From Geothrix sp. PMB-07 (GTDB lineage Bacteria; Acidobacteriota; Holophagae; Holophagales; Holophagaceae): DNA of 64,000 nucleotides. A program made the translations under genes and the position numbers. Shown in pieces: positions 1-64,000 of the stretch. The notes beneath the pieces are model-generated. The model was not told the origin of the DNA. It made no database searches and saw only the letters and a program-made list of their open reading frames with translations. The stretch's first letter is position 1, and the number at the start of each line of letters is the position of its first letter. Where the stretch lies: NCBI RefSeq assembly GCF_030758935.1, contig NZ_CP132333.1, positions 2,170,992-2,234,991 of the forward strand. Reading direction: 5' to 3'.

Positions 1-12
1 CCTGTTCTTGGC

Positions 13-1599
13 CTAGATCGAAAAGGCCTGGGTGAGCTGCTGCAGTTGCGAAGCTGTGGCCGCGATGTCATCGATGGTCCGCTTGGTTTCCGCAAGGCTG
101 GCGGACAACTGGGTCGTGGCCGAAGCATTCCGTTCAGCCAAGCCCGCCGTGGTTCCCACGGACTGACTCACCTCCTGGCTGGACTTCGCCTGCTCTCCGA
201 TGGCCAGGTTGATCGCCACGACCCCTTTGGAGCGTTCCGTGGCGTTCGCCTCGATGGCCTGCAGGCTGAGTTGAACCCTGGCCACGGTGTCGGCCCCGGC
301 GCCCACCCGTTCGCTGCTTTCGGCGATCAGAGCGTGGATCTCGTTGGCGGCACCCGCACTGCGTTCCGCCAACTTGCGGATCTCCTCCGCCACCACGGCG
401 AAGCCCTTGCCGGACTGACCCGCCTTGGCCGCTTCGATGGCGGCATTGAGGGAGAGCAGGTTGGTCTGCCGGGCGATTTCGGTGATGACCGACGTGATGC
501 GGCCCACCTTTTCAGAGCTTTCCCGGATGGCCTCCATGGTGCGGGTGGTCTGCTCGGCGTTCTCCAGACCTGCCTTCGTCACCCGCTGCGATTCATCCGC
601 CAATCCTCTTGCGATCTCCAGCCGCTGAGCGACTTCATGGGTCGAAGCCACCACCTGCTCCATGGCTGCGGCGGAGGTTTCCATGGCCTTGCGCTGCACG
701 TCCGCGCCCTGACTCAGGTCGAGGGTGGTCGCATTGAGCTGCTCCGCCGTGGCCGTCAACTGGTGCGTGCCAGCGGCGGTCTGCTCTGAGATGTGTTTGA
801 TGGTCTGCATGCTCGCGGCCAGCCGGTCGAGCGCCACATCCAGATCAGAGGAGATCTGCCCGATCTCATCCTTGGCCGCCACCTGGGCCCGCACCCGCAG
901 ATCGCCCGCGGCCAAGGCGCGCATGGCGCGGCTGACCTTTCCGATCTCACCTTGGACATGGGTGAGGATCACCCGCAGGACCAACAGGCCCAGCCCGACG
1001 GACACCATGCCGAAAACCACAAGGGCCACCTGGATGCGGTCCCCGAAGGACGCAGTCTCAGCATTGATCCGCTCGGTGTGGGCGGCCAGATGCTTGAGCA
1101 CGGTCTCCAGCGTTTCACGAGCCTTCCGGGCCTCGCCGACATTGGCCTCCATCAGCACAGGATCGCCGTCGGCCTTGCCGCTCTTGGCCTTCTCGAGGAT
1201 CGCGGGGAACGCTTCCACATACTGTTTCTGGGCCAGCAGGGCCGCATCCACCAGCGGACGATCCTCGGCACTCCAGGCGAGGCCCCCCAGGCGCTGGAAA
1301 TCTCTGGCCAGGAGCGCCTCGAACGCCTTCATCCGATCACCGCGCTTCTGGAGGTAGGCCTCATCGTGGGCCGCCGCGATCATGGAGACATGAATGGTGC
1401 GCAGCACGTTCGCATCGTTGATGAATTGGGTAAGCGCTTCAGACGTGCGGGTGACAGCCAGGGAATCCGCCTGGCCGGCCTGGATGCGCTCGATGCAGAA
1501 GGATCCCATGGCTGCCATGGAGATGATCAACACCGCAGGCAGCAGAATGATCAGGCCGAACTTCTTTCCCAGAGTGAGACTGTCCAACCATCGGTGCAT
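13..1599 (-). CDS. methyl-accepting chemotaxis protein
   Basis: This 528-residue transmembrane chemoreceptor would sense a ligand outside the inner membrane and control CheA/CheW. A first membrane helix lies at about residues 14-36 and a second at about 189-211, enclosing a roughly 150-residue periplasmic helical sensor. A HAMP linker follows at about 213-265 ([14 protein letters not shown]). The signalling hairpin tip at about 376-396 reads [17 protein letters not shown], the conserved MCP signature. No C-terminal CheR-tether pentapeptide is visible, since the protein ends in QAFSI. The ATG at 1599 is preceded by GGGAGGAG about 9 nt upstream, which supports the start. No other chemotaxis gene is visible nearby. 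The ligand cannot be told from sequence. Confidence 0.96.
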
Positions 1600-1743
1600 G
1601 GCTTGCGTTCTCCTCCCGGGGACGCCGCCCGGTTGGTTGAAAATATCACTACCGCATAGTCGTCAAAGCATACAAGTTCTTACGGCTGTGTAAAACGACA
1701 GAGCAACAGTCATTCGTTTCCGCCGCCGTCACCTTCGGGAAAC

Positions 1744-2451
1744 TCAGAACAGGCGACCCACCAAAGCGGCCAGTGCTGTTTCCGTCCGCAGAATGCGAGG
1801 GCCGAGGTCCAGGGGTTCTAGGCCCGCCTCAAGCAGACTGCGGACTTCGGGATCGATCCAGCCCCCTTCAGGACCGATGGCAAGGGTGACAGGAGTGGCC
1901 AGTGGCCTCGGCGCGGTTTCGCCGCTTCCCGGATGCGCCAGAAGACCGCAACCACTGTCCAGCAGTGCGGGCAAATCCGTTTCGACGAAAGGACGGAAGA
2001 GCCTCGCCAGATGCAGTTCTGGAAGCACCGTGTCTTTCGCCTGCTCCAGGCCCAGCAGCATCTGTTCGCGCAGGTTTTCCGGCTTCAGCTTCGGGCTGGC
2101 CCAGTAGGCCTTCTCCACCTTCCAGGCATTCAGCAGAACGAGACGGGCCGCTCCCAGACTGGTGGCCGCGGCCACCACGCGGTTCAGCACCTTGGGCCGT
2201 GGCAAAGCAATCACAAGGGTCAGGGGCAGTTTCGGCGGCGGGTCCTGGTCCAGCCGGAGATCCAGCTCCAAGGCTTCCTCATCGAGGCGCACCACCCTGC
2301 CCCGCCCCATGCGGCCACCCAACATGCCTACGGTGAGTTCGCCCCCCGCCTCGGCACGATGCACCTCTCGGACATGCCGCAACCGGCGTCCGCTCAGGCG
2401 GGCACGGTCGGTCGCGATGAAATCCTCGGGAAACAGCAGCACCAGGTTCAT
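1744..2451 (-). CDS. rsmE: 16S rRNA (uracil-1498-N3)-methyltransferase RsmE
   Basis: The 235-residue protein has the length and architecture of RsmE, a SPOUT-fold enzyme that methylates U1498 of 16S rRNA in the assembled small subunit using S-adenosylmethionine. An N-terminal PUA-like RNA-binding segment (HVREVHRAEAGGELTVG) is followed by the SPOUT knot, with the diagnostic IGPEGGW at about residues 192-198 and LGPRILRTETALAAL near the end. The start overlaps the stop of the upstream GNAT gene in an ATGA arrangement, so the two are probably translationally coupled. Confidence in family is high; the exact target follows from the family. Confidence 0.95.
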   Translation of the reverse strand: MNLVLLFPEDFIATDRARLSGRRLRHVREVHRAEAGGELTVGMLGGRMGRGRVVRLDEEALELDLRLDQDPPPKLPLTLVIALPRPKVLNRVVAAATSLGAARLVLLNAWKVEKAYWASPKLKPENLREQMLLGLEQAKDTVLPELHLARLFRPFVETDLPALLDSGCGLLAHPGSGETAPRPLATPVTLAIGPEGGWIDPEVRSLLEAGLEPLDLGPRILRTETALAALVGRLF

Positions 2452-2970
2452 AGCAGCGGCTTCGCCAGGATCAGATCCCGATCCACCTGCTCGCCGATCT
2501 TGAACACATGTTCGCCCACCTCCTGGAAACCCCAGCGGCGATAGAACGCCAGGGCCCGGTGGTTGTTCTCCCAGACGCCCAGCCAGATTTCATCCGCGCC
2601 CCAGGCCGTGGCCATCTTCAAGGCCTCCCGCATCAAAAAGGGCGCCGCACCCCTGGCCGTGGCAGGCCTTCATTACGTAGATGCGCTGCAACTCCACGGG
2701 ACGCTCCCCGGCCACCCCCGGTTCGCGGTAGCCCAACCGAAGCTGAAGGAAACCCGAGGGCTGGCCATCGACTTCCAGCACCCGACCCGGCCGGGAGGGA
2801 TCCTCCAACTCCGCCCGCTGTTGTGGAACGCCATAGGTGCGGGTGAGAAAAGCATCCATGTCCTCGGGAGAACAAATGCGCTCGAAGGTCTCGCGGAAGG
2901 TGCGGGCGCCGAGATCGGCGAGGATCGCAGCATCTTCGGGAAGCGCGGGGCGAAGACAGATGGAGGTCAT
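2448..2970 (-). pseudogene. GNAT-family N-acetyltransferase, split by a frameshift
   Basis: Two overlapping minus-strand frames together make one GNAT acetyltransferase. The N-terminal part starts at ATG 2970 (MTSICLRPALPEDAAILADL) and runs through the acetyl-CoA loop (VELQRIYVMKACHGQGCGA). The C-terminal part is in another frame (MREALKMATAWGADEIWLGV, then NHRALAFYRRWGFQEVGEHV) and ends at 2448. Homology passes from one frame to the other near 2640, where the coding strand reads GGCGCCCTTTTTG. One extra base there would restore a continuous protein of about 173 residues with a normal Gly-x-Gly loop. This is either a real frameshift (pseudogene or programmed slippage) or an assembly error. 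It sits between a TfoX-like gene 5 bp upstream and rsmE, which it overlaps by 4 bp. The substrate is unknown. Confidence 0.8.
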
Positions 2971-2975
2971 GATCC

Positions 2976-3359
2976 CTACTTCCGCTTGGCCGCGGGTCTG
3001 CCGGGCGCTTTCGCCTTTGATTTGGTGTTGGCCCGTGCGGCGACGGCGATGGCCTTGGCCATCCATTCCGCCAGTTGGTCCGGGTCCTCCAGCACCTCCT
3101 CGGGCAGCTGGTAGTACTGCATGGGCCTCTCGGGATCACCAAAGGGCAGGAAGGGTCCCATGCCCGCCGCCACGAAGTCGGAACGGTTGCTGTCGTCCAC
3201 CTTGAAGTAGAGGGTCTCCTCCGCCACCAGGGCGAAGGCGCGGCCATCCGCGAAGAAGGTCAGACCGCCAAACATGGGTCGGGTGGTCACCGGGCGGATC
3301 TGCCCCAATTGTTCGAGGAGGTATGTGCGGAAGCTCACTGAGACGGTCATGGCGACCAT
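2976..3359 (-). CDS. TfoX N-terminal domain family protein
   Basis: The 127-residue protein matches the TfoX N-terminal domain fold: TRPMFGGLTFFADGRAFALV, then ETLYFKVDDSNRSDFVAAGM and MQYYQLPEEVLEDPDQLAEW. It lacks the C-terminal half of true competence regulator TfoX and ends in a basic Lys/Ala/Pro-rich tail (NTKSKAKAPGRPAAKRK) that might contact nucleic acid. I chose ATG 3359 because GGGAAGG lies just upstream; an internal ATG at 3350 is the alternative. The open frame continues upstream to 3890, but that part is antisense to the ptb gene and is not real. It is divergent from ptb and leads the TfoX-GNAT-rsmE set. Its role is unknown. Confidence 0.85.
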   Translation of the reverse strand: MVAMTVSVSFRTYLLEQLGQIRPVTTRPMFGGLTFFADGRAFALVAEETLYFKVDDSNRSDFVAAGMGPFLPFGDPERPMQYYQLPEEVLEDPDQLAEWMAKAIAVAARANTKSKAKAPGRPAAKRK

Positions 3360-3411
3360 GCTACCTTCCCAGAAGCCGGGCTGTCCCGGCGTCTTTTGAC
3401 AGGATCCAGCC

Positions 3412-4314
3412 ATGCGGATCAACACCCTCGATGAACTCCTCCGCGCCGTGAAAGACCGCCCCCGCAAGCGCCTGGTGGTGGCCTGGGCCAACGACGCCCA
3501 CACCCTGGAAGCGGTGAATGCCGCGGTGGAAGCGGGACTGGTGGAAGCCATCTTGGTCGGCGATGAAGCCGCCATCCTGAAGGTCTTCGGAGAACTGGGC
3601 CTGGCCAAGGAGCGCTTCCGCATCGTGCACACCGCCACAGACACCGAAGCCGCCTCCAAGGCCGTGGGCATGGTGCGCTCCGGCGAGGCGGACCTGCTCA
3701 TGAAGGGGCTCCTCAGCACCGACAAATACATGCGCGCCATCCTGAATAAGGAACAGGGCCTGCTGGATCCTGGCGCCATTCTCAGCCACGTGACCGTCAT
3801 GGAGCACCCCGGCCATCCCAAGCTCATGATCGCCGGTGACGTGGCCGTGATCCCCGAACCGGAGTTCAAGGAGAAGCTCGCCATCCTCAACTACCTGGTG
3901 AAGACCGCCAAGGCCCTGGGCATCGAAACCCCCAAGGTGGCTGTGCTGGCGGCTTCCGAGCAGGTGCTGCCCAAGATGAGTTCCAGTTCCGATGCGGCCA
4001 TGCTCTCGAAGATGGCGGACCGCGGCCAGATCAAGGGCGCCCTGGTGGACGGCCCTCTGGCCTTGGACGGCGCCATCGACCCCGAAGCCGCTCAGATCAA
4101 GGGATTGGTCGGCCCCGTGGCCGGCGATGCCGACTGCCTGCTCTTCCCCAACATCGAGGCTGGCAACGTGTTCTACAAGGCCGGCACCAAACTGGGCGGC
4201 GCCGAAATCGCCGCGGTAGTGGTCGGCGCGCGCGTGCCCTGCGTGCTCAGCAGCCGCGGCGACAGCGCGAAAACCAAGCTCAGCTCCATCGCCTTGGCGG
4301 CATTGCTGGCCTGA
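3412..4314 (+). CDS. ptb: phosphate butyryltransferase-like acyltransferase
   Basis: This 300-residue protein belongs to the phosphate acetyl/butyryltransferase family, which swaps an acyl group between CoA and inorganic phosphate. Its length matches phosphate butyryltransferase rather than the longer Pta. Visible family segments are LMKGLLSTDKYMRAILNKEQ, LSHVTVMEHPGHPKLMIAGD, KVAVLAASEQVLPKM, GALVDGPLALDGAI, LLFPNIEAGNVFYKAG and CVLSSRGDSAKTKLSSIALA. AGGA before ATG 3412 supports the start. A phosphotransacylase-butyrate kinase fusion is encoded convergently about 1 kb away, so the locus has two phosphotransacylase domains. Acetyl versus butyryl or branched-chain specificity cannot be read from sequence. 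Confidence 0.92.
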   Translation: MRINTLDELLRAVKDRPRKRLVVAWANDAHTLEAVNAAVEAGLVEAILVGDEAAILKVFGELGLAKERFRIVHTATDTEAASKAVGMVRSGEADLLMKGLLSTDKYMRAILNKEQGLLDPGAILSHVTVMEHPGHPKLMIAGDVAVIPEPEFKEKLAILNYLVKTAKALGIETPKVAVLAASEQVLPKMSSSSDAAMLSKMADRGQIKGALVDGPLALDGAIDPEAAQIKGLVGPVAGDADCLLFPNIEAGNVFYKAGTKLGGAEIAAVVVGARVPCVLSSRGDSAKTKLSSIALAALLA

Positions 4315-4336
4315 GCACCATGCCCCGCGTGGATCA

Positions 4337-4369
4337 GAAGGGCGCAGAGGAGAATGCCCTGCGCCCTTC
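4337..4369. terminator. hairpin between ptb and the lanthipeptide-type gene
   Basis: A perfect 11-bp stem (GAAGGGCGCAG / CTGCGCCCTTC) encloses an 11-nt loop just after the ptb stop codon. The plus strand continues GTGTTCTC, so there is no clean T-tract. Because the hairpin is symmetric, it could end both ptb and the opposing lanthipeptide-type transcript. Confidence 0.55.
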
Positions 4370-4444
4370 GTGTTCTCTGCCACCACCTTGACGAGACGAT
4401 ATGGCTTAAAATGGCTCCTCTCGTCCGATGGTTTATTTGGCCGC

Positions 4445-4618
4445 CTACTTATCCCACCAGCAGATGTGTCGATTCGTGGTGAAGCATTCATTCACGTAAC
4501 AAGTCTGGCAGCTGTAAGTCACTCTTCCACCGCCAGCAACCCCATCGGCTGCTTCAGACGTCAGGTCCTTCAGCGTTTCCTTCTTGAGGTTCAATTTCTT
4601 CTCGTTCTGCTTCACCAT
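4445..4618 (-). CDS. class I lanthipeptide-type precursor peptide
   Basis: This 57-residue gene looks like a ribosomally made, modified peptide precursor. The leader (residues 1-30) is charged and contains KKLNLKKETLKDL, like the KLxLxKETL leader of class I lanthipeptide precursors known from Bacteroidota and relatives. It ends in VAGGG, a double-glycine-type cleavage site. The core that follows has four Cys (37, 40, 45, 53) and five Ser/Thr (34, 36, 39, 47, 48), which could form several lanthionine rings, and ends in CWWDK. GAGGAGG five bases before ATG 4618 fixes the start; an in-frame upstream extension to 4789 has no such support. No LanB, LanC, peptidase or transporter gene is nearby. 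The call rests on leader and core composition; a disulfide-bonded peptide is the alternative. Confidence 0.75.
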   Translation of the reverse strand: MVKQNEKKLNLKKETLKDLTSEAADGVAGGGRVTYSCQTCYVNECFTTNRHICWWDK

Positions 4619-4639
4619 GGAAGCCTCCTCGGATGGATT

Positions 4640-4658
4640 TGGATTCCAGCGGAATCCA
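4640..4658. promoter_or_regulatory. palindrome upstream of the lanthipeptide-type gene
   Basis: TGGATTCCAGCGGAATCCA is a perfect inverted repeat with 8-bp arms and a 3-nt spacer. It lies 22-40 bp upstream of the precursor start codon, just ahead of the GAGGAGG ribosome binding site. It could be an operator for a dimeric regulator or a stem-loop in the mRNA leader. Confidence 0.5.
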
Positions 4659-4804
4659 GGTTGGGGTTGATGGATGGATCCTACCCACCGACCAGACCGT
4701 GGCGACCCCACGCATTCAAACTCGACACAGCCACAGGGCGGAGCGACACATCGCCCTGGGCGAACGTCACTTCCACCCAGGCGAACCAAATGGTCGCCCT
4801 GCCC

Positions 4805-5116
4805 CTAGCCGACCCGCCAGCTGCATTGGGAGGGGATCGGGGTGTCTGCGGGATTGCTGGCCTCCGCGGCGGCGGCTCCCTCGTGGTATCCGTACTTCAA
4901 GTGTTCTGGATGCGCCATGAGGCTCCAATCCAGATCCGGATCCCGGTGCTCGAACCATTCGCCAACCTGATAGACACAGCTCGCGCAGGTGGCGAAGGTG
5001 GGGCCGGAAAGCTGCCGCACTTCATCCTTCAACGGGTGACACTGCACCAAGGGACAACCCAAAATCAGAAGCCAGCTGCCCAGACCTGAAGGGTCGCTCG
5101 TTTGGATGTATTCCAT
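4805..5116 (-). CDS. hypothetical Cys-containing small protein
   Basis: I do not recognise this 103-residue reading frame. It has four clustered cysteines, GCPLVQCHP (about residue 20) and TCASCVYQ (about residue 43), which might bind a metal. An acidic-aromatic stretch follows (GEWFEHRDPDLDWSLMAHPE). Third codon positions are G or C in roughly three quarters of codons by my hand count, in keeping with real coding. ATG 5116 is preceded by GGGG at a plausible distance; GTG 5119 is an alternative. It lies on the same strand and 186 bp upstream of the lanthipeptide-type precursor, so the two could share a transcript. It may be an unrelated orphan or a spurious frame. Confidence 0.45.
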   Translation of the reverse strand: MEYIQTSDPSGLGSWLLILGCPLVQCHPLKDEVRQLSGPTFATCASCVYQVGEWFEHRDPDLDWSLMAHPEHLKYGYHEGAAAAEASNPADTPIPSQCSWRVG

Positions 5117-5391
5117 CACATGCCCCGTGGTCAGGTGATCCTAGCTTCATGAGCCTGGTCAGGGTCCGAAAGCAAGGATCTTACTGTTGCAGGGCCACTT
5201 CACGTTGAAGGTGGCACAGCGCATGGGCCGACCTGCACTCAGGTCCAGCTGAGTGACACGCTGTGTCGGTTGGATCAAATCAGGGCGAAGGTGGAGCCCT
5301 CTGTCCAAACCACAACCTCATGGGACGGGGAGACCATGAGGAAGGTTTTCCAGCCTCCTCGTGATCTCCCAGTCGTTGTGAGGGATCTCCC
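5117..5391. other. intergenic stretch between butyrate kinase fusion and small Cys protein
   Basis: I see no convincing gene in these 275 bases. A short palindrome (TGAGGGA / TCCCTCA with a 2-nt spacer, 5379-5394) overlaps the stop codon of the butyrate kinase fusion and may form a small hairpin at its mRNA end. Confidence 0.4.
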
Positions 5392-7602
5392 TCAAACCGT
5401 CGGCGGATAATCCTTCGCCACTTCGCGCCCTGCCAACACGCGCAGGGCACCCTTGGCCAGGGCGGCCATCTCGTTTTCGCCAGGGTAGACCTGCACGGGG
5501 CACCCCAGGGATACGGTATAACGCGTGAGGTCGGCCACCAGCTTCTTGGAGCGGGCCATGCCACCGGTCAGCAGAATGGCATCGATGGGTTCGCCCTCGA
5601 AGGCCGGCGCCAGAGCCGTGATGTTCTTGGCAATCTGGTAGACCATAGCTGAGTAGACCAGCGCCGCCTCGGCATCACCTTCATCCACGCGGCGTTCGAC
5701 TTCGCGCATGTCGGCGGTGCCCAGCAGGTCGATGAGTCCGCCGCGTCCCTTGTTCAGGAGCTTCAGCTCGGCCTTGGTGTACTTGCCGGAGAAAAAGAGA
5801 TCGATGAGCTGGCCCGGCGGCAGGCTGCCGGAGCGCTGGGGCGAGAAGGGCCCTTCCCCATCGAGGCCGTTGTTCACATCCAGGTAGTGGCCCTTGCGGT
5901 GGGCACCGACCGTGATGCCGCCGCCCATGTGAGCCACGATGACATTGATGCGCTCGTAGAAGGTTTCGCGCTCCTCGGCGAAGCGCCGGGCCGTGGCGAT
6001 CTGGTTCAGGGCGTGACTCACCACGCGACGCGGCAGCTCCTTGATCCCCGTGATCTTCACCTTCTCTTCGACCTCGTCCACCACCACCGGATCGACGATG
6101 AACGCGGGTTTGGTGGTGCCTGCCACCAGCTCAGCGGCGATGAGGGCGCCCAGGTTGGACGCGTGCTCGCCGCGCTTGCCTTCGCGCAGATCCTTCAGCA
6201 TGGCTTCACCCACATTCCATGTTCCGTGGGGGATGGGACGCAGCAGCCCGCCGCGGCCCGCCACCGCATCCAGATCCGCCAGGGACAGACCCTGGTCGGA
6301 CAGGAAGCGCAGCACCGCATCCTTGCGGAAGCTGAATTGATCGGTGATGGGCTTGCCCTCAAAGCCTTTCAGGGCCTCGGAGGCATGCTGGATCTCTTCG
6401 GTGCAACGCTCCTCGTCTCCCTCGTACACGGAGGTCTTGGTGGACGTCGAGCCGGGGTTGAGCACCAGCACGCGGTGACGCCGGAAGAAGGTGTCCTTGG
6501 GTGTGCGGTTCCACTCGCCGTAGGCGTGCAGGCGCATGACGGAGGCCTTCACCGCGAGACGGATGTCCTCGGGCGTACAGTCCATGGCCAGATCCACCCC
6601 CTGGAACCGGAGGCCGAACATCACGGGGAACTTGCGGGCATCCGGGAAGCGGGTGCCATAGAGGTGGTAGAGCAGGTTGCCCATGTCGAGGTTGGGGCAG
6701 ACGATGACATTGGGGCCGCCCTCCCAGGGCAGGCCGTCAGCTTCGTATAGCCCCGCGGAACGCCGCGAGAGCGCCACGCTGACCTTCACCTCGCTGCGAA
6801 TGTGGATGGTCCCGTAGCGGGGAGAGTGGGCCACCCGCTCGGCCAGGATGGCCGGTACCAGATCCGCGGCCTGGCGCACCAGTTCAGGCGAGGGGCCTTC
6901 GTCGCTGCCCCGGTTGGAATAAGACACCATGGCACAGCGGATCTCGGGCAGGACGTCCTCGGGAATGAGGTCGCGGGCCACGGCGCAGGTACCCACGGCC
7001 ACTTCCGCGAGGATGCGGGGCGACATGCTGGCGTTCACGCCCACATCGCCGAAAACCACGATGTTGTGAGGGTAGACATCCTGCGGGTGCTCATCGGGCA
7101 GTACGAAAATGCCCGCTTCACAAGTGACCTCGCGGTGGGCCAACAGATCCACCATGGGCCGGAAGAAGGCCTTGGGTTCGTGGATGGCGCCGCCCACCAC
7201 CATGTCGGCATGGCCCAGCTTCACGGCCCAGATGCCGAAGTGGCCGGGCTCCGAAACCTGGGCGCGGGCTTCATCCAGGGTGATCGTCCTGCCCTGCGAC
7301 AGGTTCCATTCCACACAGGCTGCGGTGAAGGCCTCCACCAGGTCCGGACGGGAGGACGGGTCCAGGAAGGCGCTTTCGGAAAGGGTGTAGGCGACGCGAT
7401 CCTCGCCGAGGTGACTCAAGTCGCGGGCGGCCATGGCCCGCACGTTGGCTTCGGGCGCGAGGAAGACAGGCCGGATGAACCGGCCCAGAAAGCAGGCGGC
7501 TTCGAGGGTGCGGGCGTCCAGGGCCTCCGGGAACACCACTGTGGGGCGGTTCCGGGGCACGGCCAGGAGACGGCTGTCGAGGGAGGCTTCGATGTCAAAC
7601 AT
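5392..7602 (-). CDS. phosphate acyltransferase-butyrate kinase fusion protein
   Basis: This 736-residue protein joins two enzymes that are normally separate. Residues 1 to about 370 resemble the phosphate acetyl/butyryltransferase domain (HADMVVGGAIHEPKAFFRPM, VGVNASMSPRILAEVAVG, RCAMVSYSNRGSDEGPSPEL, NVIVCPNLDMGNLLYHLYG). From about 374 a complete butyrate kinase begins with LVLNPGSTSTKTSVYEGD, followed by MGGGITVGAHRKG (about 555) and DGEGPFSPQRSGSLP (about 581), both ASKHA acid-kinase signatures. Acyl-CoA would be converted to acyl-phosphate and then to acid plus ATP, or the reverse for acid activation. GGAG precedes ATG 7602. It is encoded convergently to a separate ptb. Whether the N-terminal domain uses acetyl-, butyryl- or branched acyl-CoA is unknown. 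Confidence 0.92.
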   Translation of the reverse strand: MFDIEASLDSRLLAVPRNRPTVVFPEALDARTLEAACFLGRFIRPVFLAPEANVRAMAARDLSHLGEDRVAYTLSESAFLDPSSRPDLVEAFTAACVEWNLSQGRTITLDEARAQVSEPGHFGIWAVKLGHADMVVGGAIHEPKAFFRPMVDLLAHREVTCEAGIFVLPDEHPQDVYPHNIVVFGDVGVNASMSPRILAEVAVGTCAVARDLIPEDVLPEIRCAMVSYSNRGSDEGPSPELVRQAADLVPAILAERVAHSPRYGTIHIRSEVKVSVALSRRSAGLYEADGLPWEGGPNVIVCPNLDMGNLLYHLYGTRFPDARKFPVMFGLRFQGVDLAMDCTPEDIRLAVKASVMRLHAYGEWNRTPKDTFFRRHRVLVLNPGSTSTKTSVYEGDEERCTEEIQHASEALKGFEGKPITDQFSFRKDAVLRFLSDQGLSLADLDAVAGRGGLLRPIPHGTWNVGEAMLKDLREGKRGEHASNLGALIAAELVAGTTKPAFIVDPVVVDEVEEKVKITGIKELPRRVVSHALNQIATARRFAEERETFYERINVIVAHMGGGITVGAHRKGHYLDVNNGLDGEGPFSPQRSGSLPPGQLIDLFFSGKYTKAELKLLNKGRGGLIDLLGTADMREVERRVDEGDAEAALVYSAMVYQIAKNITALAPAFEGEPIDAILLTGGMARSKKLVADLTRYTVSLGCPVQVYPGENEMAALAKGALRVLAGREVAKDYPPTV

Positions 7603-7688
7603 GGGGCTCCAAGGCCATGAAGGGCCTTCGTGGGGCGAGTCTATCAGGGGTCTTGGAAGGGGTTTCCGCCCCGCGGCGAGATGTGATC

Positions 7689-8312
7689 TCAGCGGTCTGC
7701 GAGGGTCACGGATTCCACCCAGATGACCTCGCAGGAACCATCTCCGGTATCCGCCCGGGAGAGGCTGCTGACCCAGTGCCAGCCATCCGCCCCGTCGGCC
7801 CGAACCAGTTGGCCCCGCAGGGCGATGACCTGCCCCACCCGGATGGAGAGCAGCCGCCTTCGCACCGCGTCGGTGGCGGGGATCATGTGCATGTTCGCGC
7901 TGTGGGTGATCACATCGGATGCGCTGATGGGCAGGCGCTCGGCACTCCAGAAATACCAGCGGTCCCGCTGTTGGATGGTGAAGGCCTCGAGTACGCGCGA
8001 ATCGGACATGGGCCCCCAGCCCAGGGCGAAATCCACCGGCGACAACTCCGAGGCCCGATCGAACCGGTATCGTTCCGCACTGAGCACCCGAGCACAGATC
8101 TCGAACCGGGCCAGGGGCGTGATTTGGTGACCTTTGAAGGTCCAGGGATTCCGAGTTTCAGGATCCGTCTGGATCGGCTCTTCGAGCGCCAGAACACCTG
8201 GCGCATGGGAGAGTGGTCGGCCCTGCCACCACCAGGCACCCAGGAGGAGGACCGTTCCAGCCATGAACAGCAGGCCCCATCGCTCGCGCATCCAATCCCA
8301 GAGATCATCCAT
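7689..8312 (-). CDS. conserved membrane-anchored protein of unknown function
   Basis: The 207-residue protein begins MDDLWDWMRERW and has one N-terminal membrane helix (LLFMAGTVLLLGAWWW, about residues 13-28), with the rest predicted outside the cytoplasm. The soluble part carries blocks that look conserved: ARVLSAERYRFDRASELSPV, FALGWGPMSDSRVLEAF, THSANMHMIPATDAVRRRLL, GWHWVSSLSRADTGDGSCEV and IWVESV. I recall a conserved uncharacterised bacterial family with this pattern but cannot name a function. The frame is open to 8399, but the helix fits best just after Met 8312, so I used that start. It lies 86 bp upstream of the Pta-Buk gene on the same strand. Confidence 0.75.
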   Translation of the reverse strand: MDDLWDWMRERWGLLFMAGTVLLLGAWWWQGRPLSHAPGVLALEEPIQTDPETRNPWTFKGHQITPLARFEICARVLSAERYRFDRASELSPVDFALGWGPMSDSRVLEAFTIQQRDRWYFWSAERLPISASDVITHSANMHMIPATDAVRRRLLSIRVGQVIALRGQLVRADGADGWHWVSSLSRADTGDGSCEVIWVESVTLADR

Positions 8313-8666
8313 CCGGGAAGCATAGCGGCCTCTTCGCAGGTGCTCATCGCCCTGCAGCCGAAAATGGGCTACCTGCGGTTCGCAGTTTTGGTATTCCATG
8401 TCCGCGGGCGGTTTGAGCTTGTATAAAACGAAGATCGATTTATCCCAAACGAACCTCCGCCCAATTTTTCCGTTTGGTGATGCCCGTCACGGCGCCCATT
8501 TCAATTCGGACTATTTTCTTCGCCTTCATATGGTTCTTTCCCCGTTGGATCCCAGTCGCCCGCTTGATTCCAAGCCGGGGCGCCAGACCACGGAAGAACC
8601 CCGAATCCAGGGCGGGACGGCGCCTTGGTTCGGTACACTTTCCGAAACCCGTCCCCTGGAGTCCTC
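8313..8666. other. 354-bp divergent intergenic region upstream of the flotillin-like gene
   Basis: This region separates the minus-strand membrane protein from the plus-strand flotillin-like gene and should hold both promoters. It is AT-richer between about 8420 and 8540. An inverted repeat CCAAACG / CGTTTGG (8445-8451 and 8471-8477, 19-nt spacer) could be an operator. No RNA gene or further open frame is convincing. Confidence 0.4.
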
Positions 8667-10703
8667 ATGGACCTCACCTGGTTCTCTGTCCACCCCGGCC
8701 TGACGCTTCTGGCCCTCCTAGGCACCGCCTTTGCGCTGGTGCTCCTGAGCAAGTGGATCCGCTACATCCCCAACAACCGCGTGGGCATTGTCGAAAAACT
8801 CATCAGCGGCAAGGGCTCGGTGAAGACCGGCCTCATCGCCCTGGGCGGCGAGGCCGGCTTCCAGCCCCAGCTTCTGCGCGGCGGCTGGCACTTCCTCACG
8901 CCCTTCCAATACCGCATCCACAAGATGCCGCTGGTGACCATCCCCCAGGGCAAGATCGGCTACATCTTCGCCCGTGACGGCAAGGACCTGCCTCCCACGC
9001 AGGCCCTGGCCAGCAACCAGCGCGGATCTGACTTTCAGGATGTGGTGGCCTTCCTGCAGAACGGCGGCCAGAAGGGCCCCCAGCGCCAGATCCTGCGCGA
9101 GGGCATCTACGCCATCAACCTGGCTCAGTTCGTGGTCCTCACCGAGGATCAGCTCTACTACCTGCCCCTCGACAAGAGCGAGCTGGAAACCTTCCAGAAG
9201 ATGAGCGCCATCATCGCCGAACGCGCCGGTTGGCGGCCCGTCATCATCCGCGGTGCCGATGACGCCGTGGGCATCGTCACCGTGCACGACGGCCCCAGCC
9301 TGGCCAGCGGCGAGATCATCGCCTCCACCGTGGGCGAGGATCCGCACCAGGCAGCGACTTATCACAACAACTTCCAGGACGCGGACAAGTTCCTCGTGGC
9401 CGGTGGGCAGCGCGGGCGCCAGTACCAGGTGCTGGTGGAAGGCACCTACTACATCAACCGCCTCTTCGCGACGGTGGAACTGATTCCGAAAACCGTGGTG
9501 GAAGTGGGCACCGTGGGCGTGGTGGTGAGTTACACCGGCGCCGTGGGCGCCGACATCAGCGGCCAGGAATACCGCCACGGCGAGCTGGTCACCAAGGGCA
9601 CGCGCGGCGTGTGGAGCGAGCCCCTGCTGCCGGGCAAGTACGCCTTCAACACCTACGCAGGCAAGGTGCTCATGGTGCCCACCACCAACTTCATCCTCAA
9701 GTGGACCAAGGGCGAGGTGGGCAGCCACAAGTTCGACGAGAACCTGGCAGAGGTGAGCCTTATCACCAAGGATGCCTTCGAGCCCAGCCTGCCCCTCTCG
9801 GTGGTGGTGCACATCGACTACCGGAAGGCGCCCCTGGTCATCCAGCGCTTCGGCGACATCAAGAAGCTGGTGGAACAGACGCTCGATCCCATGGTCAGCG
9901 CCTATTTCAAGAACATCGGCCAGACGCGCACCCTCATCCAGCTCATCCAGGACCGCAGCGCCATCCAGGAGCAGAGCGGCGTCCAGATGAAGGAGAAGTT
10001 CGCCCAGTACAACCTGGAGCTCCAGGAAGTGCTCATCGGCACCCCCAGCAGCGGTGCCCAGGGCGGCCAGATCGAGCAGATCCTCACCCAGCTCCGCAGC
10101 CGCCAGATCGCCGACGAGCAGGTGGAGACCTACGGCCGCCAGCAGAACGCCGCCGCCAAGGAACGGGAGCTTCGCGAAGCCGAGGCCAAGGCCAAGCAGC
10201 AGACGGCGCTGACTGAATCGGCCATCAGCATCGAAGTGCAGAGCAACCAGGGCAAGGCCGACTACGCCAAGGCCCAGCAGCAGGCCGCCCAGATCCAAAC
10301 CCTGGCTGGCGCCGAAGCCGAGAAGGTGCGCCTCATGGGCGAAGGCGAGGCCAAGCGCATCAAGGTCATGGCCGAAGCCCAGGCCGAGCAGGCCGCCCGC
10401 GTGGGCATCGCCCAGGCCATGGCCATTGAGGAGCAGGTCCGCGCCTACGGCGGCCCGCAGTTCCAGCTGGTGCAGCAGGTCATGAGCCGCTTTGCCGAGG
10501 CCATCGAGAAGTCCCAGGTGGATGTGGTCCCCAAGATCCACATGGGCGGCGGCGCCCAGGGTGGCGGCAGCCTCATCGAGAGCCTGCTGGGCCTCCTGCT
10601 GAGCGAAAAGGCCGGGCAGCTGGCGGGAGTCGCCACCACCACACCAGCCAACCCCGAAGCGGAGGCCCTCAAAGCCGCGCTGCGCCAGAACATGACGAAA
10701 TAA
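8667..10703 (+). CDS. flotillin-like SPFH/band 7 domain protein
   Basis: The 678-residue protein has an N-terminal membrane helix (LTLLALLGTAFALVLLSKWI, about residues 10-29), a long SPFH/band 7 region, and a C-terminal Ala/Glu/Lys/Gln-rich coiled coil (RELREAEAKAKQQTALTE; GEGEAKRIKVMAEAQAEQAA) typical of flotillins. It ends with a Gly-rich segment (MGGGAQGGG) and a short hydrophobic stretch. Flotillins form membrane scaffolds that organise other proteins. The N-terminal half is longer than in FloA/FloT and has repeated motifs around NNRVGIVEKLISGKG and VVEVGTVGVVVSYTGAVGAD. ATG 8667 with GGAG upstream was chosen over the frame start at 8625, which would precede the helix. It appears monocistronic, without an NfeD partner in view. 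Confidence 0.88.
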   Translation: MDLTWFSVHPGLTLLALLGTAFALVLLSKWIRYIPNNRVGIVEKLISGKGSVKTGLIALGGEAGFQPQLLRGGWHFLTPFQYRIHKMPLVTIPQGKIGYIFARDGKDLPPTQALASNQRGSDFQDVVAFLQNGGQKGPQRQILREGIYAINLAQFVVLTEDQLYYLPLDKSELETFQKMSAIIAERAGWRPVIIRGADDAVGIVTVHDGPSLASGEIIASTVGEDPHQAATYHNNFQDADKFLVAGGQRGRQYQVLVEGTYYINRLFATVELIPKTVVEVGTVGVVVSYTGAVGADISGQEYRHGELVTKGTRGVWSEPLLPGKYAFNTYAGKVLMVPTTNFILKWTKGEVGSHKFDENLAEVSLITKDAFEPSLPLSVVVHIDYRKAPLVIQRFGDIKKLVEQTLDPMVSAYFKNIGQTRTLIQLIQDRSAIQEQSGVQMKEKFAQYNLELQEVLIGTPSSGAQGGQIEQILTQLRSRQIADEQVETYGRQQNAAAKERELREAEAKAKQQTALTESAISIEVQSNQGKADYAKAQQQAAQIQTLAGAEAEKVRLMGEGEAKRIKVMAEAQAEQAARVGIAQAMAIEEQVRAYGGPQFQLVQQVMSRFAEAIEKSQVDVVPKIHMGGGAQGGGSLIESLLGLLLSEKAGQLAGVATTTPANPEAEALKAALRQNMTK

Positions 10704-10720
10704 CCGTTGCTTGACGCTTG

Positions 10721-10744
10721 CAGGGGCGGCGCAAGCCGCCCCTG
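10721..10744 (+). terminator. terminator-like hairpin after the flotillin-like gene
   Basis: A perfect 10-bp GC-rich stem (CAGGGGCGGC / GCCGCCCCTG) is capped by a GCAA tetraloop 17 nt after the stop codon. It is followed by TTCAT rather than a long T run, so termination efficiency is uncertain. Confidence 0.6.
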
Positions 10745-10814
10745 TTCATGTATGGGTGTTTCCCCGCCATCTATCCAGGTTGTGGGATGGGGGGCGCCGC
10801 CCTACCCTGAGGCC

Positions 10815-11213
10815 ATGCCTGCTGTTGCTTCCTTCGCGAAGGCCATCAAACACATCAGAAAAGCTGCCCTCAGCTTTCCCGAAACACGGGAGGATCACCC
10901 GTGGGGTGAGAGTGCCTTCAAGGTCCGGGACAAGGTCTTCCTTTTCATGTCCGAGGGAGAGGGCCAGCTTCGCATCACGGTGAAACTGCCCGAATCCAGA
11001 GGCCTGGCGCTCTTGATGCCCTTCGCTCAACCCACCGGCTATGGGCTTGGCAAGAGTGGCTGGATCACCGCGTCCCTCGTCCCCAACGACCCCCTTCCCT
11101 TGCCGATGCTACTGGACTGGATGGAAGAGAGTTTCTGCGCCGTCGCCGCGAAAAAAGTCATCACAAGCTGGAAGGCAGGAGCCACCCCGGAATCAGTCCG
11201 GAAGCGGCCATAA
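10815..11213 (+). CDS. MmcQ/YjbR family protein
   Basis: This 132-residue protein fits the MmcQ/YjbR family (CyaY-like fold, proposed DNA-binding). Typical features are KAALSFPETREDHPWGESAF near the N-terminus, FKVRDKVFLFMSEGEGQLRI, and the C-terminal GWITASLVPNDPLPLPMLLD with a final WMEESFCAVAAKK helix. ATG 10815 has GAGG directly upstream; the frame is open to 10707 but that part has no support. Only 7 bp separate its stop from the class II aldolase start, so it may share that transcript. The function of the family is not well established. Confidence 0.85.
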   Translation: MPAVASFAKAIKHIRKAALSFPETREDHPWGESAFKVRDKVFLFMSEGEGQLRITVKLPESRGLALLMPFAQPTGYGLGKSGWITASLVPNDPLPLPMLLDWMEESFCAVAAKKVITSWKAGATPESVRKRP

Positions 11214-11220
11214 TCCCACC

Positions 11221-11871
11221 ATGGATACTCAGGAACCTCTTCGCAATCTTCTCGACGCCTGCCGCCGCCTCCATGCGGGAGGTCTGCTGGCAGCCTCGGA
11301 TGGCAACTTGTCGGTGCGACTGCCCAACGGCCTCATCGCCATGACCCCGAGTGGCGTGCCCAAGGCCCAGGTGAATCTCGAGGATTTGGCCTACCTCCAG
11401 CTGGATGGAACCATCGTCTCGGGCCGTCCCAGCAGCGAGCGGGCCATGCACCTCGCGGTCTACCAGACCGTGCCGGAAGCCAAGGCCCTCGTCCACGCCC
11501 ATCCTCCCACGGCCATCGCCTGGTCCCTTGCCAGGCCTGAGCTGGGGGAGTTGCCTTCGGATGGCCTGCCCGAAGTGATCCTCGCGGCTGGCCGCATTCC
11601 CATCGTGCCCATGGCCATTCCCGGCACCGAGGCCATGGGTGGCAATCTCCGGCCCTACCTGCCCGCCCATCGCCTGATGATTCTGGCGCGCCACGGCGGC
11701 CTTTGTTGGGGCGAACACATGAACGAAGCGGCCGGTGGCATGGAGCGGCTGGAGCAGATCGCCGACATCCTCTGGAAAGCGGAAACCCTGGGCGGTGCCA
11801 AGCCTCTGCCCGCCTCTGACCTCGCGGAACTGCGGGCGCTGCGGGCCAAGCAGGGTCCGAGGATCATCTGA
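11221..11871 (+). CDS. class II aldolase/adducin family protein, probable methylthioribulose-phosphate pathway
   Basis: The 216-residue protein is a zinc-dependent class II sugar-phosphate aldolase or dehydratase. Visible features are ASDGNLSVRLPNGLIAMTPS (phosphate binding), SSERAMHLAVYQ, the HAHPPTA zinc motif and a third ligand region LARHGGLCWGEHM. Its neighbour mtnA makes 5-methylthioribulose-1-phosphate. The protein could therefore be MtnB (dehydratase) or, as in the DHAP shunt known from Rhodospirillum rubrum and some E. coli, an aldolase cleaving that sugar phosphate to DHAP and a methylthio-aldehyde. No other mtn genes are visible here, which makes the shunt attractive but unproven. 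ATG 11221 was chosen over an upstream frame that overlaps yjbR. Confidence 0.85.
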   Translation: MDTQEPLRNLLDACRRLHAGGLLAASDGNLSVRLPNGLIAMTPSGVPKAQVNLEDLAYLQLDGTIVSGRPSSERAMHLAVYQTVPEAKALVHAHPPTAIAWSLARPELGELPSDGLPEVILAAGRIPIVPMAIPGTEAMGGNLRPYLPAHRLMILARHGGLCWGEHMNEAAGGMERLEQIADILWKAETLGGAKPLPASDLAELRALRAKQGPRII

Positions 11872-11882
11872 AAGAAAGCAGG

Positions 11883-11952
11883 TCCACAGATTCCGCACCT
11901 GACACAGATTCCAAAGCTGCAGAAATCTGTGTGAATCTGTGAAATCTGTGGA
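11883..11952. repeat. 70-bp nested palindrome upstream of mtnA
   Basis: Two nested inverted repeats share one centre: TCCACAGATT (11883) pairs with AATCTGTGGA (11943), and ACACAGATT (11902) pairs with AATCTGTGT (11924). An extra AATCTGTG copy lies between the right arms. The rightmost arm ends in GGA, and the GGAG at 11950-11953 is the best available ribosome binding site for mtnA. It resembles a dispersed extragenic repeat. Confidence 0.7.
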
Positions 11953-11964
11953 GAAAAAGTTCTT

Positions 11965-12954
11965 ATGAATCCCTTCGAATCCCTCGGCCTGAAGCACGAT
12001 GGCCGCACCCTCTGGGTGCTGGACCAGACCCAGCTCCCCGATGCAGAGGTGTGGCTGGATGGCAGCGAGCCGGAAGCCATGGTCGCGCTTATCAAGCGGT
12101 TGGCCGTGCGCGGCGCCCCCCTCATCGGCGTAGCTGCTGCGGCCTGCCTGGCCACCTTCGCCCAGCGGGGCGCAGGCGCCGTCGAATATGCAGCTGCCTG
12201 TGCCGCTCTGCGCGCGGCACGACCCACGGCGGTGAACCTGATGTGGGCCATGGATCGCATGAAGAATGTCACCGATCCCGTGGCCGAAGCCCAGGCCATC
12301 TTCGAGGAGGATGTGCGTCTTTGTGAGGGCATGGCGCTTCACGGTGCCGCCCTGATCCAGGATGGTGAGGGGATCCTCACCCACTGCAACACGGGCGGCC
12401 TTGCCACGGCAGGCATCGGCACAGCCCTGGGCGTCATCCGCCGCGCCCACGAGCAGGGGAAACGCATCCATGTGTACGCCGATGAAACACGGCCCCTCCT
12501 CCAAGGTGGCCGCCTCACGGCCTGGGAGCTCAAACGCCTCGGCATTCCCGCCACCCTCATCACCGACAGCATGGCGGCTCTTCTCCTGCGCGATGGGCGG
12601 ATCCAACGCGTGCTGGTGGGCTCAGACCGAGTGGCCGCCAACGGCGATTTCGCGAACAAGGTGGGCACCTACGGGGTGGCGGTGCAGGCGCGCTTCCACG
12701 GTGTGCCCTTCCATCCCGTGGCTCCCTTCTCCACCGTGGACCTGGCCTGTCCTGACGGCGCCGCAATTCCCATTGAAGAACGGAATCCGGAGGAGGTTCG
12801 CGGGTTTGGCACCATCCGCTGGGCCCCTGACGGCATGCCCGCCTGGAATCCCAGTTTTGATGTCACTCCCGTGGATCTGGTCACCAGCCTCATCCTGGAT
12901 CGTGGGGTGTACACGGCACAGGCGCTCAAGGCTGGGGCCCTGCTTCGGGCTTAG
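11965..12954 (+). CDS. mtnA: S-methyl-5-thioribose-1-phosphate isomerase
   Basis: MtnA isomerises 5-methylthioribose-1-phosphate to 5-methylthioribulose-1-phosphate in methylthioadenosine salvage. The 329-residue protein has the expected length and eIF2B-like fold, with RGAPLIGVAAAACLA near residue 50, the catalytic Cys141 in HCNTGGLAT and the catalytic Asp221 in GSDRVAANGDFANKVGTYG. The class II aldolase just upstream on the same strand probably acts on its product. Its stop codon overlaps the stop of the convergent SPOUT methyltransferase gene. Confidence 0.95.
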   Translation: MNPFESLGLKHDGRTLWVLDQTQLPDAEVWLDGSEPEAMVALIKRLAVRGAPLIGVAAAACLATFAQRGAGAVEYAAACAALRAARPTAVNLMWAMDRMKNVTDPVAEAQAIFEEDVRLCEGMALHGAALIQDGEGILTHCNTGGLATAGIGTALGVIRRAHEQGKRIHVYADETRPLLQGGRLTAWELKRLGIPATLITDSMAALLLRDGRIQRVLVGSDRVAANGDFANKVGTYGVAVQARFHGVPFHPVAPFSTVDLACPDGAAIPIEERNPEEVRGFGTIRWAPDGMPAWNPSFDVTPVDLVTSLILDRGVYTAQALKAGALLRA

Positions 12955-13748
12955 AAACCGGCTGCCGCCCCCTCCATCATCCGAAACATCAAGATGGCCC
13001 CGGCGGCAGCCACGTTGAGGCTGTCCATGCCTGAGGCCATGGGGATGGCCACGGTGCGGTCGCAACCCGCGATCTGCTCGGCATCAAGCCCCAGGTCTTC
13101 GGGACCCATGACCAGCGCGCAGCGGGAGGCCGGTCGCCAGGTCCTGGCATCCTCGGCGCTGGCATCCAGGGCTGCGGCGATGATTTCAGAACCCGCTTCT
13201 GCGGCCTTCCAGCCCGCGAGCAGCGCCCAGGGATCCTCCGCCCTCCACACGGGAATGCGCCACACAGCGCCCATGGAGACCCGCACGGTGCGACGGGTCC
13301 ACTGGCCCGGCCCCGGACCAGCCAGCACACCTTCCAAACCCAAGGCCGCAGCACTTCTGAGCAGAAGGCCCAGGTTTTCGCTGTCGTAAAGGCGGGGCAG
13401 AACCAGGAGTCGGCGAGCCTCTTGGAGTTTGGATTCAGCGGGTGGTGGTGGCACCTGGGCACAGGCCATAAGGCCCCGGTGAAAGGGAAACCCGGCCAAC
13501 TCGGAAAGAGCCCCGGCGTCCGCCGTCAGAAGGTCCACCCCCGCCGGGAGGCGGTCTCGCAGGGCTGCCGCGGCCGACGTGGTTGCCGCCACGGAGATGA
13601 GACGCACCTCCCCTCTTCGCGCCGCTTCCAGCAGATCCTCGACCAGGATGCGCCCCTCGGCAATGAAGCACGTGCCATGTTCGGGGTGTTGCCTGGTCCC
13701 GGCAAAACGGAGGTCGCGATAAGGGTCCCAGGGATCAAAAGTGCTCAT
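12951..13748 (-). CDS. TrmH/SpoU-family RNA 2'-O-methyltransferase
   Basis: This 265-residue SPOUT-fold protein has the three SpoU motifs: an early Asn/Glu-containing segment (RLYDSENLGLLLRSAAALGL), LVMGPEDLGLDAEQIAGCD, and the knot motif VAIPMASGMDSLNVAAAGAI. These bind S-adenosylmethionine and form the deep trefoil knot. The N-terminal region (HGTCFIAEGRILVEDLLEAA) fits the L30e-like substrate-binding domain found in RlmB/TsnR-type enzymes. The target RNA, rRNA or tRNA, cannot be decided. I used ATG 13748 (MSTFDPWDPYRDLRFAG); the frame is open to 13889 but there is no domain in that part. The gene converges on mtnA with stop codons overlapping by 4 bp. Confidence 0.9.
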   Translation of the reverse strand: MSTFDPWDPYRDLRFAGTRQHPEHGTCFIAEGRILVEDLLEAARRGEVRLISVAATTSAAAALRDRLPAGVDLLTADAGALSELAGFPFHRGLMACAQVPPPPAESKLQEARRLLVLPRLYDSENLGLLLRSAAALGLEGVLAGPGPGQWTRRTVRVSMGAVWRIPVWRAEDPWALLAGWKAAEAGSEIIAAALDASAEDARTWRPASRCALVMGPEDLGLDAEQIAGCDRTVAIPMASGMDSLNVAAAGAILMFRMMEGAAAGF

Positions 13749-14080
13749 GGGTCCAGGGTAGCCCCGAGCGTTGGAGTTGGCGGAAACCAGAGGCGGAGGC
13801 GAGGCATGCCGCAGCCGATGCCCCACCCTTCGCAGGCGATCCGATTCCATGGGGCCACAAACAAAGGACTTCACCGGTGTTCTGATCATGTATTAACCGT
13901 GTTAATAAAGAAAGAAAGGTTTGTACCAGTATTTAACATATTAATTTTACTAACATTTCTTGACACCCAAATCGCTCATAGCAATCTGTTATTTCCACCC
14001 AGTGCCATCTGCTCTGAGCCATTACCTAGCGCTTCCGAACACCCCCCGCACCATTGATGACCTGCCGTCTGGAGCCATCC
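13749..14080. promoter_or_regulatory. AT-rich promoter region ahead of the polysaccharide locus
   Basis: About 330 bp lie between the minus-strand SPOUT gene and the first polysaccharide gene. The segment 13870-13960 is markedly AT-rich for this genome (runs such as TATTAACCGTGTTAATAAAG). A perfect -35-like TTGACA is at 13960-13965, with only weak -10 candidates 16-17 bp downstream (CAATCT). A regulator-controlled promoter for the locus is likely here. Confidence 0.5.
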
Positions 14081-16141
14081 ATGCCTCCCGAACGTGAATC
14101 CATCCCCCAGCGAGTCCAAACGCTCGCGCTTCAGATCAGCTCGCGGCCAGCGGTCCGCCAAGCGGTCAAACTCTTCCTGGATGCCGCTGCTGCCGGCATC
14201 GCCTGGGTGGCCGCCACCAGTCTGGTGCATTTTGAATTCCCCCGGCTGCTGCCGCTCCTGATCTGGGTTTCCTTCGCGATGGCCGTGAACGCCACCTTTC
14301 AGCACACGCGCCAGCACTACCGGCTGGTGGGATTCGTGGAGCTCCGGTCGCTCCTGATGAGCATGATGGTGATGGTCGCCGTAGCCCTTGCTTGTTACGT
14401 GACCACGGTTTATTTCAAGATCGGGGTGGCTCACCCTGAGGTCGCGCTGGCGGCCAGCCTGCTCACCACCTTGACCTGGGTCGTGCTGCGCGCGGCCTCT
14501 GCTGAGCTCTTCAAGCGCCGCTTTCAGAAGCAGAACCCCCACCGCCCCACCGTGGACCGGCGGAAAGCTCCCCGCGGAGGACGCTCCTTGGCCAATGACC
14601 TGGCCCTGCGCACCCTCATCGTGGGCGCCGGCCAAGCCGGTTCACGGTTGTGCCAGGAACTCCAGTCGAATCCGAAACTGAGAAGCCACGTGGTCGGCTT
14701 CCTGGATGATGCCCTCGAAAAGCAGGGCGTCCGCATTCATGGTGTGCCGGTCCTGGGGCCCTGCGGCATGCTGCCTACCTTCATCAAGGAAGCCCAGGCC
14801 AGCCAGGTGATCCTGGCCATCCCCAGCGCTCCCGGCTCCAGAATCCGCGAACTGGCCAAGGCCCTCCAGGGCGAAGGTGTTCGGGTGAAGACGCTGCCCA
14901 GCATGCAGGACCTCCTGGGCAAGGAGGCGTGGAAGCCGGAACTGCGAGACATCGCCATCGAAGACCTGCTCCGCCGGGAGCCCATCCAGCTGGACCTGGG
15001 CTCCATCCAGCAGGCCCTGACGGATTCCGTGGTGCTCATCACCGGTGCCGGGGGTTCCATCGGCAGTGAGCTGGCGCGGCAAGTGGCCCATTTCGGCCCC
15101 TCCCGCCTCATCCTCCTGGGCCGCGGCGAGAACAGTCTCTGGGGCGTGGAACGGGAGATCCGGCGACTCCATCCGGAATTGGCGCTGGAGGTCGAGCTTT
15201 GCGACATCCGGAACGCCCTCCGCCTGCAGCAGGTGTTTGAAGCCTGGAGGCCTGCCTTTGTCTTCCATGCTGCCGCGCACAAGCATGTGCCCTATCTGGA
15301 AAACCACCCGGAAGAAGGCATCGAGAACAACATCTTCGGCACCTTGAACGTGCTGAATGCCGCCAAATCCGTAGGCACCCGGAAATTCGTGAACATTTCC
15401 ACCGACAAGGCCGTGAACCCCACCAGCGTTCTGGGTGTCACCAAGCGCGTGGCTGAATTCCTGGTCCTCAGGGCCGCCGAAAGCGAACTGGGGGATGGCC
15501 GCTACATGAGCGTCCGCTTCGGGAACGTGTTGGGCAGCCGGGGGAGCGTGATTCCGCTCTTCCACGAGCAAATCCGCCAGGGCGGCCCGATCACGGTCAC
15601 TCACCCCGAGATGACCCGGTATTTCATGACGATCCCCGAGGCCAGCCAGCTGGTCCTGCAGGCCGGCCTCCTGGGCCGCACCGGCCAGGTTTTCGTGCTC
15701 GACATGGGTGAGCCGGTCCGCATTGTGGATTTGGCCGCTGACATGGCGCGACTCTCGGGCCTGACCCCAGGCTTTGACATCGACATTCAGTTCTCCGGCA
15801 TCCGACCTGGCGAGAAGCTGTTCGAGGAACTCTTCACCGACAAGGAACATCGCCAATCGGAAGTCCATTCCAAAGTCTTTGAGGCCTCCCCGGAGCCCAG
15901 AAACCGGGCGGTGCTTGACCGGGCCCTCAGCGCCCTGAAGGAAGCCATGGATCTTCCCGAGGATCTGCGTCAAACCGCCTTCGTCCAAACCTTCATGGAA
16001 CTGGTGCCCGCCTATGCACCTTCTCCCAATGGATTGGGCAAGTACCTGGCCGTGAAGGCAGTCGGGGCACCGCTGGTGGCCCCGGCGCCGAAAATCGTCG
16101 TCTTGCGCCCCACGCCTCCCTTGGCCCAGGCGCAACCCTGA
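14081..16141 (+). CDS. WbpM/CapD-type nucleotide-sugar 4,6-dehydratase
   Basis: This 686-residue membrane enzyme belongs to the large UDP-HexNAc 4,6-dehydratase family (WbpM, CapD), which starts synthesis of dideoxy-amino sugars such as bacillosamine or FucNAc derivatives. About four N-terminal membrane helices occupy residues 25-145. A Rossmann-like CoA-binding domain follows (TLIVGAGQAGSRLCQEL), and then the catalytic SDR domain (VLITGAGGSIGSELARQV). It has the NISTDKAVNPTSVLGVTKR signature, in which this subfamily replaces the usual Tyr of YxxxK, plus FGNVLGSRGSVIPLF and GIRPGEKLFEEL. ATG 14081 has GGAG six bases upstream; TTG 14054 and ATG 14057 are weaker. It is the first gene of the plus-strand polysaccharide locus. 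Confidence 0.92.
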   Translation: MPPERESIPQRVQTLALQISSRPAVRQAVKLFLDAAAAGIAWVAATSLVHFEFPRLLPLLIWVSFAMAVNATFQHTRQHYRLVGFVELRSLLMSMMVMVAVALACYVTTVYFKIGVAHPEVALAASLLTTLTWVVLRAASAELFKRRFQKQNPHRPTVDRRKAPRGGRSLANDLALRTLIVGAGQAGSRLCQELQSNPKLRSHVVGFLDDALEKQGVRIHGVPVLGPCGMLPTFIKEAQASQVILAIPSAPGSRIRELAKALQGEGVRVKTLPSMQDLLGKEAWKPELRDIAIEDLLRREPIQLDLGSIQQALTDSVVLITGAGGSIGSELARQVAHFGPSRLILLGRGENSLWGVEREIRRLHPELALEVELCDIRNALRLQQVFEAWRPAFVFHAAAHKHVPYLENHPEEGIENNIFGTLNVLNAAKSVGTRKFVNISTDKAVNPTSVLGVTKRVAEFLVLRAAESELGDGRYMSVRFGNVLGSRGSVIPLFHEQIRQGGPITVTHPEMTRYFMTIPEASQLVLQAGLLGRTGQVFVLDMGEPVRIVDLAADMARLSGLTPGFDIDIQFSGIRPGEKLFEELFTDKEHRQSEVHSKVFEASPEPRNRAVLDRALSALKEAMDLPEDLRQTAFVQTFMELVPAYAPSPNGLGKYLAVKAVGAPLVAPAPKIVVLRPTPPLAQAQP

Positions 16142-16201
16142 GCCGAACAGTTCTATGGGTCGCCTCCACTGCGATCTGGTAGCATCAACTGTTTTATCCA
16201 G

Positions 16202-16231
16202 TTCAAAGCAACACCCATTCGCCGGTATATT
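16202..16231 (+). promoter_or_regulatory. candidate sigma-70 promoter for the ACP-ligase operon
   Basis: TTCAAA (16202-16207) and TATATT (16226-16231) are separated by 18 bp in the 154-bp gap before the ACP gene. The -10 match is good and the -35 match modest. Transcription would start about 55 bp before the ACP start codon. Confidence 0.4.
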
Positions 16232-16295
16232 ACCAACAGCTGCATCCCCTTCCAGGGTTCCCCCCACCCACCGAAATCACACCGAGGTGATCCAA

Positions 16296-16565
16296 ATGGC
16301 TTTGGATGTCCATTCCATTACTCCTGAGATCCATGACTACATCGCGAAGAACTTCCTCTTCAGCGATCAGGGGTTCCAATACAGCGATGACGCATCCTTC
16401 CTGGAAGAGGGCATCATCGATTCGCTGGGGATCATCGAACTTGTCTCCTTCGTCGAGAAGAAGTTCGGCATTTCCGTGGCCGACCACGAACTGCTGCCCA
16501 CCAACTTCGACTCCGTGGCCAGGCTGAGCGCCTTCATCACCCGCAAGCTGGCCGAAGCTTCCTGA
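16296..16565 (+). CDS. acyl carrier protein
   Basis: The 89-residue acidic protein is an acyl carrier protein. The phosphopantetheine attachment site is Ser43 within EEGIIDSLGIIELVSFVE, followed by the usual helix III (FGISVADHELLPTNFDSV). GAGGTGA lies upstream of ATG 16296. It is 12 bp ahead of an AMP-forming acyl ligase that probably loads it. Because both sit in a polysaccharide locus away from fatty acid synthesis genes, it is likely a dedicated carrier for a substituent of the glycan rather than the housekeeping AcpP. Confidence 0.93.
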   Translation: MALDVHSITPEIHDYIAKNFLFSDQGFQYSDDASFLEEGIIDSLGIIELVSFVEKKFGISVADHELLPTNFDSVARLSAFITRKLAEAS

Positions 16566-16577
16566 CGAGGCCCCTGG

Positions 16578-18095
16578 ATGCTCGTCCATGAATTCCTGAT
16601 TCGCTCGGCCAGCCAGTTCCCCCAGAAGACGGCGCTGGTGTGTGGCGAGAAGCGTTTCACCTATGCGGAACTGGACGCCATGTCCAACCGCCTGGGCCAT
16701 GCCCTGGTGCAGGGCGGCGTCCGGCGCGGCGACCGGGTGGCCATCCACCTCCACAACTCCGTGGAAGCCGTGGTCGGCATCTTCGCCATCCTCAAGGCTG
16801 GCGCCGCCTTCGTCTTCATCAACGCTTCGACCAAGCCGGACAAGCTGACCTACATCCTGAACAACTGCCGCGCCAAGGCGCTGCTCATGGATGGCCGTCT
16901 GGGAAATGCGGATGATCTGCTGAGCGCAGTTCCATCTCTTGCCCAGGTGGTGGTGAGTGGGCCCAAGTCGGCCCCTGCCGATCCCCGAATCCGGTCCTAC
17001 GCGGACATCCAGGCTCAATCGCCAGCGACGCCCCTGCCCATCGTCAACATCGACCTGGATCTGGCCTGCCTCATCTACACGTCCGGAAGCACCGGCGAAC
17101 CCAAGGGCGTGATGAGCGACCACAGCAACGTGGATTTCGCCAGCAGCTCCATCATGACCTACCTGGAAAGCAGGGCCGAAGACATCGTCCTCAGCGTCCT
17201 GCCGCTCTCCTTCGACTACGGGCTCTACCAGCTTCTGATGACCTTCAAGGCCGGCGCAACGCTGGTGCTGGAACGCACCTTCATGTACCCGGCGGCGATC
17301 CTCCAGCGCATCCAGGAGGAACGGCCCACGGGCTTCCCTGGTGTGCCCACCGTGTTCGCCATGCTGCTCCAGCTGGATCTGAGCACCTTCGACCTCTCCA
17401 GCCTGCGCTACATCACCAACACCGCCGCGGCGCTCTCGCCGAACAAAATCCTTGAAATACAGGCGGCCTTCCCCGGTGTGACCCTCTACTCGATGTATGG
17501 CCTCACGGAGACCAAGCGCACCCTCTACCTTCCACCGGACCAGCTGAGCGTCCGCCCAGGTTCCGTGGGCATTCCCATTCCCGGCACCGAGGCCTGGATC
17601 GAGGATGAATCGGGCCGCCGCCTGGGCCCCGGCGAAACCGGCGAGCTGGTGGTGCGGGGACGCCACGTCATGCGCGGCTACTGGGAAGCCCCCGAAGCCA
17701 CCGCCAAGCGCTACCGCCCCGGCCCCCTTCCCGGCGAGCGGTTGTGCTATTCAGGCGACCTGTTCCGGCAGGATGAGGAAGGCTATTTCTACTTCATCAG
17801 CCGCAAGGACGACATCATCAAATGCCGCGGTGAGAAGGTGGCTCCCAAGGAAGTGGAGAACGTGCTGCACCAGCTGCCGGGCGTCACGGCCGTGGTGATT
17901 GGCGTTCCTGATGCCACCGCCGGGGAAGTGGTGAAAGCCTTCATCGTCGCCAACGGCAATCCGCTGACCGAAGCCGAGGTGATCGCCCATTGCCGGGCTC
18001 GGCTGGAGGATTTCATGGTGCCCAAATACGTCGAGTTCCGCACGGAGCTGCCCATGACCTCTTCGGGGAAGATCAGCAAACTTGGTCTGACTTAG
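16578..18095 (+). CDS. AMP-dependent acyl ligase (acyl-CoA synthetase family)
   Basis: This 505-residue ANL-superfamily enzyme adenylates a carboxylic acid and passes it to a thiol. It has the P-loop YTSGSTGEPKGVMSDH (about residues 166-182), MYGLTETKRTLYLP (A5), YSGDLFRQDEEGYFYF (A7), SRKDDIIKCRGEKVAPKEVE (A8) and the C-terminal lysine in TSSGKISK. Its position directly after an ACP gene suggests that the ACP is the acceptor. Similar ligases are found beside asparagine-synthase-like genes in exosortase/EPS clusters, which is the arrangement here, but no exosortase is visible. Its stop codon lies inside the left inverted repeat of a short MITE-like element. Confidence 0.92.
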   Translation: MLVHEFLIRSASQFPQKTALVCGEKRFTYAELDAMSNRLGHALVQGGVRRGDRVAIHLHNSVEAVVGIFAILKAGAAFVFINASTKPDKLTYILNNCRAKALLMDGRLGNADDLLSAVPSLAQVVVSGPKSAPADPRIRSYADIQAQSPATPLPIVNIDLDLACLIYTSGSTGEPKGVMSDHSNVDFASSSIMTYLESRAEDIVLSVLPLSFDYGLYQLLMTFKAGATLVLERTFMYPAAILQRIQEERPTGFPGVPTVFAMLLQLDLSTFDLSSLRYITNTAAALSPNKILEIQAAFPGVTLYSMYGLTETKRTLYLPPDQLSVRPGSVGIPIPGTEAWIEDESGRRLGPGETGELVVRGRHVMRGYWEAPEATAKRYRPGPLPGERLCYSGDLFRQDEEGYFYFISRKDDIIKCRGEKVAPKEVENVLHQLPGVTAVVIGVPDATAGEVVKAFIVANGNPLTEAEVIAHCRARLEDFMVPKYVEFRTELPMTSSGKISKLGLT

Positions 18096-18366
18096 AAGGC
18101 TCTCCAAGCAATCGATAGGGGCTGCATTGATGACAAAGGGTTTCCAGGCAAGGAAGTGGGCGCCGGGCGGTGCGGGCACACCGTTCAAGCCCGGTGACGC
18201 AGGATGGGAGCCCTTTGCCATCAACCCTCCGGGCTGGGGCGGCAGCCGTCGAAATGCTGCGTCAGGCTCCTCGTCCTTGGAACCACCAAGGCCTTCGTCG
18301 CCTTCCTTGCCTCCCTCGGCTGGCGCCCCAGTGCAGCCCCCACCCATTGCTTGGAGAGCCTTCTAA
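18092..18366. mobile_element. MITE-like element with 35-bp terminal inverted repeats
   Basis: The left end (18092-18126, starting TTAGAAGGCTCTCCAAGCAA) and right end (18332-18366) are inverted repeats matching at 32 of 35 positions by hand alignment. The ends carry TA on the outside, compatible with a TA target duplication as in the IS630/mariner group. Further blocks match at the same offset from each end (AGGCAAGGAAG at 18146 and, inverted, at 18302; TGACGCAG further in), so the whole 275 bp is a degenerate palindrome. No transposase is encoded. It fills the gap between the ligase and asnB: the left end covers the ligase stop codon, and the right end carries GGAGAG, which serves as the asnB ribosome binding site. 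Confidence 0.7.
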
Positions 18367-20354
18367 TGTGCGGCATCGTTGGCATCTGCGACCTGGGTGG
18401 CGCGCGGCGGGTGGAGGAAGCCACCCTCCGCCAGATGCTCGGCATGATCCGCCACCGCGGGCCTGAGCAGTTCGGCATCTACCTGGACGACTCGGTGGGC
18501 CTGGGCAATGCCCGCCTCAGCATTGTCGATCTGAGCAGCGGTCAGCAGCCCATCTCCAACGAGGACGGCACGCTCTGGATCGTCTTCAACGGCGAGATCT
18601 TCAACCACCCGGAATTGCGCGAGGAACTGGAGCGGCTGGGGCATCGCTACACCACCAACTGCGACACGGAAACGGTCCTTCACGCCTACGAGGAGTATGG
18701 CCCGGACTGCCTCTCCCGCTTCAACGGCCAGTTCGCCATCGCCATCTGGGACACGCGCAACCGCAGCCTCTTCATGGCCCGCGATCGACTGGGCGTCCGG
18801 CCCATCTTCTACACCATCAAGGATGGCGCCCTGATCTTCGGTTCGGAGATCAAGGCGATCCTCGCCGCCCCTGGCGTCACCGCCGCTGCGGACCCCGTGG
18901 CCCTCGACCAGATTTTCACGGTCTGGAGCCCGCTCTCTCCCCGTTCCTTCTTCCGGGGCATCAAGGAAGTTCCCGCGGGGCACTGGATGCTCGTGAAGGA
19001 AGGCCGCATCACCGTCAAGCCCTACTGGGAGCTCAGCTTTCCGGAGGAGGGTGACTTCGCGCTCCGCTCCAAGCAGTCCTACGCCGAGGAATTCCGAGAG
19101 CTTCTCATTGACGCCACGCGGCTCCGCCTGCGGGCCGATGTGCCCGTGGGCGCCTACCTCAGTGGTGGCCTCGATTCCTCCACCATCACGGCCATCATCC
19201 GGAACTTCACCTCCAATCCCCTGGAGACCTTCTCCATCTCCTTCACCGATCCCGCCTTTGACGAAAGCAGCTATCAGAGCCGCATGGCCCAGGCGCTGGG
19301 CACGGATCACCATGTGGTGTACGCCACCCATGCGGATATCGGCCGCGTGTTCCCTGAAGTGATCTGGCACACCGAAACCCCCATCATGCGCACCTCCCCG
19401 GCGCCCATGTTCCTGCTGTCGGGTTTGGTGCGGGAAAAGGGCTTCAAGGTGGTTCTCACGGGTGAAGGCGCTGACGAATTCCTGGCCGGGTACGACATCT
19501 TCAAGGAGGCGAAGATCCGCCGGTTCTGGGCGGCCCGTCCCGATTCGGAGTTCCGCCCCGGCCTCTTCAACAAGATCTACCCCTGGCTGGCGGATCTGTC
19601 CCGGGGCAACTATGTGAAGTCCTTCTTCGGCATGGGGCTCGGTGATACGCAGGCACCGGATTACTCCCACCAGATCCGCTGGCGCACCACGGCCCGAGCG
19701 AAGCGCTTTTTCAGCGACGAGCTGCAACAGACCCTTCGGGAAGGCCAGCAGCACCTGTCACCCAGCCTGCCGAGCGGGTTTGATGCCTGGGATCCGCTCC
19801 ACCAGGCGCAGTATCTGGAGATCAACGTCTTCCTCTCGCAGTACCTGCTCTCCTCCCAGAGTGATCGTGTGGCCATGGGCCACTCGGTGGAGGGACGGTT
19901 CCCCTTCCTGGATTACCGGGTGGTGGAGTTCTGCAACCACCTGCCTCCCTCGCTCAAGCTGAAGGGATTGACGGAGAAGCACCTGCTGAAGGAAGTCAGC
20001 CGGGAATGGCTGCCCGCCGACATCACGGACCGGCCCAAGCAGCCCTTCCGGGCTCCCATCCACCGGGCCTTCTTCAACGACACGCCTGCGGACTACCTCG
20101 AGGAGCTGCTTTCCCCTTCGGCGCTCAAGGCTTCGGGCTTCTTCAAGCCTCAGGCCGTGGGCCAGCTGGTGGCCAAGCTGAAACAAGGCCTCGCCCTCAG
20201 CGAAACCGACGACATGGCCCTGGCCGGCATCATCTCCACCCAGCTGATGGACCGGCAGTTCCTCTCCTCTTTCAAGCTTTCGCCCACCCTCAGCGGCTCC
20301 GACCACGTCAAGGTCGTCCGCGGCCATGAGACATCCCACGGAGTGCTGCCATGA
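18366..20354 (+). CDS. asnB: asparagine synthase-like glutamine amidotransferase
   Basis: The 662-residue protein has the two AsnB domains. The glutaminase domain begins MCGIVG, giving an N-terminal Cys nucleophile after Met removal, with RHRGPEQFG and FNGEIFNHPELREEL. The synthetase domain has the PPi-loop SGGLDSSTITAI at about residue 265 and TGEGADEFLAGYD. It would move ammonia from glutamine to an adenylated carboxylate. In a polysaccharide locus beside an ACP and acyl ligase it more likely amidates a sugar acid or acyl intermediate than makes free asparagine. ATG 18366 is chosen because the glutaminase must start with Met-Cys; the frame open to 18204 lies in the repeat. The stop overlaps the next start (ATGA). 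Confidence 0.92.
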   Translation: MCGIVGICDLGGARRVEEATLRQMLGMIRHRGPEQFGIYLDDSVGLGNARLSIVDLSSGQQPISNEDGTLWIVFNGEIFNHPELREELERLGHRYTTNCDTETVLHAYEEYGPDCLSRFNGQFAIAIWDTRNRSLFMARDRLGVRPIFYTIKDGALIFGSEIKAILAAPGVTAAADPVALDQIFTVWSPLSPRSFFRGIKEVPAGHWMLVKEGRITVKPYWELSFPEEGDFALRSKQSYAEEFRELLIDATRLRLRADVPVGAYLSGGLDSSTITAIIRNFTSNPLETFSISFTDPAFDESSYQSRMAQALGTDHHVVYATHADIGRVFPEVIWHTETPIMRTSPAPMFLLSGLVREKGFKVVLTGEGADEFLAGYDIFKEAKIRRFWAARPDSEFRPGLFNKIYPWLADLSRGNYVKSFFGMGLGDTQAPDYSHQIRWRTTARAKRFFSDELQQTLREGQQHLSPSLPSGFDAWDPLHQAQYLEINVFLSQYLLSSQSDRVAMGHSVEGRFPFLDYRVVEFCNHLPPSLKLKGLTEKHLLKEVSREWLPADITDRPKQPFRAPIHRAFFNDTPADYLEELLSPSALKASGFFKPQAVGQLVAKLKQGLALSETDDMALAGIISTQLMDRQFLSSFKLSPTLSGSDHVKVVRGHETSHGVLP

Positions 20355-21349
20355 CCTTGACCAAGCGCGTTCTCGACATCGACGCGGCAGCGGAGACTGA
20401 TCGCATCGTGAAGTGGATGCGGGAGAACATGCGGGGCCTCCACCGCACGGGAGCGGTGCTGGGCATCAGCGGCGGCATCGATTCCTCCGTGTGCCTCGCC
20501 CTCTGCGTCAAAGCCTTCGGCCCCGACCGGGTGATCCCCCTGCTGCTGCCCGAAAAGGATTCCGATCCGGCCTCGGAGGAATTGGCGCGCATGCTGGCCG
20601 CGCATTACGGAACCACGCCCATCCTGGAAGTCATCACCGGCGCCCTGGATGGCTACCGCTGCTATGAGCGCCGGGATGAAGCCATCGCCAGGATCTTCCC
20701 CGAGTACGACCCCAAGAAGGGCTACCTCGCGAAGATCGTTCTGCCTCCGGGCCTCCTGGACGAGGGCACGCTGAACGTCTACTCCCTCACCATCGTGACG
20801 CCGGAGGGCGAGGAGAAGAGCCTGCGCCTGCCGCCCGCGGAATTCGCCCAGATCGTGGCCGCTTCCAACTTCAAACAGCGCACCCGCACGGCGATGCTCT
20901 ACTACCACGCAGAGCTGCGGAACTTCGCCGTCATCGGGACGCCCAACAAGAACGAGCACGACCAGGGCTTCTTCGTGAAATACGGCGATGGCGGCGTCGA
21001 CCTGAAGCCCATCGTCCACCTCTACAAGACGCAGGTCTACCAGCTGGCCCGATACCTGGGCGTGCCCGAGGTCATCCAGAAGCGGCCCCCCACCTCGGAC
21101 ACCTACAGCGCTCCGGCCACCCAGGAGGAGTTCTTCTTCCGTCTTCCCTTCGATGTCATGGACATGCTCTGGTACGCCCAGGAAAACAAGATCTCCGCTG
21201 AAGAGACCGCCGCCGCCCTGGACATGACCCCGGCCCAAGTGCGCAATGCCTTCGAGGATTTCACCCGCAAGACAAGGACCACCCACTACCTGCGCACGCC
21301 GCCCCTGGATATGACCGCGCTCGGCCACCCCATCCAGGCGGTTCGCTGA
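20351..21349 (+). CDS. NAD synthetase-like ammonia-dependent amidotransferase
   Basis: This 332-residue protein is a homologue of ammonia-dependent NAD synthetase, with the PP-loop GISGGIDSSVCLAL (about residues 37-50), IGTPNKNEHDQGFFVKYGDG and KPIVHLYKTQVYQLARYLGV. It is longer than usual NadE and carries TSDTYSAPATQEEFFFRLPF where housekeeping enzymes have a PTADL-type segment. I read it as a paralogous subgroup seen in sugar-modification clusters. Translation is coupled to asnB by an ATGA overlap, so AsnB could feed it ammonia or the two may act in sequence. True NAD synthesis is possible, but nadC is far away in this window. Confidence 0.82.
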   Translation: MTLTKRVLDIDAAAETDRIVKWMRENMRGLHRTGAVLGISGGIDSSVCLALCVKAFGPDRVIPLLLPEKDSDPASEELARMLAAHYGTTPILEVITGALDGYRCYERRDEAIARIFPEYDPKKGYLAKIVLPPGLLDEGTLNVYSLTIVTPEGEEKSLRLPPAEFAQIVAASNFKQRTRTAMLYYHAELRNFAVIGTPNKNEHDQGFFVKYGDGGVDLKPIVHLYKTQVYQLARYLGVPEVIQKRPPTSDTYSAPATQEEFFFRLPFDVMDMLWYAQENKISAEETAAALDMTPAQVRNAFEDFTRKTRTTHYLRTPPLDMTALGHPIQAVR

Positions 21350-21377
21350 AGCCACCTCTGAACGAAGGAGCCGCCTG

Positions 21378-22313
21378 ATGCCAGTGGGTCGCCGATTCCC
21401 CCGCCAGCCGATGTTTGGCTCTGCGCTCGCGCTGCTGCTGGGCCTGCTGGCGATGACGGTCCCTTTTTCCACCTCCTGCTCCCGAAGCGCCTCCTCGGCC
21501 TCGGTGACCTCCAAGGAGCACGCCATGCAGCCCTCCCCCAAACCCGTGCGCATCGCCTTCCTGCACCACAGCACGGGCGGCATCGTGTGGGAGAGCGGAC
21601 TGCCCCAGTTCATCCAGTCCTGGAACGCGACCCACGGAACGGACTACCGCATCACCGAACTGCCCTACCCCAGCGCCACCGGAGGGCATACCTCGCTTCG
21701 AAAGCTGCTGCCCGCCCGGGTCTTCAACGTCCTGATCAAGAACCACTATCCCTGGGACAACCAGCCCTATGACTACTGGAACCTGTGGGTAGCCCACCAG
21801 GGCGAGAACCGCGACCGGTCCGAGCTCAACCTCGACGACCTGGCCCGCTCCTACGATGTGATCGTCTTCAAGCACTGCTTCCCGGTCAGCCGTGTGCAGC
21901 CCGAGGAGGGGGCCCCCAGCGTCTCCTCGCCGAAACAGACCTTGGCCAACTACAAGCTGCAGTACGAAGCGCTCAAGACCCGGATGCGGCAATTCCCGCA
22001 AATCCGCTTCATCCTGTGGACCGGCCCGGCGCTGACGGAATCCGGAACCACCCCGGAGGAGGCGGAACGGGCGCGGCAATTCGCCTCCTGGGTGAAGGAG
22101 ACCTGGGATGAAAAGGGCGACAACCTCTTCCTCTGGGATTTCCGGGAGCTGGAGACCCATGGAGGACTCTTCCTCCGCCCGGAGAACGCCCACGGGCCAA
22201 ACAACCCTCATCCAGCCAAAACCTTCGCGGTCCAAGTCGCTCCTCTTCTCGGCCAGCGGATTGTGGACGTGATCGAGGGGCGAGCTGACCATTCCAGCCT
22301 CACGGGCCGATGA
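21378..22313 (+). CDS. putative exported SGNH-hydrolase-like protein
   Basis: This 311-residue protein has an N-terminal signal (ALALLLGLLAMTVPFSTSC, about residues 16-34) ending in a cysteine that could be lipidated, although STSC is a poor lipobox. The mature part begins VRIAFLHHSTGGIVWESGLP and later has IVFKHCFPVSRV, IRFILWTGPALTESGTTPEE, FLWDFRELE and NPHPAKTFA. The order of blocks and the late His suggest an SGNH/GDSL-like fold, which I infer without a clear Gly-Asp-Ser motif. It follows the NAD-synthetase-like gene by 28 bp. In this locus it might act as a glycan O-acetyl esterase or transferase, but function is not established. Confidence 0.65.
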   Translation: MPVGRRFPRQPMFGSALALLLGLLAMTVPFSTSCSRSASSASVTSKEHAMQPSPKPVRIAFLHHSTGGIVWESGLPQFIQSWNATHGTDYRITELPYPSATGGHTSLRKLLPARVFNVLIKNHYPWDNQPYDYWNLWVAHQGENRDRSELNLDDLARSYDVIVFKHCFPVSRVQPEEGAPSVSSPKQTLANYKLQYEALKTRMRQFPQIRFILWTGPALTESGTTPEEAERARQFASWVKETWDEKGDNLFLWDFRELETHGGLFLRPENAHGPNNPHPAKTFAVQVAPLLGQRIVDVIEGRADHSSLTGR

Positions 22314-22351
22314 GGCCCGGTCATTTCAGCATCAAGCCACAGGGAGACCCC

Positions 22352-23200
22352 ATGGAGCCAGCGGCCCACCAAGAGCTGAAGACCCACTTGGCGGCCCTCC
22401 TCGCCGACGCTGCCGGATCCGCCGCAGAGACGGAAGCCGATGCCATCCTCGAGGCCGCCCTGATCGCGCGACCAGAGGCACCACAGGATCTGGCCCTGGA
22501 GCTGGCCGGGAAGCGTGCCGCCGGCGCGCCTCTTGGATTGGTCCTCGGTCGCCAGCGCTTTCTCGGGGTTGAGCTGCTCGCCAAGGCGGACGTATTGGCC
22601 CCCCGGGAAGAAACGGAGATTCTCGGCACCGAAGTCCTCTCCATCCTCCGTGCCCTGAGCCAGGAGGAACCGGGGCGGGAGCTGCGGATGATCGACATGG
22701 GCTGCGGATCCGGGAACCTGGCCTGCGCCGCGGCCATGGCCGTGCCCCAGGTGCGGATCTGGGCCTCGGACATCACCGCCTCCTGTGCCGAACTGACCCG
22801 GGCCAATGCCGCACACCTTGGCCTCCAGCACCGGATCGAGGTTTCCCAAGGCGACCTTTTCGCACCCCTCACCGGGAAGGGCCTCGAAGGCACCATGGAT
22901 CTGGTGGTGATGAACCCGCCCTACATCCCTTCAACTTCCCTGGCGAACTCCCACGCGGCTCTGCTGCAGCACGAGCCAAGGGAGGCCTTCGATGGTGGGC
23001 CCTACGGCATCTCCATCCTCTCCCGCCTCCTTCAGGATGCCCCGCTGTTCCTCAAGCCGGGTGCGCATCTGCTTTTCGAGTTTGGGCTTGGCCAGGCCCG
23101 GATGATCCAATCCCTGGTCGAGAAGAAGAACCTTTACACCGGACTGCGCTTCGCCTCGGATGTCGAAGGCCATCCTCGCGCCGCCATCGCCAGGAGATAA
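22352..23200 (+). CDS. PrmC/HemK-like class I methyltransferase
   Basis: The 282-residue protein resembles PrmC, which methylates the glutamine of release-factor GGQ motifs. The SAM motif is RMIDMGCGSGNLACAAAMAV, the catalytic motif is VVMNPPYIPS (about residues 186-195), and HEPREAFDGGPYGISILSRL matches the PrmC EPxxALDGGxxG block. The N-terminal helical region (KRAAGAPLGLVLGRQRFLGV) is also PrmC-like. It lies far from prfA and inside a polysaccharide locus, so a different amide substrate is possible. AGGGAG precedes ATG 22352; an ATGA overlap with the preceding gene at 22310 is an alternative start. Confidence 0.8.
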   Translation: MEPAAHQELKTHLAALLADAAGSAAETEADAILEAALIARPEAPQDLALELAGKRAAGAPLGLVLGRQRFLGVELLAKADVLAPREETEILGTEVLSILRALSQEEPGRELRMIDMGCGSGNLACAAAMAVPQVRIWASDITASCAELTRANAAHLGLQHRIEVSQGDLFAPLTGKGLEGTMDLVVMNPPYIPSTSLANSHAALLQHEPREAFDGGPYGISILSRLLQDAPLFLKPGAHLLFEFGLGQARMIQSLVEKKNLYTGLRFASDVEGHPRAAIARR

Positions 23201-23300
23201 TGAAGGCTTCCACCAGAAGCCACTCCCCTTCCCCTCCCGGCGCGTTCGCTCCCGATCAACAGAATTCCGACCTAGAATCGACACGTCAAAGGAACGACTC

Positions 23301-23861
23301 ATGTCCATCGTTGGCACTTTGAAGTCTTTCTACCGTAAATACCGGCTGTGGAAGCTTCGCAGAGCCGGATTGACGATTCCCGACGATTGCAGCCTGATGA
23401 GACCCTTCCCGAAATTTGGCGACGAGCCCTACCTGATCACCATTGGACACAATGTCGGTTTCGCAGCGGAAGTCATCTTCATCACGCACGATGGAGGAAC
23501 GAAGGTTTTCAAGCGGGAGGAGCGCTATAAAAAAGTGCTCAAATACGGCCGCATCACCGTCCACGACAATTGTGTCATCGGACAGCGGGTCATCATCCTG
23601 CCCGGTGTGACCATCGGACCCAACTCGGTGGTGGCCGCCGGCTCCGTGGTGTCTCGAAACGTGCCACCGGGAGTTCTCGCCGCCGGCAATCCCGCCAAGC
23701 CCGTCATGACCCTCCATCAGTACGCGGAGTGGTCCCTGGCCGCCACCCCAGACTACGACGAGCAGGAATACCGGAAGGACAAGCGGGCCTTCCTGACGAA
23801 ATTCCACATGCGAGGGCGTGCCGCCAACCGGGCCAAGCCTCTCCCGCAAGATCCCGTCTAG
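23301..23861 (+). CDS. hexapeptide-repeat (LbH) acyltransferase
   Basis: The 186-residue protein is a left-handed beta-helix acyltransferase of the CysE/LacA/WbbJ group. The isoleucine-patch repeats run from YLITIGHNVGFAAEVIFITH through YGRITVHDNCVIGQRVIILP to GVTIGPNSVVAAGSVVSRNV, ending with the typical PPGVLAAGNPAKPVM. His in FITHDGG is a likely catalytic base. It would acetylate or otherwise acylate a sugar of the exported polysaccharide. ATG 23301 with AAGGAA upstream was chosen; the frame open to 23160 overlaps the methyltransferase gene. Confidence 0.9.
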   Translation: MSIVGTLKSFYRKYRLWKLRRAGLTIPDDCSLMRPFPKFGDEPYLITIGHNVGFAAEVIFITHDGGTKVFKREERYKKVLKYGRITVHDNCVIGQRVIILPGVTIGPNSVVAAGSVVSRNVPPGVLAAGNPAKPVMTLHQYAEWSLAATPDYDEQEYRKDKRAFLTKFHMRGRAANRAKPLPQDPV

Positions 23862-24015
23862 GGTGATCCTGCCGTTTCTTGAGCCGAACCCGGCCTTTGG
23901 TACCGACTCAGCAGGGGCGAGGAATGGGAATCAAGGGCTTTCCCAAACGGTGGATCAACCCGAACCACACGCGCATGGAAGGGCTCCTTTAAGGCCCCAG
24001 GAACGGCTTTCAGCA

Positions 24016-24030
24016 TGGAAATTAACTTGC
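24016..24030 (+). promoter_or_regulatory. candidate sigma-54 promoter upstream of wza
   Basis: TGGAAATTAACTTGC has the GG-N10-GC spacing of a -24/-12 promoter, with a TTGC -12 element. It sits about 70-85 bp before the wza start in a 240-bp, partly AT-rich gap. The -24 element departs from TGGCAC at two positions. Confidence 0.4.
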
Positions 24031-24101
24031 GTTAACATTCAATTTAGCGATAACGTAATACCACTCCTTTCCTTCGGTCACGGTGCATCGGGAGCCCCCT
24101 C

Positions 24102-25325
24102 ATGGAGATCGGCATGTCCCAGTCCCTGAACCTCACATCAGCTTCCGTCTCTGTCCTGCCACTGGGCGCGCCCAGTCATGCGGCAGCGAGCGCTGCGGGC
24201 CGGAGCTCCGGCGCATCCCGATGGAACATGGGGGCCGCCCTCGGAGCAGCCCTGATGGTTGTCGGCTGTGCTTCGCCCGGCATGAAGCTGGATGTGAAAC
24301 CCGGCGCGCGGCCCACCACCACCCAGGTCAATGGCCTCAATGTCACGCTTCAGGCCCTGGATCCGCAGGCGGCGCCCATGCGTGCGGCCCGGACCACGGA
24401 TCCCGCCACCCTCAGCGCCCTGCTGGTGGACAAGGTGCCGCCCTACCGGGTTGGCCCCCAGGATGTCCTCCTGATCACCGTCTGGGATCACCCTGAAATC
24501 ACCCTGCCCCTCGGCCAGTTCCGCACGGACGCCGCCACCGGCATGGTGATCGACGAAGACGGATTCCTCTACTTCCCCTACGTGGGCAAGATCCAGATCA
24601 GCGGGCAGACCATTTCTCAGGTGCGGGATACCATCACGAGCCACCTGGCCAAAGTCCTCCAGAAGCCGCAGGTGGATGTCAAGGTGGTGGCCTATCGCTC
24701 TCAGAAGATCTACGTGGGCGGAGAAGTCAAAAACCCCGCCGTCTACAATGTGACCGACGTGCCGTTCACCCTGGCTGAGGCTGTGAATCGGGCGGGCGGG
24801 TTCCTCCCCACCGCCGACGACAGCCGCCTGGTCCTCACCCGCGGCGACAAATCCTGGCGCCTGGACTTCCAGTCCCTCCTCGGGGCCGGCAACCGCATCG
24901 GCCAGATTCTCCTGAAGGATGGGGATTCCCTGCATGTCCCCAACAGCCTGGAGGAGCCCATCTACCTGATGGGTGAACTGGTGAAGCCTGGAACCCTGCC
25001 TCTGACCCACGGCAACCTCTCCCTGGCCAAGGCCATTTCCGATGCGGGCGGCATCCTGGGCGCCAGCGCCGATGCCCGCTCCATCTATGTCATCCGCCAG
25101 GGCACTGCTGCCAATGCCGTCGATGTCTTCCACCTGGATGCCCGCAACCCCACCGCCATGGTGCTGGCCGATCACTTCGCCCTCAATCCCCGGGACATCG
25201 TCTATGTCGATGCCGGAACCCTGGTCCGTTTCAACCGGGTCATGAACCTGCTGGCCCCCTCGATTTCTGCGGTCACCTCCACCGCGCTCACAGCGGCTGA
25301 AGTCCGCTATTCCTTCAAAAAATAA
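24102..25325 (+). CDS. wza: polysaccharide export outer-membrane protein Wza-like
   Basis: This 407-residue protein matches Wza/GfcE, the outer-membrane channel for capsular or exopolysaccharide. A lipoprotein signal (LGAALMVVGCASPG) places the lipidated Cys at residue 56 if ATG 24102 is used, which is late, so the true start may be further in (the Met in SRWNMGAALG is possible). The Poly_export domain follows (YRVGPQDVLLITVWDHPEIT; GFLYFPYVGKIQISGQTISQ), then two SLBB domains (KIYVGGEVKNPAVYNVTDVP; IYLMGELVKPGTLPLTHGNL). GGGAG lies upstream of 24102. It begins the wza-wzb-wzc set. Confidence 0.93.
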   Translation: MEIGMSQSLNLTSASVSVLPLGAPSHAAASAAGRSSGASRWNMGAALGAALMVVGCASPGMKLDVKPGARPTTTQVNGLNVTLQALDPQAAPMRAARTTDPATLSALLVDKVPPYRVGPQDVLLITVWDHPEITLPLGQFRTDAATGMVIDEDGFLYFPYVGKIQISGQTISQVRDTITSHLAKVLQKPQVDVKVVAYRSQKIYVGGEVKNPAVYNVTDVPFTLAEAVNRAGGFLPTADDSRLVLTRGDKSWRLDFQSLLGAGNRIGQILLKDGDSLHVPNSLEEPIYLMGELVKPGTLPLTHGNLSLAKAISDAGGILGASADARSIYVIRQGTAANAVDVFHLDARNPTAMVLADHFALNPRDIVYVDAGTLVRFNRVMNLLAPSISAVTSTALTAAEVRYSFKK

Positions 25326-25401
25326 TGCTAGGATCCGATGAGCCAGGGGGGAAGCCGACCCCTGGAGGTTCCACATCCGCGAGCCAAGCCACTTGAAAAC
25401 C

Positions 25402-25866
25402 ATGCCGATGTTCAAGTCCATCCTGGTCCTTTGCGAGGGCAACCACTGCCGCAGCCCCATCGCCGAAGCTCTGCTCCGGGAGGCCCTTCCCCCCGGCATC
25501 AAGGTCGAATCCGCGGGCTTGCGTGCCATGGTGGGCGCTCACCCCCACTCAGAGGTGCTCCACCTGATGGCCAGCCTGGGCATCAACGTCTCGGGTCACA
25601 GGGGCCGGCAGCTCACGAAGGCGATGGGCTTGGCCGCTGATCTCATTCTGGTCATGGATCAGGAACAGAAGGAACACTGCAGCAGGATGGTCCCCGGCAC
25701 CCGCGGCCGGATCTTCCTGTTGAGCCACTGGCTGGCCACGCCGCCCCCCGCCATTGCAGATCCCATCAACAAGGACAAAGAGGCTTTTCGGTTGGCCTTT
25801 GAAGTCATTCAGCAGTCCGTGGCAAGTTGGTTGCCCCACATGACTCTCAATCAAAGGTTGGCATGA
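25402..25866 (+). CDS. wzb: low-molecular-weight protein-tyrosine phosphatase Wzb-like
   Basis: The 154-residue protein is a low-molecular-weight tyrosine phosphatase. The P-loop CEGNHCRSP gives the CX5R signature with Cys11 and Arg17, and the general acid loop is IADPINKDKEAF (a DP-type motif). It would dephosphorylate the C-terminal tyrosine cluster of the Wzc-like kinase encoded next, with which it overlaps by an ATGA. The start is uncertain: TTG 25393, ATG 25402 and ATG 25408 are all in frame, and none has a strong ribosome binding site. Confidence 0.92.
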   Translation: MPMFKSILVLCEGNHCRSPIAEALLREALPPGIKVESAGLRAMVGAHPHSEVLHLMASLGINVSGHRGRQLTKAMGLAADLILVMDQEQKEHCSRMVPGTRGRIFLLSHWLATPPPAIADPINKDKEAFRLAFEVIQQSVASWLPHMTLNQRLA

Positions 25867-28049
25867 GCGCTTCCTCCCCTTCTGATCCGCAACCCTCCAG
25901 GCCCCGGGTGACCGATTCCACCGAGGCCCTGGATCTTGGAGAGTGGCTGGCCAACCTCTGGGAAGGCCGCTACCTGGTTCTGGGCTGCACCCTGGTGTTC
26001 ATGATCATGGGCGCCTTCGCTGCCCTGACTTCCACCCCGGCCTATCAGACCGAAGCCATGCTTCAGGTGCAGGGGAAGCGAATCGGGTCCTCTGATCCTG
26101 CTTTCAGCAAAATGGAAAACCTCTTTGCCGAGCCCCCTGAGGCATCGGCTGAAATCGAGATTCTGAAGAGCAACAAAGTCCTGGGCGGAACGGTTGAAGC
26201 CCTGGGCCTTGACCTGGTGGTGACCCCCAAACTCACCCCCGTGGTGGGCGCCTTCTTTGCCCGCGGCAAGGCTGATGCGCCCAGGCTGGACATCGAATCC
26301 TTTGAATTGCCGACCCAGTGGCGCGGCGAGCGCTTCAGTCTGGTGGCCTTGAAGGATGGGGAGTTCCAATGGAAGGGACCGGATGGCTCCCTTCTGGGAA
26401 CCGGAAAGGCCGGTGAACCCCTTCGTGGCTTCCTTGCTGGCATCCCCCTCACTTTGAAGGTCCGTGATCTCACGGCCCGGCCAGGCCAGGTGTTCGTTTT
26501 CTCCAAGAAGCCCGTCGCTGCCGCGCTGGCGGAGCTCAGCCAGCGTTTCAGCGCTTTTGAAAAAGGCAAACAGACCAATGTCATCGGCCTGACCCTCACC
26601 GATGGCAGCCCCAAACGCGGCGCCGAAATCCTCAACGAGATCATCAATCGATACATCCAGCACAAAGTTGAGCGAAAGTCCGGCGAAGCCTCCAAGACGC
26701 TGGCCCTTCTGCAGGAGAAACTGCCGGGCCTCAAGGCCAAGCTGGATGCCTCGGAAAACAAGCTGAACCAGTTCCGGAGCCGTTCCGGGTCCGTGGACCT
26801 GGGTCGGGAAGCCGATGTATCCATTCAGCAGAGCGCCTCGCTCAGCGCACAGATCTCGACCTTGAAGCAGAAGAAGGAAGAGATGCTGCGGACCTACCGG
26901 GAAAACTCGGATGTGGTCACCACGCTAAACCAGCAGATCGCCAAGCTTCAGGGCGAACTGGGCCAAGTCAACTCCAAGGTGCGGGCACTTCCGGGCACAC
27001 AGCAGGAAGTGGTCCGCCTGAGCCGCGAAGTGCAGGTCAACACCGAGCTGTATACGGCCGTCCTCAACAACATCCAGCAGTTGCAGGTGGCCAATGCCGG
27101 AGAAGTCGGCAGTGTGACCATCGTCGATCCCGCCACGCCGAACCTCGCTCCCCTGGGCCTCAGGCCGATGATGCAGGTGGCCCTCTACACGTTCCTGGGT
27201 TTCCTGCTGGGCATCGGGATTCTGGTGCTGAAGCGGGCCCTGCGCAGCGGCATCAAGGATCACCGCCTGATCGAATCCAAGCTGGGCCTCCCCGTCATCG
27301 TGACCATCCCCCACAGCAAGGCCCAGGAAGAGCATTACCGGGCCATCAGCCTGAGGAAGGATGGCAGCCACCTCCTGGCCTCCCTCACGCCGGATGACCT
27401 GGCGATGGAGAGCCTGCGGAGCCTCCGGACTGTCCTTCACTTCTCCATGAAGGATGCCGCCAATAACGCCATCATGATCACGGGCCCTTCACCCTCCATC
27501 GGGAAATCGTTCGTCAGCAGCAACTTCTCAGCAGTGCTGGCCCAGACGGGTGCACGGGTACTGGTGGTGGACGGCGATTTGCGCCGTGGAAACCTCCACC
27601 ATTACTTCGGTTTGAAGAACCGCCTGGGCGGCCTTTCCGAGGTGCTCAATGGCCGGACCACCTGGAAGGAAGTGATCCATCAGACCGAGGTTCCGGGCTT
27701 GGATCTGATCAGCACCGGAGTCATTCCGCCCAATCCCGCGGACCTGCTGATGACAGCCCAGTTCTCGGAATTCATCAAAGAGGTTTGCGCCGCCTACGAT
27801 TTCGTCCTCATCGATGGCGCCCCCCTGTTGCCCGTCACCGACTCTCTCATCATCGGCTCCAAGGTGGGGACCGTCCTGCTCGTGGCCAAGTACGACCAGC
27901 ACCCCTTGGACGAGCTGCGGACCTGCCAGAGCCGTCTCCACAGTCAGAACATCCCCATTGCCGGGTGCATCTTCAATGACATCACGCCGCTTGGCCTTGG
28001 CTACAGCTACCAGGACTACCGGTACGCCTATCACTACAAGTACAAATAA
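25863..28049 (+). CDS. wzc: Wzc-like polysaccharide co-polymerase and tyrosine autokinase
   Basis: This 728-residue inner-membrane protein combines a Wzz-type chain-length domain with a BY-kinase. Membrane helices occur at about residues 38-58 (YLVLGCTLVFMIMGAFAALT) and 440-460 (VALYTFLGFLLGIGILVLK), enclosing a large periplasmic coiled-coil region. The kinase has Walker A (GPSPSIGKSFVSS, about 540), Walker A' (RVLVVDGDLRRGN) and Walker B (FVLIDGAPLLPVTD). The C-terminus is a tyrosine cluster with seven Tyr in YSYQDYRYAYHYKYK, the autophosphorylation site. It would control polymer length and export with Wza, opposed by the Wzb phosphatase. ATG 25863 follows AAGG and overlaps the wzb stop. Confidence 0.95.
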   Translation: MSASSPSDPQPSRPRVTDSTEALDLGEWLANLWEGRYLVLGCTLVFMIMGAFAALTSTPAYQTEAMLQVQGKRIGSSDPAFSKMENLFAEPPEASAEIEILKSNKVLGGTVEALGLDLVVTPKLTPVVGAFFARGKADAPRLDIESFELPTQWRGERFSLVALKDGEFQWKGPDGSLLGTGKAGEPLRGFLAGIPLTLKVRDLTARPGQVFVFSKKPVAAALAELSQRFSAFEKGKQTNVIGLTLTDGSPKRGAEILNEIINRYIQHKVERKSGEASKTLALLQEKLPGLKAKLDASENKLNQFRSRSGSVDLGREADVSIQQSASLSAQISTLKQKKEEMLRTYRENSDVVTTLNQQIAKLQGELGQVNSKVRALPGTQQEVVRLSREVQVNTELYTAVLNNIQQLQVANAGEVGSVTIVDPATPNLAPLGLRPMMQVALYTFLGFLLGIGILVLKRALRSGIKDHRLIESKLGLPVIVTIPHSKAQEEHYRAISLRKDGSHLLASLTPDDLAMESLRSLRTVLHFSMKDAANNAIMITGPSPSIGKSFVSSNFSAVLAQTGARVLVVDGDLRRGNLHHYFGLKNRLGGLSEVLNGRTTWKEVIHQTEVPGLDLISTGVIPPNPADLLMTAQFSEFIKEVCAAYDFVLIDGAPLLPVTDSLIIGSKVGTVLLVAKYDQHPLDELRTCQSRLHSQNIPIAGCIFNDITPLGLGYSYQDYRYAYHYKYK

Positions 28050-28265
28050 TTTCCCGGCCTTTCCCCTTCCGCTTGCCAGCCACGCCACCAAGCCTTCGGG
28101 CGGGAATGGCACTTCGTGATTCGAGCCCATGAAATGGTTCTGTGCTGAACAGATCCCCGGTAACCGGTTTGCACACCTTGACCTGAGCATTTGGCATAGA
28201 AGAATGGGACCCTTAATTCCAGCATTGGACTGATCGATGGTTGTAAGAAAGTGGGGACGCCGCCG

Positions 28266-29054
28266 ATGATGAAGGAAAGTCACTACCTGGTTCGATTCGA
28301 TGACATCTGCCCGACCATGAACTGGGAGGCCTGGGATGGCATCGAAGCGCACCTGGTCCGTCACGACGTGCGGCCCATCCTCGCAGTGGTGCCCGACAAT
28401 CAGGATCCCAAACTGATGGTGGCACCCCCCAGGGCCGATTTCTGGGACCAGGTTCGCAAGTGGCAGGCCATGGGCTGGACCATCGCGCTTCATGGCTATC
28501 AGCACGTGTACTCCAACAAGAATCCCGGGATGCTGCGCCTCACCGCGCAAAGCGAATTCGCTGGCCTTTCCTACGAAGAACAGTCATCAAAGCTGAAAAA
28601 GGCCCTGGCCATCTTCGCTCAGCAGGGCGTTCGCGCCGATGCCTGGGTGGCCCCTTCCCACTCCTTTGACCGCACCACTGTCAAGGTTCTCAAAGAACTC
28701 GGCGTGCCAGTCATCAGCGATGGGCTATGGCCCTGGCCCTTCACGGAGGAAGGGACCATGACCTGGATTCCCCAGCAGCTGTGGACATTCCGGTCCCGGC
28801 CCGCTGGCGTTTGGACGGTCTGCAACCATCACAACGATTGGAACGACCGCAAGGTGGCCTGGTTCGGGGAGATGCTCGAAGCCTACGCCCCCAAGATGAC
28901 GGACGTGGCCACCGTACTGAAGATCTTCAGCGGGCGTCGACAAACCCGCCTGGATCGGTTGCGGGCCTCAACCCGCTGGACGTGGACCATGGCCCGATCC
29001 TTCCTCGTGGATCTTCTCTACAAGGTCATCCGCGCCCGCCCGGAGGCCACATGA
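28266..29054 (+). CDS. DUF2334-type polysaccharide deacetylase (copy 1)
   Basis: The 262-residue protein belongs to the DUF2334 branch of the NodB/polysaccharide deacetylase superfamily. The metal-binding Asp-Asp is in YLVRFDDICPTMNW, the His pair motif is IALHGYQHVY, and AWVAPSHSFDRTTVKVLKEL holds a later conserved His. It lacks a signal peptide, so it probably acts in the cytoplasm on a sugar nucleotide or lipid-linked intermediate. ATG 28266 (or 28269) has GTGGGG upstream. It is translationally coupled to a second copy of the same family. Confidence 0.88.
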   Translation: MMKESHYLVRFDDICPTMNWEAWDGIEAHLVRHDVRPILAVVPDNQDPKLMVAPPRADFWDQVRKWQAMGWTIALHGYQHVYSNKNPGMLRLTAQSEFAGLSYEEQSSKLKKALAIFAQQGVRADAWVAPSHSFDRTTVKVLKELGVPVISDGLWPWPFTEEGTMTWIPQQLWTFRSRPAGVWTVCNHHNDWNDRKVAWFGEMLEAYAPKMTDVATVLKIFSGRRQTRLDRLRASTRWTWTMARSFLVDLLYKVIRARPEAT

Positions 29055-29824
29055 ACGCCATCTCGGTTTCGGCCCGCCCCAGATCCCGGGCGAAGTACCT
29101 CCTCCGATTCGACGACCTCTGCCCGACCATGGACTGGACCGTCTGGGATGCTTTGGAACGGATCATGGATGAGCAGGGCGTCAGGCCAATCCTGGGCGTG
29201 GTGCCCGACAACCGCGATCCGAAACTCAGCGTGGCCCCCGGCGCTCCGGATTTCTGGGAGCGCGTGCGCAGATGGCAGGCCAAAGGCTGGGCCATCGGCT
29301 TGCACGGCTACCAGCACACCTATGTGAATGCGGAGCCCGGGCTTCTGCACCTGAACAAGCAGAGCGAGTTTGCGGGGTTGAGCTTTGAAGCGCAGCACGA
29401 GAAGCTGCGCCTGGGCTTGGCCATTTTCGAGCGGGAAGGGGTGCGCGCCGATGTCTGGATCGCCCCGGCCCATTCTTTCGATTGGGTGACGGTTTCCGCC
29501 TTGAATGCGCTTGGCCTACGGGTTATCAGCGACGGCTTCGCCTTCAAGCCCTATCGGGATCCCCAGGGGTCCATCTGGGTGCCCCAGCAGTTCGCCAGCA
29601 TGCGACCCATGCCCTTCGGGCTGTGGACCTTCTGCTACCACCCCAATGGCCTCTCCCTGAAGGGCATTGAGACCTTCCGCCACAGCCTGGAACAACTCCG
29701 GCCGGGCATGATCTCCCTGGCCGAAGCTGTCGCCCTGGGGAACCGCCCCCGTTCCGCCGCAGACCGCCTCGTGGGTGCCTTGCGCATGGCGGTTTCGGGC
29801 CTCCGCCGCCTGGGGAAGCGATGA
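29051..29824 (+). CDS. DUF2334-type polysaccharide deacetylase (copy 2)
   Basis: This 257-residue protein is a clear paralogue of the preceding gene, with the same blocks: YLLRFDDLCPTMDW, ILGVVPDNRDPKLSVAPGAP, IGLHGYQHTYVNAEPGLL, SEFAGLSFEAQHEKL and WIAPAHSFDWVTVSALNALG. It starts in an ATGA overlap with copy 1, preceded by GGAGG. The two probably arose by tandem duplication and may form a heteromer or act on two different N-acetyl groups. Confidence 0.88.
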   Translation: MNAISVSARPRSRAKYLLRFDDLCPTMDWTVWDALERIMDEQGVRPILGVVPDNRDPKLSVAPGAPDFWERVRRWQAKGWAIGLHGYQHTYVNAEPGLLHLNKQSEFAGLSFEAQHEKLRLGLAIFEREGVRADVWIAPAHSFDWVTVSALNALGLRVISDGFAFKPYRDPQGSIWVPQQFASMRPMPFGLWTFCYHPNGLSLKGIETFRHSLEQLRPGMISLAEAVALGNRPRSAADRLVGALRMAVSGLRRLGKR

Positions 29825-29891
29825 GCACCCCCGCTGGATCCGGTCCCGTCGGAGACGCACCCACCCTCCCCCGTCCCTGAAGCGAGCTGGC

Positions 29892-31082
29892 ATGGCCTCC
29901 AAAACCCGGGTCCTCTTCCTCATTCCTTCCCTGGTGGCGCACGGGGCTGAGCGGCAGCTGTGCGAGCTGGTGCGTTACATGGACCCCAACCGGTTCGAGG
30001 TCCACGTGGTGGTGTTCTATGACCCTGGAACCTACATTGGCGGTGAGCTTGGACCCGAGATCGCAGACCTTCCCCACGTCACTTTGCACAGCCTGCACAA
30101 GCGCCGCGGACCGGCCGGATTCCTGACCGCCTTCCCCCGCCTGCTGGCGCTGGTGCTCCGCACGAAGCCCCACATCCTCCATGGCTACATGGATGGAAAC
30201 CTGCCGGTGCTCGGCGCGGGTTGGCTGCTTCGCAAGCGCATTGTCTGGGGCATCCGCCGCTCCAGCAGTGACCTCACGAAACTCAATCGACGTGCACTGA
30301 GACTGGGGGCAGTGATGGCGCGCCTCTCCAAGCACGTGGACCTCATCCTTTTCAACTCGGAAGCAGGCCGCGCCAATTACAGCAAGGCTGGCATGCATGG
30401 CCGTCGCGCGCATGTCATCCCCAACGGCTTCGACATCCAGCGCTTCGCCCCCGATCCAGATGCCGGCGCGTTGCAGCGGCAGGCCTGGGGTGTTCCCCCA
30501 GACGTGCCCCTCATCGGCATCGTTGGGCGATTCGCGCCCGTCAAGGACCACCCCACTTTCCTGCGGGCCGCCGCGCGCCTGCACCAGGCATGGCCAGAGG
30601 CCAGGTTCGTCTGCGTTGGCAACGGGCCTGCGGACTACACCGAAACCCTCAAACAACAGGCAGAAAACCTGGGCCTTGGTGATCGCGTGCTCTGGCCGGG
30701 CGTCTGCGACCGCATGCCTGCCGCCTACAACGCCCTGTCGCTGCTGATCCTTTCCTCGACCGACGAGGGGTTCCCCAATGTGGTGGGCGAGGCCATGGCC
30801 TGCGGCATTCCCTGCGTCACCACCCGGGTGGGCGATGCGGCGCTGCTTGTGGGCGAGACGGGGGCGGTGACCGCCCCGGCCGACGACGTCGCCCTCGCCG
30901 CTGCGGCCTCCGCATTGCTGGGCGAGACCCCCGAGGCCCGCGCCGAGCGCAGCCGCGCCGCACGGTCTCGGATCTGCTCCACCTTCAGTGTCCAGGCCTT
31001 GGCCCGGAACACGGAAGACATGCTGCTCTCCCTGCTTCCGGGCCCTCAAACCGCGGCTCTGGATCGCGCGGGGGAAAACTGA
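29892..31082 (+). CDS. family 4 glycosyltransferase
   Basis: The 396-residue protein is a GT-B retaining glycosyltransferase of family 4. The N-terminal domain starts RVLFLIPSLVAHGAERQLCE (the GGAE-like loop). The donor-binding domain has VIPNGFDIQRFAPD, LIGIVGRFAPVKDHPTFLRA and the E-x7-E region SSTDEGFPNVVGEAMACGIP. It would add a sugar to the lipid-linked repeat unit of the polysaccharide. ATG 29892 was chosen because it begins directly before the first beta strand; the frame is open to 29775. Confidence 0.9.
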   Translation: MASKTRVLFLIPSLVAHGAERQLCELVRYMDPNRFEVHVVVFYDPGTYIGGELGPEIADLPHVTLHSLHKRRGPAGFLTAFPRLLALVLRTKPHILHGYMDGNLPVLGAGWLLRKRIVWGIRRSSSDLTKLNRRALRLGAVMARLSKHVDLILFNSEAGRANYSKAGMHGRRAHVIPNGFDIQRFAPDPDAGALQRQAWGVPPDVPLIGIVGRFAPVKDHPTFLRAAARLHQAWPEARFVCVGNGPADYTETLKQQAENLGLGDRVLWPGVCDRMPAAYNALSLLILSSTDEGFPNVVGEAMACGIPCVTTRVGDAALLVGETGAVTAPADDVALAAAASALLGETPEARAERSRAARSRICSTFSVQALARNTEDMLLSLLPGPQTAALDRAGEN

Positions 31083-32200
31083 TGGATGTCGTCTTCCTCA
31101 TCACCAGCCTGGATCGCGGTGGCGCCGAGACTCAGCTGGTACGCATCGCCCTCACCCTTCGGCGTCGCGGATGGAAGGTGGGCATCCTCACCATGCTGCC
31201 TTCTTCGGCCTTCCTGGATGACTTGAAAGCAGCGGACATTCCCCTCGTGGAGTGCATCTCGACCTCAAGGCAGCAACCCTGGCGCATGATCCCCAAAGTC
31301 GTCCGCCAGCTGCGGGCCTGGCACCCGCCCGTGCTGGTCACCTTCAACTTCCCCGCCGATGTCATGGGCCGGATCGCCGGAAAACTGGCAGGGGTCCCCG
31401 CCATCATCGGCTCACTGCGAACCGCATTCGTCAAGAACGGCCTGCGCCGGTTGTTCTATCGCCTCTCGGAACCCCTCATCGCGCTCACCGTTTCCAATTC
31501 CAAGGCCGCCATCGACTACATGGTGGCCCGCCGTCTCCTCACACCAAAGAAGACGTGCGTCATCCCCAACGGCATGTTGGCCTCCAACTACCCTGCTCCA
31601 GCTGATCGCGACGAGGTGCGTCGGGAACTGAGCATTTCGCCCGATAGCTTTCTGTGGCTCGCCGTGGGGAACCTGCGGGCCGCCAAGGACTACCCCACGC
31701 TGCTGGCGGCCGCCAGCCTCTGCGCCGCGGCCCACCCGTCCTTCCGACTCTGTGTGGTGGGCGGAGGCGAAGAGCTGAGCTCCCTGCTGGCGGATGTCGA
31801 GGCTCGAGGCCTGCAAGGCCGTGTGCACTTCCTCGGGCAGCGCTCCGATGTGCCCCGGGTGCTGGTGGCCGCGGACGCCTTCGTGCTGTCCTCCGCCTGG
31901 GAAGGCCTGCCGAACACCGTCATGGAAGCCATGGCCTCGGCCCTGCCCGTGGTGGCCACGAATGTGGGTGGCGTATCAGAACTGCTTGAAGAGGGCGTTT
32001 CAGGCTTCATCGTGCCCGCGCGCCAGCCCGGGGCCCTGGCCGAGCGCATGAGTGCGCTCATGACCCTGCCTGCCGAAGCACGGGAGGCCATGGGCGCCGT
32101 CGGCCGGGCGCGCATGGTCGCCGACTTCGACATCGAGCGGGTGGTGGATCAGTGGGAGGAAGCCTTGCAGCTACGGCATTCTGGGCCCGCCACGGACTGA
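31082..32200 (+). CDS. family 4 glycosyltransferase
   Basis: This 372-residue GT-B enzyme starts MDVVFLITSLDRGGAETQLV and has the family 4 donor-site motifs CVIPNGMLASNYPAPADRDE, FLWLAVGNLRAAKDYPTLLA and LSSAWEGLPNTVMEAMASAL, plus ATNVGGVSELLEEGVSGFIV. Its start shares one base with the stop of the preceding glycosyltransferase. It is the last plus-strand gene of the polysaccharide locus; no flippase or polymerase (Wzx, Wzy) is visible in the window. Confidence 0.92.
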   Translation: MDVVFLITSLDRGGAETQLVRIALTLRRRGWKVGILTMLPSSAFLDDLKAADIPLVECISTSRQQPWRMIPKVVRQLRAWHPPVLVTFNFPADVMGRIAGKLAGVPAIIGSLRTAFVKNGLRRLFYRLSEPLIALTVSNSKAAIDYMVARRLLTPKKTCVIPNGMLASNYPAPADRDEVRRELSISPDSFLWLAVGNLRAAKDYPTLLAAASLCAAAHPSFRLCVVGGGEELSSLLADVEARGLQGRVHFLGQRSDVPRVLVAADAFVLSSAWEGLPNTVMEAMASALPVVATNVGGVSELLEEGVSGFIVPARQPGALAERMSALMTLPAEAREAMGAVGRARMVADFDIERVVDQWEEALQLRHSGPATD

Positions 32201-32453
32201 CCCATGGCACGTCGACATCTGTGATGCCGTCTCGCATTCAACCGTGAAGGAGGGGCCATGGATGGAATGAAAGCACCTGCTCCAACCCCTCCATCCCCTT
32301 CATCCCGGCTGAACATCTCATGTTTTTCTTCTGCCTGGATGGAGGAGAGGGATGGGATACGGATAAGGGACGCCCGGCGAACATGCCACAGGTCCCCCGA
32401 ACAGTCGTTTCCATTGTGAATTCGTGGTTGCCATAGCCTTTGGCGAAACCGAA
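32201..32453. other. intergenic region at the end of the polysaccharide locus
   Basis: A 253-bp gap lies between convergent genes. It contains a purine/pyrimidine-rich imperfect inverted repeat (CCCCTCCATCCCCTTCATCC near 32297 and GGATGGAGGAGAGGGATGGG near 32336), which looks like an extragenic repeat. A 53-codon frame at 32258-32419 has a good ribosome binding site but a low-complexity, repeat-derived product, so I do not call it a gene. Confidence 0.45.
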
Positions 32454-33530
32454 TCAGGACACGCTGCACACCACCTTGCCGAACCCCTGTCCAGCCTCCA
32501 AGTGCCGCTGGGCCTCGGGGTATTCCGCCAGATCGAACACGCGATCAATGACGGGCCTGAAGGGCGGGTTGGTGGGGTTCCGCTGGAGGAGCGACAGCTG
32601 CGTCCAGAGGTGCTCGCGGCGGCCCATGTACGAGCCATGGATCTGGATCTGCTTGGCGAAGAGCGCTCGCAGGTCGAAGGAGGTCTCCCGGCCCGTGGTG
32701 GCCCCGCAGGTGACAATGCGTCCGCCGCGGGCACAGACGGAAAGGCTGGCCCCCCAAGTGGCGGCCCCCGTGTGCTCGAAGACCAGATCCACGCCGCGCC
32801 GGTTCGTCAGCTCCCGCACCTTGGTGGCGAGGGCCCGCATGTCGCCGCGGACAATGACGTGCTCCGCACCCAGTTCCCAGCATTTCATGGCCTTGACCTC
32901 GCTGCCCACCACGGCGATGGCGGTTCCTCCAAGGGCCCGCACGAGCTGGATGGCGGCGCTGCCCACCCCGCTGCCGCCGCCCCAGACCAGCACCGTCTCG
33001 CCGGGTCGCAGAGCCGCCTTGTGGACGAGCATCTCCCAGGCCGTGAGGAACACCAATGGGAAGGCCGCCGCCTGCTCGAAGCTCCAGTTTCCGGGGATGG
33101 GCAGCAGGTTGGCAGCGGGCACCAGCACATGGGTGGCGGCGGTGCCATCGCAGATGTGACCCAGCACACCGTAGGTGGGACACAGCATGTCATCCCCCCG
33201 GAAGCAGGCGGGACATACGCCGCAGCTTAGCCCCGGCGCGATCATGGCGCTGCCGCCCGGTTCCAGCCCCGGGGGAAGCACGGTGCCTTCGCCCACGGCT
33301 TCGATCACACCGGCCCCATCGCAGCCCGGCGTCATGGGCAACGGCAGGGGCAATCCGGGGATGCCCTCCGTCGTCCACAGATCCAGGCGGTTCAGGGCCA
33401 TGGCCTTCAGCTCGAGGCGCACCCAACCCGGCCTGGGCTGGGCAGGCGCGAAGGCCTCCCGCACCGGTGATCCTGCGGGGCCGTGCTGGTGGATGCGGAA
33501 ACGGAAGGCTTCGGCCACAGGGATCTCCAC
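32454..33530 (-). CDS. zinc-binding MDR-family alcohol dehydrogenase/quinone oxidoreductase
   Basis: The 358-residue medium-chain dehydrogenase has the GroES-like domain with GCDGAGVIEAVGEG and a structural zinc lobe (CGVCPACFRGDDMLC). The Rossmann fold is VLVWGGGSGVGSAAIQLVRA. The catalytic-zinc Cys near residue 40 of typical alcohol dehydrogenases appears to be replaced (NRLDLWTTEGIPG), so it may not act as a classical zinc-catalysed alcohol dehydrogenase. It starts with GTG at 33530, overlapping the gpsA stop by one base, and is the last gene of the gpsA-plsY-cinA strand group. Substrate unknown. Confidence 0.88.
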   Translation of the reverse strand: MEIPVAEAFRFRIHQHGPAGSPVREAFAPAQPRPGWVRLELKAMALNRLDLWTTEGIPGLPLPLPMTPGCDGAGVIEAVGEGTVLPPGLEPGGSAMIAPGLSCGVCPACFRGDDMLCPTYGVLGHICDGTAATHVLVPAANLLPIPGNWSFEQAAAFPLVFLTAWEMLVHKAALRPGETVLVWGGGSGVGSAAIQLVRALGGTAIAVVGSEVKAMKCWELGAEHVIVRGDMRALATKVRELTNRRGVDLVFEHTGAATWGASLSVCARGGRIVTCGATTGRETSFDLRALFAKQIQIHGSYMGRREHLWTQLSLLQRNPTNPPFRPVIDRVFDLAEYPEAQRHLEAGQGFGKVVCSVS

Positions 33531-34531
33531 TACTCCGATTTCAGCGACCGCGTCATGAGCCGCCGCACGGCCTCTTCAGGGCTCTCGCCATGGAGGAGGC
33601 GCAGCACTTCGGCCGCGATGGGCAGATCCAGGCCATGCTCCTTGGCCAGGGCCAGGGCCGCCTGGGTGGTGAACATGCCCTCGATCACCTGGCCGCCGAG
33701 GGAATCCCGGGCCGCATCGATGCTGTTGCCTTTGCCGACCAGTTCACCGAAGGTGCGGTTACGGCTCTGAGGCCCTGTGGCCGTCAGCAGCAGGTCGCCC
33801 ATGCCCGCCAGACCCATGACCGTGGTGGGCTGGCCGCCGAGAGCCTCCACCAGCCGCGCCATCTCCGCCAGGCCGCGGGTGATGAGGGCCGCGCGGGCGT
33901 TGTAGCCCAGTTTCAGGCCATCCACCAGGCCCGCAGCAATGGCCAGCACGTTCTTCAGGGCGCCGCATAGCTCCGTGCCGATCACGTCGCGGCTGAGGTA
34001 GATGCGCAGCTTCTCCGAGGCCAGATGGGCCTGCAGGGCCTTGGCCCGCTCCTCGGATACCTCGCTTGGGAGGGCCAGCACGATGGCCGAGGGCACGCCC
34101 CGCGACACCTCGTCGGCAAAGGTGGGGCCCGAGAGCACGCCCACGGGCACGTCCAGCACACCCGTGAGCGCCTGGGACAAGGTCTGATGCGTGCTCTGCA
34201 GGATGCCCTTGCTCACGTGGATCACCAGCTCGGGTGCCGCAGAGGCACGGGGACGCAGGCTGCGCCAGGCGTCCGGTGTCACCTGGGTGGGCATGGCCGA
34301 GATCCACAGCGGTGCCTGGAAGGCATCACTGGGATCATCCGACGTCTGCAGCCCCTCCGGAAATTCCACATCCTTCAGCCAGAGGTGCCGCCGCGTGGCG
34401 GCCATCTTGGCCATCTCTTCCGGAAAGTTGCCCCACAGCGCCACCTTGGCGCCTTTGCGGGCCCAGGTGATGGCCAGGGCTGTGCCCCAGGCGCCGGAAC
34501 CGAAGACGCCAATGTCCGCGCGGCTAGACAT
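33530..34531 (-). CDS. gpsA: NAD(P)-dependent glycerol-3-phosphate dehydrogenase
   Basis: The 333-residue protein makes sn-glycerol-3-phosphate from dihydroxyacetone phosphate for phospholipid synthesis. It has the NAD site VFGSGAWGTALAITWARKGA, VSKGILQSTHQTLSQ, VLSGPTFADEVSRGVPSAIV, the catalytic-lysine region ELCGALKNVLAIAAGLVDGL and GLGGMGDLLLT-like VMGLAGMGDLLLTATG. It overlaps plsY by 8 bp, so GpsA product and PlsY substrate are made together. Confidence 0.97.
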   Translation of the reverse strand: MSSRADIGVFGSGAWGTALAITWARKGAKVALWGNFPEEMAKMAATRRHLWLKDVEFPEGLQTSDDPSDAFQAPLWISAMPTQVTPDAWRSLRPRASAAPELVIHVSKGILQSTHQTLSQALTGVLDVPVGVLSGPTFADEVSRGVPSAIVLALPSEVSEERAKALQAHLASEKLRIYLSRDVIGTELCGALKNVLAIAAGLVDGLKLGYNARAALITRGLAEMARLVEALGGQPTTVMGLAGMGDLLLTATGPQSRNRTFGELVGKGNSIDAARDSLGGQVIEGMFTTQAALALAKEHGLDLPIAAEVLRLLHGESPEEAVRRLMTRSLKSE

Positions 34532-35150
34532 CGGCCACCTCCTTCTTGGCGCCCCAGAGGGGTGCTTCGGTGCCCTTCAGCAGGCGCCGGATGTTCTCGT
34601 GGTGTTTGATGATGACCAGCAGCGCGATGTCGACCCACAGCAGCAGCACCACCGGCGTGGCGCCCTTCCAGACCAGGATGAGCGGCAAGGCGAAGGCCGA
34701 CAGCACGCTGCCCAGGCTCACGTAGCGAAAGGCCAGCAGGATGACGATGAACACGCCGAGCGCCGGCAGCACCATGCCAGCTCGGAAGGCCAGGGCCACA
34801 CCCAAAGCCGTGGCCACCCCTTTGCCGCCCTTGAAAGCCAGCCAAGGGGTGAACATGTGGCCCAGCACCGCGGCCAGGGCCAGCAGAGAGAGCGCCGATT
34901 CACCGAGCCCCAGTTTCTTTGCGATGAACACCGGCAGGAATCCCTTCAGCACATCCAGCAGCAGCGTGACGATGCCCAGGGCCTTGCCACCCACTCGGCT
35001 GACATTGGTGGCGCCGATGTTGCCGCTGCCGTGCTGCCGCACGTCCCCCTTCCCTGCCAGTTTCACCAGCACCAGACCGAAGGGGATGCTGCCGCACAGA
35101 AAGGCGCCGAGGCACCAGAGGACCAGGGAAGTCGGGGACAAGAGGTTCAT
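34524..35150 (-). CDS. plsY: acyl-phosphate:glycerol-3-phosphate acyltransferase
   Basis: PlsY is a small polytopic membrane enzyme that transfers an acyl group from acyl-phosphate to glycerol-3-phosphate, the first step of phospholipid synthesis. The 208-residue protein has about five hydrophobic helices and the signature loops HGSGNIGATNVSRVGGKALG and FKGGKGVATALGV. It overlaps gpsA by 8 bp and lies 12 bp from cinA. Confidence 0.96.
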   Translation of the reverse strand: MNLLSPTSLVLWCLGAFLCGSIPFGLVLVKLAGKGDVRQHGSGNIGATNVSRVGGKALGIVTLLLDVLKGFLPVFIAKKLGLGESALSLLALAAVLGHMFTPWLAFKGGKGVATALGVALAFRAGMVLPALGVFIVILLAFRYVSLGSVLSAFALPLILVWKGATPVVLLLWVDIALLVIIKHHENIRRLLKGTEAPLWGAKKEVADV

Positions 35151-35162
35151 GGATGCAGTGTA

Positions 35163-36392
35163 TCAGCGGCTCACGGCCACGGCCCGCCGCAGCCGGTCCA
35201 GGGCCTGGGCCACACAACGCAGCTGCATTTCGGCGCGGTCTCCCGCGAGCTTCGGCGAACGCACCGCGGTGCCATCGGGCCCAGCCAGGGCGATGAACAC
35301 CGTTCCCACGGGCGCGCCGCCCTCAGCGCCGGGCCCCGCGTTCCCGCAGATGCCCAGGGCCCAGGTGGCGCCCAGGCGGGCCCGCACGGCCTCGGCCATG
35401 GCGGTGGCACAGGCTTCGGACACCGTGCCCACCGAGGCCAGCCAATCGGCATCGAGCCCCAGGAAGGCGACCTTGGCCGGGATGGTGTACGCGGTGACGC
35501 CGCCGCGAAAGCTCTGGCTGGCACCCGCGATGGCCGTGAGTCGGGAAGCCAGCAAACCACCAGTCATGCTTTCGGCCACGGCGAGGGTTTCGCCCTGCTC
35601 GCGCAGCTGATCCAGCACAGCGTCCTCGAGGTTGCCCTCGCCCACGCAGGCGAGATCATCGCCCAGCACCGCCTCGAAATCCCGCCTCGCCGCCTCGAGG
35701 TCGGCGGGGTGGGCGCCCCGGGCCAGCAATTCCACCTGGGTGAGGTTGGCGAGGATGGTCCAGTCCAGGTGCGCATGCCGTTCGCGGGCCGCACGGGTCT
35801 GCTCATCCAGGGCGCTTTCCGGCACGCCGGAGACCACCATGCGCAGAGTGTGGACCGCCCGTCCCGCCAGGGGCCGCAGTCTGGGCTCCACCTGCTCTTC
35901 CCACATGCGTTTCATCTCGCGGGGCACGCCGGGCATCATGACCACCCGCACGCCGGGATGGTCCGGAGGGTCCTGCCACCAGATGCCGGGGGCCGTGCCC
36001 ACGGGGTTCTTCAGCGGCTCGGCGCCCACGGGGATGAGGGTCTGCTTGAAGTTCACCTGCGGGGGAACTCGGTTGCGCGCCGCGTAGAAGGCCAGCAGGT
36101 CCTCGCGACTGGCGGCATCTTCCACCAGTTCGACGCCGAGGATTTCGGCGAAGAGCTCCTTGGTGAAATCATCGAAGGTCGGGCCCAGGCCGCCGGTGGT
36201 GAGGATGAGATCCGAACGCGACAGGGCCTCCCGGAAGAGTCCCGCCAGGTCCTCGCGGTTGTCGCCCACGGCGGTCTTCCGGTGGAAAGCCAGGCCCAGG
36301 CCCGCCAGACGTTCGCCCAGCCAGACGGAATTGGTGTCGATCCGCCGGGTGGTGAGCAGTTCCGTTCCGATGGCGATGCATTCGATGCGCAT
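35163..36392 (-). CDS. cinA: CinA-like nicotinamide-nucleotide amidase
   Basis: The 409-residue protein has the two CinA domains. An N-terminal MoCF-like domain (IECIAIGTELLTTRRIDTNS; LILTTGGLGPTFDDFTKELF; MMPGVPREMKRMWEE) is followed by the C-terminal amidohydrolase domain (AVAESMTGGLLASRLTAIAG; GVTAYTIPAKVAFLGL; GICGNAGPGAEGGAPVGTVF). It would recycle nicotinamide mononucleotide by deamidation and hydrolyse ADP-ribose in NAD metabolism. ATG 36392 was chosen as the start of the conserved region; the frame open to 36497 overlaps the HAD gene. Confidence 0.94.
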   Translation of the reverse strand: MRIECIAIGTELLTTRRIDTNSVWLGERLAGLGLAFHRKTAVGDNREDLAGLFREALSRSDLILTTGGLGPTFDDFTKELFAEILGVELVEDAASREDLLAFYAARNRVPPQVNFKQTLIPVGAEPLKNPVGTAPGIWWQDPPDHPGVRVVMMPGVPREMKRMWEEQVEPRLRPLAGRAVHTLRMVVSGVPESALDEQTRAARERHAHLDWTILANLTQVELLARGAHPADLEAARRDFEAVLGDDLACVGEGNLEDAVLDQLREQGETLAVAESMTGGLLASRLTAIAGASQSFRGGVTAYTIPAKVAFLGLDADWLASVGTVSEACATAMAEAVRARLGATWALGICGNAGPGAEGGAPVGTVFIALAGPDGTAVRSPKLAGDRAEMQLRCVAQALDRLRRAVAVSR

Positions 36393-36450
36393 GACTGGAA
36401 TGGAACCACGCCCGCGCCGGAAACTCCAGGCGCCAAGGTTTCGCGAGAGG

Positions 36451-37059
36451 CTAGAACGCGAGCCCGGTCTCCCGCAGCAGGGCCTCGGCGCTGCCATCGT
36501 TGCGGAACAGGATGCCCTTCATGCCCAGCCGCTCGGCGGCGGCGATGTTCGCCGGCACGTCGTCGATGAAGGCGCAGGCTTCGGCCGGGAGGCCGATGCG
36601 CGCCAGCAGGTGGAGGTAGATCTCCGGATGGGGCTTGCCCATCTTGAGGTGACCCGACACGGCCACATGCTGCAGCTTGGAGAGAAAGGTCAGGCGCGGG
36701 CGGCTTTCCTCGAAGGTGTCGCCGGACCAGTTCGTCAATCCATGGCAGGGCACGCCAGCCGCGTGCAGCTTCTCCAGCAGGTCGTTCCCTTCGGGTATCA
36801 GCCCCGTGAGCATGTCCAGCGCCCGGGCCCGGAAGGCCCGGATGAGGGCTTCGTGCTCGGGGAATTGCGCCACCTTTTCGGCGATGGCCGCTTCCCAGGA
36901 ACGGCCGTAATCCTGCTGGATGTTCCAGGCCGAATTGCATACTTCGCTCAGGAAGAACCGCCGCTCCGCCGCATCGGGAATCAGCTCGCGGTAGACCACC
37001 TCGGGATCCCACCCAATGAGCACATTGCCGAAATCGAACACCACCGCTTGAATCGACAC
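36451..37059 (-). CDS. HAD-superfamily phosphatase
   Basis: The 202-residue protein is a HAD-like hydrolase of the YihX-type subgroup. Motif I is VVFDFGNVLIGWDPEVV, with the nucleophile Asp and Gly in place of the second Asp as in that subgroup. Motif II lies in GLTNWSGDTF, motif III in HLKMGKPHPEIYLHLL and motif IV in ACAFIDDVPANIAAAERLGM. A helical cap is inserted after motif I. It probably dephosphorylates a sugar phosphate. GTG 37059 is chosen because GGAGAAGGT stands just before it and the frame upstream to 37131 is not conserved. Confidence 0.87.
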   Translation of the reverse strand: MSIQAVVFDFGNVLIGWDPEVVYRELIPDAAERRFFLSEVCNSAWNIQQDYGRSWEAAIAEKVAQFPEHEALIRAFRARALDMLTGLIPEGNDLLEKLHAAGVPCHGLTNWSGDTFEESRPRLTFLSKLQHVAVSGHLKMGKPHPEIYLHLLARIGLPAEACAFIDDVPANIAAAERLGMKGILFRNDGSAEALLRETGLAF

Positions 37060-37177
37060 ACCTTCTCCAGAGAAAGACCAGGATTCCAATCTAGCGGAGG
37101 GGGCGCCCTGCGCCCATGTGGTGCCAGGCACCCAACCTGAGGTGACACCCGCCGTTTCGCCCTCAATCGTAAAGGAC

Positions 37178-37358
37178 CCACCACGGAGGCACGGAGCATG
37201 GGCACACCGCAGGCGCCAGGCTCGGATGCCCTAATGGATCCGAGGTTGGCGTCTGCGATGGCTTCCGGCCTAAGCCGGAAGCGGCCAACGGCCTGCCCAT
37301 GACGGAGGAGCACGGAGGCCTCCGTGCCACCTCAGTGGCCTCAGTGTTTCCGTGGTGG
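37178..37358. repeat. structured extragenic repeat element with three hairpins
   Basis: Inverted repeats bound the element: CCACCACGGAGGCACGGAG at 37178-37196, and its partly interrupted complement spread over 37320-37358 (CTCCGTGCC and TCCGTGGTGG). Inside is a long hairpin at 37208-37257 with 17 Watson-Crick pairs (CGCAG, CGCCA and CTCGGAT arms). A perfect 9-bp hairpin follows at 37261-37282 (GCTTCCGGC, loop CTAA, GCCGGAAGC), then GGCC-AAC-GGCC. The 326-bp gap from 37060 to 37385 otherwise holds no gene. Confidence 0.65.
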
Positions 37359-37385
37359 ACCTCTACGTTGAGGCCGATTGGCGCT

Positions 37386-37550
37386 TCAGGATTCCAGCCA
37401 CTGCCGGGCCAGGCGGCGCCCGCCCCAGAGGCCCACCGCTGTGCCGACGATGCTCAGCAGCGCGGCGGTCATGAAGCCCACGAGATCACCGAGATACCAG
37501 CCCGCCAGGCTGCCCACGGTCGCTCCCACGAAACCCATGAGCTTTTCCAT
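37386..37550 (-). CDS. small hydrophobic membrane protein
   Basis: The 54-residue product, starting MEKLMGFVGATVGSLAGWYL, has two closely spaced hydrophobic segments with glycines (GATVGSLAGWYLGDLVGFMT; LLSIVGTAVGLWGGRR) and a basic C-terminus. It looks like a glycine-zipper-type helical hairpin in the inner membrane. GGAGG precedes ATG 37550; the frame extends upstream to 37700 but that part is antisense to the next gene. Function unknown. Confidence 0.7.
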   Translation of the reverse strand: MEKLMGFVGATVGSLAGWYLGDLVGFMTAALLSIVGTAVGLWGGRRLARQWLES

Positions 37551-37599
37551 GCGGAGGCCTCCGAAGCTATAGGATGGGGGAATCCCCAGAGGTGTTCCC

Positions 37600-37896
37600 A
37601 TGTTCGTGCCCGACCTCGATGACTTGGTGCTGGAATCCGACGAGGAATCCGGCATTCGGGAACTGGGCCGCCGCTTCCTGGCCCGGGGCCCCTGGACCAC
37701 GGTGGCCTTCCTAGTGAAAACGAAGACCGATCCCGAGGGCGACTGGGAGGGACCCTTCCTCTGGCTGTACCGCTATCAGAAAGTGGCCCAGGGCTGGAAA
37801 CTCGTGAGCCGCTTCCGCACCACGGAAACGGCTCAGCTCGAGATCCTGATGGCGGCCTTCGAAGAGTGGAAGGATTACTTGAGCCCCGGGAGGTAG
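37600..37896 (+). CDS. conserved hypothetical protein
   Basis: The 98-residue protein (MFVPDLDDLVLESDEESGIR) is acidic and probably cytoplasmic. The centre reads ARGPWTTVAFLVKTKTDPEG and PFLWLYRYQKVAQGWKLVSR, followed by a helix (TAQLEILMAAFEEWKDYL). AGAGG precedes ATG 37600. Its 3' end overlaps the 3' end of the convergent dinB-like gene by 22 bp. I do not recognise a family. Confidence 0.75.
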   Translation: MFVPDLDDLVLESDEESGIRELGRRFLARGPWTTVAFLVKTKTDPEGDWEGPFLWLYRYQKVAQGWKLVSRFRTTETAQLEILMAAFEEWKDYLSPGR

Positions 37897-38402
37897 CGTT
37901 CCCGGATCACCTTCAGGTGGTGGTCCGCATGGCCCAGCATGATGTAGGGCAGGCAACGGGCGGTGATGGACTTCCCGCTGGTCGTGCCCTGGTTCCCCCA
38001 GGCCGCCTCCGGCAGGCTCCGGAACAAGGTCAGGCTGGCCTGCCGCACCGCCAGGAAATCCGCCAGCAGGTCGGCCACGGAATGGCCTTCGGCCTGGGCG
38101 GAGGCCGCATAGTCATCCTCCTCGAAACCCGGCAGGGGCGTGACGTCGCCCCGGCCCAGGCGCAGGCACCGGTAGGCGAAGATGCGCTCCACATCCGTGA
38201 GGTGCTGCAGCAGATCCTTGAGGGTCCACTTTCCGGGCGCGTAGCGGTAGCCACCCTGGGCCTCGCTCAGGTTCCTGAACAGGGCCGCGGCGGCCTCGGT
38301 CTGAGACTGGTGCAGCGCCAGTGCATCGCCCGCGGGCGCCACTTCGAGGTAGTGGGCGTAGGCATCGCCGTACTCGCTGGGATCGGGCTTGCAGAGGCTC
38401 AT
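37875..38402 (-). CDS. DinB-family four-helix protein
   Basis: The 175-residue protein matches the DinB/YfiT-like metal-binding four-helix bundle. GKWTLKDLLQHLTDVERIFA supplies the first His, and MLGHADHHLKVIRERYLPGL the terminal HxxxH-type ligands. Members include thiol transferases and DNA-damage-induced proteins with no known DNA role. It converges on the neighbouring small gene. Substrate unknown. Confidence 0.9.
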   Translation of the reverse strand: MSLCKPDPSEYGDAYAHYLEVAPAGDALALHQSQTEAAAALFRNLSEAQGGYRYAPGKWTLKDLLQHLTDVERIFAYRCLRLGRGDVTPLPGFEEDDYAASAQAEGHSVADLLADFLAVRQASLTLFRSLPEAAWGNQGTTSGKSITARCLPYIMLGHADHHLKVIRERYLPGLK

Positions 38403-38428
38403 GGGTGTCTCCCGGATCAGAACCTGAT

Positions 38429-39862
38429 TTAGAAGGTCATCACCTTCATGGTGTTCGTGGTGCCGGACTTCCAGAGGGGCAGGCCCATGGTCATGACCAC
38501 GCGGTCGAAAGCGCCCACTTCACGCTTGGACAGCAGCAGTTCCCGCACCAGCTCCACCATCTCGTCCGTGCTGGCGACGCGGGGAATCATGAGAGCCGTC
38601 ACACCGCGGAACAAGCCCATGCGACGGGCGGTCAGCTCGTCGGGCGTGGCGCCCAGCACGGGCGTGCGGCCCGCGAGGCGGCTCACCAGGCGGGCGGTGT
38701 TGCCGCCCTCGGTGAAGGCCACGATGGAACGGGCGTTGATTTCATCCGCGGTGCGGCAGGCCGCGAAGGCCACGGAGATGTCCGTGCGGGCCAGCACCTT
38801 CTCGGCCAGTTCCTCCGGCAGCGTGGTGGTGCGCTGCTTCACATTGGCGTCGGCTTCGGCGGCGATGCGGGCCAGCCACTGCACGGCTTCCACCGGATGG
38901 GCGCCAGAGGCGCTTTCCGCGCTGAGCATGACGGCATCGGTGCCATCCCAGATGGCGTTGGCCACGTCGCTGGCCTCGGCCCGGGTGGGCTGGGCGTGCT
39001 CGATCATGCTCTCCAGCATCTGGGTGGCCGTGATGACGGGCTTCAGCGCCTTGCGGGCCGCCTTGATGATCTGCTTCTGCAGGCCGGGGACGCGCTCCAC
39101 GCCCAACTCCACGCCCAGGTCGCCGCGGGCCACCATGACGCCCCAGGAGACATCGAGGATCTCGCCCAGGTGCGCGAGCGCGGTGGGGTGCTCGATCTTG
39201 GCGATGATGGGCTGGGTGCCGCCCAGGTGATGGATGATGGCCTGCAGCTGCTGCACGTCCGATGCGCGCCGAACGAAACTCTGGGCGAAGAGATCCACGT
39301 CATGCTCCACACCCCAGCGGATGTCGACGTGATCCTTTTCCGTGAGCGGGTCGGTGTTGATGTCCATGCCGATGGGATGGACTCCCTTGCGGGCCTTCAG
39401 GGGACCGCCGATGATCACCTCGGCCTTGAGCGCCTCGGTGCCCTTGGCGAGGATCTTCACGGTGATGGCGCCATCATCGAGCAGCCACTGCTGGCCCGGC
39501 TCCGCGCCTTCGAAGAGTTCGGGATGGGGCAACGGCGCGGCCCAGGCGCAGCCCGCGGGAACCGCCGTGCCCGGCAGGTAGAACACGCCTTCGCTGCCCG
39601 CCGCCAGATCCAGCGGCGTCTCGAGCAGGCCCACGCGCCACTTGGGGCCCTGGAGATCGAGGAAGACGGGAATGTGCCGACCCAGTTCGGTGGCGATGGC
39701 CCGCACCTGCTGAAGGGCCTCGGAACGAGAAACGGGGTCGCCATGGCTGGCATTCAAGCGAACCGCATCGGCCTCTTTGAGGGCTTCCCGCAGCCGGTCA
39801 CCCTGCATCAGGGCAGGCCCCAAGGTCATCACGAGTTTAGTCTTGCGCACATCATCCCCCAT
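38429..39862 (-). CDS. pyk: pyruvate kinase
   Basis: The 477-residue enzyme converts phosphoenolpyruvate and ADP to pyruvate and ATP. It has the N-terminal KTKLVMTLGPA, AVRLNASHGDP (usually NFSHG), FLDLQGPKWRVG, the catalytic region IIAKIEHPTALAHLGEI, GVMVARGDLGVELGVERVPG, KPVITATQMLESMIEHAQPT and DGTDAVMLSAESASGAHPVE, followed by the C-terminal regulatory domain. ATG 39862 begins the conserved part. It is divergent from a Fis-like regulator gene. Confidence 0.96.
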   Translation of the reverse strand: MGDDVRKTKLVMTLGPALMQGDRLREALKEADAVRLNASHGDPVSRSEALQQVRAIATELGRHIPVFLDLQGPKWRVGLLETPLDLAAGSEGVFYLPGTAVPAGCAWAAPLPHPELFEGAEPGQQWLLDDGAITVKILAKGTEALKAEVIIGGPLKARKGVHPIGMDINTDPLTEKDHVDIRWGVEHDVDLFAQSFVRRASDVQQLQAIIHHLGGTQPIIAKIEHPTALAHLGEILDVSWGVMVARGDLGVELGVERVPGLQKQIIKAARKALKPVITATQMLESMIEHAQPTRAEASDVANAIWDGTDAVMLSAESASGAHPVEAVQWLARIAAEADANVKQRTTTLPEELAEKVLARTDISVAFAACRTADEINARSIVAFTEGGNTARLVSRLAGRTPVLGATPDELTARRMGLFRGVTALMIPRVASTDEMVELVRELLLSKREVGAFDRVVMTMGLPLWKSGTTNTMKVMTF

Positions 39863-39991
39863 CGCCTGCACAGCTATTCCACAACCTTTTCCACAGCCTG
39901 CGGCCTCGTTACAAACTTATCACAGGGCCTTTCCCTTGGGGCATCGCGGTGATACCTTCGATCTCCCGATACGGATGTTGGAGAAGATGGA
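39863..39991. promoter_or_regulatory. divergent promoter region of pyk and the Fis-like gene
   Basis: This 129-bp region must hold both promoters. It contains two direct copies of TTCCACA spaced 12 bp apart (39877 and 39889) and TTATCACA at 39917. They resemble degenerate DnaA boxes or a tandem regulator site. No clear -35/-10 pair was found. Confidence 0.4.
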
Positions 39992-40216
39992 ATGCGCGAT
40001 AAGCTGCGGATGCTCGTGGCCGAGATGGTGCATGGGGGAATCCCCCTGGAGCTGGCCCGGAGAGAGTTCGAGCGGGTGTACCTCGAAGAGGTGCTGGCCG
40101 CCCATGAAGGCAACCACAGTGCGGCCGCCCGGGAACTGGGCATCCACCGCAACACCCTGGCCAAGAAGCTGGAGGCCCCGCCCAGCCGTCTCCGCCGTGT
40201 GAGCCTGGCCAGCTGA
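39992..40216 (+). CDS. Fis-type helix-turn-helix DNA-binding protein
   Basis: This 74-residue protein consists mainly of a Fis/NtrC C-terminal-type helix-turn-helix: FERVYLEEVLAAHEGNHSAA, then ARELGIHRNTLAKKLEA as the recognition helix. It lacks the AAA+ and receiver domains of NtrC-like activators. GGAG precedes ATG 39992. It sits between pyk and the GAPDH pair, so it could regulate them. A terminator follows it directly. Confidence 0.88.
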   Translation: MRDKLRMLVAEMVHGGIPLELARREFERVYLEEVLAAHEGNHSAAARELGIHRNTLAKKLEAPPSRLRRVSLAS

Positions 40217-40236
40217 GACCGGCTTTCCCTTCTGTC

Positions 40237-40266
40237 AAAGCCCAGCCCCGCGCTGGGCTTTTCTTT
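40237..40266 (+). terminator. rho-independent terminator after the Fis-like gene
   Basis: A perfect 10-bp stem AAAGCCCAGC / GCTGGGCTTT with a 5-nt loop is followed by TCTTT. It lies 21 bp after the stop codon and separates the Fis-like gene from the GAPDH pair. Confidence 0.85.
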
Positions 40267-40311
40267 CGACAGGGCGCGCCAAGGCCGTTACAACAAGAAC
40301 CGGGAGGAAGC

Positions 40312-41322
40312 TTGAGGAAGGTCGCCATCAACGGGCTGGGACGGATCGGCCGCTTGGCCCTGCGCCACTTGATGACGGCACCCCAGGTGCAGGTGGTGGC
40401 GGTCAACGACCTGGCCGACACGGCAACCCTGGCCTACCTCATGCGTCATGACTCCACGCACGGGCAGGCCCCCTTTCCCGTGACCTCCGACGGTGATCAC
40501 CTGGTGCTGGATGGCCACCGGATCCGCGTCTACGGAGAACCCCATCCCGCCGCCATCCCCTTCGCCGATCATGGCGCCGAGGTGGTGCTGGAGTGCACGG
40601 GCCAATTCACGGAACGCGCCGCGGCCTCGGCCCACCTCCGGGGATCCGTCACCCACGTGCTCCTCAGCGCGGCCTCGGAGGAGGCGGACCAGACCCTCGT
40701 CATGGGCGTCAACGAAGGCGCGCTCGACACCGCGCAGCATCGGCTCATCTCCTGCGCCAGCGACACCACCCAGGCCCTGGCTCCCATGGTGAAGGTGCTC
40801 GATGAGGCCTTCGGTCTGGAACATGGCTTTGTGACCGCAGTGCACAGTTACACCAATGACCAGCGCATCTTGGATCTGCCCCATGCGGACCTCCGCCGCG
40901 CCCGGGCGGCCGCCCACAGCATGATTCCCACCCGCACCGAGGCCGCCGGGGCCATCGGCCTGGTGCTGCCCCACCTGGCGGGCCGCCTTGACGGCCTGGC
41001 CGTGCGGGTTCCCACACCTGATGTGAGCATCCTGGACCTCACCGCCGCCCTGAGCCGGGAGATCACCCTGGAGGCCGTCCACGCCGCCTTCCGGAACGCA
41101 GCCACTCGCGGTCCCTTGGGGCCCTATCTGGAGGTTCTCGACGAGGAACTGGTGAGCGCCGACCTGGTGGGCCGCACCGCCAGCTGCCTCTATGATCCCT
41201 TCCTCACCAAGCGCCTGGGCGCGCGCTTCGTGAAGGTGTTCGGCTGGTACGACAACGAGTTCGCCTACGCGGCCCGGCTGAAGGATCTCTGCCTGCACGT
41301 GCTAGAGGGGACACGGCCATGA
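40312..41322 (+). CDS. GAPDH-like protein lacking the catalytic cysteine
   Basis: The 336-residue protein is a full-length glyceraldehyde-3-phosphate dehydrogenase homologue. It has the NAD motif INGLGRIGRLALRHL, TAVHSYTNDQRILDLPHADL with the base His178, RVPTPDVSILDLT and VFGWYDNEFAYAARL. The active-site block, normally SNASCTTN, reads SCASDTTQ: Asp151 (codon GAC 40762-40764) replaces the nucleophilic Cys, and a Cys appears three residues earlier. The phosphate-site TSTGAA is TRTEAA. It is therefore unlikely to be a normal GAPDH and may be a regulatory or structural partner of the next protein. The start is TTG 40312, backed by GGAGGAA. It overlaps the next gene by ATGA. Confidence 0.9.
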   Translation: MRKVAINGLGRIGRLALRHLMTAPQVQVVAVNDLADTATLAYLMRHDSTHGQAPFPVTSDGDHLVLDGHRIRVYGEPHPAAIPFADHGAEVVLECTGQFTERAAASAHLRGSVTHVLLSAASEEADQTLVMGVNEGALDTAQHRLISCASDTTQALAPMVKVLDEAFGLEHGFVTAVHSYTNDQRILDLPHADLRRARAAAHSMIPTRTEAAGAIGLVLPHLAGRLDGLAVRVPTPDVSILDLTAALSREITLEAVHAAFRNAATRGPLGPYLEVLDEELVSADLVGRTASCLYDPFLTKRLGARFVKVFGWYDNEFAYAARLKDLCLHVLEGTRP

Positions 41323-42344
41323 AGCGCATCGCCCTCAACGGCCTGGGCCGCATCGGCCGCCTGGCGGTCCGGCAGCTGGGCGCGCAACAACTGGGCATGG
41401 GTCAGCCCGAGTTCATCTGTGCCGTGAACGATCCCGCGCCCTTGGACCAGGTCATCCAGCTGCTGCGCTTCGATTCCGTCCACGGCCAGAGCGCCCTGCC
41501 CATCGGCGGCCACACCGAGAACGGCCAGGATTTCCTCCTGCTGGGCGAACGCCGGGTACCGCTTTTCCACGCCCTGGATCCCTCGCTCATTCCCTTCCCC
41601 CCTGAAACGCGGCTGGTGGTGGAGGCCAGCGGCCGCTTCACCAAGCGGGCCGATGCGGCCCGCCACTTGAAACAGGGCGTCTCCCACGTGGTCATCAGCG
41701 CCCCCAGCCCCGATGCCGATTTCACGGCCATCGCCCCCGTGAACGGGGCGGAGCTGGATCCAGAGCGGCACCGCGTCATCTCCAACGCCAGTTGCACCGC
41801 CCACGCCACGGCCCCCATGCTGCAGATCCTCGACGAGGCCTTCGGCATCGAGGAAGCGGGCATGAGCACCGTGCACGTGGTCACCAACGATCAGAAGCTC
41901 CTGGATCAGCCCCACAAGGACCGGCGCCGCGGCCGCTCCGCCTTCCAGAGCATCATCCCCACCACCTCGTCGGCCTTTGGCGCCCTGCACCGCGCCATGC
42001 CTGCCCTGCCGCCTGGCTTCAACGGCGTGGCCCTGCGGGTGCCCACCCTCAGCGTGAACCTGGTGGACCTGGTGGCCACCCTGCGCCGGGATGCAGATTT
42101 GGCGGGCCTTCGCACCGCCTACGAACAGGCCGTCTGCAGGCGGTGGAAGGGGCTCGTCGCCCTTGCGGATCCCCACACGGTCAGCCACGACATCACCGGT
42201 CGCCGGGAAAGCGTGATCATGGATCTGGACCTGACCATGGCTCTGAGCCCGCGCTTCGTGAAAGTCTTCGGCTGGCACGACAACGAAACCGGCTACGCCG
42301 CTCGGTTGTGTGACCTGGTGGTGGATCTGGCAGGCCGGATCTAG
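41319..42344 (+). CDS. glyceraldehyde-3-phosphate dehydrogenase homologue with catalytic Cys
   Basis: This 341-residue GAPDH homologue keeps the active-site SNASCTAH (Cys159) and the His186 in STVHVVTNDQKLLD. The NAD motif is LNGLGRIGRLAVRQL, and the C-terminal region reads VFGWHDNETGYAARL. The usual TSTGAAKAV phosphate-site block is altered to TTSSAFGAL, and the Trp normally after WYDNE is Thr. The substrate may therefore be glyceraldehyde-3-phosphate or a related aldehyde such as erythrose-4-phosphate. It is translationally coupled to the Cys-less paralogue, which suggests a heteromeric enzyme. Confidence 0.9.
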   Translation: MKRIALNGLGRIGRLAVRQLGAQQLGMGQPEFICAVNDPAPLDQVIQLLRFDSVHGQSALPIGGHTENGQDFLLLGERRVPLFHALDPSLIPFPPETRLVVEASGRFTKRADAARHLKQGVSHVVISAPSPDADFTAIAPVNGAELDPERHRVISNASCTAHATAPMLQILDEAFGIEEAGMSTVHVVTNDQKLLDQPHKDRRRGRSAFQSIIPTTSSAFGALHRAMPALPPGFNGVALRVPTLSVNLVDLVATLRRDADLAGLRTAYEQAVCRRWKGLVALADPHTVSHDITGRRESVIMDLDLTMALSPRFVKVFGWHDNETGYAARLCDLVVDLAGRI

Positions 42345-43570
42345 ATCGTTCCCGCCGCGAATCCCGTGCTGAAGGCCGCCTGCAGGTTGTAGCCACCCAC
42401 GGGGCCATCGATGTCCAGCAGCTCGCCGCAGACGCGCAGGTTATCCCAGCTCCGCAGCGCCATGGTGCGGGGATCCACCGCGCTCAGGGTCACGCCTCCC
42501 GCGGCCACTTCTCCTCGGGCCAGCGGCACGGCCTGAGGCTCACCCAAGGGCAAGGCGGTCACGAGAGCCACCAAGCTCCTGCGCGCATCTTTGGGCAGAT
42601 CCTTCAGCATCTGGGCGCGACTCAGCGCTTGCGCCTGAAGCAGCGGCTCCACCAGCCGCTCCGGCAAGTGGCGCGAGAGCCAGGTGGCCGCCAGCAGCCG
42701 GGGATTGGAGCGCTGCTCCGCCTGCAGGGCGGCATCCACCTGTTCGGGCAGCTCCGGCACCGAGGCGTAGGTGAGCCAAGCGGCGCCCGCGCGGCGAGCC
42801 CGTTCCGTGGTTTGGCTCAACTCCAACGCCGCAGGGCCGCTGATGCCGGCCTTGGTGAAGACGATGTCGCCCGCGAAGCTGGCGAGACGCCGGCCTTCCG
42901 CCCCGGCACTGAGGCGCAGCTCGCCCTCCCGCAGCGCCACCCCTTCCCAGTCCGGGCGGGGCCGCTGCAGGGGGAGGGGCGCCAGGGCCGGGAACCAGGG
43001 CTCCACTGGCACCTGCAGCCCCTTGAGCCAGCCCAACACCTCGCCCCGGGTGCCGGTTTCGGGGTAGCTGGCCCCGCCCGTGGCGAGGATGAAAACATCC
43101 GAATGGAGACGCTCCCCCTCCAGCAGCAGACCTTCGAAACGAGGCGCCCGTCCCAGCAGCCCCGTCACGCGGGCGCCCGTCCGCACCCGCACGCCGACCC
43201 GTTGCACCAGGGCCTCGAAGGCCGCGACCACGGCACCGGCGCTGCCGGGGCGATCCAGGGGAAAGACGCGGCCGTTGTCGCGCGTGTAGGTTTCAACCCC
43301 TTCGCGGCGCAGCAACTCCAGCACGGCGCCGTTGTCGAAGGCATGCAGCGAGGGCCGGAGGAAGCGGGCCTGTTCCTTGGGGAAGGCCGCCAGCAGTTCC
43401 TTGAGAGGGCCGTCGTGGGTGATGTTGCACTTGCCGCCCCCGCTGATGCGCAGCTTCACGCCCAGGCGGCCATTGGCTTCCAGCAGTTGCACGGAATGGC
43501 CCAGGGAAGCCGCCCGCCAGGCCGCCACCAGCCCTGCCGCACCGCCGCCGACCACCACCACGTTCGCCAT
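42341..43570 (-). CDS. HI0933/YhiN-family flavoprotein (BaiN-like)
   Basis: The 409-residue protein is an FAD-dependent oxidoreductase of the HI0933 family. It has the dinucleotide motif VVVVGGGAAGLVAAWRAASL, the family block KLRISGGGKCNITHDG, FILATGGASYPETGTRGEVL and the C-terminal AGGVTLSAVDPRTMALRS and VGGYNLQAAFSTGFAAG. The reaction in most members is unknown. Its stop overlaps the stop of the convergent GAPDH gene by 4 bp. It starts at ATG 43570. Confidence 0.93.
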   Translation of the reverse strand: MANVVVVGGGAAGLVAAWRAASLGHSVQLLEANGRLGVKLRISGGGKCNITHDGPLKELLAAFPKEQARFLRPSLHAFDNGAVLELLRREGVETYTRDNGRVFPLDRPGSAGAVVAAFEALVQRVGVRVRTGARVTGLLGRAPRFEGLLLEGERLHSDVFILATGGASYPETGTRGEVLGWLKGLQVPVEPWFPALAPLPLQRPRPDWEGVALREGELRLSAGAEGRRLASFAGDIVFTKAGISGPAALELSQTTERARRAGAAWLTYASVPELPEQVDAALQAEQRSNPRLLAATWLSRHLPERLVEPLLQAQALSRAQMLKDLPKDARRSLVALVTALPLGEPQAVPLARGEVAAGGVTLSAVDPRTMALRSWDNLRVCGELLDIDGPVGGYNLQAAFSTGFAAGTI

Positions 43571-43644
43571 GCTTCCATCATGGCCGAGGCCGGGCCCATT
43601 GCCGGAAGCATCGAGACGACGCTGGAAGGGGAAGGTCCTGGCCG

Positions 43645-45105
43645 CTACTGGAAGATGCCCTTGAAGAACTTCTTGATTTTTCCATCCCGCGGACCGGCCT
43701 TCTTGCCTCGAAGTTTCTGAAGCTGGATGGGGTCGGGCAAGGGCTTGCGGCGCTCCGGGATGACGCTCCAGGGTTCGTGGCCCTCGAGGGTGAGGCGGAG
43801 CTGGTGGGCGCCCTCACCCGGAACCTGCACGGACAGCGGCGTGCGGCCCTTCGCTTCCCCGTCGAGGGCCACCTCGGCGCCGGGGGGTTCGCTGGCCACG
43901 GCGACCTCGAAGGGAGCGGGCAGAAGGCGGAGCGACAGGGCCCGATCCTCCGCCTTGAGGCGCACCTCCAACGGCAGGTGGTCGGGCTTCTCCAGACGCA
44001 GGACATCCACCTTGCCCTTCACCACCACCTGACGCAGCGGCGTGCGCCCGAGCGGCGTGCCGTCGAGATAGACCTCGGCGCCCCCGGGACGGGAGTCGAT
44101 GGACAGCACGCGGCTCGGGGCCGGACGGAAGAAGGCCACCAGGCCGATGAGAACCGCCCCCAGCGCGCCTGCGGCCCAGTACCAAGGAAACCGGCGGATC
44201 GAGGAGGCCGGGCGGGGAGGCCGTTCCAGCCGGAGGGTTCCCGTGAGCTTCACCTGCGCCGGGGACTCCAGGTGGGCCATGCAACTGCGGCGGAACCCAG
44301 CCTCCAGGGGCAGGGCCTCCATCAGTGCCTGGAGAAAGGCCTGGAGATCCGGGAACCGCCTCGAGGGGTCCTTGCCCAGGGCCCGGCTGAAGACAGCCCG
44401 CAGGCCGGACGCCATGTCCTCAGGAAAGACGGGCTCCTCGCGGGCGATGCGGTGCAGCAGCTGGCCCACGCTGTCTCCCCCGAAGGGCAGCTGCCCAGTG
44501 AGCAGCTCAAAGGCCGTGACAGTGAAGGACCAGCGGTCTGTGGCCGCATCGGCCTCTCCGCCGTTCAACGCTTCGGGCGCGGCGTAGGCGAGCGTGCCCA
44601 GGAAGGCGTCACGGTCGGTCAAGCGGCCCTGATCGCCTCTCGCCACGCCGAAATCCATGAGCTTGAGGCGGCCATCGCCCCCCACCATGAGGTTCGCGGG
44701 CTTGATGTCGCGGTGGATGATGCCCAGGGCGTGGACTGCCGCCAGGGCCTCTCCGGCCTGAAGAAGCAGACCAGCCGCCTGGGTCGGCGCGATGGGCCCC
44801 CGCTTGATCACGTCCGACAGGCATTCGCCATCCACATGTTCCATGACCAGGAAGGGGCCGCAGCCCGGCTCTTCGCCCACGTCATACACCGTGACCGCGT
44901 TGGGATGGCTCAAACGGGCGGAAATCTCCGCCTCCCGCTTGAAGCGTTCCAGCACCTCCGCGCTGCCGGTGCCCTCTCTCACGACCTTGATGGCCAGGGG
45001 ACGCTTGAGCAGGGGGTCCTCCGCCAGGTACACCGTCCCCATCGTCCCTGCGCCGAGGGTGCCGAGGACCTTGTAGCGGCCGATGGTGGAAGGATCCAGG
45101 TTCAT
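43645..45105 (-). CDS. Ser/Thr protein kinase with C-terminal PEGA domains
   Basis: The 486-residue protein has a Hanks-type kinase domain: glycine loop LGAGTMGTVYLAED (about residues 17-30), the ATP lysine in LAIKVVRE, IIHRDIKPANLMVG (about 128-141), LMDFGVARGD, and APEALNGGEADAATD. A single membrane helix (WYWAAGALGAVLIGLVAFF) separates it from two PEGA repeats outside the cytoplasm (SIDSRPGGAEVYLDGTPLGR; VASEPPGAEVALDGEAKGR). The tail is basic (KIKKFFKGIFQ). It would sense an envelope signal and phosphorylate cytoplasmic targets. ATG 45105 with AAAGAAG upstream was preferred over ATG 45120. It is divergent from lipB. Confidence 0.94.
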   Translation of the reverse strand: MNLDPSTIGRYKVLGTLGAGTMGTVYLAEDPLLKRPLAIKVVREGTGSAEVLERFKREAEISARLSHPNAVTVYDVGEEPGCGPFLVMEHVDGECLSDVIKRGPIAPTQAAGLLLQAGEALAAVHALGIIHRDIKPANLMVGGDGRLKLMDFGVARGDQGRLTDRDAFLGTLAYAAPEALNGGEADAATDRWSFTVTAFELLTGQLPFGGDSVGQLLHRIAREEPVFPEDMASGLRAVFSRALGKDPSRRFPDLQAFLQALMEALPLEAGFRRSCMAHLESPAQVKLTGTLRLERPPRPASSIRRFPWYWAAGALGAVLIGLVAFFRPAPSRVLSIDSRPGGAEVYLDGTPLGRTPLRQVVVKGKVDVLRLEKPDHLPLEVRLKAEDRALSLRLLPAPFEVAVASEPPGAEVALDGEAKGRTPLSVQVPGEGAHQLRLTLEGHEPWSVIPERRKPLPDPIQLQKLRGKKAGPRDGKIKKFFKGIFQ

Positions 45106-45200
45106 GGCTTCTTTGATCATGCCAGACGCGGCGCCCGTGTTCAGCCTGGGCCGCGCGTCACGGCAGCCAGGCGCCGCAGCCATCCGGTTAGACTGGAGAC

Positions 45201-46328
45201 ATGTCTGAGATCGGCTTCACTGTCCCCCGCCCTGCCCAGCTCCGCCGTTTCGGCCGGGTGTTCTATCCCGCGGGTCTGCGCCTGCAGAAGGCCCTGGCGG
45301 AATATGTGAATGAGGATGGGCGCCCGGACCAGCTCGTGATCCTGGAGCACGATCCCGTCTTCACCTTGGGCCGCAACGCCACCCCCGCCGACATCCACAT
45401 GAGCGATGATTTCCTGAAGGCTCAGGGCGTGAGCGTCCACCGCACAGACCGGGGCGGTGAGGTGACCTATCACGGCCCTGGCCAGATTGTGGCCTATCCC
45501 ATCTGCAACCTGCGCGGCGGTCGTGAGGATGTGGGCCGCCTGGTGCGTGGACTGGAAGAGGCCATGATCCGCACGGCGAAGGATTTTGGCATCACCGCCG
45601 ACCGTCTCAAAGGCGCGCCGGGCATCTGGGTGGAAACACCTCGAGGTCCCGAGAAACTGGGCGCCATCGGCCTCCACCTCAGCCGCTGGATCAGCACCCA
45701 TGGCATCGCGTTCAATGTGAACCCGAATCTGAACCACTTCAAATGGATCACACCCTGCGGTTTCACAGACAAAGGCGTGTGCAGCCTGGCCTCCCTGCTG
45801 GGCGACGCCGCGCCCACCTGGCAGGAAGCCGCAGATCGGCTGCAGGCGCACCTCATCGATTGCCTGGCCCTCGACCTTCAACCCGCGCGGGAACCCAGTC
45901 GCAGCGTGTCCGCCCTCACCTGGCGCCAGGGCGCCACGGAGCCTGAGATTCTCATGATGCTGCGGGTGCCGGAGCACGGCCTCTGGTGGCAGAGCGTCAC
46001 CGGGATGATGGAGCCCGGCGAACAGCCCGAACAAACGGCCCACCGCGAAGTGATGGAGGAAACCGGCCTGGTCGGGCAGCTGTGCCCCCTGGGCCTCGCC
46101 CACAGTTTCTGGGTGGATCCCGCCATCGTCCGGTTTCCGGATGCGGAACCGCGCTTCAACACCGAGACTTGTTTCGCCATGGAGGTGGCCCCCGAGGCCC
46201 AGGTGCGTCTCGAGCCTTCTGAGCACAGCGAGTACCTGTGGTGCGGCCTGGAGGAGGCCCAGGAGCGCATGAAGTGGGAGGGTTCCAAGGCCGCCGTCGG
46301 CCTGCTTCGGCAGCAGCTGGGACGCTGA
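45201..46328 (+). CDS. lipB: octanoyltransferase LipB fused to a Nudix hydrolase
   Basis: Residues 1 to about 225 are LipB, which moves octanoyl groups from ACP to lipoyl domains. Signatures are TDRGGEVTYHGPGQ, the catalytic Lys152 in KLGAIGLHLS and Cys186 in WITPCGFTDKG. Residues from about 233 form a complete Nudix domain. Its Nudix box (268-290) fits GX5EX7REUXEEXGU exactly, with MEPGE and HREVMEETGL. WWQSVTG before the box and FNTETCFAMEV after it resemble NudB, the dihydroneopterin-triphosphate pyrophosphatase of folate synthesis. No stop or frameshift separates the halves. The substrate of the Nudix half is an inference. Confidence 0.93.
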   Translation: MSEIGFTVPRPAQLRRFGRVFYPAGLRLQKALAEYVNEDGRPDQLVILEHDPVFTLGRNATPADIHMSDDFLKAQGVSVHRTDRGGEVTYHGPGQIVAYPICNLRGGREDVGRLVRGLEEAMIRTAKDFGITADRLKGAPGIWVETPRGPEKLGAIGLHLSRWISTHGIAFNVNPNLNHFKWITPCGFTDKGVCSLASLLGDAAPTWQEAADRLQAHLIDCLALDLQPAREPSRSVSALTWRQGATEPEILMMLRVPEHGLWWQSVTGMMEPGEQPEQTAHREVMEETGLVGQLCPLGLAHSFWVDPAIVRFPDAEPRFNTETCFAMEVAPEAQVRLEPSEHSEYLWCGLEEAQERMKWEGSKAAVGLLRQQLGR

Positions 46329-46390
46329 CTTCCCACCCGATGGAGACTCACGGTGAAACCGGCCTGAACCGATGCGGTTCTGAGACCGCC

Positions 46391-48139
46391 ATGCCTTCTC
46401 CCGAAGCCCAGCCCTCGCCCACCCTGCTCGGCCCATGGCCGAAGCACATCCTGTGGGTGGTGGCGGGGTATCTGGCCCTCGGCGCCGGGTCCTTCCTGCT
46501 GGCCCCCCACGCGCGCAGCCTGGGCCTGAACCTGCTCAACACCCTCGCCTTCTTCCAGGCGAGCGCCCAGGCCCTCGGCCGGGCCCGCCGCGAGCCCATG
46601 GCGCGCCGCGGTTGGCAGGTGCTCAGCGCCGGGTTGTTCGCCCAGTCCGTCAATCAGGCTTGGGCCACGATCCACATGATGCGGCTCGGAAACCCGCCCC
46701 CCTTCCCCTCTTGGGCGGACCTGTTTTCGCTGCTCTCCCTCACGCTCATCGCCTCGGCGCTGCTCGCCTGGCCCCTGGCCTCCGCTTCAGGTTCCGAGCG
46801 CTTACGGAAGGGCATGGATGGCCTGGGGGCGGCCATGTCGGCGTTTTTCATCGGCTGGTACTTCGCCTTGGGGCCCCTGTTCAGAAGGCCAGAGACCTTG
46901 CCCCTCGACCGCTGGACCATGGCCTCCTTCTTCATCGGCAACGCCACGATCCTCGGCACCTGCGCCTACCTGGGTGCGCGCCGAGCCTCTCGCTTTCGGG
47001 GGCCCCTGGGCTGGATCACGCTGGGATTCACCATCTCGCTGCTTCAAATCGTCTTCCAGGTGCCGCTGGCCCTGGTGGGCCAGTACCGCTTGGGTGATCC
47101 CCTCGACCTGATGGTGCTGCTGGCGGCCGTCTTCATGCTGCTGGCCCCCCTCGCGCCGGTGGCCCTGGAGCCAGGTCCGCCGCCGGGCGAAGAGATCCAG
47201 GATCGCTCCCCGGTGGCCCTGATCCTGCCCATGCTGCCCGCAGCCACGGCCCTGGCCTTCGTCCTGGCCTCCCTGGTCTGGGCTCCCGCCCGTCTGGACA
47301 CCCCCGTGCTCGCCATGGCGACCCTCATGGCGGGCCTGGGGCTCTTCCGTGGCCTGCTGGCCCTCAGGGACCTTCAGCGCCTTTCCGCCAGCCTGGAGAC
47401 CCGCGTGGGGGAACGCACCCGGGATCTCGAGATCATGCAGGAAGCCATGCTCCGAACGGAGCGTATGAATGCCATGGCGGTACTCGGTGCCGGTATGGCC
47501 CATGATCTCAACAATGCGCTTGCCACGGTCAGGGCCTGCGCGGAGTTGGCCCTGACGCGCCTCGAAGAGGGACGTCCGCCGGCAGCCAAGGACCTGGACC
47601 ACATCCTGGTGGCGGCGGATCAATCAGCCGCCCTCACGCGGCGACTCATGATGTACGGCCGAGTGGAAGACGACCAGGCCAGCCACCTGTGCCTGCGGGA
47701 TGAACTCGCGCACATGGAGACCATCCTCAGAATGCTCATTGGCCGACACATCAGCCTCCGCCTTGAGCTGGGCGGATCCCCCATGCCCATCCTGGGATCC
47801 CGCTCCCAGATCGAGCAGATCTTCGTGAACCTCGTGGCCAATGCCCGGGATGCCATGCCGCAGGGCGGAACCATCACGCTGCGCCTCTCGCGGGCTATCT
47901 CCAGGGGGAAACCCCTGGCGAGGGTGGAGGTCCAGGACACCGGCATGGGCATGACGCCGGAAGTCCAGGCCCAGATCTTCAACCCCTTCTTCACCACCAA
48001 AGGCCCGGGTCGCGGCACGGGCCTGGGGCTCGCCTCGGTACGCCAGCTGATGCAGGAACTGGGCGGCAGTCTCTCCGTGGCCTCCCAACCGGGCACGGGC
48101 ACCACCTTCATGCTGCGCCTTCCCCTCGTGGAAGGTTGA
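46391..48139 (+). CDS. membrane-bound sensor histidine kinase
   Basis: The 582-residue protein has about eight or nine hydrophobic helices in residues 15-330, a helical linker, and a kinase core. The phosphoacceptor is His371 in GAGMAHDLNNALATV. The ATPase domain has the N box IFVNLVANARDAMPQGG, the G1 box VQDTGMGMTPEV, and GRGTGLGLASVRQLM. No periplasmic sensor domain is evident, so the membrane part may sense directly. No response regulator gene is adjacent. ATG 46391 is chosen for its upstream GAGA; ATG 46340 is an in-frame alternative. Confidence 0.9.
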   Translation: MPSPEAQPSPTLLGPWPKHILWVVAGYLALGAGSFLLAPHARSLGLNLLNTLAFFQASAQALGRARREPMARRGWQVLSAGLFAQSVNQAWATIHMMRLGNPPPFPSWADLFSLLSLTLIASALLAWPLASASGSERLRKGMDGLGAAMSAFFIGWYFALGPLFRRPETLPLDRWTMASFFIGNATILGTCAYLGARRASRFRGPLGWITLGFTISLLQIVFQVPLALVGQYRLGDPLDLMVLLAAVFMLLAPLAPVALEPGPPPGEEIQDRSPVALILPMLPAATALAFVLASLVWAPARLDTPVLAMATLMAGLGLFRGLLALRDLQRLSASLETRVGERTRDLEIMQEAMLRTERMNAMAVLGAGMAHDLNNALATVRACAELALTRLEEGRPPAAKDLDHILVAADQSAALTRRLMMYGRVEDDQASHLCLRDELAHMETILRMLIGRHISLRLELGGSPMPILGSRSQIEQIFVNLVANARDAMPQGGTITLRLSRAISRGKPLARVEVQDTGMGMTPEVQAQIFNPFFTTKGPGRGTGLGLASVRQLMQELGGSLSVASQPGTGTTFMLRLPLVEG

Positions 48140-48309
48140 GTCCCCGACCGGAACCAGCGCTCCGGGCGCAATGGCCAGTCAACGGCGTGAAAGGCCTGTC
48201 AGAACAGCAGTCGTCTGTGTTTGCGGTCTGCACTTCGAGGCAGCCCCTGGCTCACCCAACCAGCGTTTGCCCGCGCCCTTGATAATCTGAGGCAAACCCC
48301 GGAGAAGCC

Positions 48310-49449
48310 ATGTTCCCCCAGTTCACTGAGGATCAATCCGCCGTGCGGGAAGCGGCCCGCGATTTCGCCCTGGCGGAAATCGAACCTGGCGCCGCAGCCC
48401 GTGATGCCAGCGGTGAATTTCCTTCAGAGATCATGAAGGAGCTGGGCGAGATGGGTTTCCTGGGCATGACCGTGCCCGAATCCTATGGCGGCGCTGGCGT
48501 GGATTTCCTCAGCTACATTCTCGCCCTGGAACAGATCGCCTACGCCGACGCCTCCGTGGCGGTGACCATGAGCGTCAACAACTCCGTGGCCTGCGCGCCC
48601 ATCCTGGCCTTCGGCACCGAGGGCCAGAAACAGAAGTATCTCAAGCCCCTGGCCAGCGGCGAGGTGCTGGGCGGCTTCATGCTCACAGAGCCCGATGCAG
48701 GCTCCGACGCTGCGGCCCTGAAGACCCGCGCCACCAAGGTGGAAGGCGGCTGGCGGTTGAACGGCGCCAAGGCCTGGATCACCAACGGGGGCGTGGGGCG
48801 CTACTTCGTCACCATGGCCCGTACCGACCCCGACAAAGGCAAGAAGGGGATCAGCGCCTTCATCCTGGATGCGCAACAACCCGGCGTTGTCGTGGGCCGG
48901 GCCGAAGAAAAGATGGGCCTGCGTTCCAGCAAGACGGTGATGGTGGCCCTGGAGGATGCCTTTGTGCCTGAGGATGCCCTGCTGGGCAAGCTCGGAGATG
49001 GCCTGAAGGTGGCCTTCGGCGGGCTGGACGGTGGACGCATCGGCATCGCCGCCCAGGCCCTGGGCATCGCCCAGCGGGCCATGGACGAGAGCGTGGCCTA
49101 CGCCAAGGCCCGCAGTTCCTTTGGCAAGCCCATCGGCGAACACCAGATGATCCAGACCTACCTGGCCGAGATGGAGGCGCGCCTGCAGGCTTCCCGCCTG
49201 CTCGTCTACCGGGCCGCGGCGCTCCGACAGGCGGGGAGGACCTGCACGGTGGAGGCCGCCACCGCCAAGCTCTTCACCACGGAAAGCGCGGTCTGGCTCT
49301 GCGACCGGGCGGTCCAGATCCATGGCGGCTACGGCTACTCGCGGGAATACCTGGTGGAACGGCTCTACCGGGATGTGCGGGTGACCACCATCTACGAGGG
49401 CACCAGCGAGATCCAGCGCATGGTCATCGCCAGGGAGTTGTTGAAGTAA
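48310..49449 (+). CDS. acyl-CoA dehydrogenase (short-chain type)
   Basis: The 379-residue flavoenzyme oxidises acyl-CoA to trans-2-enoyl-CoA. It has the FAD and substrate segments FMLTEPDAGSDAAALKTRAT and WITNGGVGRYFVTMART, and the catalytic Glu (about residue 363) in IYEGTSEIQRMVIAREL, the position used by short-chain and butyryl-CoA dehydrogenases. AVQIHGGYGYSREYLVERLY is also typical. GGAGAAGCC precedes the ATG. Together with the crotonase at 54.4 kb and the Ptb/Buk proteins it fits C4 or branched acyl-CoA metabolism. No EtfAB genes are in view. Confidence 0.95.
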   Translation: MFPQFTEDQSAVREAARDFALAEIEPGAAARDASGEFPSEIMKELGEMGFLGMTVPESYGGAGVDFLSYILALEQIAYADASVAVTMSVNNSVACAPILAFGTEGQKQKYLKPLASGEVLGGFMLTEPDAGSDAAALKTRATKVEGGWRLNGAKAWITNGGVGRYFVTMARTDPDKGKKGISAFILDAQQPGVVVGRAEEKMGLRSSKTVMVALEDAFVPEDALLGKLGDGLKVAFGGLDGGRIGIAAQALGIAQRAMDESVAYAKARSSFGKPIGEHQMIQTYLAEMEARLQASRLLVYRAAALRQAGRTCTVEAATAKLFTTESAVWLCDRAVQIHGGYGYSREYLVERLYRDVRVTTIYEGTSEIQRMVIARELLK

Positions 49450-49595
49450 ACATTTTCAACACACGATGAAATGATACTTGCCCTCATCTCGCGAGGGAGA
49501 CATGATGCTTGCTGGGTTAATCTAAACCGGTCCCCGCATTTGTCCGTAGGCAGCCTGTCCGTGTGGCAGCTCTTTTCGATCTTCAAGGAGTGGTG

Positions 49596-51110
49596 ATGAT
49601 GCGTCTTCCTATCTTCCCGGCCCTGCTGGTGGCCTTCTCCCTGGTGGCCCAGGACGCTCCGAAGGCCCCTGATGCCTCCCAACTCCGGCTGCAGGATGCC
49701 ATCCAGATCGCCCTGAAGAACAACCTCCAGGTGCAGATCTCGCAGCAGACCCGGGAAAGCACCAAGGCGCAGGAACTCCAGAGCCTTGGGGCGTTTGATT
49801 GGACGCTGAACAGCGCCTATGCCATCACACATTCCAAATTCCAGCCGGACGGCCACAGCTTTGATGGCAGCGGCAACCCCATCTTCGGCAACACCATCAC
49901 CGATACCCGCAAGTGGAACGTGGGCGTGTCCAAGCCCACAGAGTGGGGCGGCCTCTTCAATGTCGCCTACACCAACCCGAACTACAGCTCCACCGAGTAC
50001 AACTACGCGGGAAGCCCGACCTTCTCCACGCGCTATCCCTACACCGGAAGCCTTTCCGCCTCCTTCACCCAGAGCCTGCTGAAGGGTTTCGGCCGGGAAG
50101 CCTCCGCCACCAACCTCATCGTGTCGCGCTACGGCGCCCAGGCGGCAGACTACACGTTCCAGCTCGCCATCATCGGCAACGTCGCCGCCACGGAATCGGC
50201 CTACTGGGACGTGGTCTACGCCAAGCGGAACCTGGAAAACAAGCGCCAGGCCCTGGCCCTGGCCCAGCAGCAGCTGAAGGAAAATCAGATCCGCGTGCAG
50301 GTGGGCACGCTGGCTCCCATCGAAGTCACCTCCTCGGAAGCCTCCGTCGCTCAGGCGGAGCAGGACATCATCACGTCCGAAGCGGGACTGCTCAACGCCA
50401 AAGATGCCCTCATCCGCACCCTCTACCCCACCACGGACCGGCCCGCCAACCTTGACACTGTGGACCTCCCCAGCGTGAAGCCCTTGGAGCTGGACGAGGA
50501 GAGCGCCGTCAAGCAGGCCCTGGTCAACCGTCTGGAACTGAAGAGCGCGCAGCTCGACCTGAAGGCCAAGCAGGTGCAGGAATCCGCCGCCAACAACCAC
50601 CTCCTTCCCCAGCTCGACCTGAGCGTGGGCTACAACCTGAACTCCAACGTGCAGAACTCCTGGAGTTCGGTGAACACCGACCTCACCAACCGCAAGGACC
50701 CGGGTTACTCCGTGGGTCTGCAGTTCTCCCTGCCCATCCTGAACCGTGGCGCCAGGGGCAGCCTGGCCATCGCCCGGGCTTCCCGCCGCAGCAGCGAACT
50801 GAACCTCCATGATCAGGAACTGGGTATCGTGCTGCAGGTGCGCACGGCCTACCGAACCCTGGAATCCTCCGCCAAGGGCGTGGCTGCCGCCGAGAAGACC
50901 CGCTACTTCCGCGAGAAGGATCTCGAAGCGGAACAGAAGAAGTTCGAGAACGGCATGAGCACGAACTTCCTGGTGCTTTCCAAGCTCAACGACCTGAACA
51001 CCGCCAAGGGCAATGAACTGCAGGCCCAGATCACCTACGCCAAGGCCGTGACCTCCTTGGATCAGGCGGTGGGCCGCCTTCTGGAGGCCCGCAAGCTGGA
51101 AGTCAAATAA
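49596..51110 (+). CDS. TolC-family outer-membrane protein
   Basis: The 504-residue protein has a signal peptide (MMRLPIFPALLVAFSLVAQ) and the two repeated outer-membrane efflux protein domains: LRLQDAIQIALKNNLQVQIS near the N-terminus, and VKQALVNRLELKSAQLDLKA in the second half. Long helices and beta segments (YNLNSNVQNSW; GYSVGLQFSLPILNRGARGS) complete the fold. It would form a trimeric channel for a tripartite pump or type I system. The partner pump genes are not adjacent. AAGGAG precedes ATG 49596 (or 49599). Confidence 0.93.
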   Translation: MMRLPIFPALLVAFSLVAQDAPKAPDASQLRLQDAIQIALKNNLQVQISQQTRESTKAQELQSLGAFDWTLNSAYAITHSKFQPDGHSFDGSGNPIFGNTITDTRKWNVGVSKPTEWGGLFNVAYTNPNYSSTEYNYAGSPTFSTRYPYTGSLSASFTQSLLKGFGREASATNLIVSRYGAQAADYTFQLAIIGNVAATESAYWDVVYAKRNLENKRQALALAQQQLKENQIRVQVGTLAPIEVTSSEASVAQAEQDIITSEAGLLNAKDALIRTLYPTTDRPANLDTVDLPSVKPLELDEESAVKQALVNRLELKSAQLDLKAKQVQESAANNHLLPQLDLSVGYNLNSNVQNSWSSVNTDLTNRKDPGYSVGLQFSLPILNRGARGSLAIARASRRSSELNLHDQELGIVLQVRTAYRTLESSAKGVAAAEKTRYFREKDLEAEQKKFENGMSTNFLVLSKLNDLNTAKGNELQAQITYAKAVTSLDQAVGRLLEARKLEVK

Positions 51111-51114
51111 TTAT

Positions 51115-51207
51115 CCGGGGGTTCCGCGCTGCGCGCACACCCCCGGGCCCCCGCGCAGAAGCCCGGCACAGCCGGGCTTCTGCTTTCCATCCTCCGGGGG
51201 TTCCGCG
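51115..51207. repeat. 14-bp direct repeat flanking the TolC terminator
   Basis: CCGGGGGTTCCGCG occurs at 51115-51128 and again at 51194-51207, on either side of the terminator hairpin. The region between is GC-rich and without a gene. Confidence 0.5.
51155..51188 (+). terminator. terminator after the TolC-family gene
   Basis: A perfect 13-bp stem (GCAGAAGCCCGGC / GCCGGGCTTCTGC) with a 3-nt ACA loop is followed by TTTCC. It may also serve the convergent S9 peptidase gene. Confidence 0.8.
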
Positions 51208-51208
51208 G

Positions 51209-53446
51209 CTATCTCCGCCGAGGGGCGGCAGGGCTGGTCGGGGTTTCTGACTTGGCATCGGCATCAGCAGGCAGCGTGTCCAGCAGCGTCTTCCAGTCGA
51301 ACCAGGTCTTCTGGCCTTTGATCCACTTCTCGAACCAGTTGAACTCGCTGACCATCTTCACCAGCTGATAGCGGGGCTCACTGAGGCCGTGGGGCATGCC
51401 GGGATAGACGAGGTATTCCACAGGCACCTTCAGCTGCTTGAGGGCCATGTAGAGCTCATCGCTCTGGGGCTTCGGCACACGCTGATCGGCCTCGCCCACG
51501 TGAATGAGCGTGGGGGTCTTCGCGTTCTTGATGTATTTCAGCGCCGATTCGTGCACGAAGTTGTCCCAGGCCTCGTAGGGCTTGCCGCCCAGGTAGAACT
51601 CGCGCACGCTCTGCGTGTCGCTTTCGGCATACATGGAGATCCAGTTCACGGCCCCGGCCCCGGTGCTGATGGCCTTGAAGCGATCAGTCTGAGTCAGCGT
51701 CCAGCTGGACAAGTGACCGCCGGCGCTCCAGCCCATCATGCCGAGCTTGTCGGCGTCAGCGATGCCCTCGTGGATGAGGTGGTCCACGCCGCTGATGATG
51801 TCGCCGTAGGACAGCCGCATGAAGTTGCCACCGATCTGCCGGGTGAAGGCCTCGCCGTAGTTCGTCGAGCCCCGGTAGTTGGGCTGGAACACGACGTACC
51901 CGGCTGCGGCGTAGATGTGCGGGTAGGTCACGTAGCGGGCCTGGAAGCCGCTCATTTCCGCCGAGGCGGGACCGCCGTGCAGCTGCACGATGAGCGGGTA
52001 GCGTCGGCCCTTTTCGTAGCCGATGGGTTTGATGAGCAGGCCTTCCACCTGGGTGCCGTCCTTGGCCTTCCAGCGGATGGTTTCGGTCTCGCCCAGGGAC
52101 AGCTTCGCCACCTGCGGGTTGGCATCCGAGACCTTCACCCAGGCCGAGGGTGTGCCGATGGACGCGGGCTTCGCCACGTAGAGATCCGCGGCTTTCCGGG
52201 GGTGACTGAAGCTGAAGAGGAAACGCTTCGCTTCAGGATGATAGGCGCCTGCGATCACGCCGGTCTCATGGGTGAGCTGGGTTAGCGTGCCATCCGCCGT
52301 GGAAAGCGAGAACAGGTGCTGGCTGGTGCCCAGCCCCTCGGTGAAGTAGAGGTTGCGGGAATCCTCGCTCCAGCTGGCGCGGGAGACGCTCATGTCCTTG
52401 CCCGCCAGAAGGTTTTTCGCGGGACCACCCGCGGTGGGAAGGATCCACAGCTTCTCATTGCGCAGCCGCTCGAAGCGCTCGGGCGCAGAGTACATCAGCC
52501 ACTTCCCGTCCGGCGAGAAGGCGGAGTACCCCGCCTGCTTCTCCAGGATCTGCCGGGATTGCCCGCTCTGCAGGTCCAGCAAGTGGAGGCTGGCCTCCTC
52601 CTGTGTGATGTCACCCACTCGGCGGGCCGAGGGCATGGCGAGGTAGTCGACCCAGCGGCCATCCTTCGACAGATCGAAGGAGGTCACGGTGAAGTCCGCG
52701 CCTTCCGTCCAGCGCTTTTCGGTTTTGTCCTTGAGATCCACCGACCACAGATGCACCGGCGGCTGCTCCGGGTCGGCCACCCGCACGTCGAATTTCTTCT
52801 CCTTCCGCTTGGCCTCGTCCTTGTCCAGGCGATCCGGGCTGGTGAAGAAGAGGCGGCTGCCATCCTCTGCGATCTCGAAATCGCGGATGGGGGTGGCGTG
52901 TTTGGGCAGCGCCACGGGCGCCAATTCCTCCGAGGCCAGATCAATGATGGAGAGCTGGCGATCCTCCGCCTTCCCGGCGCTGAAGACCAGCCATTTACCA
53001 TCGTGGCTGAAACTGAATGCGTGGACACCATCCTTGGCGTCCGTGAGTTTGCGGGCCTCGCCACCATCCACGGACATCCAGTAGATTTGCTGGCTGCCCT
53101 CACGGTCGCTGAGAAAGGCGAAACGCTTGGCATCCCGCGCCCACTGGGGAGATGTCTCATTCTTCTCGCGGGTGAAGGTCATCTGGCGTGCCGCACCACT
53201 CTGCGCATCCGCCAGGAAGATGTCCGTGTAATTTTTCCCGGATTTCCAGTGGGGGATGCTCATGGTGTAAAGCACTCTGGCGCCATCCGGCGACAGCTGG
53301 CCCCCGCTCACCGACCGCATCTCCATGACATCCATGAAGGTCATGGGCCGTGTGGCCGGGGCCACCGCCGGAGTCGTCACCTGAGCCATCGCCGGAGCCG
53401 CCGCCACCAGGGCCGCCATCACACCATTCCATTGCCTTGAACGCAT
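51209..53446 (-). CDS. S9-family prolyl oligopeptidase-like peptidase, exported
   Basis: The 745-residue protein has a signal peptide (GVMAALVAAAPAMAQ), an N-terminal beta-propeller with repeated SPDG-type blades (GGQLSPDGARVLYTM; FSHDGKWLVFSAG; AFSPDGKWLMYSA), and a C-terminal alpha/beta hydrolase. The nucleophile is in GMMGWSAGGHLSSW (Ser near residue 571), with a late Asp in VGEADQRVPKPQ and His in YPGMPHGLSEP. It resembles dipeptidyl or acylaminoacyl peptidases and probably degrades peptides in the periplasm. The C-terminal tail is Pro/Ala/Arg-rich. It starts at ATG 53446. Confidence 0.94.
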   Translation of the reverse strand: MRSRQWNGVMAALVAAAPAMAQVTTPAVAPATRPMTFMDVMEMRSVSGGQLSPDGARVLYTMSIPHWKSGKNYTDIFLADAQSGAARQMTFTREKNETSPQWARDAKRFAFLSDREGSQQIYWMSVDGGEARKLTDAKDGVHAFSFSHDGKWLVFSAGKAEDRQLSIIDLASEELAPVALPKHATPIRDFEIAEDGSRLFFTSPDRLDKDEAKRKEKKFDVRVADPEQPPVHLWSVDLKDKTEKRWTEGADFTVTSFDLSKDGRWVDYLAMPSARRVGDITQEEASLHLLDLQSGQSRQILEKQAGYSAFSPDGKWLMYSAPERFERLRNEKLWILPTAGGPAKNLLAGKDMSVSRASWSEDSRNLYFTEGLGTSQHLFSLSTADGTLTQLTHETGVIAGAYHPEAKRFLFSFSHPRKAADLYVAKPASIGTPSAWVKVSDANPQVAKLSLGETETIRWKAKDGTQVEGLLIKPIGYEKGRRYPLIVQLHGGPASAEMSGFQARYVTYPHIYAAAGYVVFQPNYRGSTNYGEAFTRQIGGNFMRLSYGDIISGVDHLIHEGIADADKLGMMGWSAGGHLSSWTLTQTDRFKAISTGAGAVNWISMYAESDTQSVREFYLGGKPYEAWDNFVHESALKYIKNAKTPTLIHVGEADQRVPKPQSDELYMALKQLKVPVEYLVYPGMPHGLSEPRYQLVKMVSEFNWFEKWIKGQKTWFDWKTLLDTLPADADAKSETPTSPAAPRRR

Positions 53447-53496
53447 GCCGCCTCCTACCTCGTCACATGAGGTTTATCATGGATCACCCAAAAAGC

Positions 53497-54345
53497 TCAG
53501 TCCATCCGCAAGCTGAGATCCACCGAGGGCGCGCTGTGCGTGAGGGCACCCACGCTGAGGAAGTCCACACCGGTTTCCGCCACGGCTCGGGCCCGCTCCA
53601 GGGTGATGTTGCCGCTGGCCTCCAGGAAGAGGCGTCGGCCGCTGCGGTCGCGCAGGGCGACCGCCTCGCGCATCTGATCGAGGGCCATGTTGTCCAGAAG
53701 CACCCCGTCTACATCCGGCAGTTCCAGGCAGGCCTTGAGCTGGCCCAGGTTTTCCACCTCGACCTCGATCTTCACCAGGTTCGGCGCCACCCGGCGGGCG
53801 GATTCCACCGCCGCCCGGATGCCGCCCACCGCCGCCAGGTGGTTCTCCTTCAACAACACACCATCGCTGAGGTTCAGGCGGTGGTTCACGCCGCCCCCGC
53901 AGCGCACCGCGTACTTTTCCAGCACCTTCAGGCCCGGCGTGGTCTTGCGCGTATCCAGGATGCGCGCACCGGTGCCTTCCACCGCGTCCACGAATTTCCG
54001 CGTGAGGGTGGCAGTGCCCGAAAGCCGCTGCAGCAGGTTCAGCATGACCCGCTCTGCCAGCAGGATGCCGTGGCTGGATCCGCGCAGCCGCATGACCTCT
54101 GTGCCCGTCCCTACTTTCTGGCCATCGTGCTTGGGCAGCTCGATGACCATCGAACCGCAGGCCAGCTTCAGGGTTTCGGCGGCCACGGGCAGCCCGGCCA
54201 GCACCAGATCGGCCTTGGCCACCACGCGGGCGGTCATGGGGCGATCCGGCACGGAGGCGGTGGTCCAGTCCTGCGTGCCCCAGTCTTCACGCAGAAAAGC
54301 GCGCAGCTGGTCGCGGTAGGTCTCGGGATGAGGCGGATGGAACAT
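53497..54345 (-). CDS. nadC: nicotinate-nucleotide pyrophosphorylase (carboxylating)
   Basis: NadC converts quinolinate and PRPP to nicotinate mononucleotide in de novo NAD synthesis. The 282-residue protein has ERVMLNLLQRLSGTATLT, ARILDTRKTTPGLKVLEKYA, VRCGGGVNHRLNLSDGVLLK and VDFLSVGALTHSAPSVDLSL. Length and motifs are complete. It is divergent from the enoyl-CoA hydratase gene. Confidence 0.97.
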   Translation of the reverse strand: MFHPPHPETYRDQLRAFLREDWGTQDWTTASVPDRPMTARVVAKADLVLAGLPVAAETLKLACGSMVIELPKHDGQKVGTGTEVMRLRGSSHGILLAERVMLNLLQRLSGTATLTRKFVDAVEGTGARILDTRKTTPGLKVLEKYAVRCGGGVNHRLNLSDGVLLKENHLAAVGGIRAAVESARRVAPNLVKIEVEVENLGQLKACLELPDVDGVLLDNMALDQMREAVALRDRSGRRLFLEASGNITLERARAVAETGVDFLSVGALTHSAPSVDLSLRMD

Positions 54346-54395
54346 GCGGGAAGCTCCAGATTCAGCCTACAATCATGACCAAACCCGGAGTGTTC

Positions 54396-55172
54396 ATGTC
54401 CTTCCTTCTCGTCGAGAAAGCAGATCGCGTTGCCTGGATCACGCTGAATCGACCCGAAAAGCTCAACGCCCTGAATCATGAGGTCCTGAAGGGCCTGGAC
54501 CTGCTGTTCCTGGACCTGGAGCAGGATCCCGAGGTGGGCGTGGTCGTGATCACCGGAGCCGGTGAAAAGGCCTTCATCGCCGGGGCGGACATCACCGAGC
54601 TGAAGGATCTGGATGCCGCCGCCGCCCGTCGGCTGGCCCTGCTGGGTCAGGCCGTCTTCCAGCGCATTGAATCCCTGCCCAAGCCCGTCATCGCCGCCGT
54701 GAACGGCTTTGCCCTGGGCGGCGGTTGCGAACTGGCCCTGGCCTGCCACATCCGCATCGCCAGCGAGAACGCGCGCTTCGGCCTGCCCGAGGTGAGCCTC
54801 GGCACCATCCCCGGCTATGGCGGCACCCAGCGGCTGCCCCGGCTGGTGGGCAAGGGCGTGGCCCTCGATCTCATCCTCAGCGGCGACATGGTGCCCGCAG
54901 CCGATGCCCATCGCATGGGCCTGGTGAGCCGGGTGGTGCCCCAGGCCGAGCTGCGGACCGCCACGGAGAAACTGGCCAAGACCCTGCTCTCCCGCGGCCC
55001 CCTGGCCCTGCGCAGCGCCCTGGCGTCTGTGAACGAGGGCCTGGACATGCCCCAGGACCAGGGCCTTCAGTACGAGGCCGCCCTCTTCGGCCTGATGGCC
55101 GCCACCCAGGACATGAAGGAAGGCATCAGCGCCTTCCTGGAGAAGCGGAAAGCGCAGTTCAAAGGCGTGTAG
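54396..55172 (+). CDS. enoyl-CoA hydratase/isomerase family protein
   Basis: The 258-residue crotonase-fold protein hydrates trans-2-enoyl-CoA. It has LNRPEKLNALNHEVL, the oxyanion-hole segment KAFIAGADITELKDLD, AAVNGFALGGGCELALACHI with the first catalytic Glu region, and LPEVSLGTIPGYGGTQRLPR, where GTIPGYGGTQRL carries the second. GGAG precedes ATG 54396; a frame start at 54375 lacks support. It likely acts on short-chain enoyl-CoA such as crotonyl-CoA. A strong terminator follows. Confidence 0.94.
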   Translation: MSFLLVEKADRVAWITLNRPEKLNALNHEVLKGLDLLFLDLEQDPEVGVVVITGAGEKAFIAGADITELKDLDAAAARRLALLGQAVFQRIESLPKPVIAAVNGFALGGGCELALACHIRIASENARFGLPEVSLGTIPGYGGTQRLPRLVGKGVALDLILSGDMVPAADAHRMGLVSRVVPQAELRTATEKLAKTLLSRGPLALRSALASVNEGLDMPQDQGLQYEAALFGLMAATQDMKEGISAFLEKRKAQFKGV

Positions 55173-55186
55173 AACGCCACAGAACC

Positions 55187-55216
55187 AAAAGCGGGGCCAA
55201 TCGGCCCCGCTTTTTT
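55187..55216 (+). terminator. rho-independent terminator after the enoyl-CoA hydratase gene
   Basis: A 12-bp stem AAAAGCGGGGCC / GGCCCCGCTTTT with a 4-nt loop runs into six T residues. The complementary A run means it can also act for the convergent beta-propeller gene. Confidence 0.92.
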
Positions 55217-55232
55217 GCATGCCGAGTGGAAC

Positions 55233-57341
55233 CTACCGCTTGGCGGCGGGCGTTCCCAGCGACACGGCGGCGGACTGCTCGTTGTTGTGGAGATCCACCA
55301 CCTTCACCAGGAGGCGGTCGCCGCGCACCATGTCCCGGGGCACCAGCACGTCGAAGCGCTCTTCCTTCTGATCGAAAACGCGATCCTCGGGCACGATCAG
55401 GAGCCAGTGCTCGCCATCGGCACTGACGGCCGCTTCCTTCAGCACGGAGGTCTCGTCCCGCGCCACGAAGCGCACCCGAACGCCTTCGCCTTCGGGCACG
55501 GCACTGAGTTCGGAGATGGCGGGCGGCGTGTGGTCCACCGTGAAGGGCGCCGTGCGCCAGGTGCTGGTGAGCGCCGCATTGAACGGTGCCGACGGCGCGT
55601 CAGAAGCCACCACCTCCAGCCGGTAGCGCCCATCGGGCACTGGCAGGGTGTCGAAGCTGAAGAACTTCTCCTTCCAGGCTTTTTCGAGGAGGATGGGCGC
55701 ACCTTTCTCAGGCAGCAGGCGGATGGCGAACTGCAGGGCGTCGCCATTGGGATCGTTCACCCGGAACACGAAGCTCTGCCCGCCGCGCCGGAAGCTGCGC
55801 TTCTCGGCACCCATGTAGCCCAGGGCGGGAATGAGCTTCTGGGTTTCCAGGGGGACGCGCTCGATGCCGATGTCGTCGGGGGGCGCCGTGCGGGTGATGA
55901 CCAGGCCCGGAGGCATCAGGTCAACCCCTTCCCAGACCGGTGCGAGGTTCCGCTGGGCCCAATAGACGTTCACCGTTTCCACGGTGGGCGTGGCGCCGCC
56001 ACGGGTGCTGCTCAGGCGCAGCCGGAACTGCGCGAAGCGTGCGGGCGGCAAGGCCGGGCGCTCGCCGCTGCGAAGGGGCGGCGTCCAGTTGCTCCAGGTG
56101 GCATCGGGCGTTTCTGTGCTACCCGTGCGGAACTGCAATTCGACATTGGTGCCCGTGGGGGTTTCCGCATCCAGGTAGGCCCGGCCCCAGTCGGCGATGG
56201 GCGCCCCCTTGAGGATTCTCGATTCCAGGGTGCCTTCCGTGGCCTGCGCTTCGGAAAGCAGGTGGAGTTCGGCGGGATTCGAGCCCACCACCAGCAGATC
56301 CCCGCCGGAGGGCAGGAAGGCCGTGGCCTGGGCCGTGCCCAGCTCCTGCACCACCGCGAAGGGTTCCGTATCGCGCCCCTTGCCGAGCGGCAGGGAGAAG
56401 AGGCGTGAGCGGTTGCCCGTGGCCACCAGCAGCTGGCCCTTCCAGGCGGCCAGGGCATAGACCTGGCTCTGGGAGCTCTGCCACAGCGTTTCGGGCACCC
56501 GGTCCTTGTCGAGGCGGATGACTGCCGAGCGGGTGGTGGCCGTGGTGTCCGCCTGGAGGTAACCCTCCCGGCGCTCCAACTGGCCTGTGCTGAACTTGGG
56601 CGTCAAGCCATTGTCGGCGCCGATGAAGAGCTGTCCATCCACGTAGGCCAGGGCCCGCACTTCCTCAAAGGGCGTATCCATGAGGGTTTCCAGGCGGTCG
56701 CCCTGGCGGCTGTAACGCAGCACCAGACCGCGCCCATGGCTGCCGAGGTACCAGCCTCCCTGGCCGTCCGAAGTCAGGGCCGTGAAGGCGGTTTCATCGG
56801 CCAGCTCCGTCAGGCGTCGGCTGGAGCCTTCGCGGGCCTGCACCAGGACCGCGCCCTTTTCAGCCCCGCCCGCCACCAGCACAGTGTCGCCTTCCACGGC
56901 CAGCGCCCAGACGATGCGGGCCTCAATCTCCGCAAAGGACTTCACGTCCCCGGTTGGTGAAACACGAAGCAGCTTGCCCTCGCCTGTGGGCGCCACGATG
57001 AGATCCTGGCCCAGCCGGGCCATGGCGAAGACGATGCCCCCCTTCACCTGGCCCAGGGGCTTCATCTGGCCACCGGTGTAGTGGAAGAGCTTGCCGTCGG
57101 TGCCAGCGGACAGGTAGGCGCCACCGGAACCATCCGGAAGGGCCGACCAGATCACGCCTTCAGGCAGTTGGCCCACCCGTCGCAGGTTCGGCGCCAGGCG
57201 CAGTCGGCCGTCGGCACTGATGCGCACCCCCCGGGTTTCGGAACCCAGCCAGTCGTTGAACCCTGAGAAGGTGGCCATGGGCTGTTCCGCCAGAGCCGAA
57301 ACCCCCACCACCGCCGAAAGAAGGCATGTCATCCAGCGCAT
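55233..57341 (-). CDS. exported beta-propeller protein of unknown function
   Basis: The 702-residue protein has a signal peptide (MRWMTCLLSAVVGVSALAEQ). Repeated short blades suggest a beta-propeller (VIWSALPDGSGGAYLSAG; GIVFAMARLGQDLIVAP; TAFTALTSDGQGGWYLGSHG; ALAYVDGQLFIGADNG; VYALAAWKGQLLVATGNRS). The C-terminal third looks like fibronectin/Ig-type beta domains (DGRYRLEVVASDAPSAP; VVDLHNNEQSAAVSLG). No catalytic motif is evident. It lies directly downstream of the S55 peptidase gene, so the two may work together in the periplasm. ATG 57341 with AGGAAAGGG upstream was chosen over ATG 57365. Confidence 0.82.
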   Translation of the reverse strand: MRWMTCLLSAVVGVSALAEQPMATFSGFNDWLGSETRGVRISADGRLRLAPNLRRVGQLPEGVIWSALPDGSGGAYLSAGTDGKLFHYTGGQMKPLGQVKGGIVFAMARLGQDLIVAPTGEGKLLRVSPTGDVKSFAEIEARIVWALAVEGDTVLVAGGAEKGAVLVQAREGSSRRLTELADETAFTALTSDGQGGWYLGSHGRGLVLRYSRQGDRLETLMDTPFEEVRALAYVDGQLFIGADNGLTPKFSTGQLERREGYLQADTTATTRSAVIRLDKDRVPETLWQSSQSQVYALAAWKGQLLVATGNRSRLFSLPLGKGRDTEPFAVVQELGTAQATAFLPSGGDLLVVGSNPAELHLLSEAQATEGTLESRILKGAPIADWGRAYLDAETPTGTNVELQFRTGSTETPDATWSNWTPPLRSGERPALPPARFAQFRLRLSSTRGGATPTVETVNVYWAQRNLAPVWEGVDLMPPGLVITRTAPPDDIGIERVPLETQKLIPALGYMGAEKRSFRRGGQSFVFRVNDPNGDALQFAIRLLPEKGAPILLEKAWKEKFFSFDTLPVPDGRYRLEVVASDAPSAPFNAALTSTWRTAPFTVDHTPPAISELSAVPEGEGVRVRFVARDETSVLKEAAVSADGEHWLLIVPEDRVFDQKEERFDVLVPRDMVRGDRLLVKVVDLHNNEQSAAVSLGTPAAKR

Positions 57342-57365
57342 AGAACCCTTTCCTCGCAGACGCAT

Positions 57366-59105
57366 CTATTCGATCTCCACTTCAATTTGGCTGAGGCCGC
57401 GGACTTCCCGTTCGAGGGGCAGCAGGGCGCGCCCCACGATGCGGCGCTGCAGGCGGTTGTCGCTGCTGGCCCCATCGCCGCCCACAAGGCTGGCCACGGT
57501 GGGTGGAATGCCCTCGATGCGGCTGCCGCGCAGGCCCGCGCCGGGCTGCACCTGTACCAGCAGGGCGTAGGCGTGGTTGTTGCGGAGGGCCCCATTCAGG
57601 ATGCGCACCACATCGCCCATGGAAGCTGTCTCAATCGCGCGCTCATCCGGATCGGCGGCCATGAGGCTGAAACCATCGCCGACCATGAGGGTCGCCTTGC
57701 CCTTGGCCGCCGAGGAGGGCACCTGAATGTTGAAGGTGGCGGTTTCCCGCACCCCCTGGATGTTCTGGAGGGTCACCAACACCGGCAGCACCTCGCCACG
57801 CTTGGCCCGCGCCTTGAGCAGGCGCACCCCGGCAATGGCGGTGAGATCCAGCCGCTCCTCAGCCTTGATGGTGATGGAGATGCCCTCGAACACGGGCTTT
57901 TCAAAGGGATTCAGGCAGATGGCCTGAAGCATCCCGCCCAGGTATTGGGCGAGACGCCCAGGGTTCAGGTCGGCGATGACATTCTCGATCTGGATGGCTG
58001 GATGCCCGGCCAGCTTGATGTTCCCCTGCATGGAAAGGCTCTGGAATCCCAGGCCGCGGGTGTGGGCGTCCAGGGTCTGGGCCACGGCCGTGGCGGCCAG
58101 GGCCGCCGTGGCCACGGGATGATCCATGAGCTCGAAGCGGAAATTGAGGGTGCGTTTGCCCCCCAGGTTCAGGCCCAGGCGCATGGGCACCATGCGGGCC
58201 TCGGCGCCGAGGATGCCCGCCACACCCGAATTGCGATCCAGGCGCAAAGCGCCAATGGGAGCGACCGGCATGGCCAGCTTGAAGGAGCTCTGGTAGCTGG
58301 ACACCGTCGTGGCCACGGTGGCGGACCAGAGCGGCAGGTCCACGGGCCCGAGGTTGAAGAGTTGGTGCCCGAACATCAGCACCCGCTTGCCGGACACATA
58401 GGTGATGGTGCCCGAAGCCGTCAGGTCGAGATCGCCCTGCATGAGGGAGATGGCTGCCATGCCTCCGGGTTCCAGAGGGCTGGCCTCCTCCCGGCCACCC
58501 GAAAGCGCCGGTCCCGCGGCAAAGGTCACGGGCCATCCGGCCCAAAAGCGTTGCGCCTCGGTGCCCAACGGGCTTCCCGCCAGGGCCATGGGCAGCGCCT
58601 GGGGATCCAGATCGCCCATCACCTCTGAGAACGGCAGCATCTGGCCCAGCAGGGCCGATTTCAGCACCTTGGGCGGCTCCAGCTTGGGCAGGATGAGTGG
58701 CGTCCGGCTGGGCGCAATATCGGGAATATCCTTCAGCTGCTCCAGCATCTCCGCAATGGGCGTGATGCCCCCGATGGGTTCCTTTTCGAACATGATTCCG
58801 GTGCTGAGAGCGCCGATGAGCTTGCCGTCGATGTAGCAGGGGCTGCCGCTCATACCGGCCAGGATGCCGGTATCCGCCAGAGGGCCGCCCGAGGCCCGGA
58901 CCATGATCCGGCTTCGGCCTGGGGCCGCATTCTTCTGCACTCCGACCACTTCAAACTCGAAGCGGTCGATCTTGCCACCCTGAAAGACCGTCCTGCCATG
59001 GCCCTTCATGCCTGCGCGGATCTCTGAAACCCCCATGGTGGCTGGCCCCTGGGCGAATAGGGCGCCCAGAGAAATGAAGAAGGAAGCCAGGACAACCAGT
59101 TTCAT
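57366..59105 (-). CDS. SpoIVB/S55-family serine peptidase homologue, exported
   Basis: The 579-residue protein has a signal peptide (LVVLASFFISLGALFAQG) and the S55 features: GILAGMSGSPCYIDGKLIGA (Ser at 86/88) and RVLMFGHQLFNLGPVDLP, whose His near residue 245 is the likely catalytic base. The early block GMKGHGRTVFQGGKIDRFEF also occurs in homologues that I recall from Acidobacteriota. In Bacillus, SpoIVB is a PDZ-containing signalling protease, but this organism shows no sporulation genes here, so the role must differ. Proteolysis of an envelope protein is plausible. The next gene begins immediately after its stop. Confidence 0.88.
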   Translation of the reverse strand: MKLVVLASFFISLGALFAQGPATMGVSEIRAGMKGHGRTVFQGGKIDRFEFEVVGVQKNAAPGRSRIMVRASGGPLADTGILAGMSGSPCYIDGKLIGALSTGIMFEKEPIGGITPIAEMLEQLKDIPDIAPSRTPLILPKLEPPKVLKSALLGQMLPFSEVMGDLDPQALPMALAGSPLGTEAQRFWAGWPVTFAAGPALSGGREEASPLEPGGMAAISLMQGDLDLTASGTITYVSGKRVLMFGHQLFNLGPVDLPLWSATVATTVSSYQSSFKLAMPVAPIGALRLDRNSGVAGILGAEARMVPMRLGLNLGGKRTLNFRFELMDHPVATAALAATAVAQTLDAHTRGLGFQSLSMQGNIKLAGHPAIQIENVIADLNPGRLAQYLGGMLQAICLNPFEKPVFEGISITIKAEERLDLTAIAGVRLLKARAKRGEVLPVLVTLQNIQGVRETATFNIQVPSSAAKGKATLMVGDGFSLMAADPDERAIETASMGDVVRILNGALRNNHAYALLVQVQPGAGLRGSRIEGIPPTVASLVGGDGASSDNRLQRRIVGRALLPLEREVRGLSQIEVEIE

Positions 59106-59192
59106 GGGGATCTCAAGGAAAGGTAGAAGCCTAACAGATGGCCCGGAATGGAACCCCTGTGACCATCTTGTGCCATTCGTGTCACATTCGTT

Positions 59193-59211
59193 CCTTGACC
59201 CCAGGTCAAGG
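59193..59211. promoter_or_regulatory. palindromic operator candidate upstream of the TonB receptor gene
   Basis: CCTTGACCCCAGGTCAAGG is a perfect 8-bp inverted repeat with a 3-nt spacer. It contains a -35-like TTGACC and lies 50-69 bp upstream of the receptor start codon. TATCAA 14 bp further downstream is a poorly spaced -10. A dimeric regulator bound here would cover the promoter. Confidence 0.5.
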
Positions 59212-59261
59212 TGCTATCAAGAGCCTCGGCCCGCTACTCTTGGGTATCGGAGGAACTTCAT

Positions 59262-62219
59262 ATGCGTTCACGGCATTTGCGTAACTCATCCTTGGTGGCG
59301 CTGCTGGTGGCAGCGGCTCCCCTCGTCGCCCAGGGGGTATCCACTCAGTTGGGCGGTCGGGTCCTGGATGCCAAAGGCCAAGCGGTTCCTGGGGCCACGG
59401 TGGTCATCCGCAACACGGAGACCGGCCTGACCCGCACCCTGCAAACCAGTGAGGAAGGCCGCTACATGGCCACCCTCCTGCCCGTCGGCCCCTACCAGGT
59501 CACCGTGACCAAGGCCGGCTTCCAGACTGCCGCCAACATCAAGGTGAACCTGAACCTGGGCGACGCCGCACCCCTCACTGTCCGCCTCGCCGTCGAAACT
59601 GGCGCGGTGGTGGAAGTGATGGCCACGGCTCCCCAAGTGGACGCCGAGCGCGCCAGCGCCGCCGCCATCGTGTCCCCGGACAACCTCACGAACCTGCCGG
59701 TCTTCAACCGTAACTTTACCAATCTGGCCACCCTGACCCCCCAGGTGGTGGTGGACAGCAGCCGCGGCAATCTTGCCATCGCCGGCCAGCGCGGTGTGAA
59801 CACATCCATCAACATCGATGGCGGCGACAACAACGAGCCCTTCTTCGGTGGCGCCATCGGCGCAGCAGAGGGCAAGACCCCCTTCACGATTTCCATCGAA
59901 GCCATCCGCGAATATCAGGTCATCACCGACGGCGCCAGCGCCGAATTCGGCCGCATGGGTGGTGGCTATGTGAACGCCATCACCAAGAACGGAACCAACG
60001 AACTTAGTGGCAGCGTTTTCTACTACACCCGCCCGCGCATCTGGGTCGAGTCGGGCCCCACCCTTCTGCAGCCCAGCGGCTCCACCACCGCGAACCCCGT
60101 GGGCAATTTCCAGCAGGAGCAGTTCGGCTTCAGCGTGGGCGGCCCCCTGGTCAAGGACAAGCTCTTCTATTTCGTGGCCTATGATGCTCAGCGCCGGAAG
60201 GATCCCATCAACCAGGTCTGGGGACCGGCCAACGCCCCCTCCGTCCTGAACCCGGCCAACGCCGCCGATGCCGTGCTCCTCGCCAAGGGCGGCAACTATT
60301 CCAGCAAGGCCGACTCCGACACGCTGTTCGCTCGCTTCGACTGGAACATCACGACCGACCAGGCCCTCCAGTTCCGCATCAACCACTCCAAGTTCAAGGG
60401 TGACGTGGGTGCCGGCGCCCAGGCTGCCTACGAGAACCTGTCTTCGGACGAAATCACCACGGACACCTATGTGTTGCAGTGGAACTGGGTCATCAATGGC
60501 AACTGGATGAACGAAGCGCGTCTGAGCTACGCCAAGGACGACATGCCCCGGAACCCCTACGCCTCCCTGCCTGAGGTGGTCATCGGCAGCGGTTCCAACA
60601 CAGTCGGTTACTACGGCGCATACCCCTTTGACCGTACCTACAACACCAAGCGCACTCAGATCCAAGAGAACATCAGCTACGTGACCCCGACCATCCAGGT
60701 GAAAGGTGGTATCGACTACAACTCTGTGGATGTTGCCGAATTCTTCGCCGGAAACTGGCGCGGCGTCTACAACTTCACCTCGCTCGCCAATTTCCGCGCC
60801 GGCAACTGGTCCTACTACCGCCAGAACTTCGGTCTGAGCGGCCCCGTGCAGAGTGCGGGCCAGTTCTCCGCCACAGAGAAGCAGCTCGCCGCCTTCATTC
60901 AGGCTGATCTCCGTGTGAGCGACACCCTGAAGGTTGGCCTGGGCGTTCGCTGGGACAAGCAGGAGAATCCTAACTATCCGATCCTGGATATGAGCAACCG
61001 CCTGGCCACCTCCATGCCCCTGACGGCGAAGATCCCCACGGACAGCCAGATTTCCCCTCGCGCCTCCTTCACCTGGACCCCTGCCATCGACCAGGGCAAA
61101 ACCGTCTTGCGCGGCAGCCTCGGCCGCTATGTGAGCACCACCCCCGCCGTGTTCCTCTACCAAGTGTTCGCCGCGAATGGTCGACGGACAGGCTCCAAGG
61201 ACTTCCAGCCCTCTGAAGCCGCCACCTATGGCATCCCCATCGGCGCGGCCTTCAACCCCGCGAACCCCTTCTGGTTCTCCTCCACTCCGAGTGCCTTCAC
61301 GCCTTTCAACATCTGGACTTTCTCGCCTAGCTTCAAGAACCCCTACACGGACCGCGCCAACGTTGGCATCGAGCGCTCCTTCAAGGATCTCGTTCTCGGT
61401 TTCTCGGCCACGTACGCCAAGAGCAACCAGCTGGAGCGCACGGAAGATCTCAACCTCGGCACGCCGACTGCCAATGCTTCCGGCCGGCTGATCTACCCCA
61501 GCACGGTCAGCGCCAGCGGGGCCTATACACCCGTCCGCCCCAATCCGAACTACGGAACCATGGGCTACTACCTGTCGGATGCAACGGGCATCTACCATGC
61601 CTACACCGCCAGCCTGAAGTACCACAAGGAAGGCAGCGCCTTCGACGCGCAGCTGTACTACACCTACGCCATCAACAAGGACAGCGATTCCAACGAGCGC
61701 AACTATTCCGGCATCAGCATCCAGGATCAGGGCAAGCTGGGCAGCCAGTGGGGCTACGCCGACACCGACCGCCGCGAAGTCCTCACTGGCTACTTCAGCT
61801 ATCTGGATAAGGACATCACGGGCATCCTGACCTCGCTCTCGGTCCGTTACCAGACGGGTACGCCCTACACTCTGACCTACTCGGCCGATGTGAACGGCGA
61901 TGGCAACAGCTCCAATGACCGCTATTTTGACAACGGCCGCGACACGGGCCGCAACACCCAGCGTGCCGGTTCGGTCCTCTCCTTCGACCTTGGCCTCCGC
62001 CGCGAGTTCCTCCTGACCCGCCGCGTGAAGATGACCCTCTCTACGGACGTCTTCAACCTCCTGAACCGCCAGGACACCTACCTGTCCACGGGCGTGTCCT
62101 ACCCGACCGGTGTGACCCCGGCCACCGTGGATGCGAACTACGCCAAGAACCTGACCCTCAAGCAGAACTGGCTCGGCTCTGCCCGCCAGATCCAGGTCGG
62201 CGCTCGCTTCGCCTTCTAG
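59262..62219 (+). CDS. Oar-like TonB-dependent receptor with carboxypeptidase-regulatory domain
   Basis: The 985-residue protein has a signal peptide (SLVALLVAAAPLVAQ), then a CarboxypepD_reg-like beta-sandwich (QLGGRVLDAKGQAVPGATVV; GRYMATLLPVGPYQVTVTKA). A plug domain follows (NLTNLPVFNRNFTNLATLTP; GGGYVNAITKNGTNELSGSV), and then a large outer-membrane barrel. It ends in phenylalanine (QVGARFAF), as outer-membrane barrels do. Such receptors are numerous in Acidobacteriota and import polymers or bind surface ligands; the ligand here is unknown. CGGAGGA precedes ATG 59262. No SusD-like partner is encoded. Confidence 0.94.
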   Translation: MRSRHLRNSSLVALLVAAAPLVAQGVSTQLGGRVLDAKGQAVPGATVVIRNTETGLTRTLQTSEEGRYMATLLPVGPYQVTVTKAGFQTAANIKVNLNLGDAAPLTVRLAVETGAVVEVMATAPQVDAERASAAAIVSPDNLTNLPVFNRNFTNLATLTPQVVVDSSRGNLAIAGQRGVNTSINIDGGDNNEPFFGGAIGAAEGKTPFTISIEAIREYQVITDGASAEFGRMGGGYVNAITKNGTNELSGSVFYYTRPRIWVESGPTLLQPSGSTTANPVGNFQQEQFGFSVGGPLVKDKLFYFVAYDAQRRKDPINQVWGPANAPSVLNPANAADAVLLAKGGNYSSKADSDTLFARFDWNITTDQALQFRINHSKFKGDVGAGAQAAYENLSSDEITTDTYVLQWNWVINGNWMNEARLSYAKDDMPRNPYASLPEVVIGSGSNTVGYYGAYPFDRTYNTKRTQIQENISYVTPTIQVKGGIDYNSVDVAEFFAGNWRGVYNFTSLANFRAGNWSYYRQNFGLSGPVQSAGQFSATEKQLAAFIQADLRVSDTLKVGLGVRWDKQENPNYPILDMSNRLATSMPLTAKIPTDSQISPRASFTWTPAIDQGKTVLRGSLGRYVSTTPAVFLYQVFAANGRRTGSKDFQPSEAATYGIPIGAAFNPANPFWFSSTPSAFTPFNIWTFSPSFKNPYTDRANVGIERSFKDLVLGFSATYAKSNQLERTEDLNLGTPTANASGRLIYPSTVSASGAYTPVRPNPNYGTMGYYLSDATGIYHAYTASLKYHKEGSAFDAQLYYTYAINKDSDSNERNYSGISIQDQGKLGSQWGYADTDRREVLTGYFSYLDKDITGILTSLSVRYQTGTPYTLTYSADVNGDGNSSNDRYFDNGRDTGRNTQRAGSVLSFDLGLRREFLLTRRVKMTLSTDVFNLLNRQDTYLSTGVSYPTGVTPATVDANYAKNLTLKQNWLGSARQIQVGARFAF

Positions 62220-62236
62220 GCTGGACAGATCCCCCC

Positions 62237-62266
62237 AAGGGCGGCGCGCAAGCGCTGCCCTTTTTC
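62237..62266 (+). terminator. rho-independent terminator after the TonB receptor gene
   Basis: An 11-bp stem AAGGGCGGCGC / GCGCTGCCCTT, with one G-T pair and a GCAA tetraloop, runs into TTTTTC 17 bp after the stop codon. Confidence 0.9.
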
Positions 62267-62280
62267 GTTATGGTTGAAGC

Positions 62281-63051
62281 ATGCGAATTCTGGCGCTGGG
62301 CGATGTGGTGGGGGAACCGGGACGGCGGCTGGTGGAGGCTTTCGTGCCCGACCTGCGCCGCGAGACCGAGGCCGATTTCGTGGTGGTGAACGGCGAGAAC
62401 GCCGCCCATGGCCATGGCATCACCGAGCCCATCGCCCGGGAATGGTTTGATCGCCTGGGCGTGGACGTGATCACCACCGGCAACCACGCCTTCGATGTCA
62501 AGGGCATCGAAGGGTACTTCCGCCAGGAACCACGTCTCCTCCGCCCCGCCAACCATCCGCCGGAAACCGCCGGCAATGGCTGGGTGAAGCTACATACCAC
62601 CTCGGGCGCCGAAGTACTCGTCATCAACCTCATGGGCCGGGTGCACATGCCTCCCTGCGATTGCCCCTTTCGTTGCGTGGACCTGATCCTGCAGAAAGAG
62701 CGGGCCGATCTCGTTCTCGTCGACATGCACGCCGAGGCCACCAGCGAGGCTCAGGCCATGGGCTACCATCTGGAGGGCCGCGCTGCCGCGGTGCTGGGCA
62801 CCCACACCCATGTGCCCACCCTCGACGCCAAGGTGCTGCCGGGCGGCACCGCCTATGTGACGGACATCGGCATGACCGGACCCTATGGCGGCGTCATCGG
62901 GATGAAGAAGGAAGCCAGCCTCGGCCGTTTCCTGAAGGTGCAACGCCCCAAATACGAGGTGGCCGAAAGCGATCTGCAACTCCATGCCGTGCTCATCACC
63001 ACCGAAGGCAAGAAAGCCATCCGCATCGAGCGGATCCTGCGGACGCTATGA
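62281..63051 (+). CDS. ymdB: YmdB-like metallophosphoesterase
   Basis: The 256-residue protein matches the TIGR00282/YmdB family. Metal ligands are visible in RILALGDVVGEPGRR, FVVVNGENAAHGHGI (Asn and Glu), VITTGNHAFD, DMHAEATSEAQAMG and LGTHTHVPTLDAKVLPGG. YVTDIGMTGPYGGVIGM is a family block. The Bacillus homologue hydrolyses 2',3'-cyclic nucleotides and affects biofilm and RNA turnover. It begins 14 bp after the receptor terminator at ATG 62281. Confidence 0.94.
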   Translation: MRILALGDVVGEPGRRLVEAFVPDLRRETEADFVVVNGENAAHGHGITEPIAREWFDRLGVDVITTGNHAFDVKGIEGYFRQEPRLLRPANHPPETAGNGWVKLHTTSGAEVLVINLMGRVHMPPCDCPFRCVDLILQKERADLVLVDMHAEATSEAQAMGYHLEGRAAAVLGTHTHVPTLDAKVLPGGTAYVTDIGMTGPYGGVIGMKKEASLGRFLKVQRPKYEVAESDLQLHAVLITTEGKKAIRIERILRTL

Positions 63052-63079
63052 ATCTTCCACCTGAAATCGCGAGGCGATT

Positions 63080-63382
63080 TCAGCGGCTGAACCTTCGCAG
63101 CATGCGCATGTTCCGCCGGTAGGCCACGCCCCGGGTGAAGTTGATGGCCACCTGGCGGGGAAAGCGGGTGATGGAGCTGGCGAGGGTGATGAAGGTACGA
63201 ACGGTCTGGGCGGCGGTACGCCCCTGGCGGCTGGCGTTGTCGTAATAGACCATGAGGGCCTGGCGCATGGTGGCCCGGGGCAGGTTGAAGAGGCCATAGC
63301 TCTCGATCACATCGTGGTTGATGCGGCGGGTTCCATCCTGTTCCGTGACGATGAGGTCCTCAGGGCGGATCTCTTGGCTCAT
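63080..63382 (-). CDS. conserved hypothetical small protein
   Basis: The 100-residue basic protein (MSQEIRPEDLIVTEQDGTRR) is predicted cytoplasmic and helical, with YGLFNLPRATMRQALMVYYD and a C-terminal Arg-rich stretch (RGVAYRRNMRMLRRFSR) that could bind nucleic acid or membrane. GAGGAG stands before ATG 63382, which fixes the start; the frame open to 63442 has none. I do not recognise the family. Confidence 0.78.
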   Translation of the reverse strand: MSQEIRPEDLIVTEQDGTRRINHDVIESYGLFNLPRATMRQALMVYYDNASRQGRTAAQTVRTFITLASSITRFPRQVAINFTRGVAYRRNMRMLRRFSR

Positions 63383-63454
63383 GGCAACTCCTCGGGTCAA
63401 AAGTGTATCGGCCCGAAAAGGGGTTTGCTCAAGCCGTGCCAATCCAGCCGGGAA

Positions 63455-64000
63455 TCAATCCTCAAGCTTGGGGAACAGAACCCCAGCCAGGGCTGCCCCG
63501 ATCAGGGGCGCCGCCCAGAACAGCCAGAGCTGGGACAGGGCCCAGCCGCCCACGAATAGAGCCGGCCCGGTGCTGCGGGCAGGGTTCACGGAGGTGTTGG
63601 TCACCGGGATGCTGATCAGATGGATCAGCGTCAGGCAGAGACCGATGGCCAGGGGCGCAAATCCCTGGGCCGCCTTCTTGGCCGTGCTGCCCAGGATCAC
63701 CAGCAGGAAGAAGAAGGTCATCACCACTTCCGTGAGGAAGGCGGCGCCCAGGCCGTACCGGCCCGGGGAGTGCTCCCCGAAGCCATTGCTGGCGAAGCCG
63801 CCGATGGCGGAGCCGTTGCCTGTGGCGATCACGTAGAGAATGGCCGAGGCGGCCACGGCCCCCAGCACCTGAGCCACCCAGTACGAGGCCAGATCCTTGA
63901 AGGGGAAGCGCCCGCCCACAGCCAGGCCCAGCGTCACCGCCGGATTCAGGTGGCAGCCGGAGATGGGCCCGATGGCATAGGCCATGGTCACAACGGTCAA
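63455..64000 (-). CDS. aqpZ: aquaporin Z-like channel, 5' end beyond the window
   Basis: The visible 181 residues are the larger C-terminal part of a MIP-family channel. Both NPA loops are present ([17 protein letters not shown] and [17 protein letters not shown]), with the selectivity Arg after the second NPA, and about five membrane helices. [18 protein letters not shown] is AqpZ-like, so water rather than glycerol is the likely substrate. The N-terminal helix lies outside the window. Confidence 0.93.

Follow-up and report, generated by a model that had tools for sequence, protein, structure and literature searches.

A probable class I lanthipeptide precursor gene between ptb and ptb-buk in Geothrix sp. 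PMB-07, with candidate maturation enzymes encoded 132 kb away

The window analysed here, a stretch of 64,000 nucleotides from the single-contig, 4.24 Mb genome of Geothrix sp. PMB-07 (G000), contains on its minus strand a lanA-type precursor gene of 57 codons (4445..4618; ATG at 4618, stop at 4447-4445), whose translation is MVKQNEKKLNLKKETLKDLTSEAADGVAGGGRVTYSCQTCYVNECFTTNRHICWWDK. Hereby, the leader comprises approximately residues 1-31 (4618-4526) and the core approximately residues 32-57 (4525-4448), with four Cys and five Ser/Thr downstream of VAGGG. The ATG is preceded by a Shine-Dalgarno sequence, GAGGAGG (4624..4630, minus), which forms part of a string, GGAGGCTTCC-ATGG, common to five dispersed precursors. 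The GC content of the gene is 50%, compared to 65% in the surrounding DNA. A first-pass annotation, made from the DNA letters, had given the same coordinates without a strand and had described a 57-residue gene with a strong ribosome binding site and a core of exactly this Cys and Ser/Thr count, all of which agrees with the minus-strand reading.

The fermentation-gene setting that it had reported is likewise found, as the precursor is flanked by a phosphate butyryl/acetyltransferase gene (ptb; 3412..4314, plus) on the left and by a phosphotransacylase-butyrate kinase fusion (ptb-buk; 5392..7602, minus) on the right, both of which are conserved flanks. In the product of the fusion gene, a single protein of 736 aa, the phosphotransacylase domain is N-terminal and the butyrate kinase domain C-terminal. 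A GC-rich inverted repeat read by eye (GAAGGGCGCAG...CTGCGCCCTTC; 4337..4369) lies between lanA and ptb, which are convergent, and represents a possible shared terminator of the two; the terminator scan did not call it, and terminator and sigma-70 scans returned nothing on the minus strand. Upstream of the precursor, on the same strand, lies a 103-aa gene (4805..5116, minus) that belongs to a functionally uncharacterised family of small proteins; it has a paralogue at G000:C1:2,150,901 (61%) and homologues in the related genomes G016, G015, G006, G011 and G027. This gene may or may not be part of the precursor system. In a comparison set of 47 species-level genomes of the genus (this genome and 46 others), the gap between ptb and ptb-buk (window 4315-5391) was placed in 28 loci, the window included. 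Depending on the locus, the gap is nearly empty or contains a nitroreductase-like gene (a name given from reading the sequence), another hypothetical gene or, in two species only, the precursor. Judged by these contents, the gap is a variable cargo site and not a metabolic operon containing the peptide.

An orthologue of the precursor is present in one of the 46 related species (G016), where a 55-aa peptide with 70% identity is encoded at the same chromosomal site, between the same two flanking genes. The two genes differ at 46 nucleotides, 25 of which are third codon positions, and the peptides at 18 of 55 residues, resulting in a dN/dS of 0.12 (NG86) to 0.19 (LWL85). In neutral simulations, so many residues were kept in 0 to 0.02% of cases (≤1 in 5000), depending on kappa, while more than 80% gained a stop codon. 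Both parts of the peptide are conserved, with 8 differences in 31 leader residues and 10 in 24 core residues; within the core, three Cys and three Ser/Thr are kept and the fourth Cys (of YSC) is replaced by Arg. According to this substitution pattern, the precursor peptide is under purifying selection between the two species, and selection and synteny together rule out that 4445-4618 is a chance open reading frame. The same data bear on the possibility of a decaying remnant, i.e. a duplicated precursor that moved away from its enzyme cluster and is no longer used. Such a history would be in line with the dispersed copies, with the low GC content of the gene relative to its surroundings and with the degenerate state of the operator-like repeat described below. 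However, leader and core are both under purifying selection, the ribosome binding site and the upstream element are intact and the position is identical in both genomes, so that a remnant appears very unlikely. A search of genome contigs with the 57-aa peptide for related loci found nothing.

The leader contains the motif LxLxKx5L and a Gly-Gly end (LNLKKETLKDL...VAGGG). The profile comparison proposed in the first-pass annotation yields a match of residues 6-30 to the NCBIfam model lant_leader_L1a (NF038153) with 20.3 bits (E=4.5e-4), just below the curated cut-off of 22 bits, while the G016 orthologue scores 25.1 bits and lies above it. Leaders with LxLxKx5L and Gly-Gly have been described for class I lanthipeptides of Bacteroidetes, where they are tied to C39 proteases (PMC7268733). 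For the core, TCxxNECxTxNRHICW, no family match was found. As GG leaders are common to several RiPP classes, the gene could principally also encode a RiPP of a different class that is rich in Cys, or a double-glycine bacteriocin that stays unmodified, either of them sharing such a leader, and one of the G016 precursors (on contig C30) indeed gives a weak hit, 17.4 bits against a cut-off of 25, to an rSAM-target leader model. Against this, the only leader model besides L1a that matched the window peptide is the class I model L1b, and LanC co-occurs exactly with L1a leaders, which makes a peptide of another class the least probable of the explanations considered here.

That no modification gene lies nearby, as stated in the first-pass annotation, holds for LanB and LanC, since the only copies in the genome (two LanB genes, one LanC gene) are located outside the window. 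A whole-genome search for LanB, LanC and C39 peptidases, which it had suggested, revealed a complete class I cluster (L007; G000:C1:2,030,000-2,043,500), with a distance of 132 kb between the window gene and LanC. The cluster encodes a LanB (LanB-I; PF04738 and PF14028), LanC, an HlyD protein, a C39-peptidase ABC exporter and a second ABC protein, together with one LytS-type kinase, two LytTR regulators and a second L1a-type precursor, MEKQDGKKKLSLNKETLKSLTQKEEGEVAAGGLSYFVCRTDYCGTKGRSCWC. LanC (PF05147) shows the WCYG and CHG motifs, which carry the zinc ligands in NisC, and aligns to solved LanC structures including that of NisC. In the C39 peptidase exporter (L007:6644-8782; PF03412, 125 bits), the Cys/His/Asp motifs are readable. 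An alignment search of genome contigs with LanB returned one record, a contig of a groundwater Acidobacteria MAG (JACPYP010000011). LanC is present in 2 of the 47 genomes, namely G000 and G016, which are also the only ones with L1a-type precursors. This co-occurrence rests on two possibly sister species, in which shared descent alone could produce the pattern, and may thus correspond to one or few evolutionary events.

LanB as such is found in 27 of the 47 genomes; in the five clusters from four further species that were compared, it is of a second type, 40-45% identical to LanB-I. In the present genome, the second LanB (LanB-II, C1:2,469,560-2,472,673) is of full length and is accompanied by its own LytS/LytTR pair, and a real precursor could hence be modified by this genus-wide enzyme, either with the help of LanC or ring-free. 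Yet, enzymes of the LanB-II type are present in species that lack the L1a leader, LanB-II adjoins a conserved, mostly Cys-free small ORF whose leader-like start (LSFRKESIQ) is a different one, and both LanC and the GG-cutting exporter belong to the L007 cluster. We therefore regard modification by LanB-II as unlikely and modification by LanB-I as the preferred reading.

LanB-II deserves separate mention, as it occurs genus-wide and most of the genomes that carry it do so without LanC. In nearly every locus read, it adjoins a member of a short ORF family (MNSSLSFRKESIQRSSSASE...REQRPISLTTxLTx) with a conserved leader-like start, a variable middle and a Ser/Thr-rich composition with a Thr-rich end, Cys being found in very few copies. 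The copy of this genome is located at C1 ~2,472,878-2,473,033 (L008:11879-12034, plus), homologues are found in the loci L078, L082, L083, L084, L086 and L013-L037, and the copies tested gave no Pfam or NCBIfam match. By its composition and position, the family looks like a candidate precursor of a LanC-independent, dehydrated, ring-free peptide. LanB-II and its small gene family are possibly more novel than the window precursor.

The L1a leader recurs elsewhere in this genome as well as in a related species. Six L1a-type precursors were identified, three in G000 (the window gene, the L007 cluster precursor and a gene at C1:4,161,875) and three in G016 (on contig C18, i.e. the orthologue, 144 kb from LanC, and on C30 and C9). 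The G016 cluster orthologous to L007 (LanB 77%, HlyD 84% and C39 exporter 77% identical) contains no leader-bearing ORF in its 19.5 kb, the regulator-exporter stretch that carries the precursor in G000 being absent there. With a cluster devoid of a precursor and all three precursors elsewhere, maturation in trans is nearly forced in G016, if maturation occurs. The third G000 precursor (MEFTKKLNLTRETLCHLGNEDLNHVVGGGGG...; C1:4,161,875-4,162,060, minus; L010:7858-8061) has a GC content of 38% compared to 65% in its surroundings, adjoins a transposase-like fragment and possesses a different upstream region; from these features it was probably acquired recently. L1a-like precursors with cores containing Cys, Ser and Thr were also observed outside the genus, in three further genera within the family (L115:1447-1650, minus; L116:1438-1674, minus; L117:1498-1653, plus).

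Because leader, core and enzymes fit, the window gene is, as far as can be judged from sequence, very probably the precursor (LanA) of a class I lanthipeptide, matured by enzymes acting in trans; the clustering of a precursor with lanB and lanC, which is usual but not strictly defining for LanA, is not seen here, given the 132 kb between them. The class I interpretation of the first-pass annotation thus gains support from the leader model, the LanB/LanC/C39/HlyD cluster and the leader homologues, and its notion of maturation in trans from the remote cluster and from the G016 cluster without a precursor. It had reckoned with a genome free of RiPP enzymes and relatives free of leader homologues as the outcome that would speak against it; both the enzymes and the homologues are present. 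The label orphan is right as to the genomic location of the gene.

A common upstream element precedes five of the six precursors, namely the two orphans (the window gene and G016 C18), the L007 cluster precursor and G016 C30 and C9. It consists of two 13-bp repeats at a 21-bp period (e.g. GTGTCACTCAGCC-N8-GTGTCACTTAGCC), followed by a TAGGATC box and then by GGAGGCTTCC-ATGG. In the window, the candidate -10 box TAGGAT (4678..4683, minus) is shared with the upstream regions of three other precursors; in G016 C9 the box reads GATGATT instead of TAGGATC. The background frequency of TAGGAT in the loci examined is 0.044 per kb per strand. A candidate LytTR-type operator, made up of two imperfect direct repeats with a 21-bp period (GTGACGTTCGCCC / GTGTCGCTCCGCC; 4737..4770, minus), is situated 53 bp before TAGGAT. 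Hereby, the distance between repeat and box is 53 bp in both orphans and exactly 42 bp in the three non-orphans, a difference of 11 bp or about one helical turn, and the repeat is strong in the non-orphans and degenerate in the orphans; for the cluster precursor, the strong site is L007:4246-4279. A profile built from the three non-orphan upstream regions recovered the two orphans as the best new matches in ~300 kb (E 5.8e-5 and 1.8e-4), with the held-out match falling in the -10 box and 5' leader region, outside the repeat. When the repeat itself is judged with a held-out PWM, 0.14% of random windows of 180 bp score as high as the site at 4737..4770 and 0.23% as high as that of the other orphan. 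The element is absent upstream of the lanBC operon, and the promoter model R1 found no convincing member across the 47 genomes besides its five training sites.

Two candidate members of such a regulon were rejected. Upstream of the 103-aa gene, a weaker second copy of the 21-bp-period repeat is present (5226..5259, minus), with TAAGAT 42 bp further; homologues of this gene examined elsewhere have no upstream repeat, the weak copy being found only in this genome. The precursor at C1:4,161,875 was discarded as no repeat lies upstream of it. LytTR sites comprise repeats of 9-11 nt, in direct or inverse orientation, separated by spacers of 11-13 nt (PMC4847170), and in Streptococcus mutans bacteriocin genes are under the control of LytTR regulators (PMC6193735). 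Given the shared element, its LytTR-like repeats and the two LytTR regulators in the cluster, the dispersed precursors are likely co-regulated, which suggests one regulon, and the predicted operator at 4737-4770 may be bound by a LytTR regulator.

On the basis of the family membership of the enzymes, the following route can be proposed. LanA would be translated from the ptb locus, and LanB-I of the remote cluster would recognise the KKLNLKKETLKDL leader and dehydrate Ser/Thr of the core via glutamyl-tRNA, the co-substrate used in class I LanB dehydration. LanC would then add core Cys to the dehydro residues. As three Cys and three Ser/Thr are kept in the orthologue and the fourth Cys is Arg there, the simplest guess is three thioether rings, which would involve the Cys of QTC, NEC and HIC and the conserved Ser/Thr. 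The C39 domain would cleave after Gly-Gly and the exporter, together with the HlyD adaptor, would secrete the peptide. The dispersed precursors would probably be switched on together by a LytTR regulator of the cluster. The pairing of enzyme and substrate, the ring pattern, the identity of the regulator, secretion and a biological role, possibly antagonism or signalling, are accordingly worded here as proposals.

In the open-access literature we found no report of dispersed precursors of this sort for class I and no paper combining Geothrix and lanthipeptide. A large lanthipeptide survey considered precursors within seven genes around the LanC gene (PMC7268733), and surveys that search within a few genes of LanC would miss dispersed class I precursors. 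Here, a leader profile together with the promoter element that they have in common uncovers them, and the example of G016, whose cluster holds no precursor, suggests that seemingly empty enzyme clusters may be served from elsewhere. With three precursors, one LanB/LanC pair and one predicted operator, the system is a small and directly testable case.

Among known systems, the class I precursors of the Bacteroidetes type (Walker et al. 2020, PMC7268733) share the LxLxKx5L motif, the Gly-Gly end and the C39 exporter with the window precursor, and their genomes contain, as here, a full-length LanB and a separate LanC. In contrast to them, the window precursor lies 132 kb from the enzyme cluster and the host belongs to an Acidobacteriota genus. 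The candidate operator resembles the LytTR bacteriocin promoters of the HdrR/BrsR systems of Streptococcus mutans (PMC6193735), in which a pair of direct repeats, spaced by about two turns of the helix, precedes the promoter and the LytTR regulator is encoded within the system, but it differs from them in repeat sequence and is further from the -10 box. The precursors of prochlorosins and synechococsins (class II, ProcM/SyncM) can be scattered and modified by one LanM (PMC10783134). Common to prochlorosins and the present case are scattered precursors, some alone among unrelated genes, one modification system that here, too, would act in trans, and a conserved leader with a variable core. Prochlorosins, however, rely on a LanM, a Nif11 leader and ~30-80 precursors, as opposed to LanB plus LanC, an L1a leader and about three precursors here, and the shared upstream repeat element sets the dispersed precursors described here apart from them. 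We give even chances to a class I counterpart of prochlorosins, in which one LanB/LanC/C39 cluster would serve scattered lanA genes tied together by a LytTR-type promoter element; if true, class I precursors, too, can sit anywhere in a genome.
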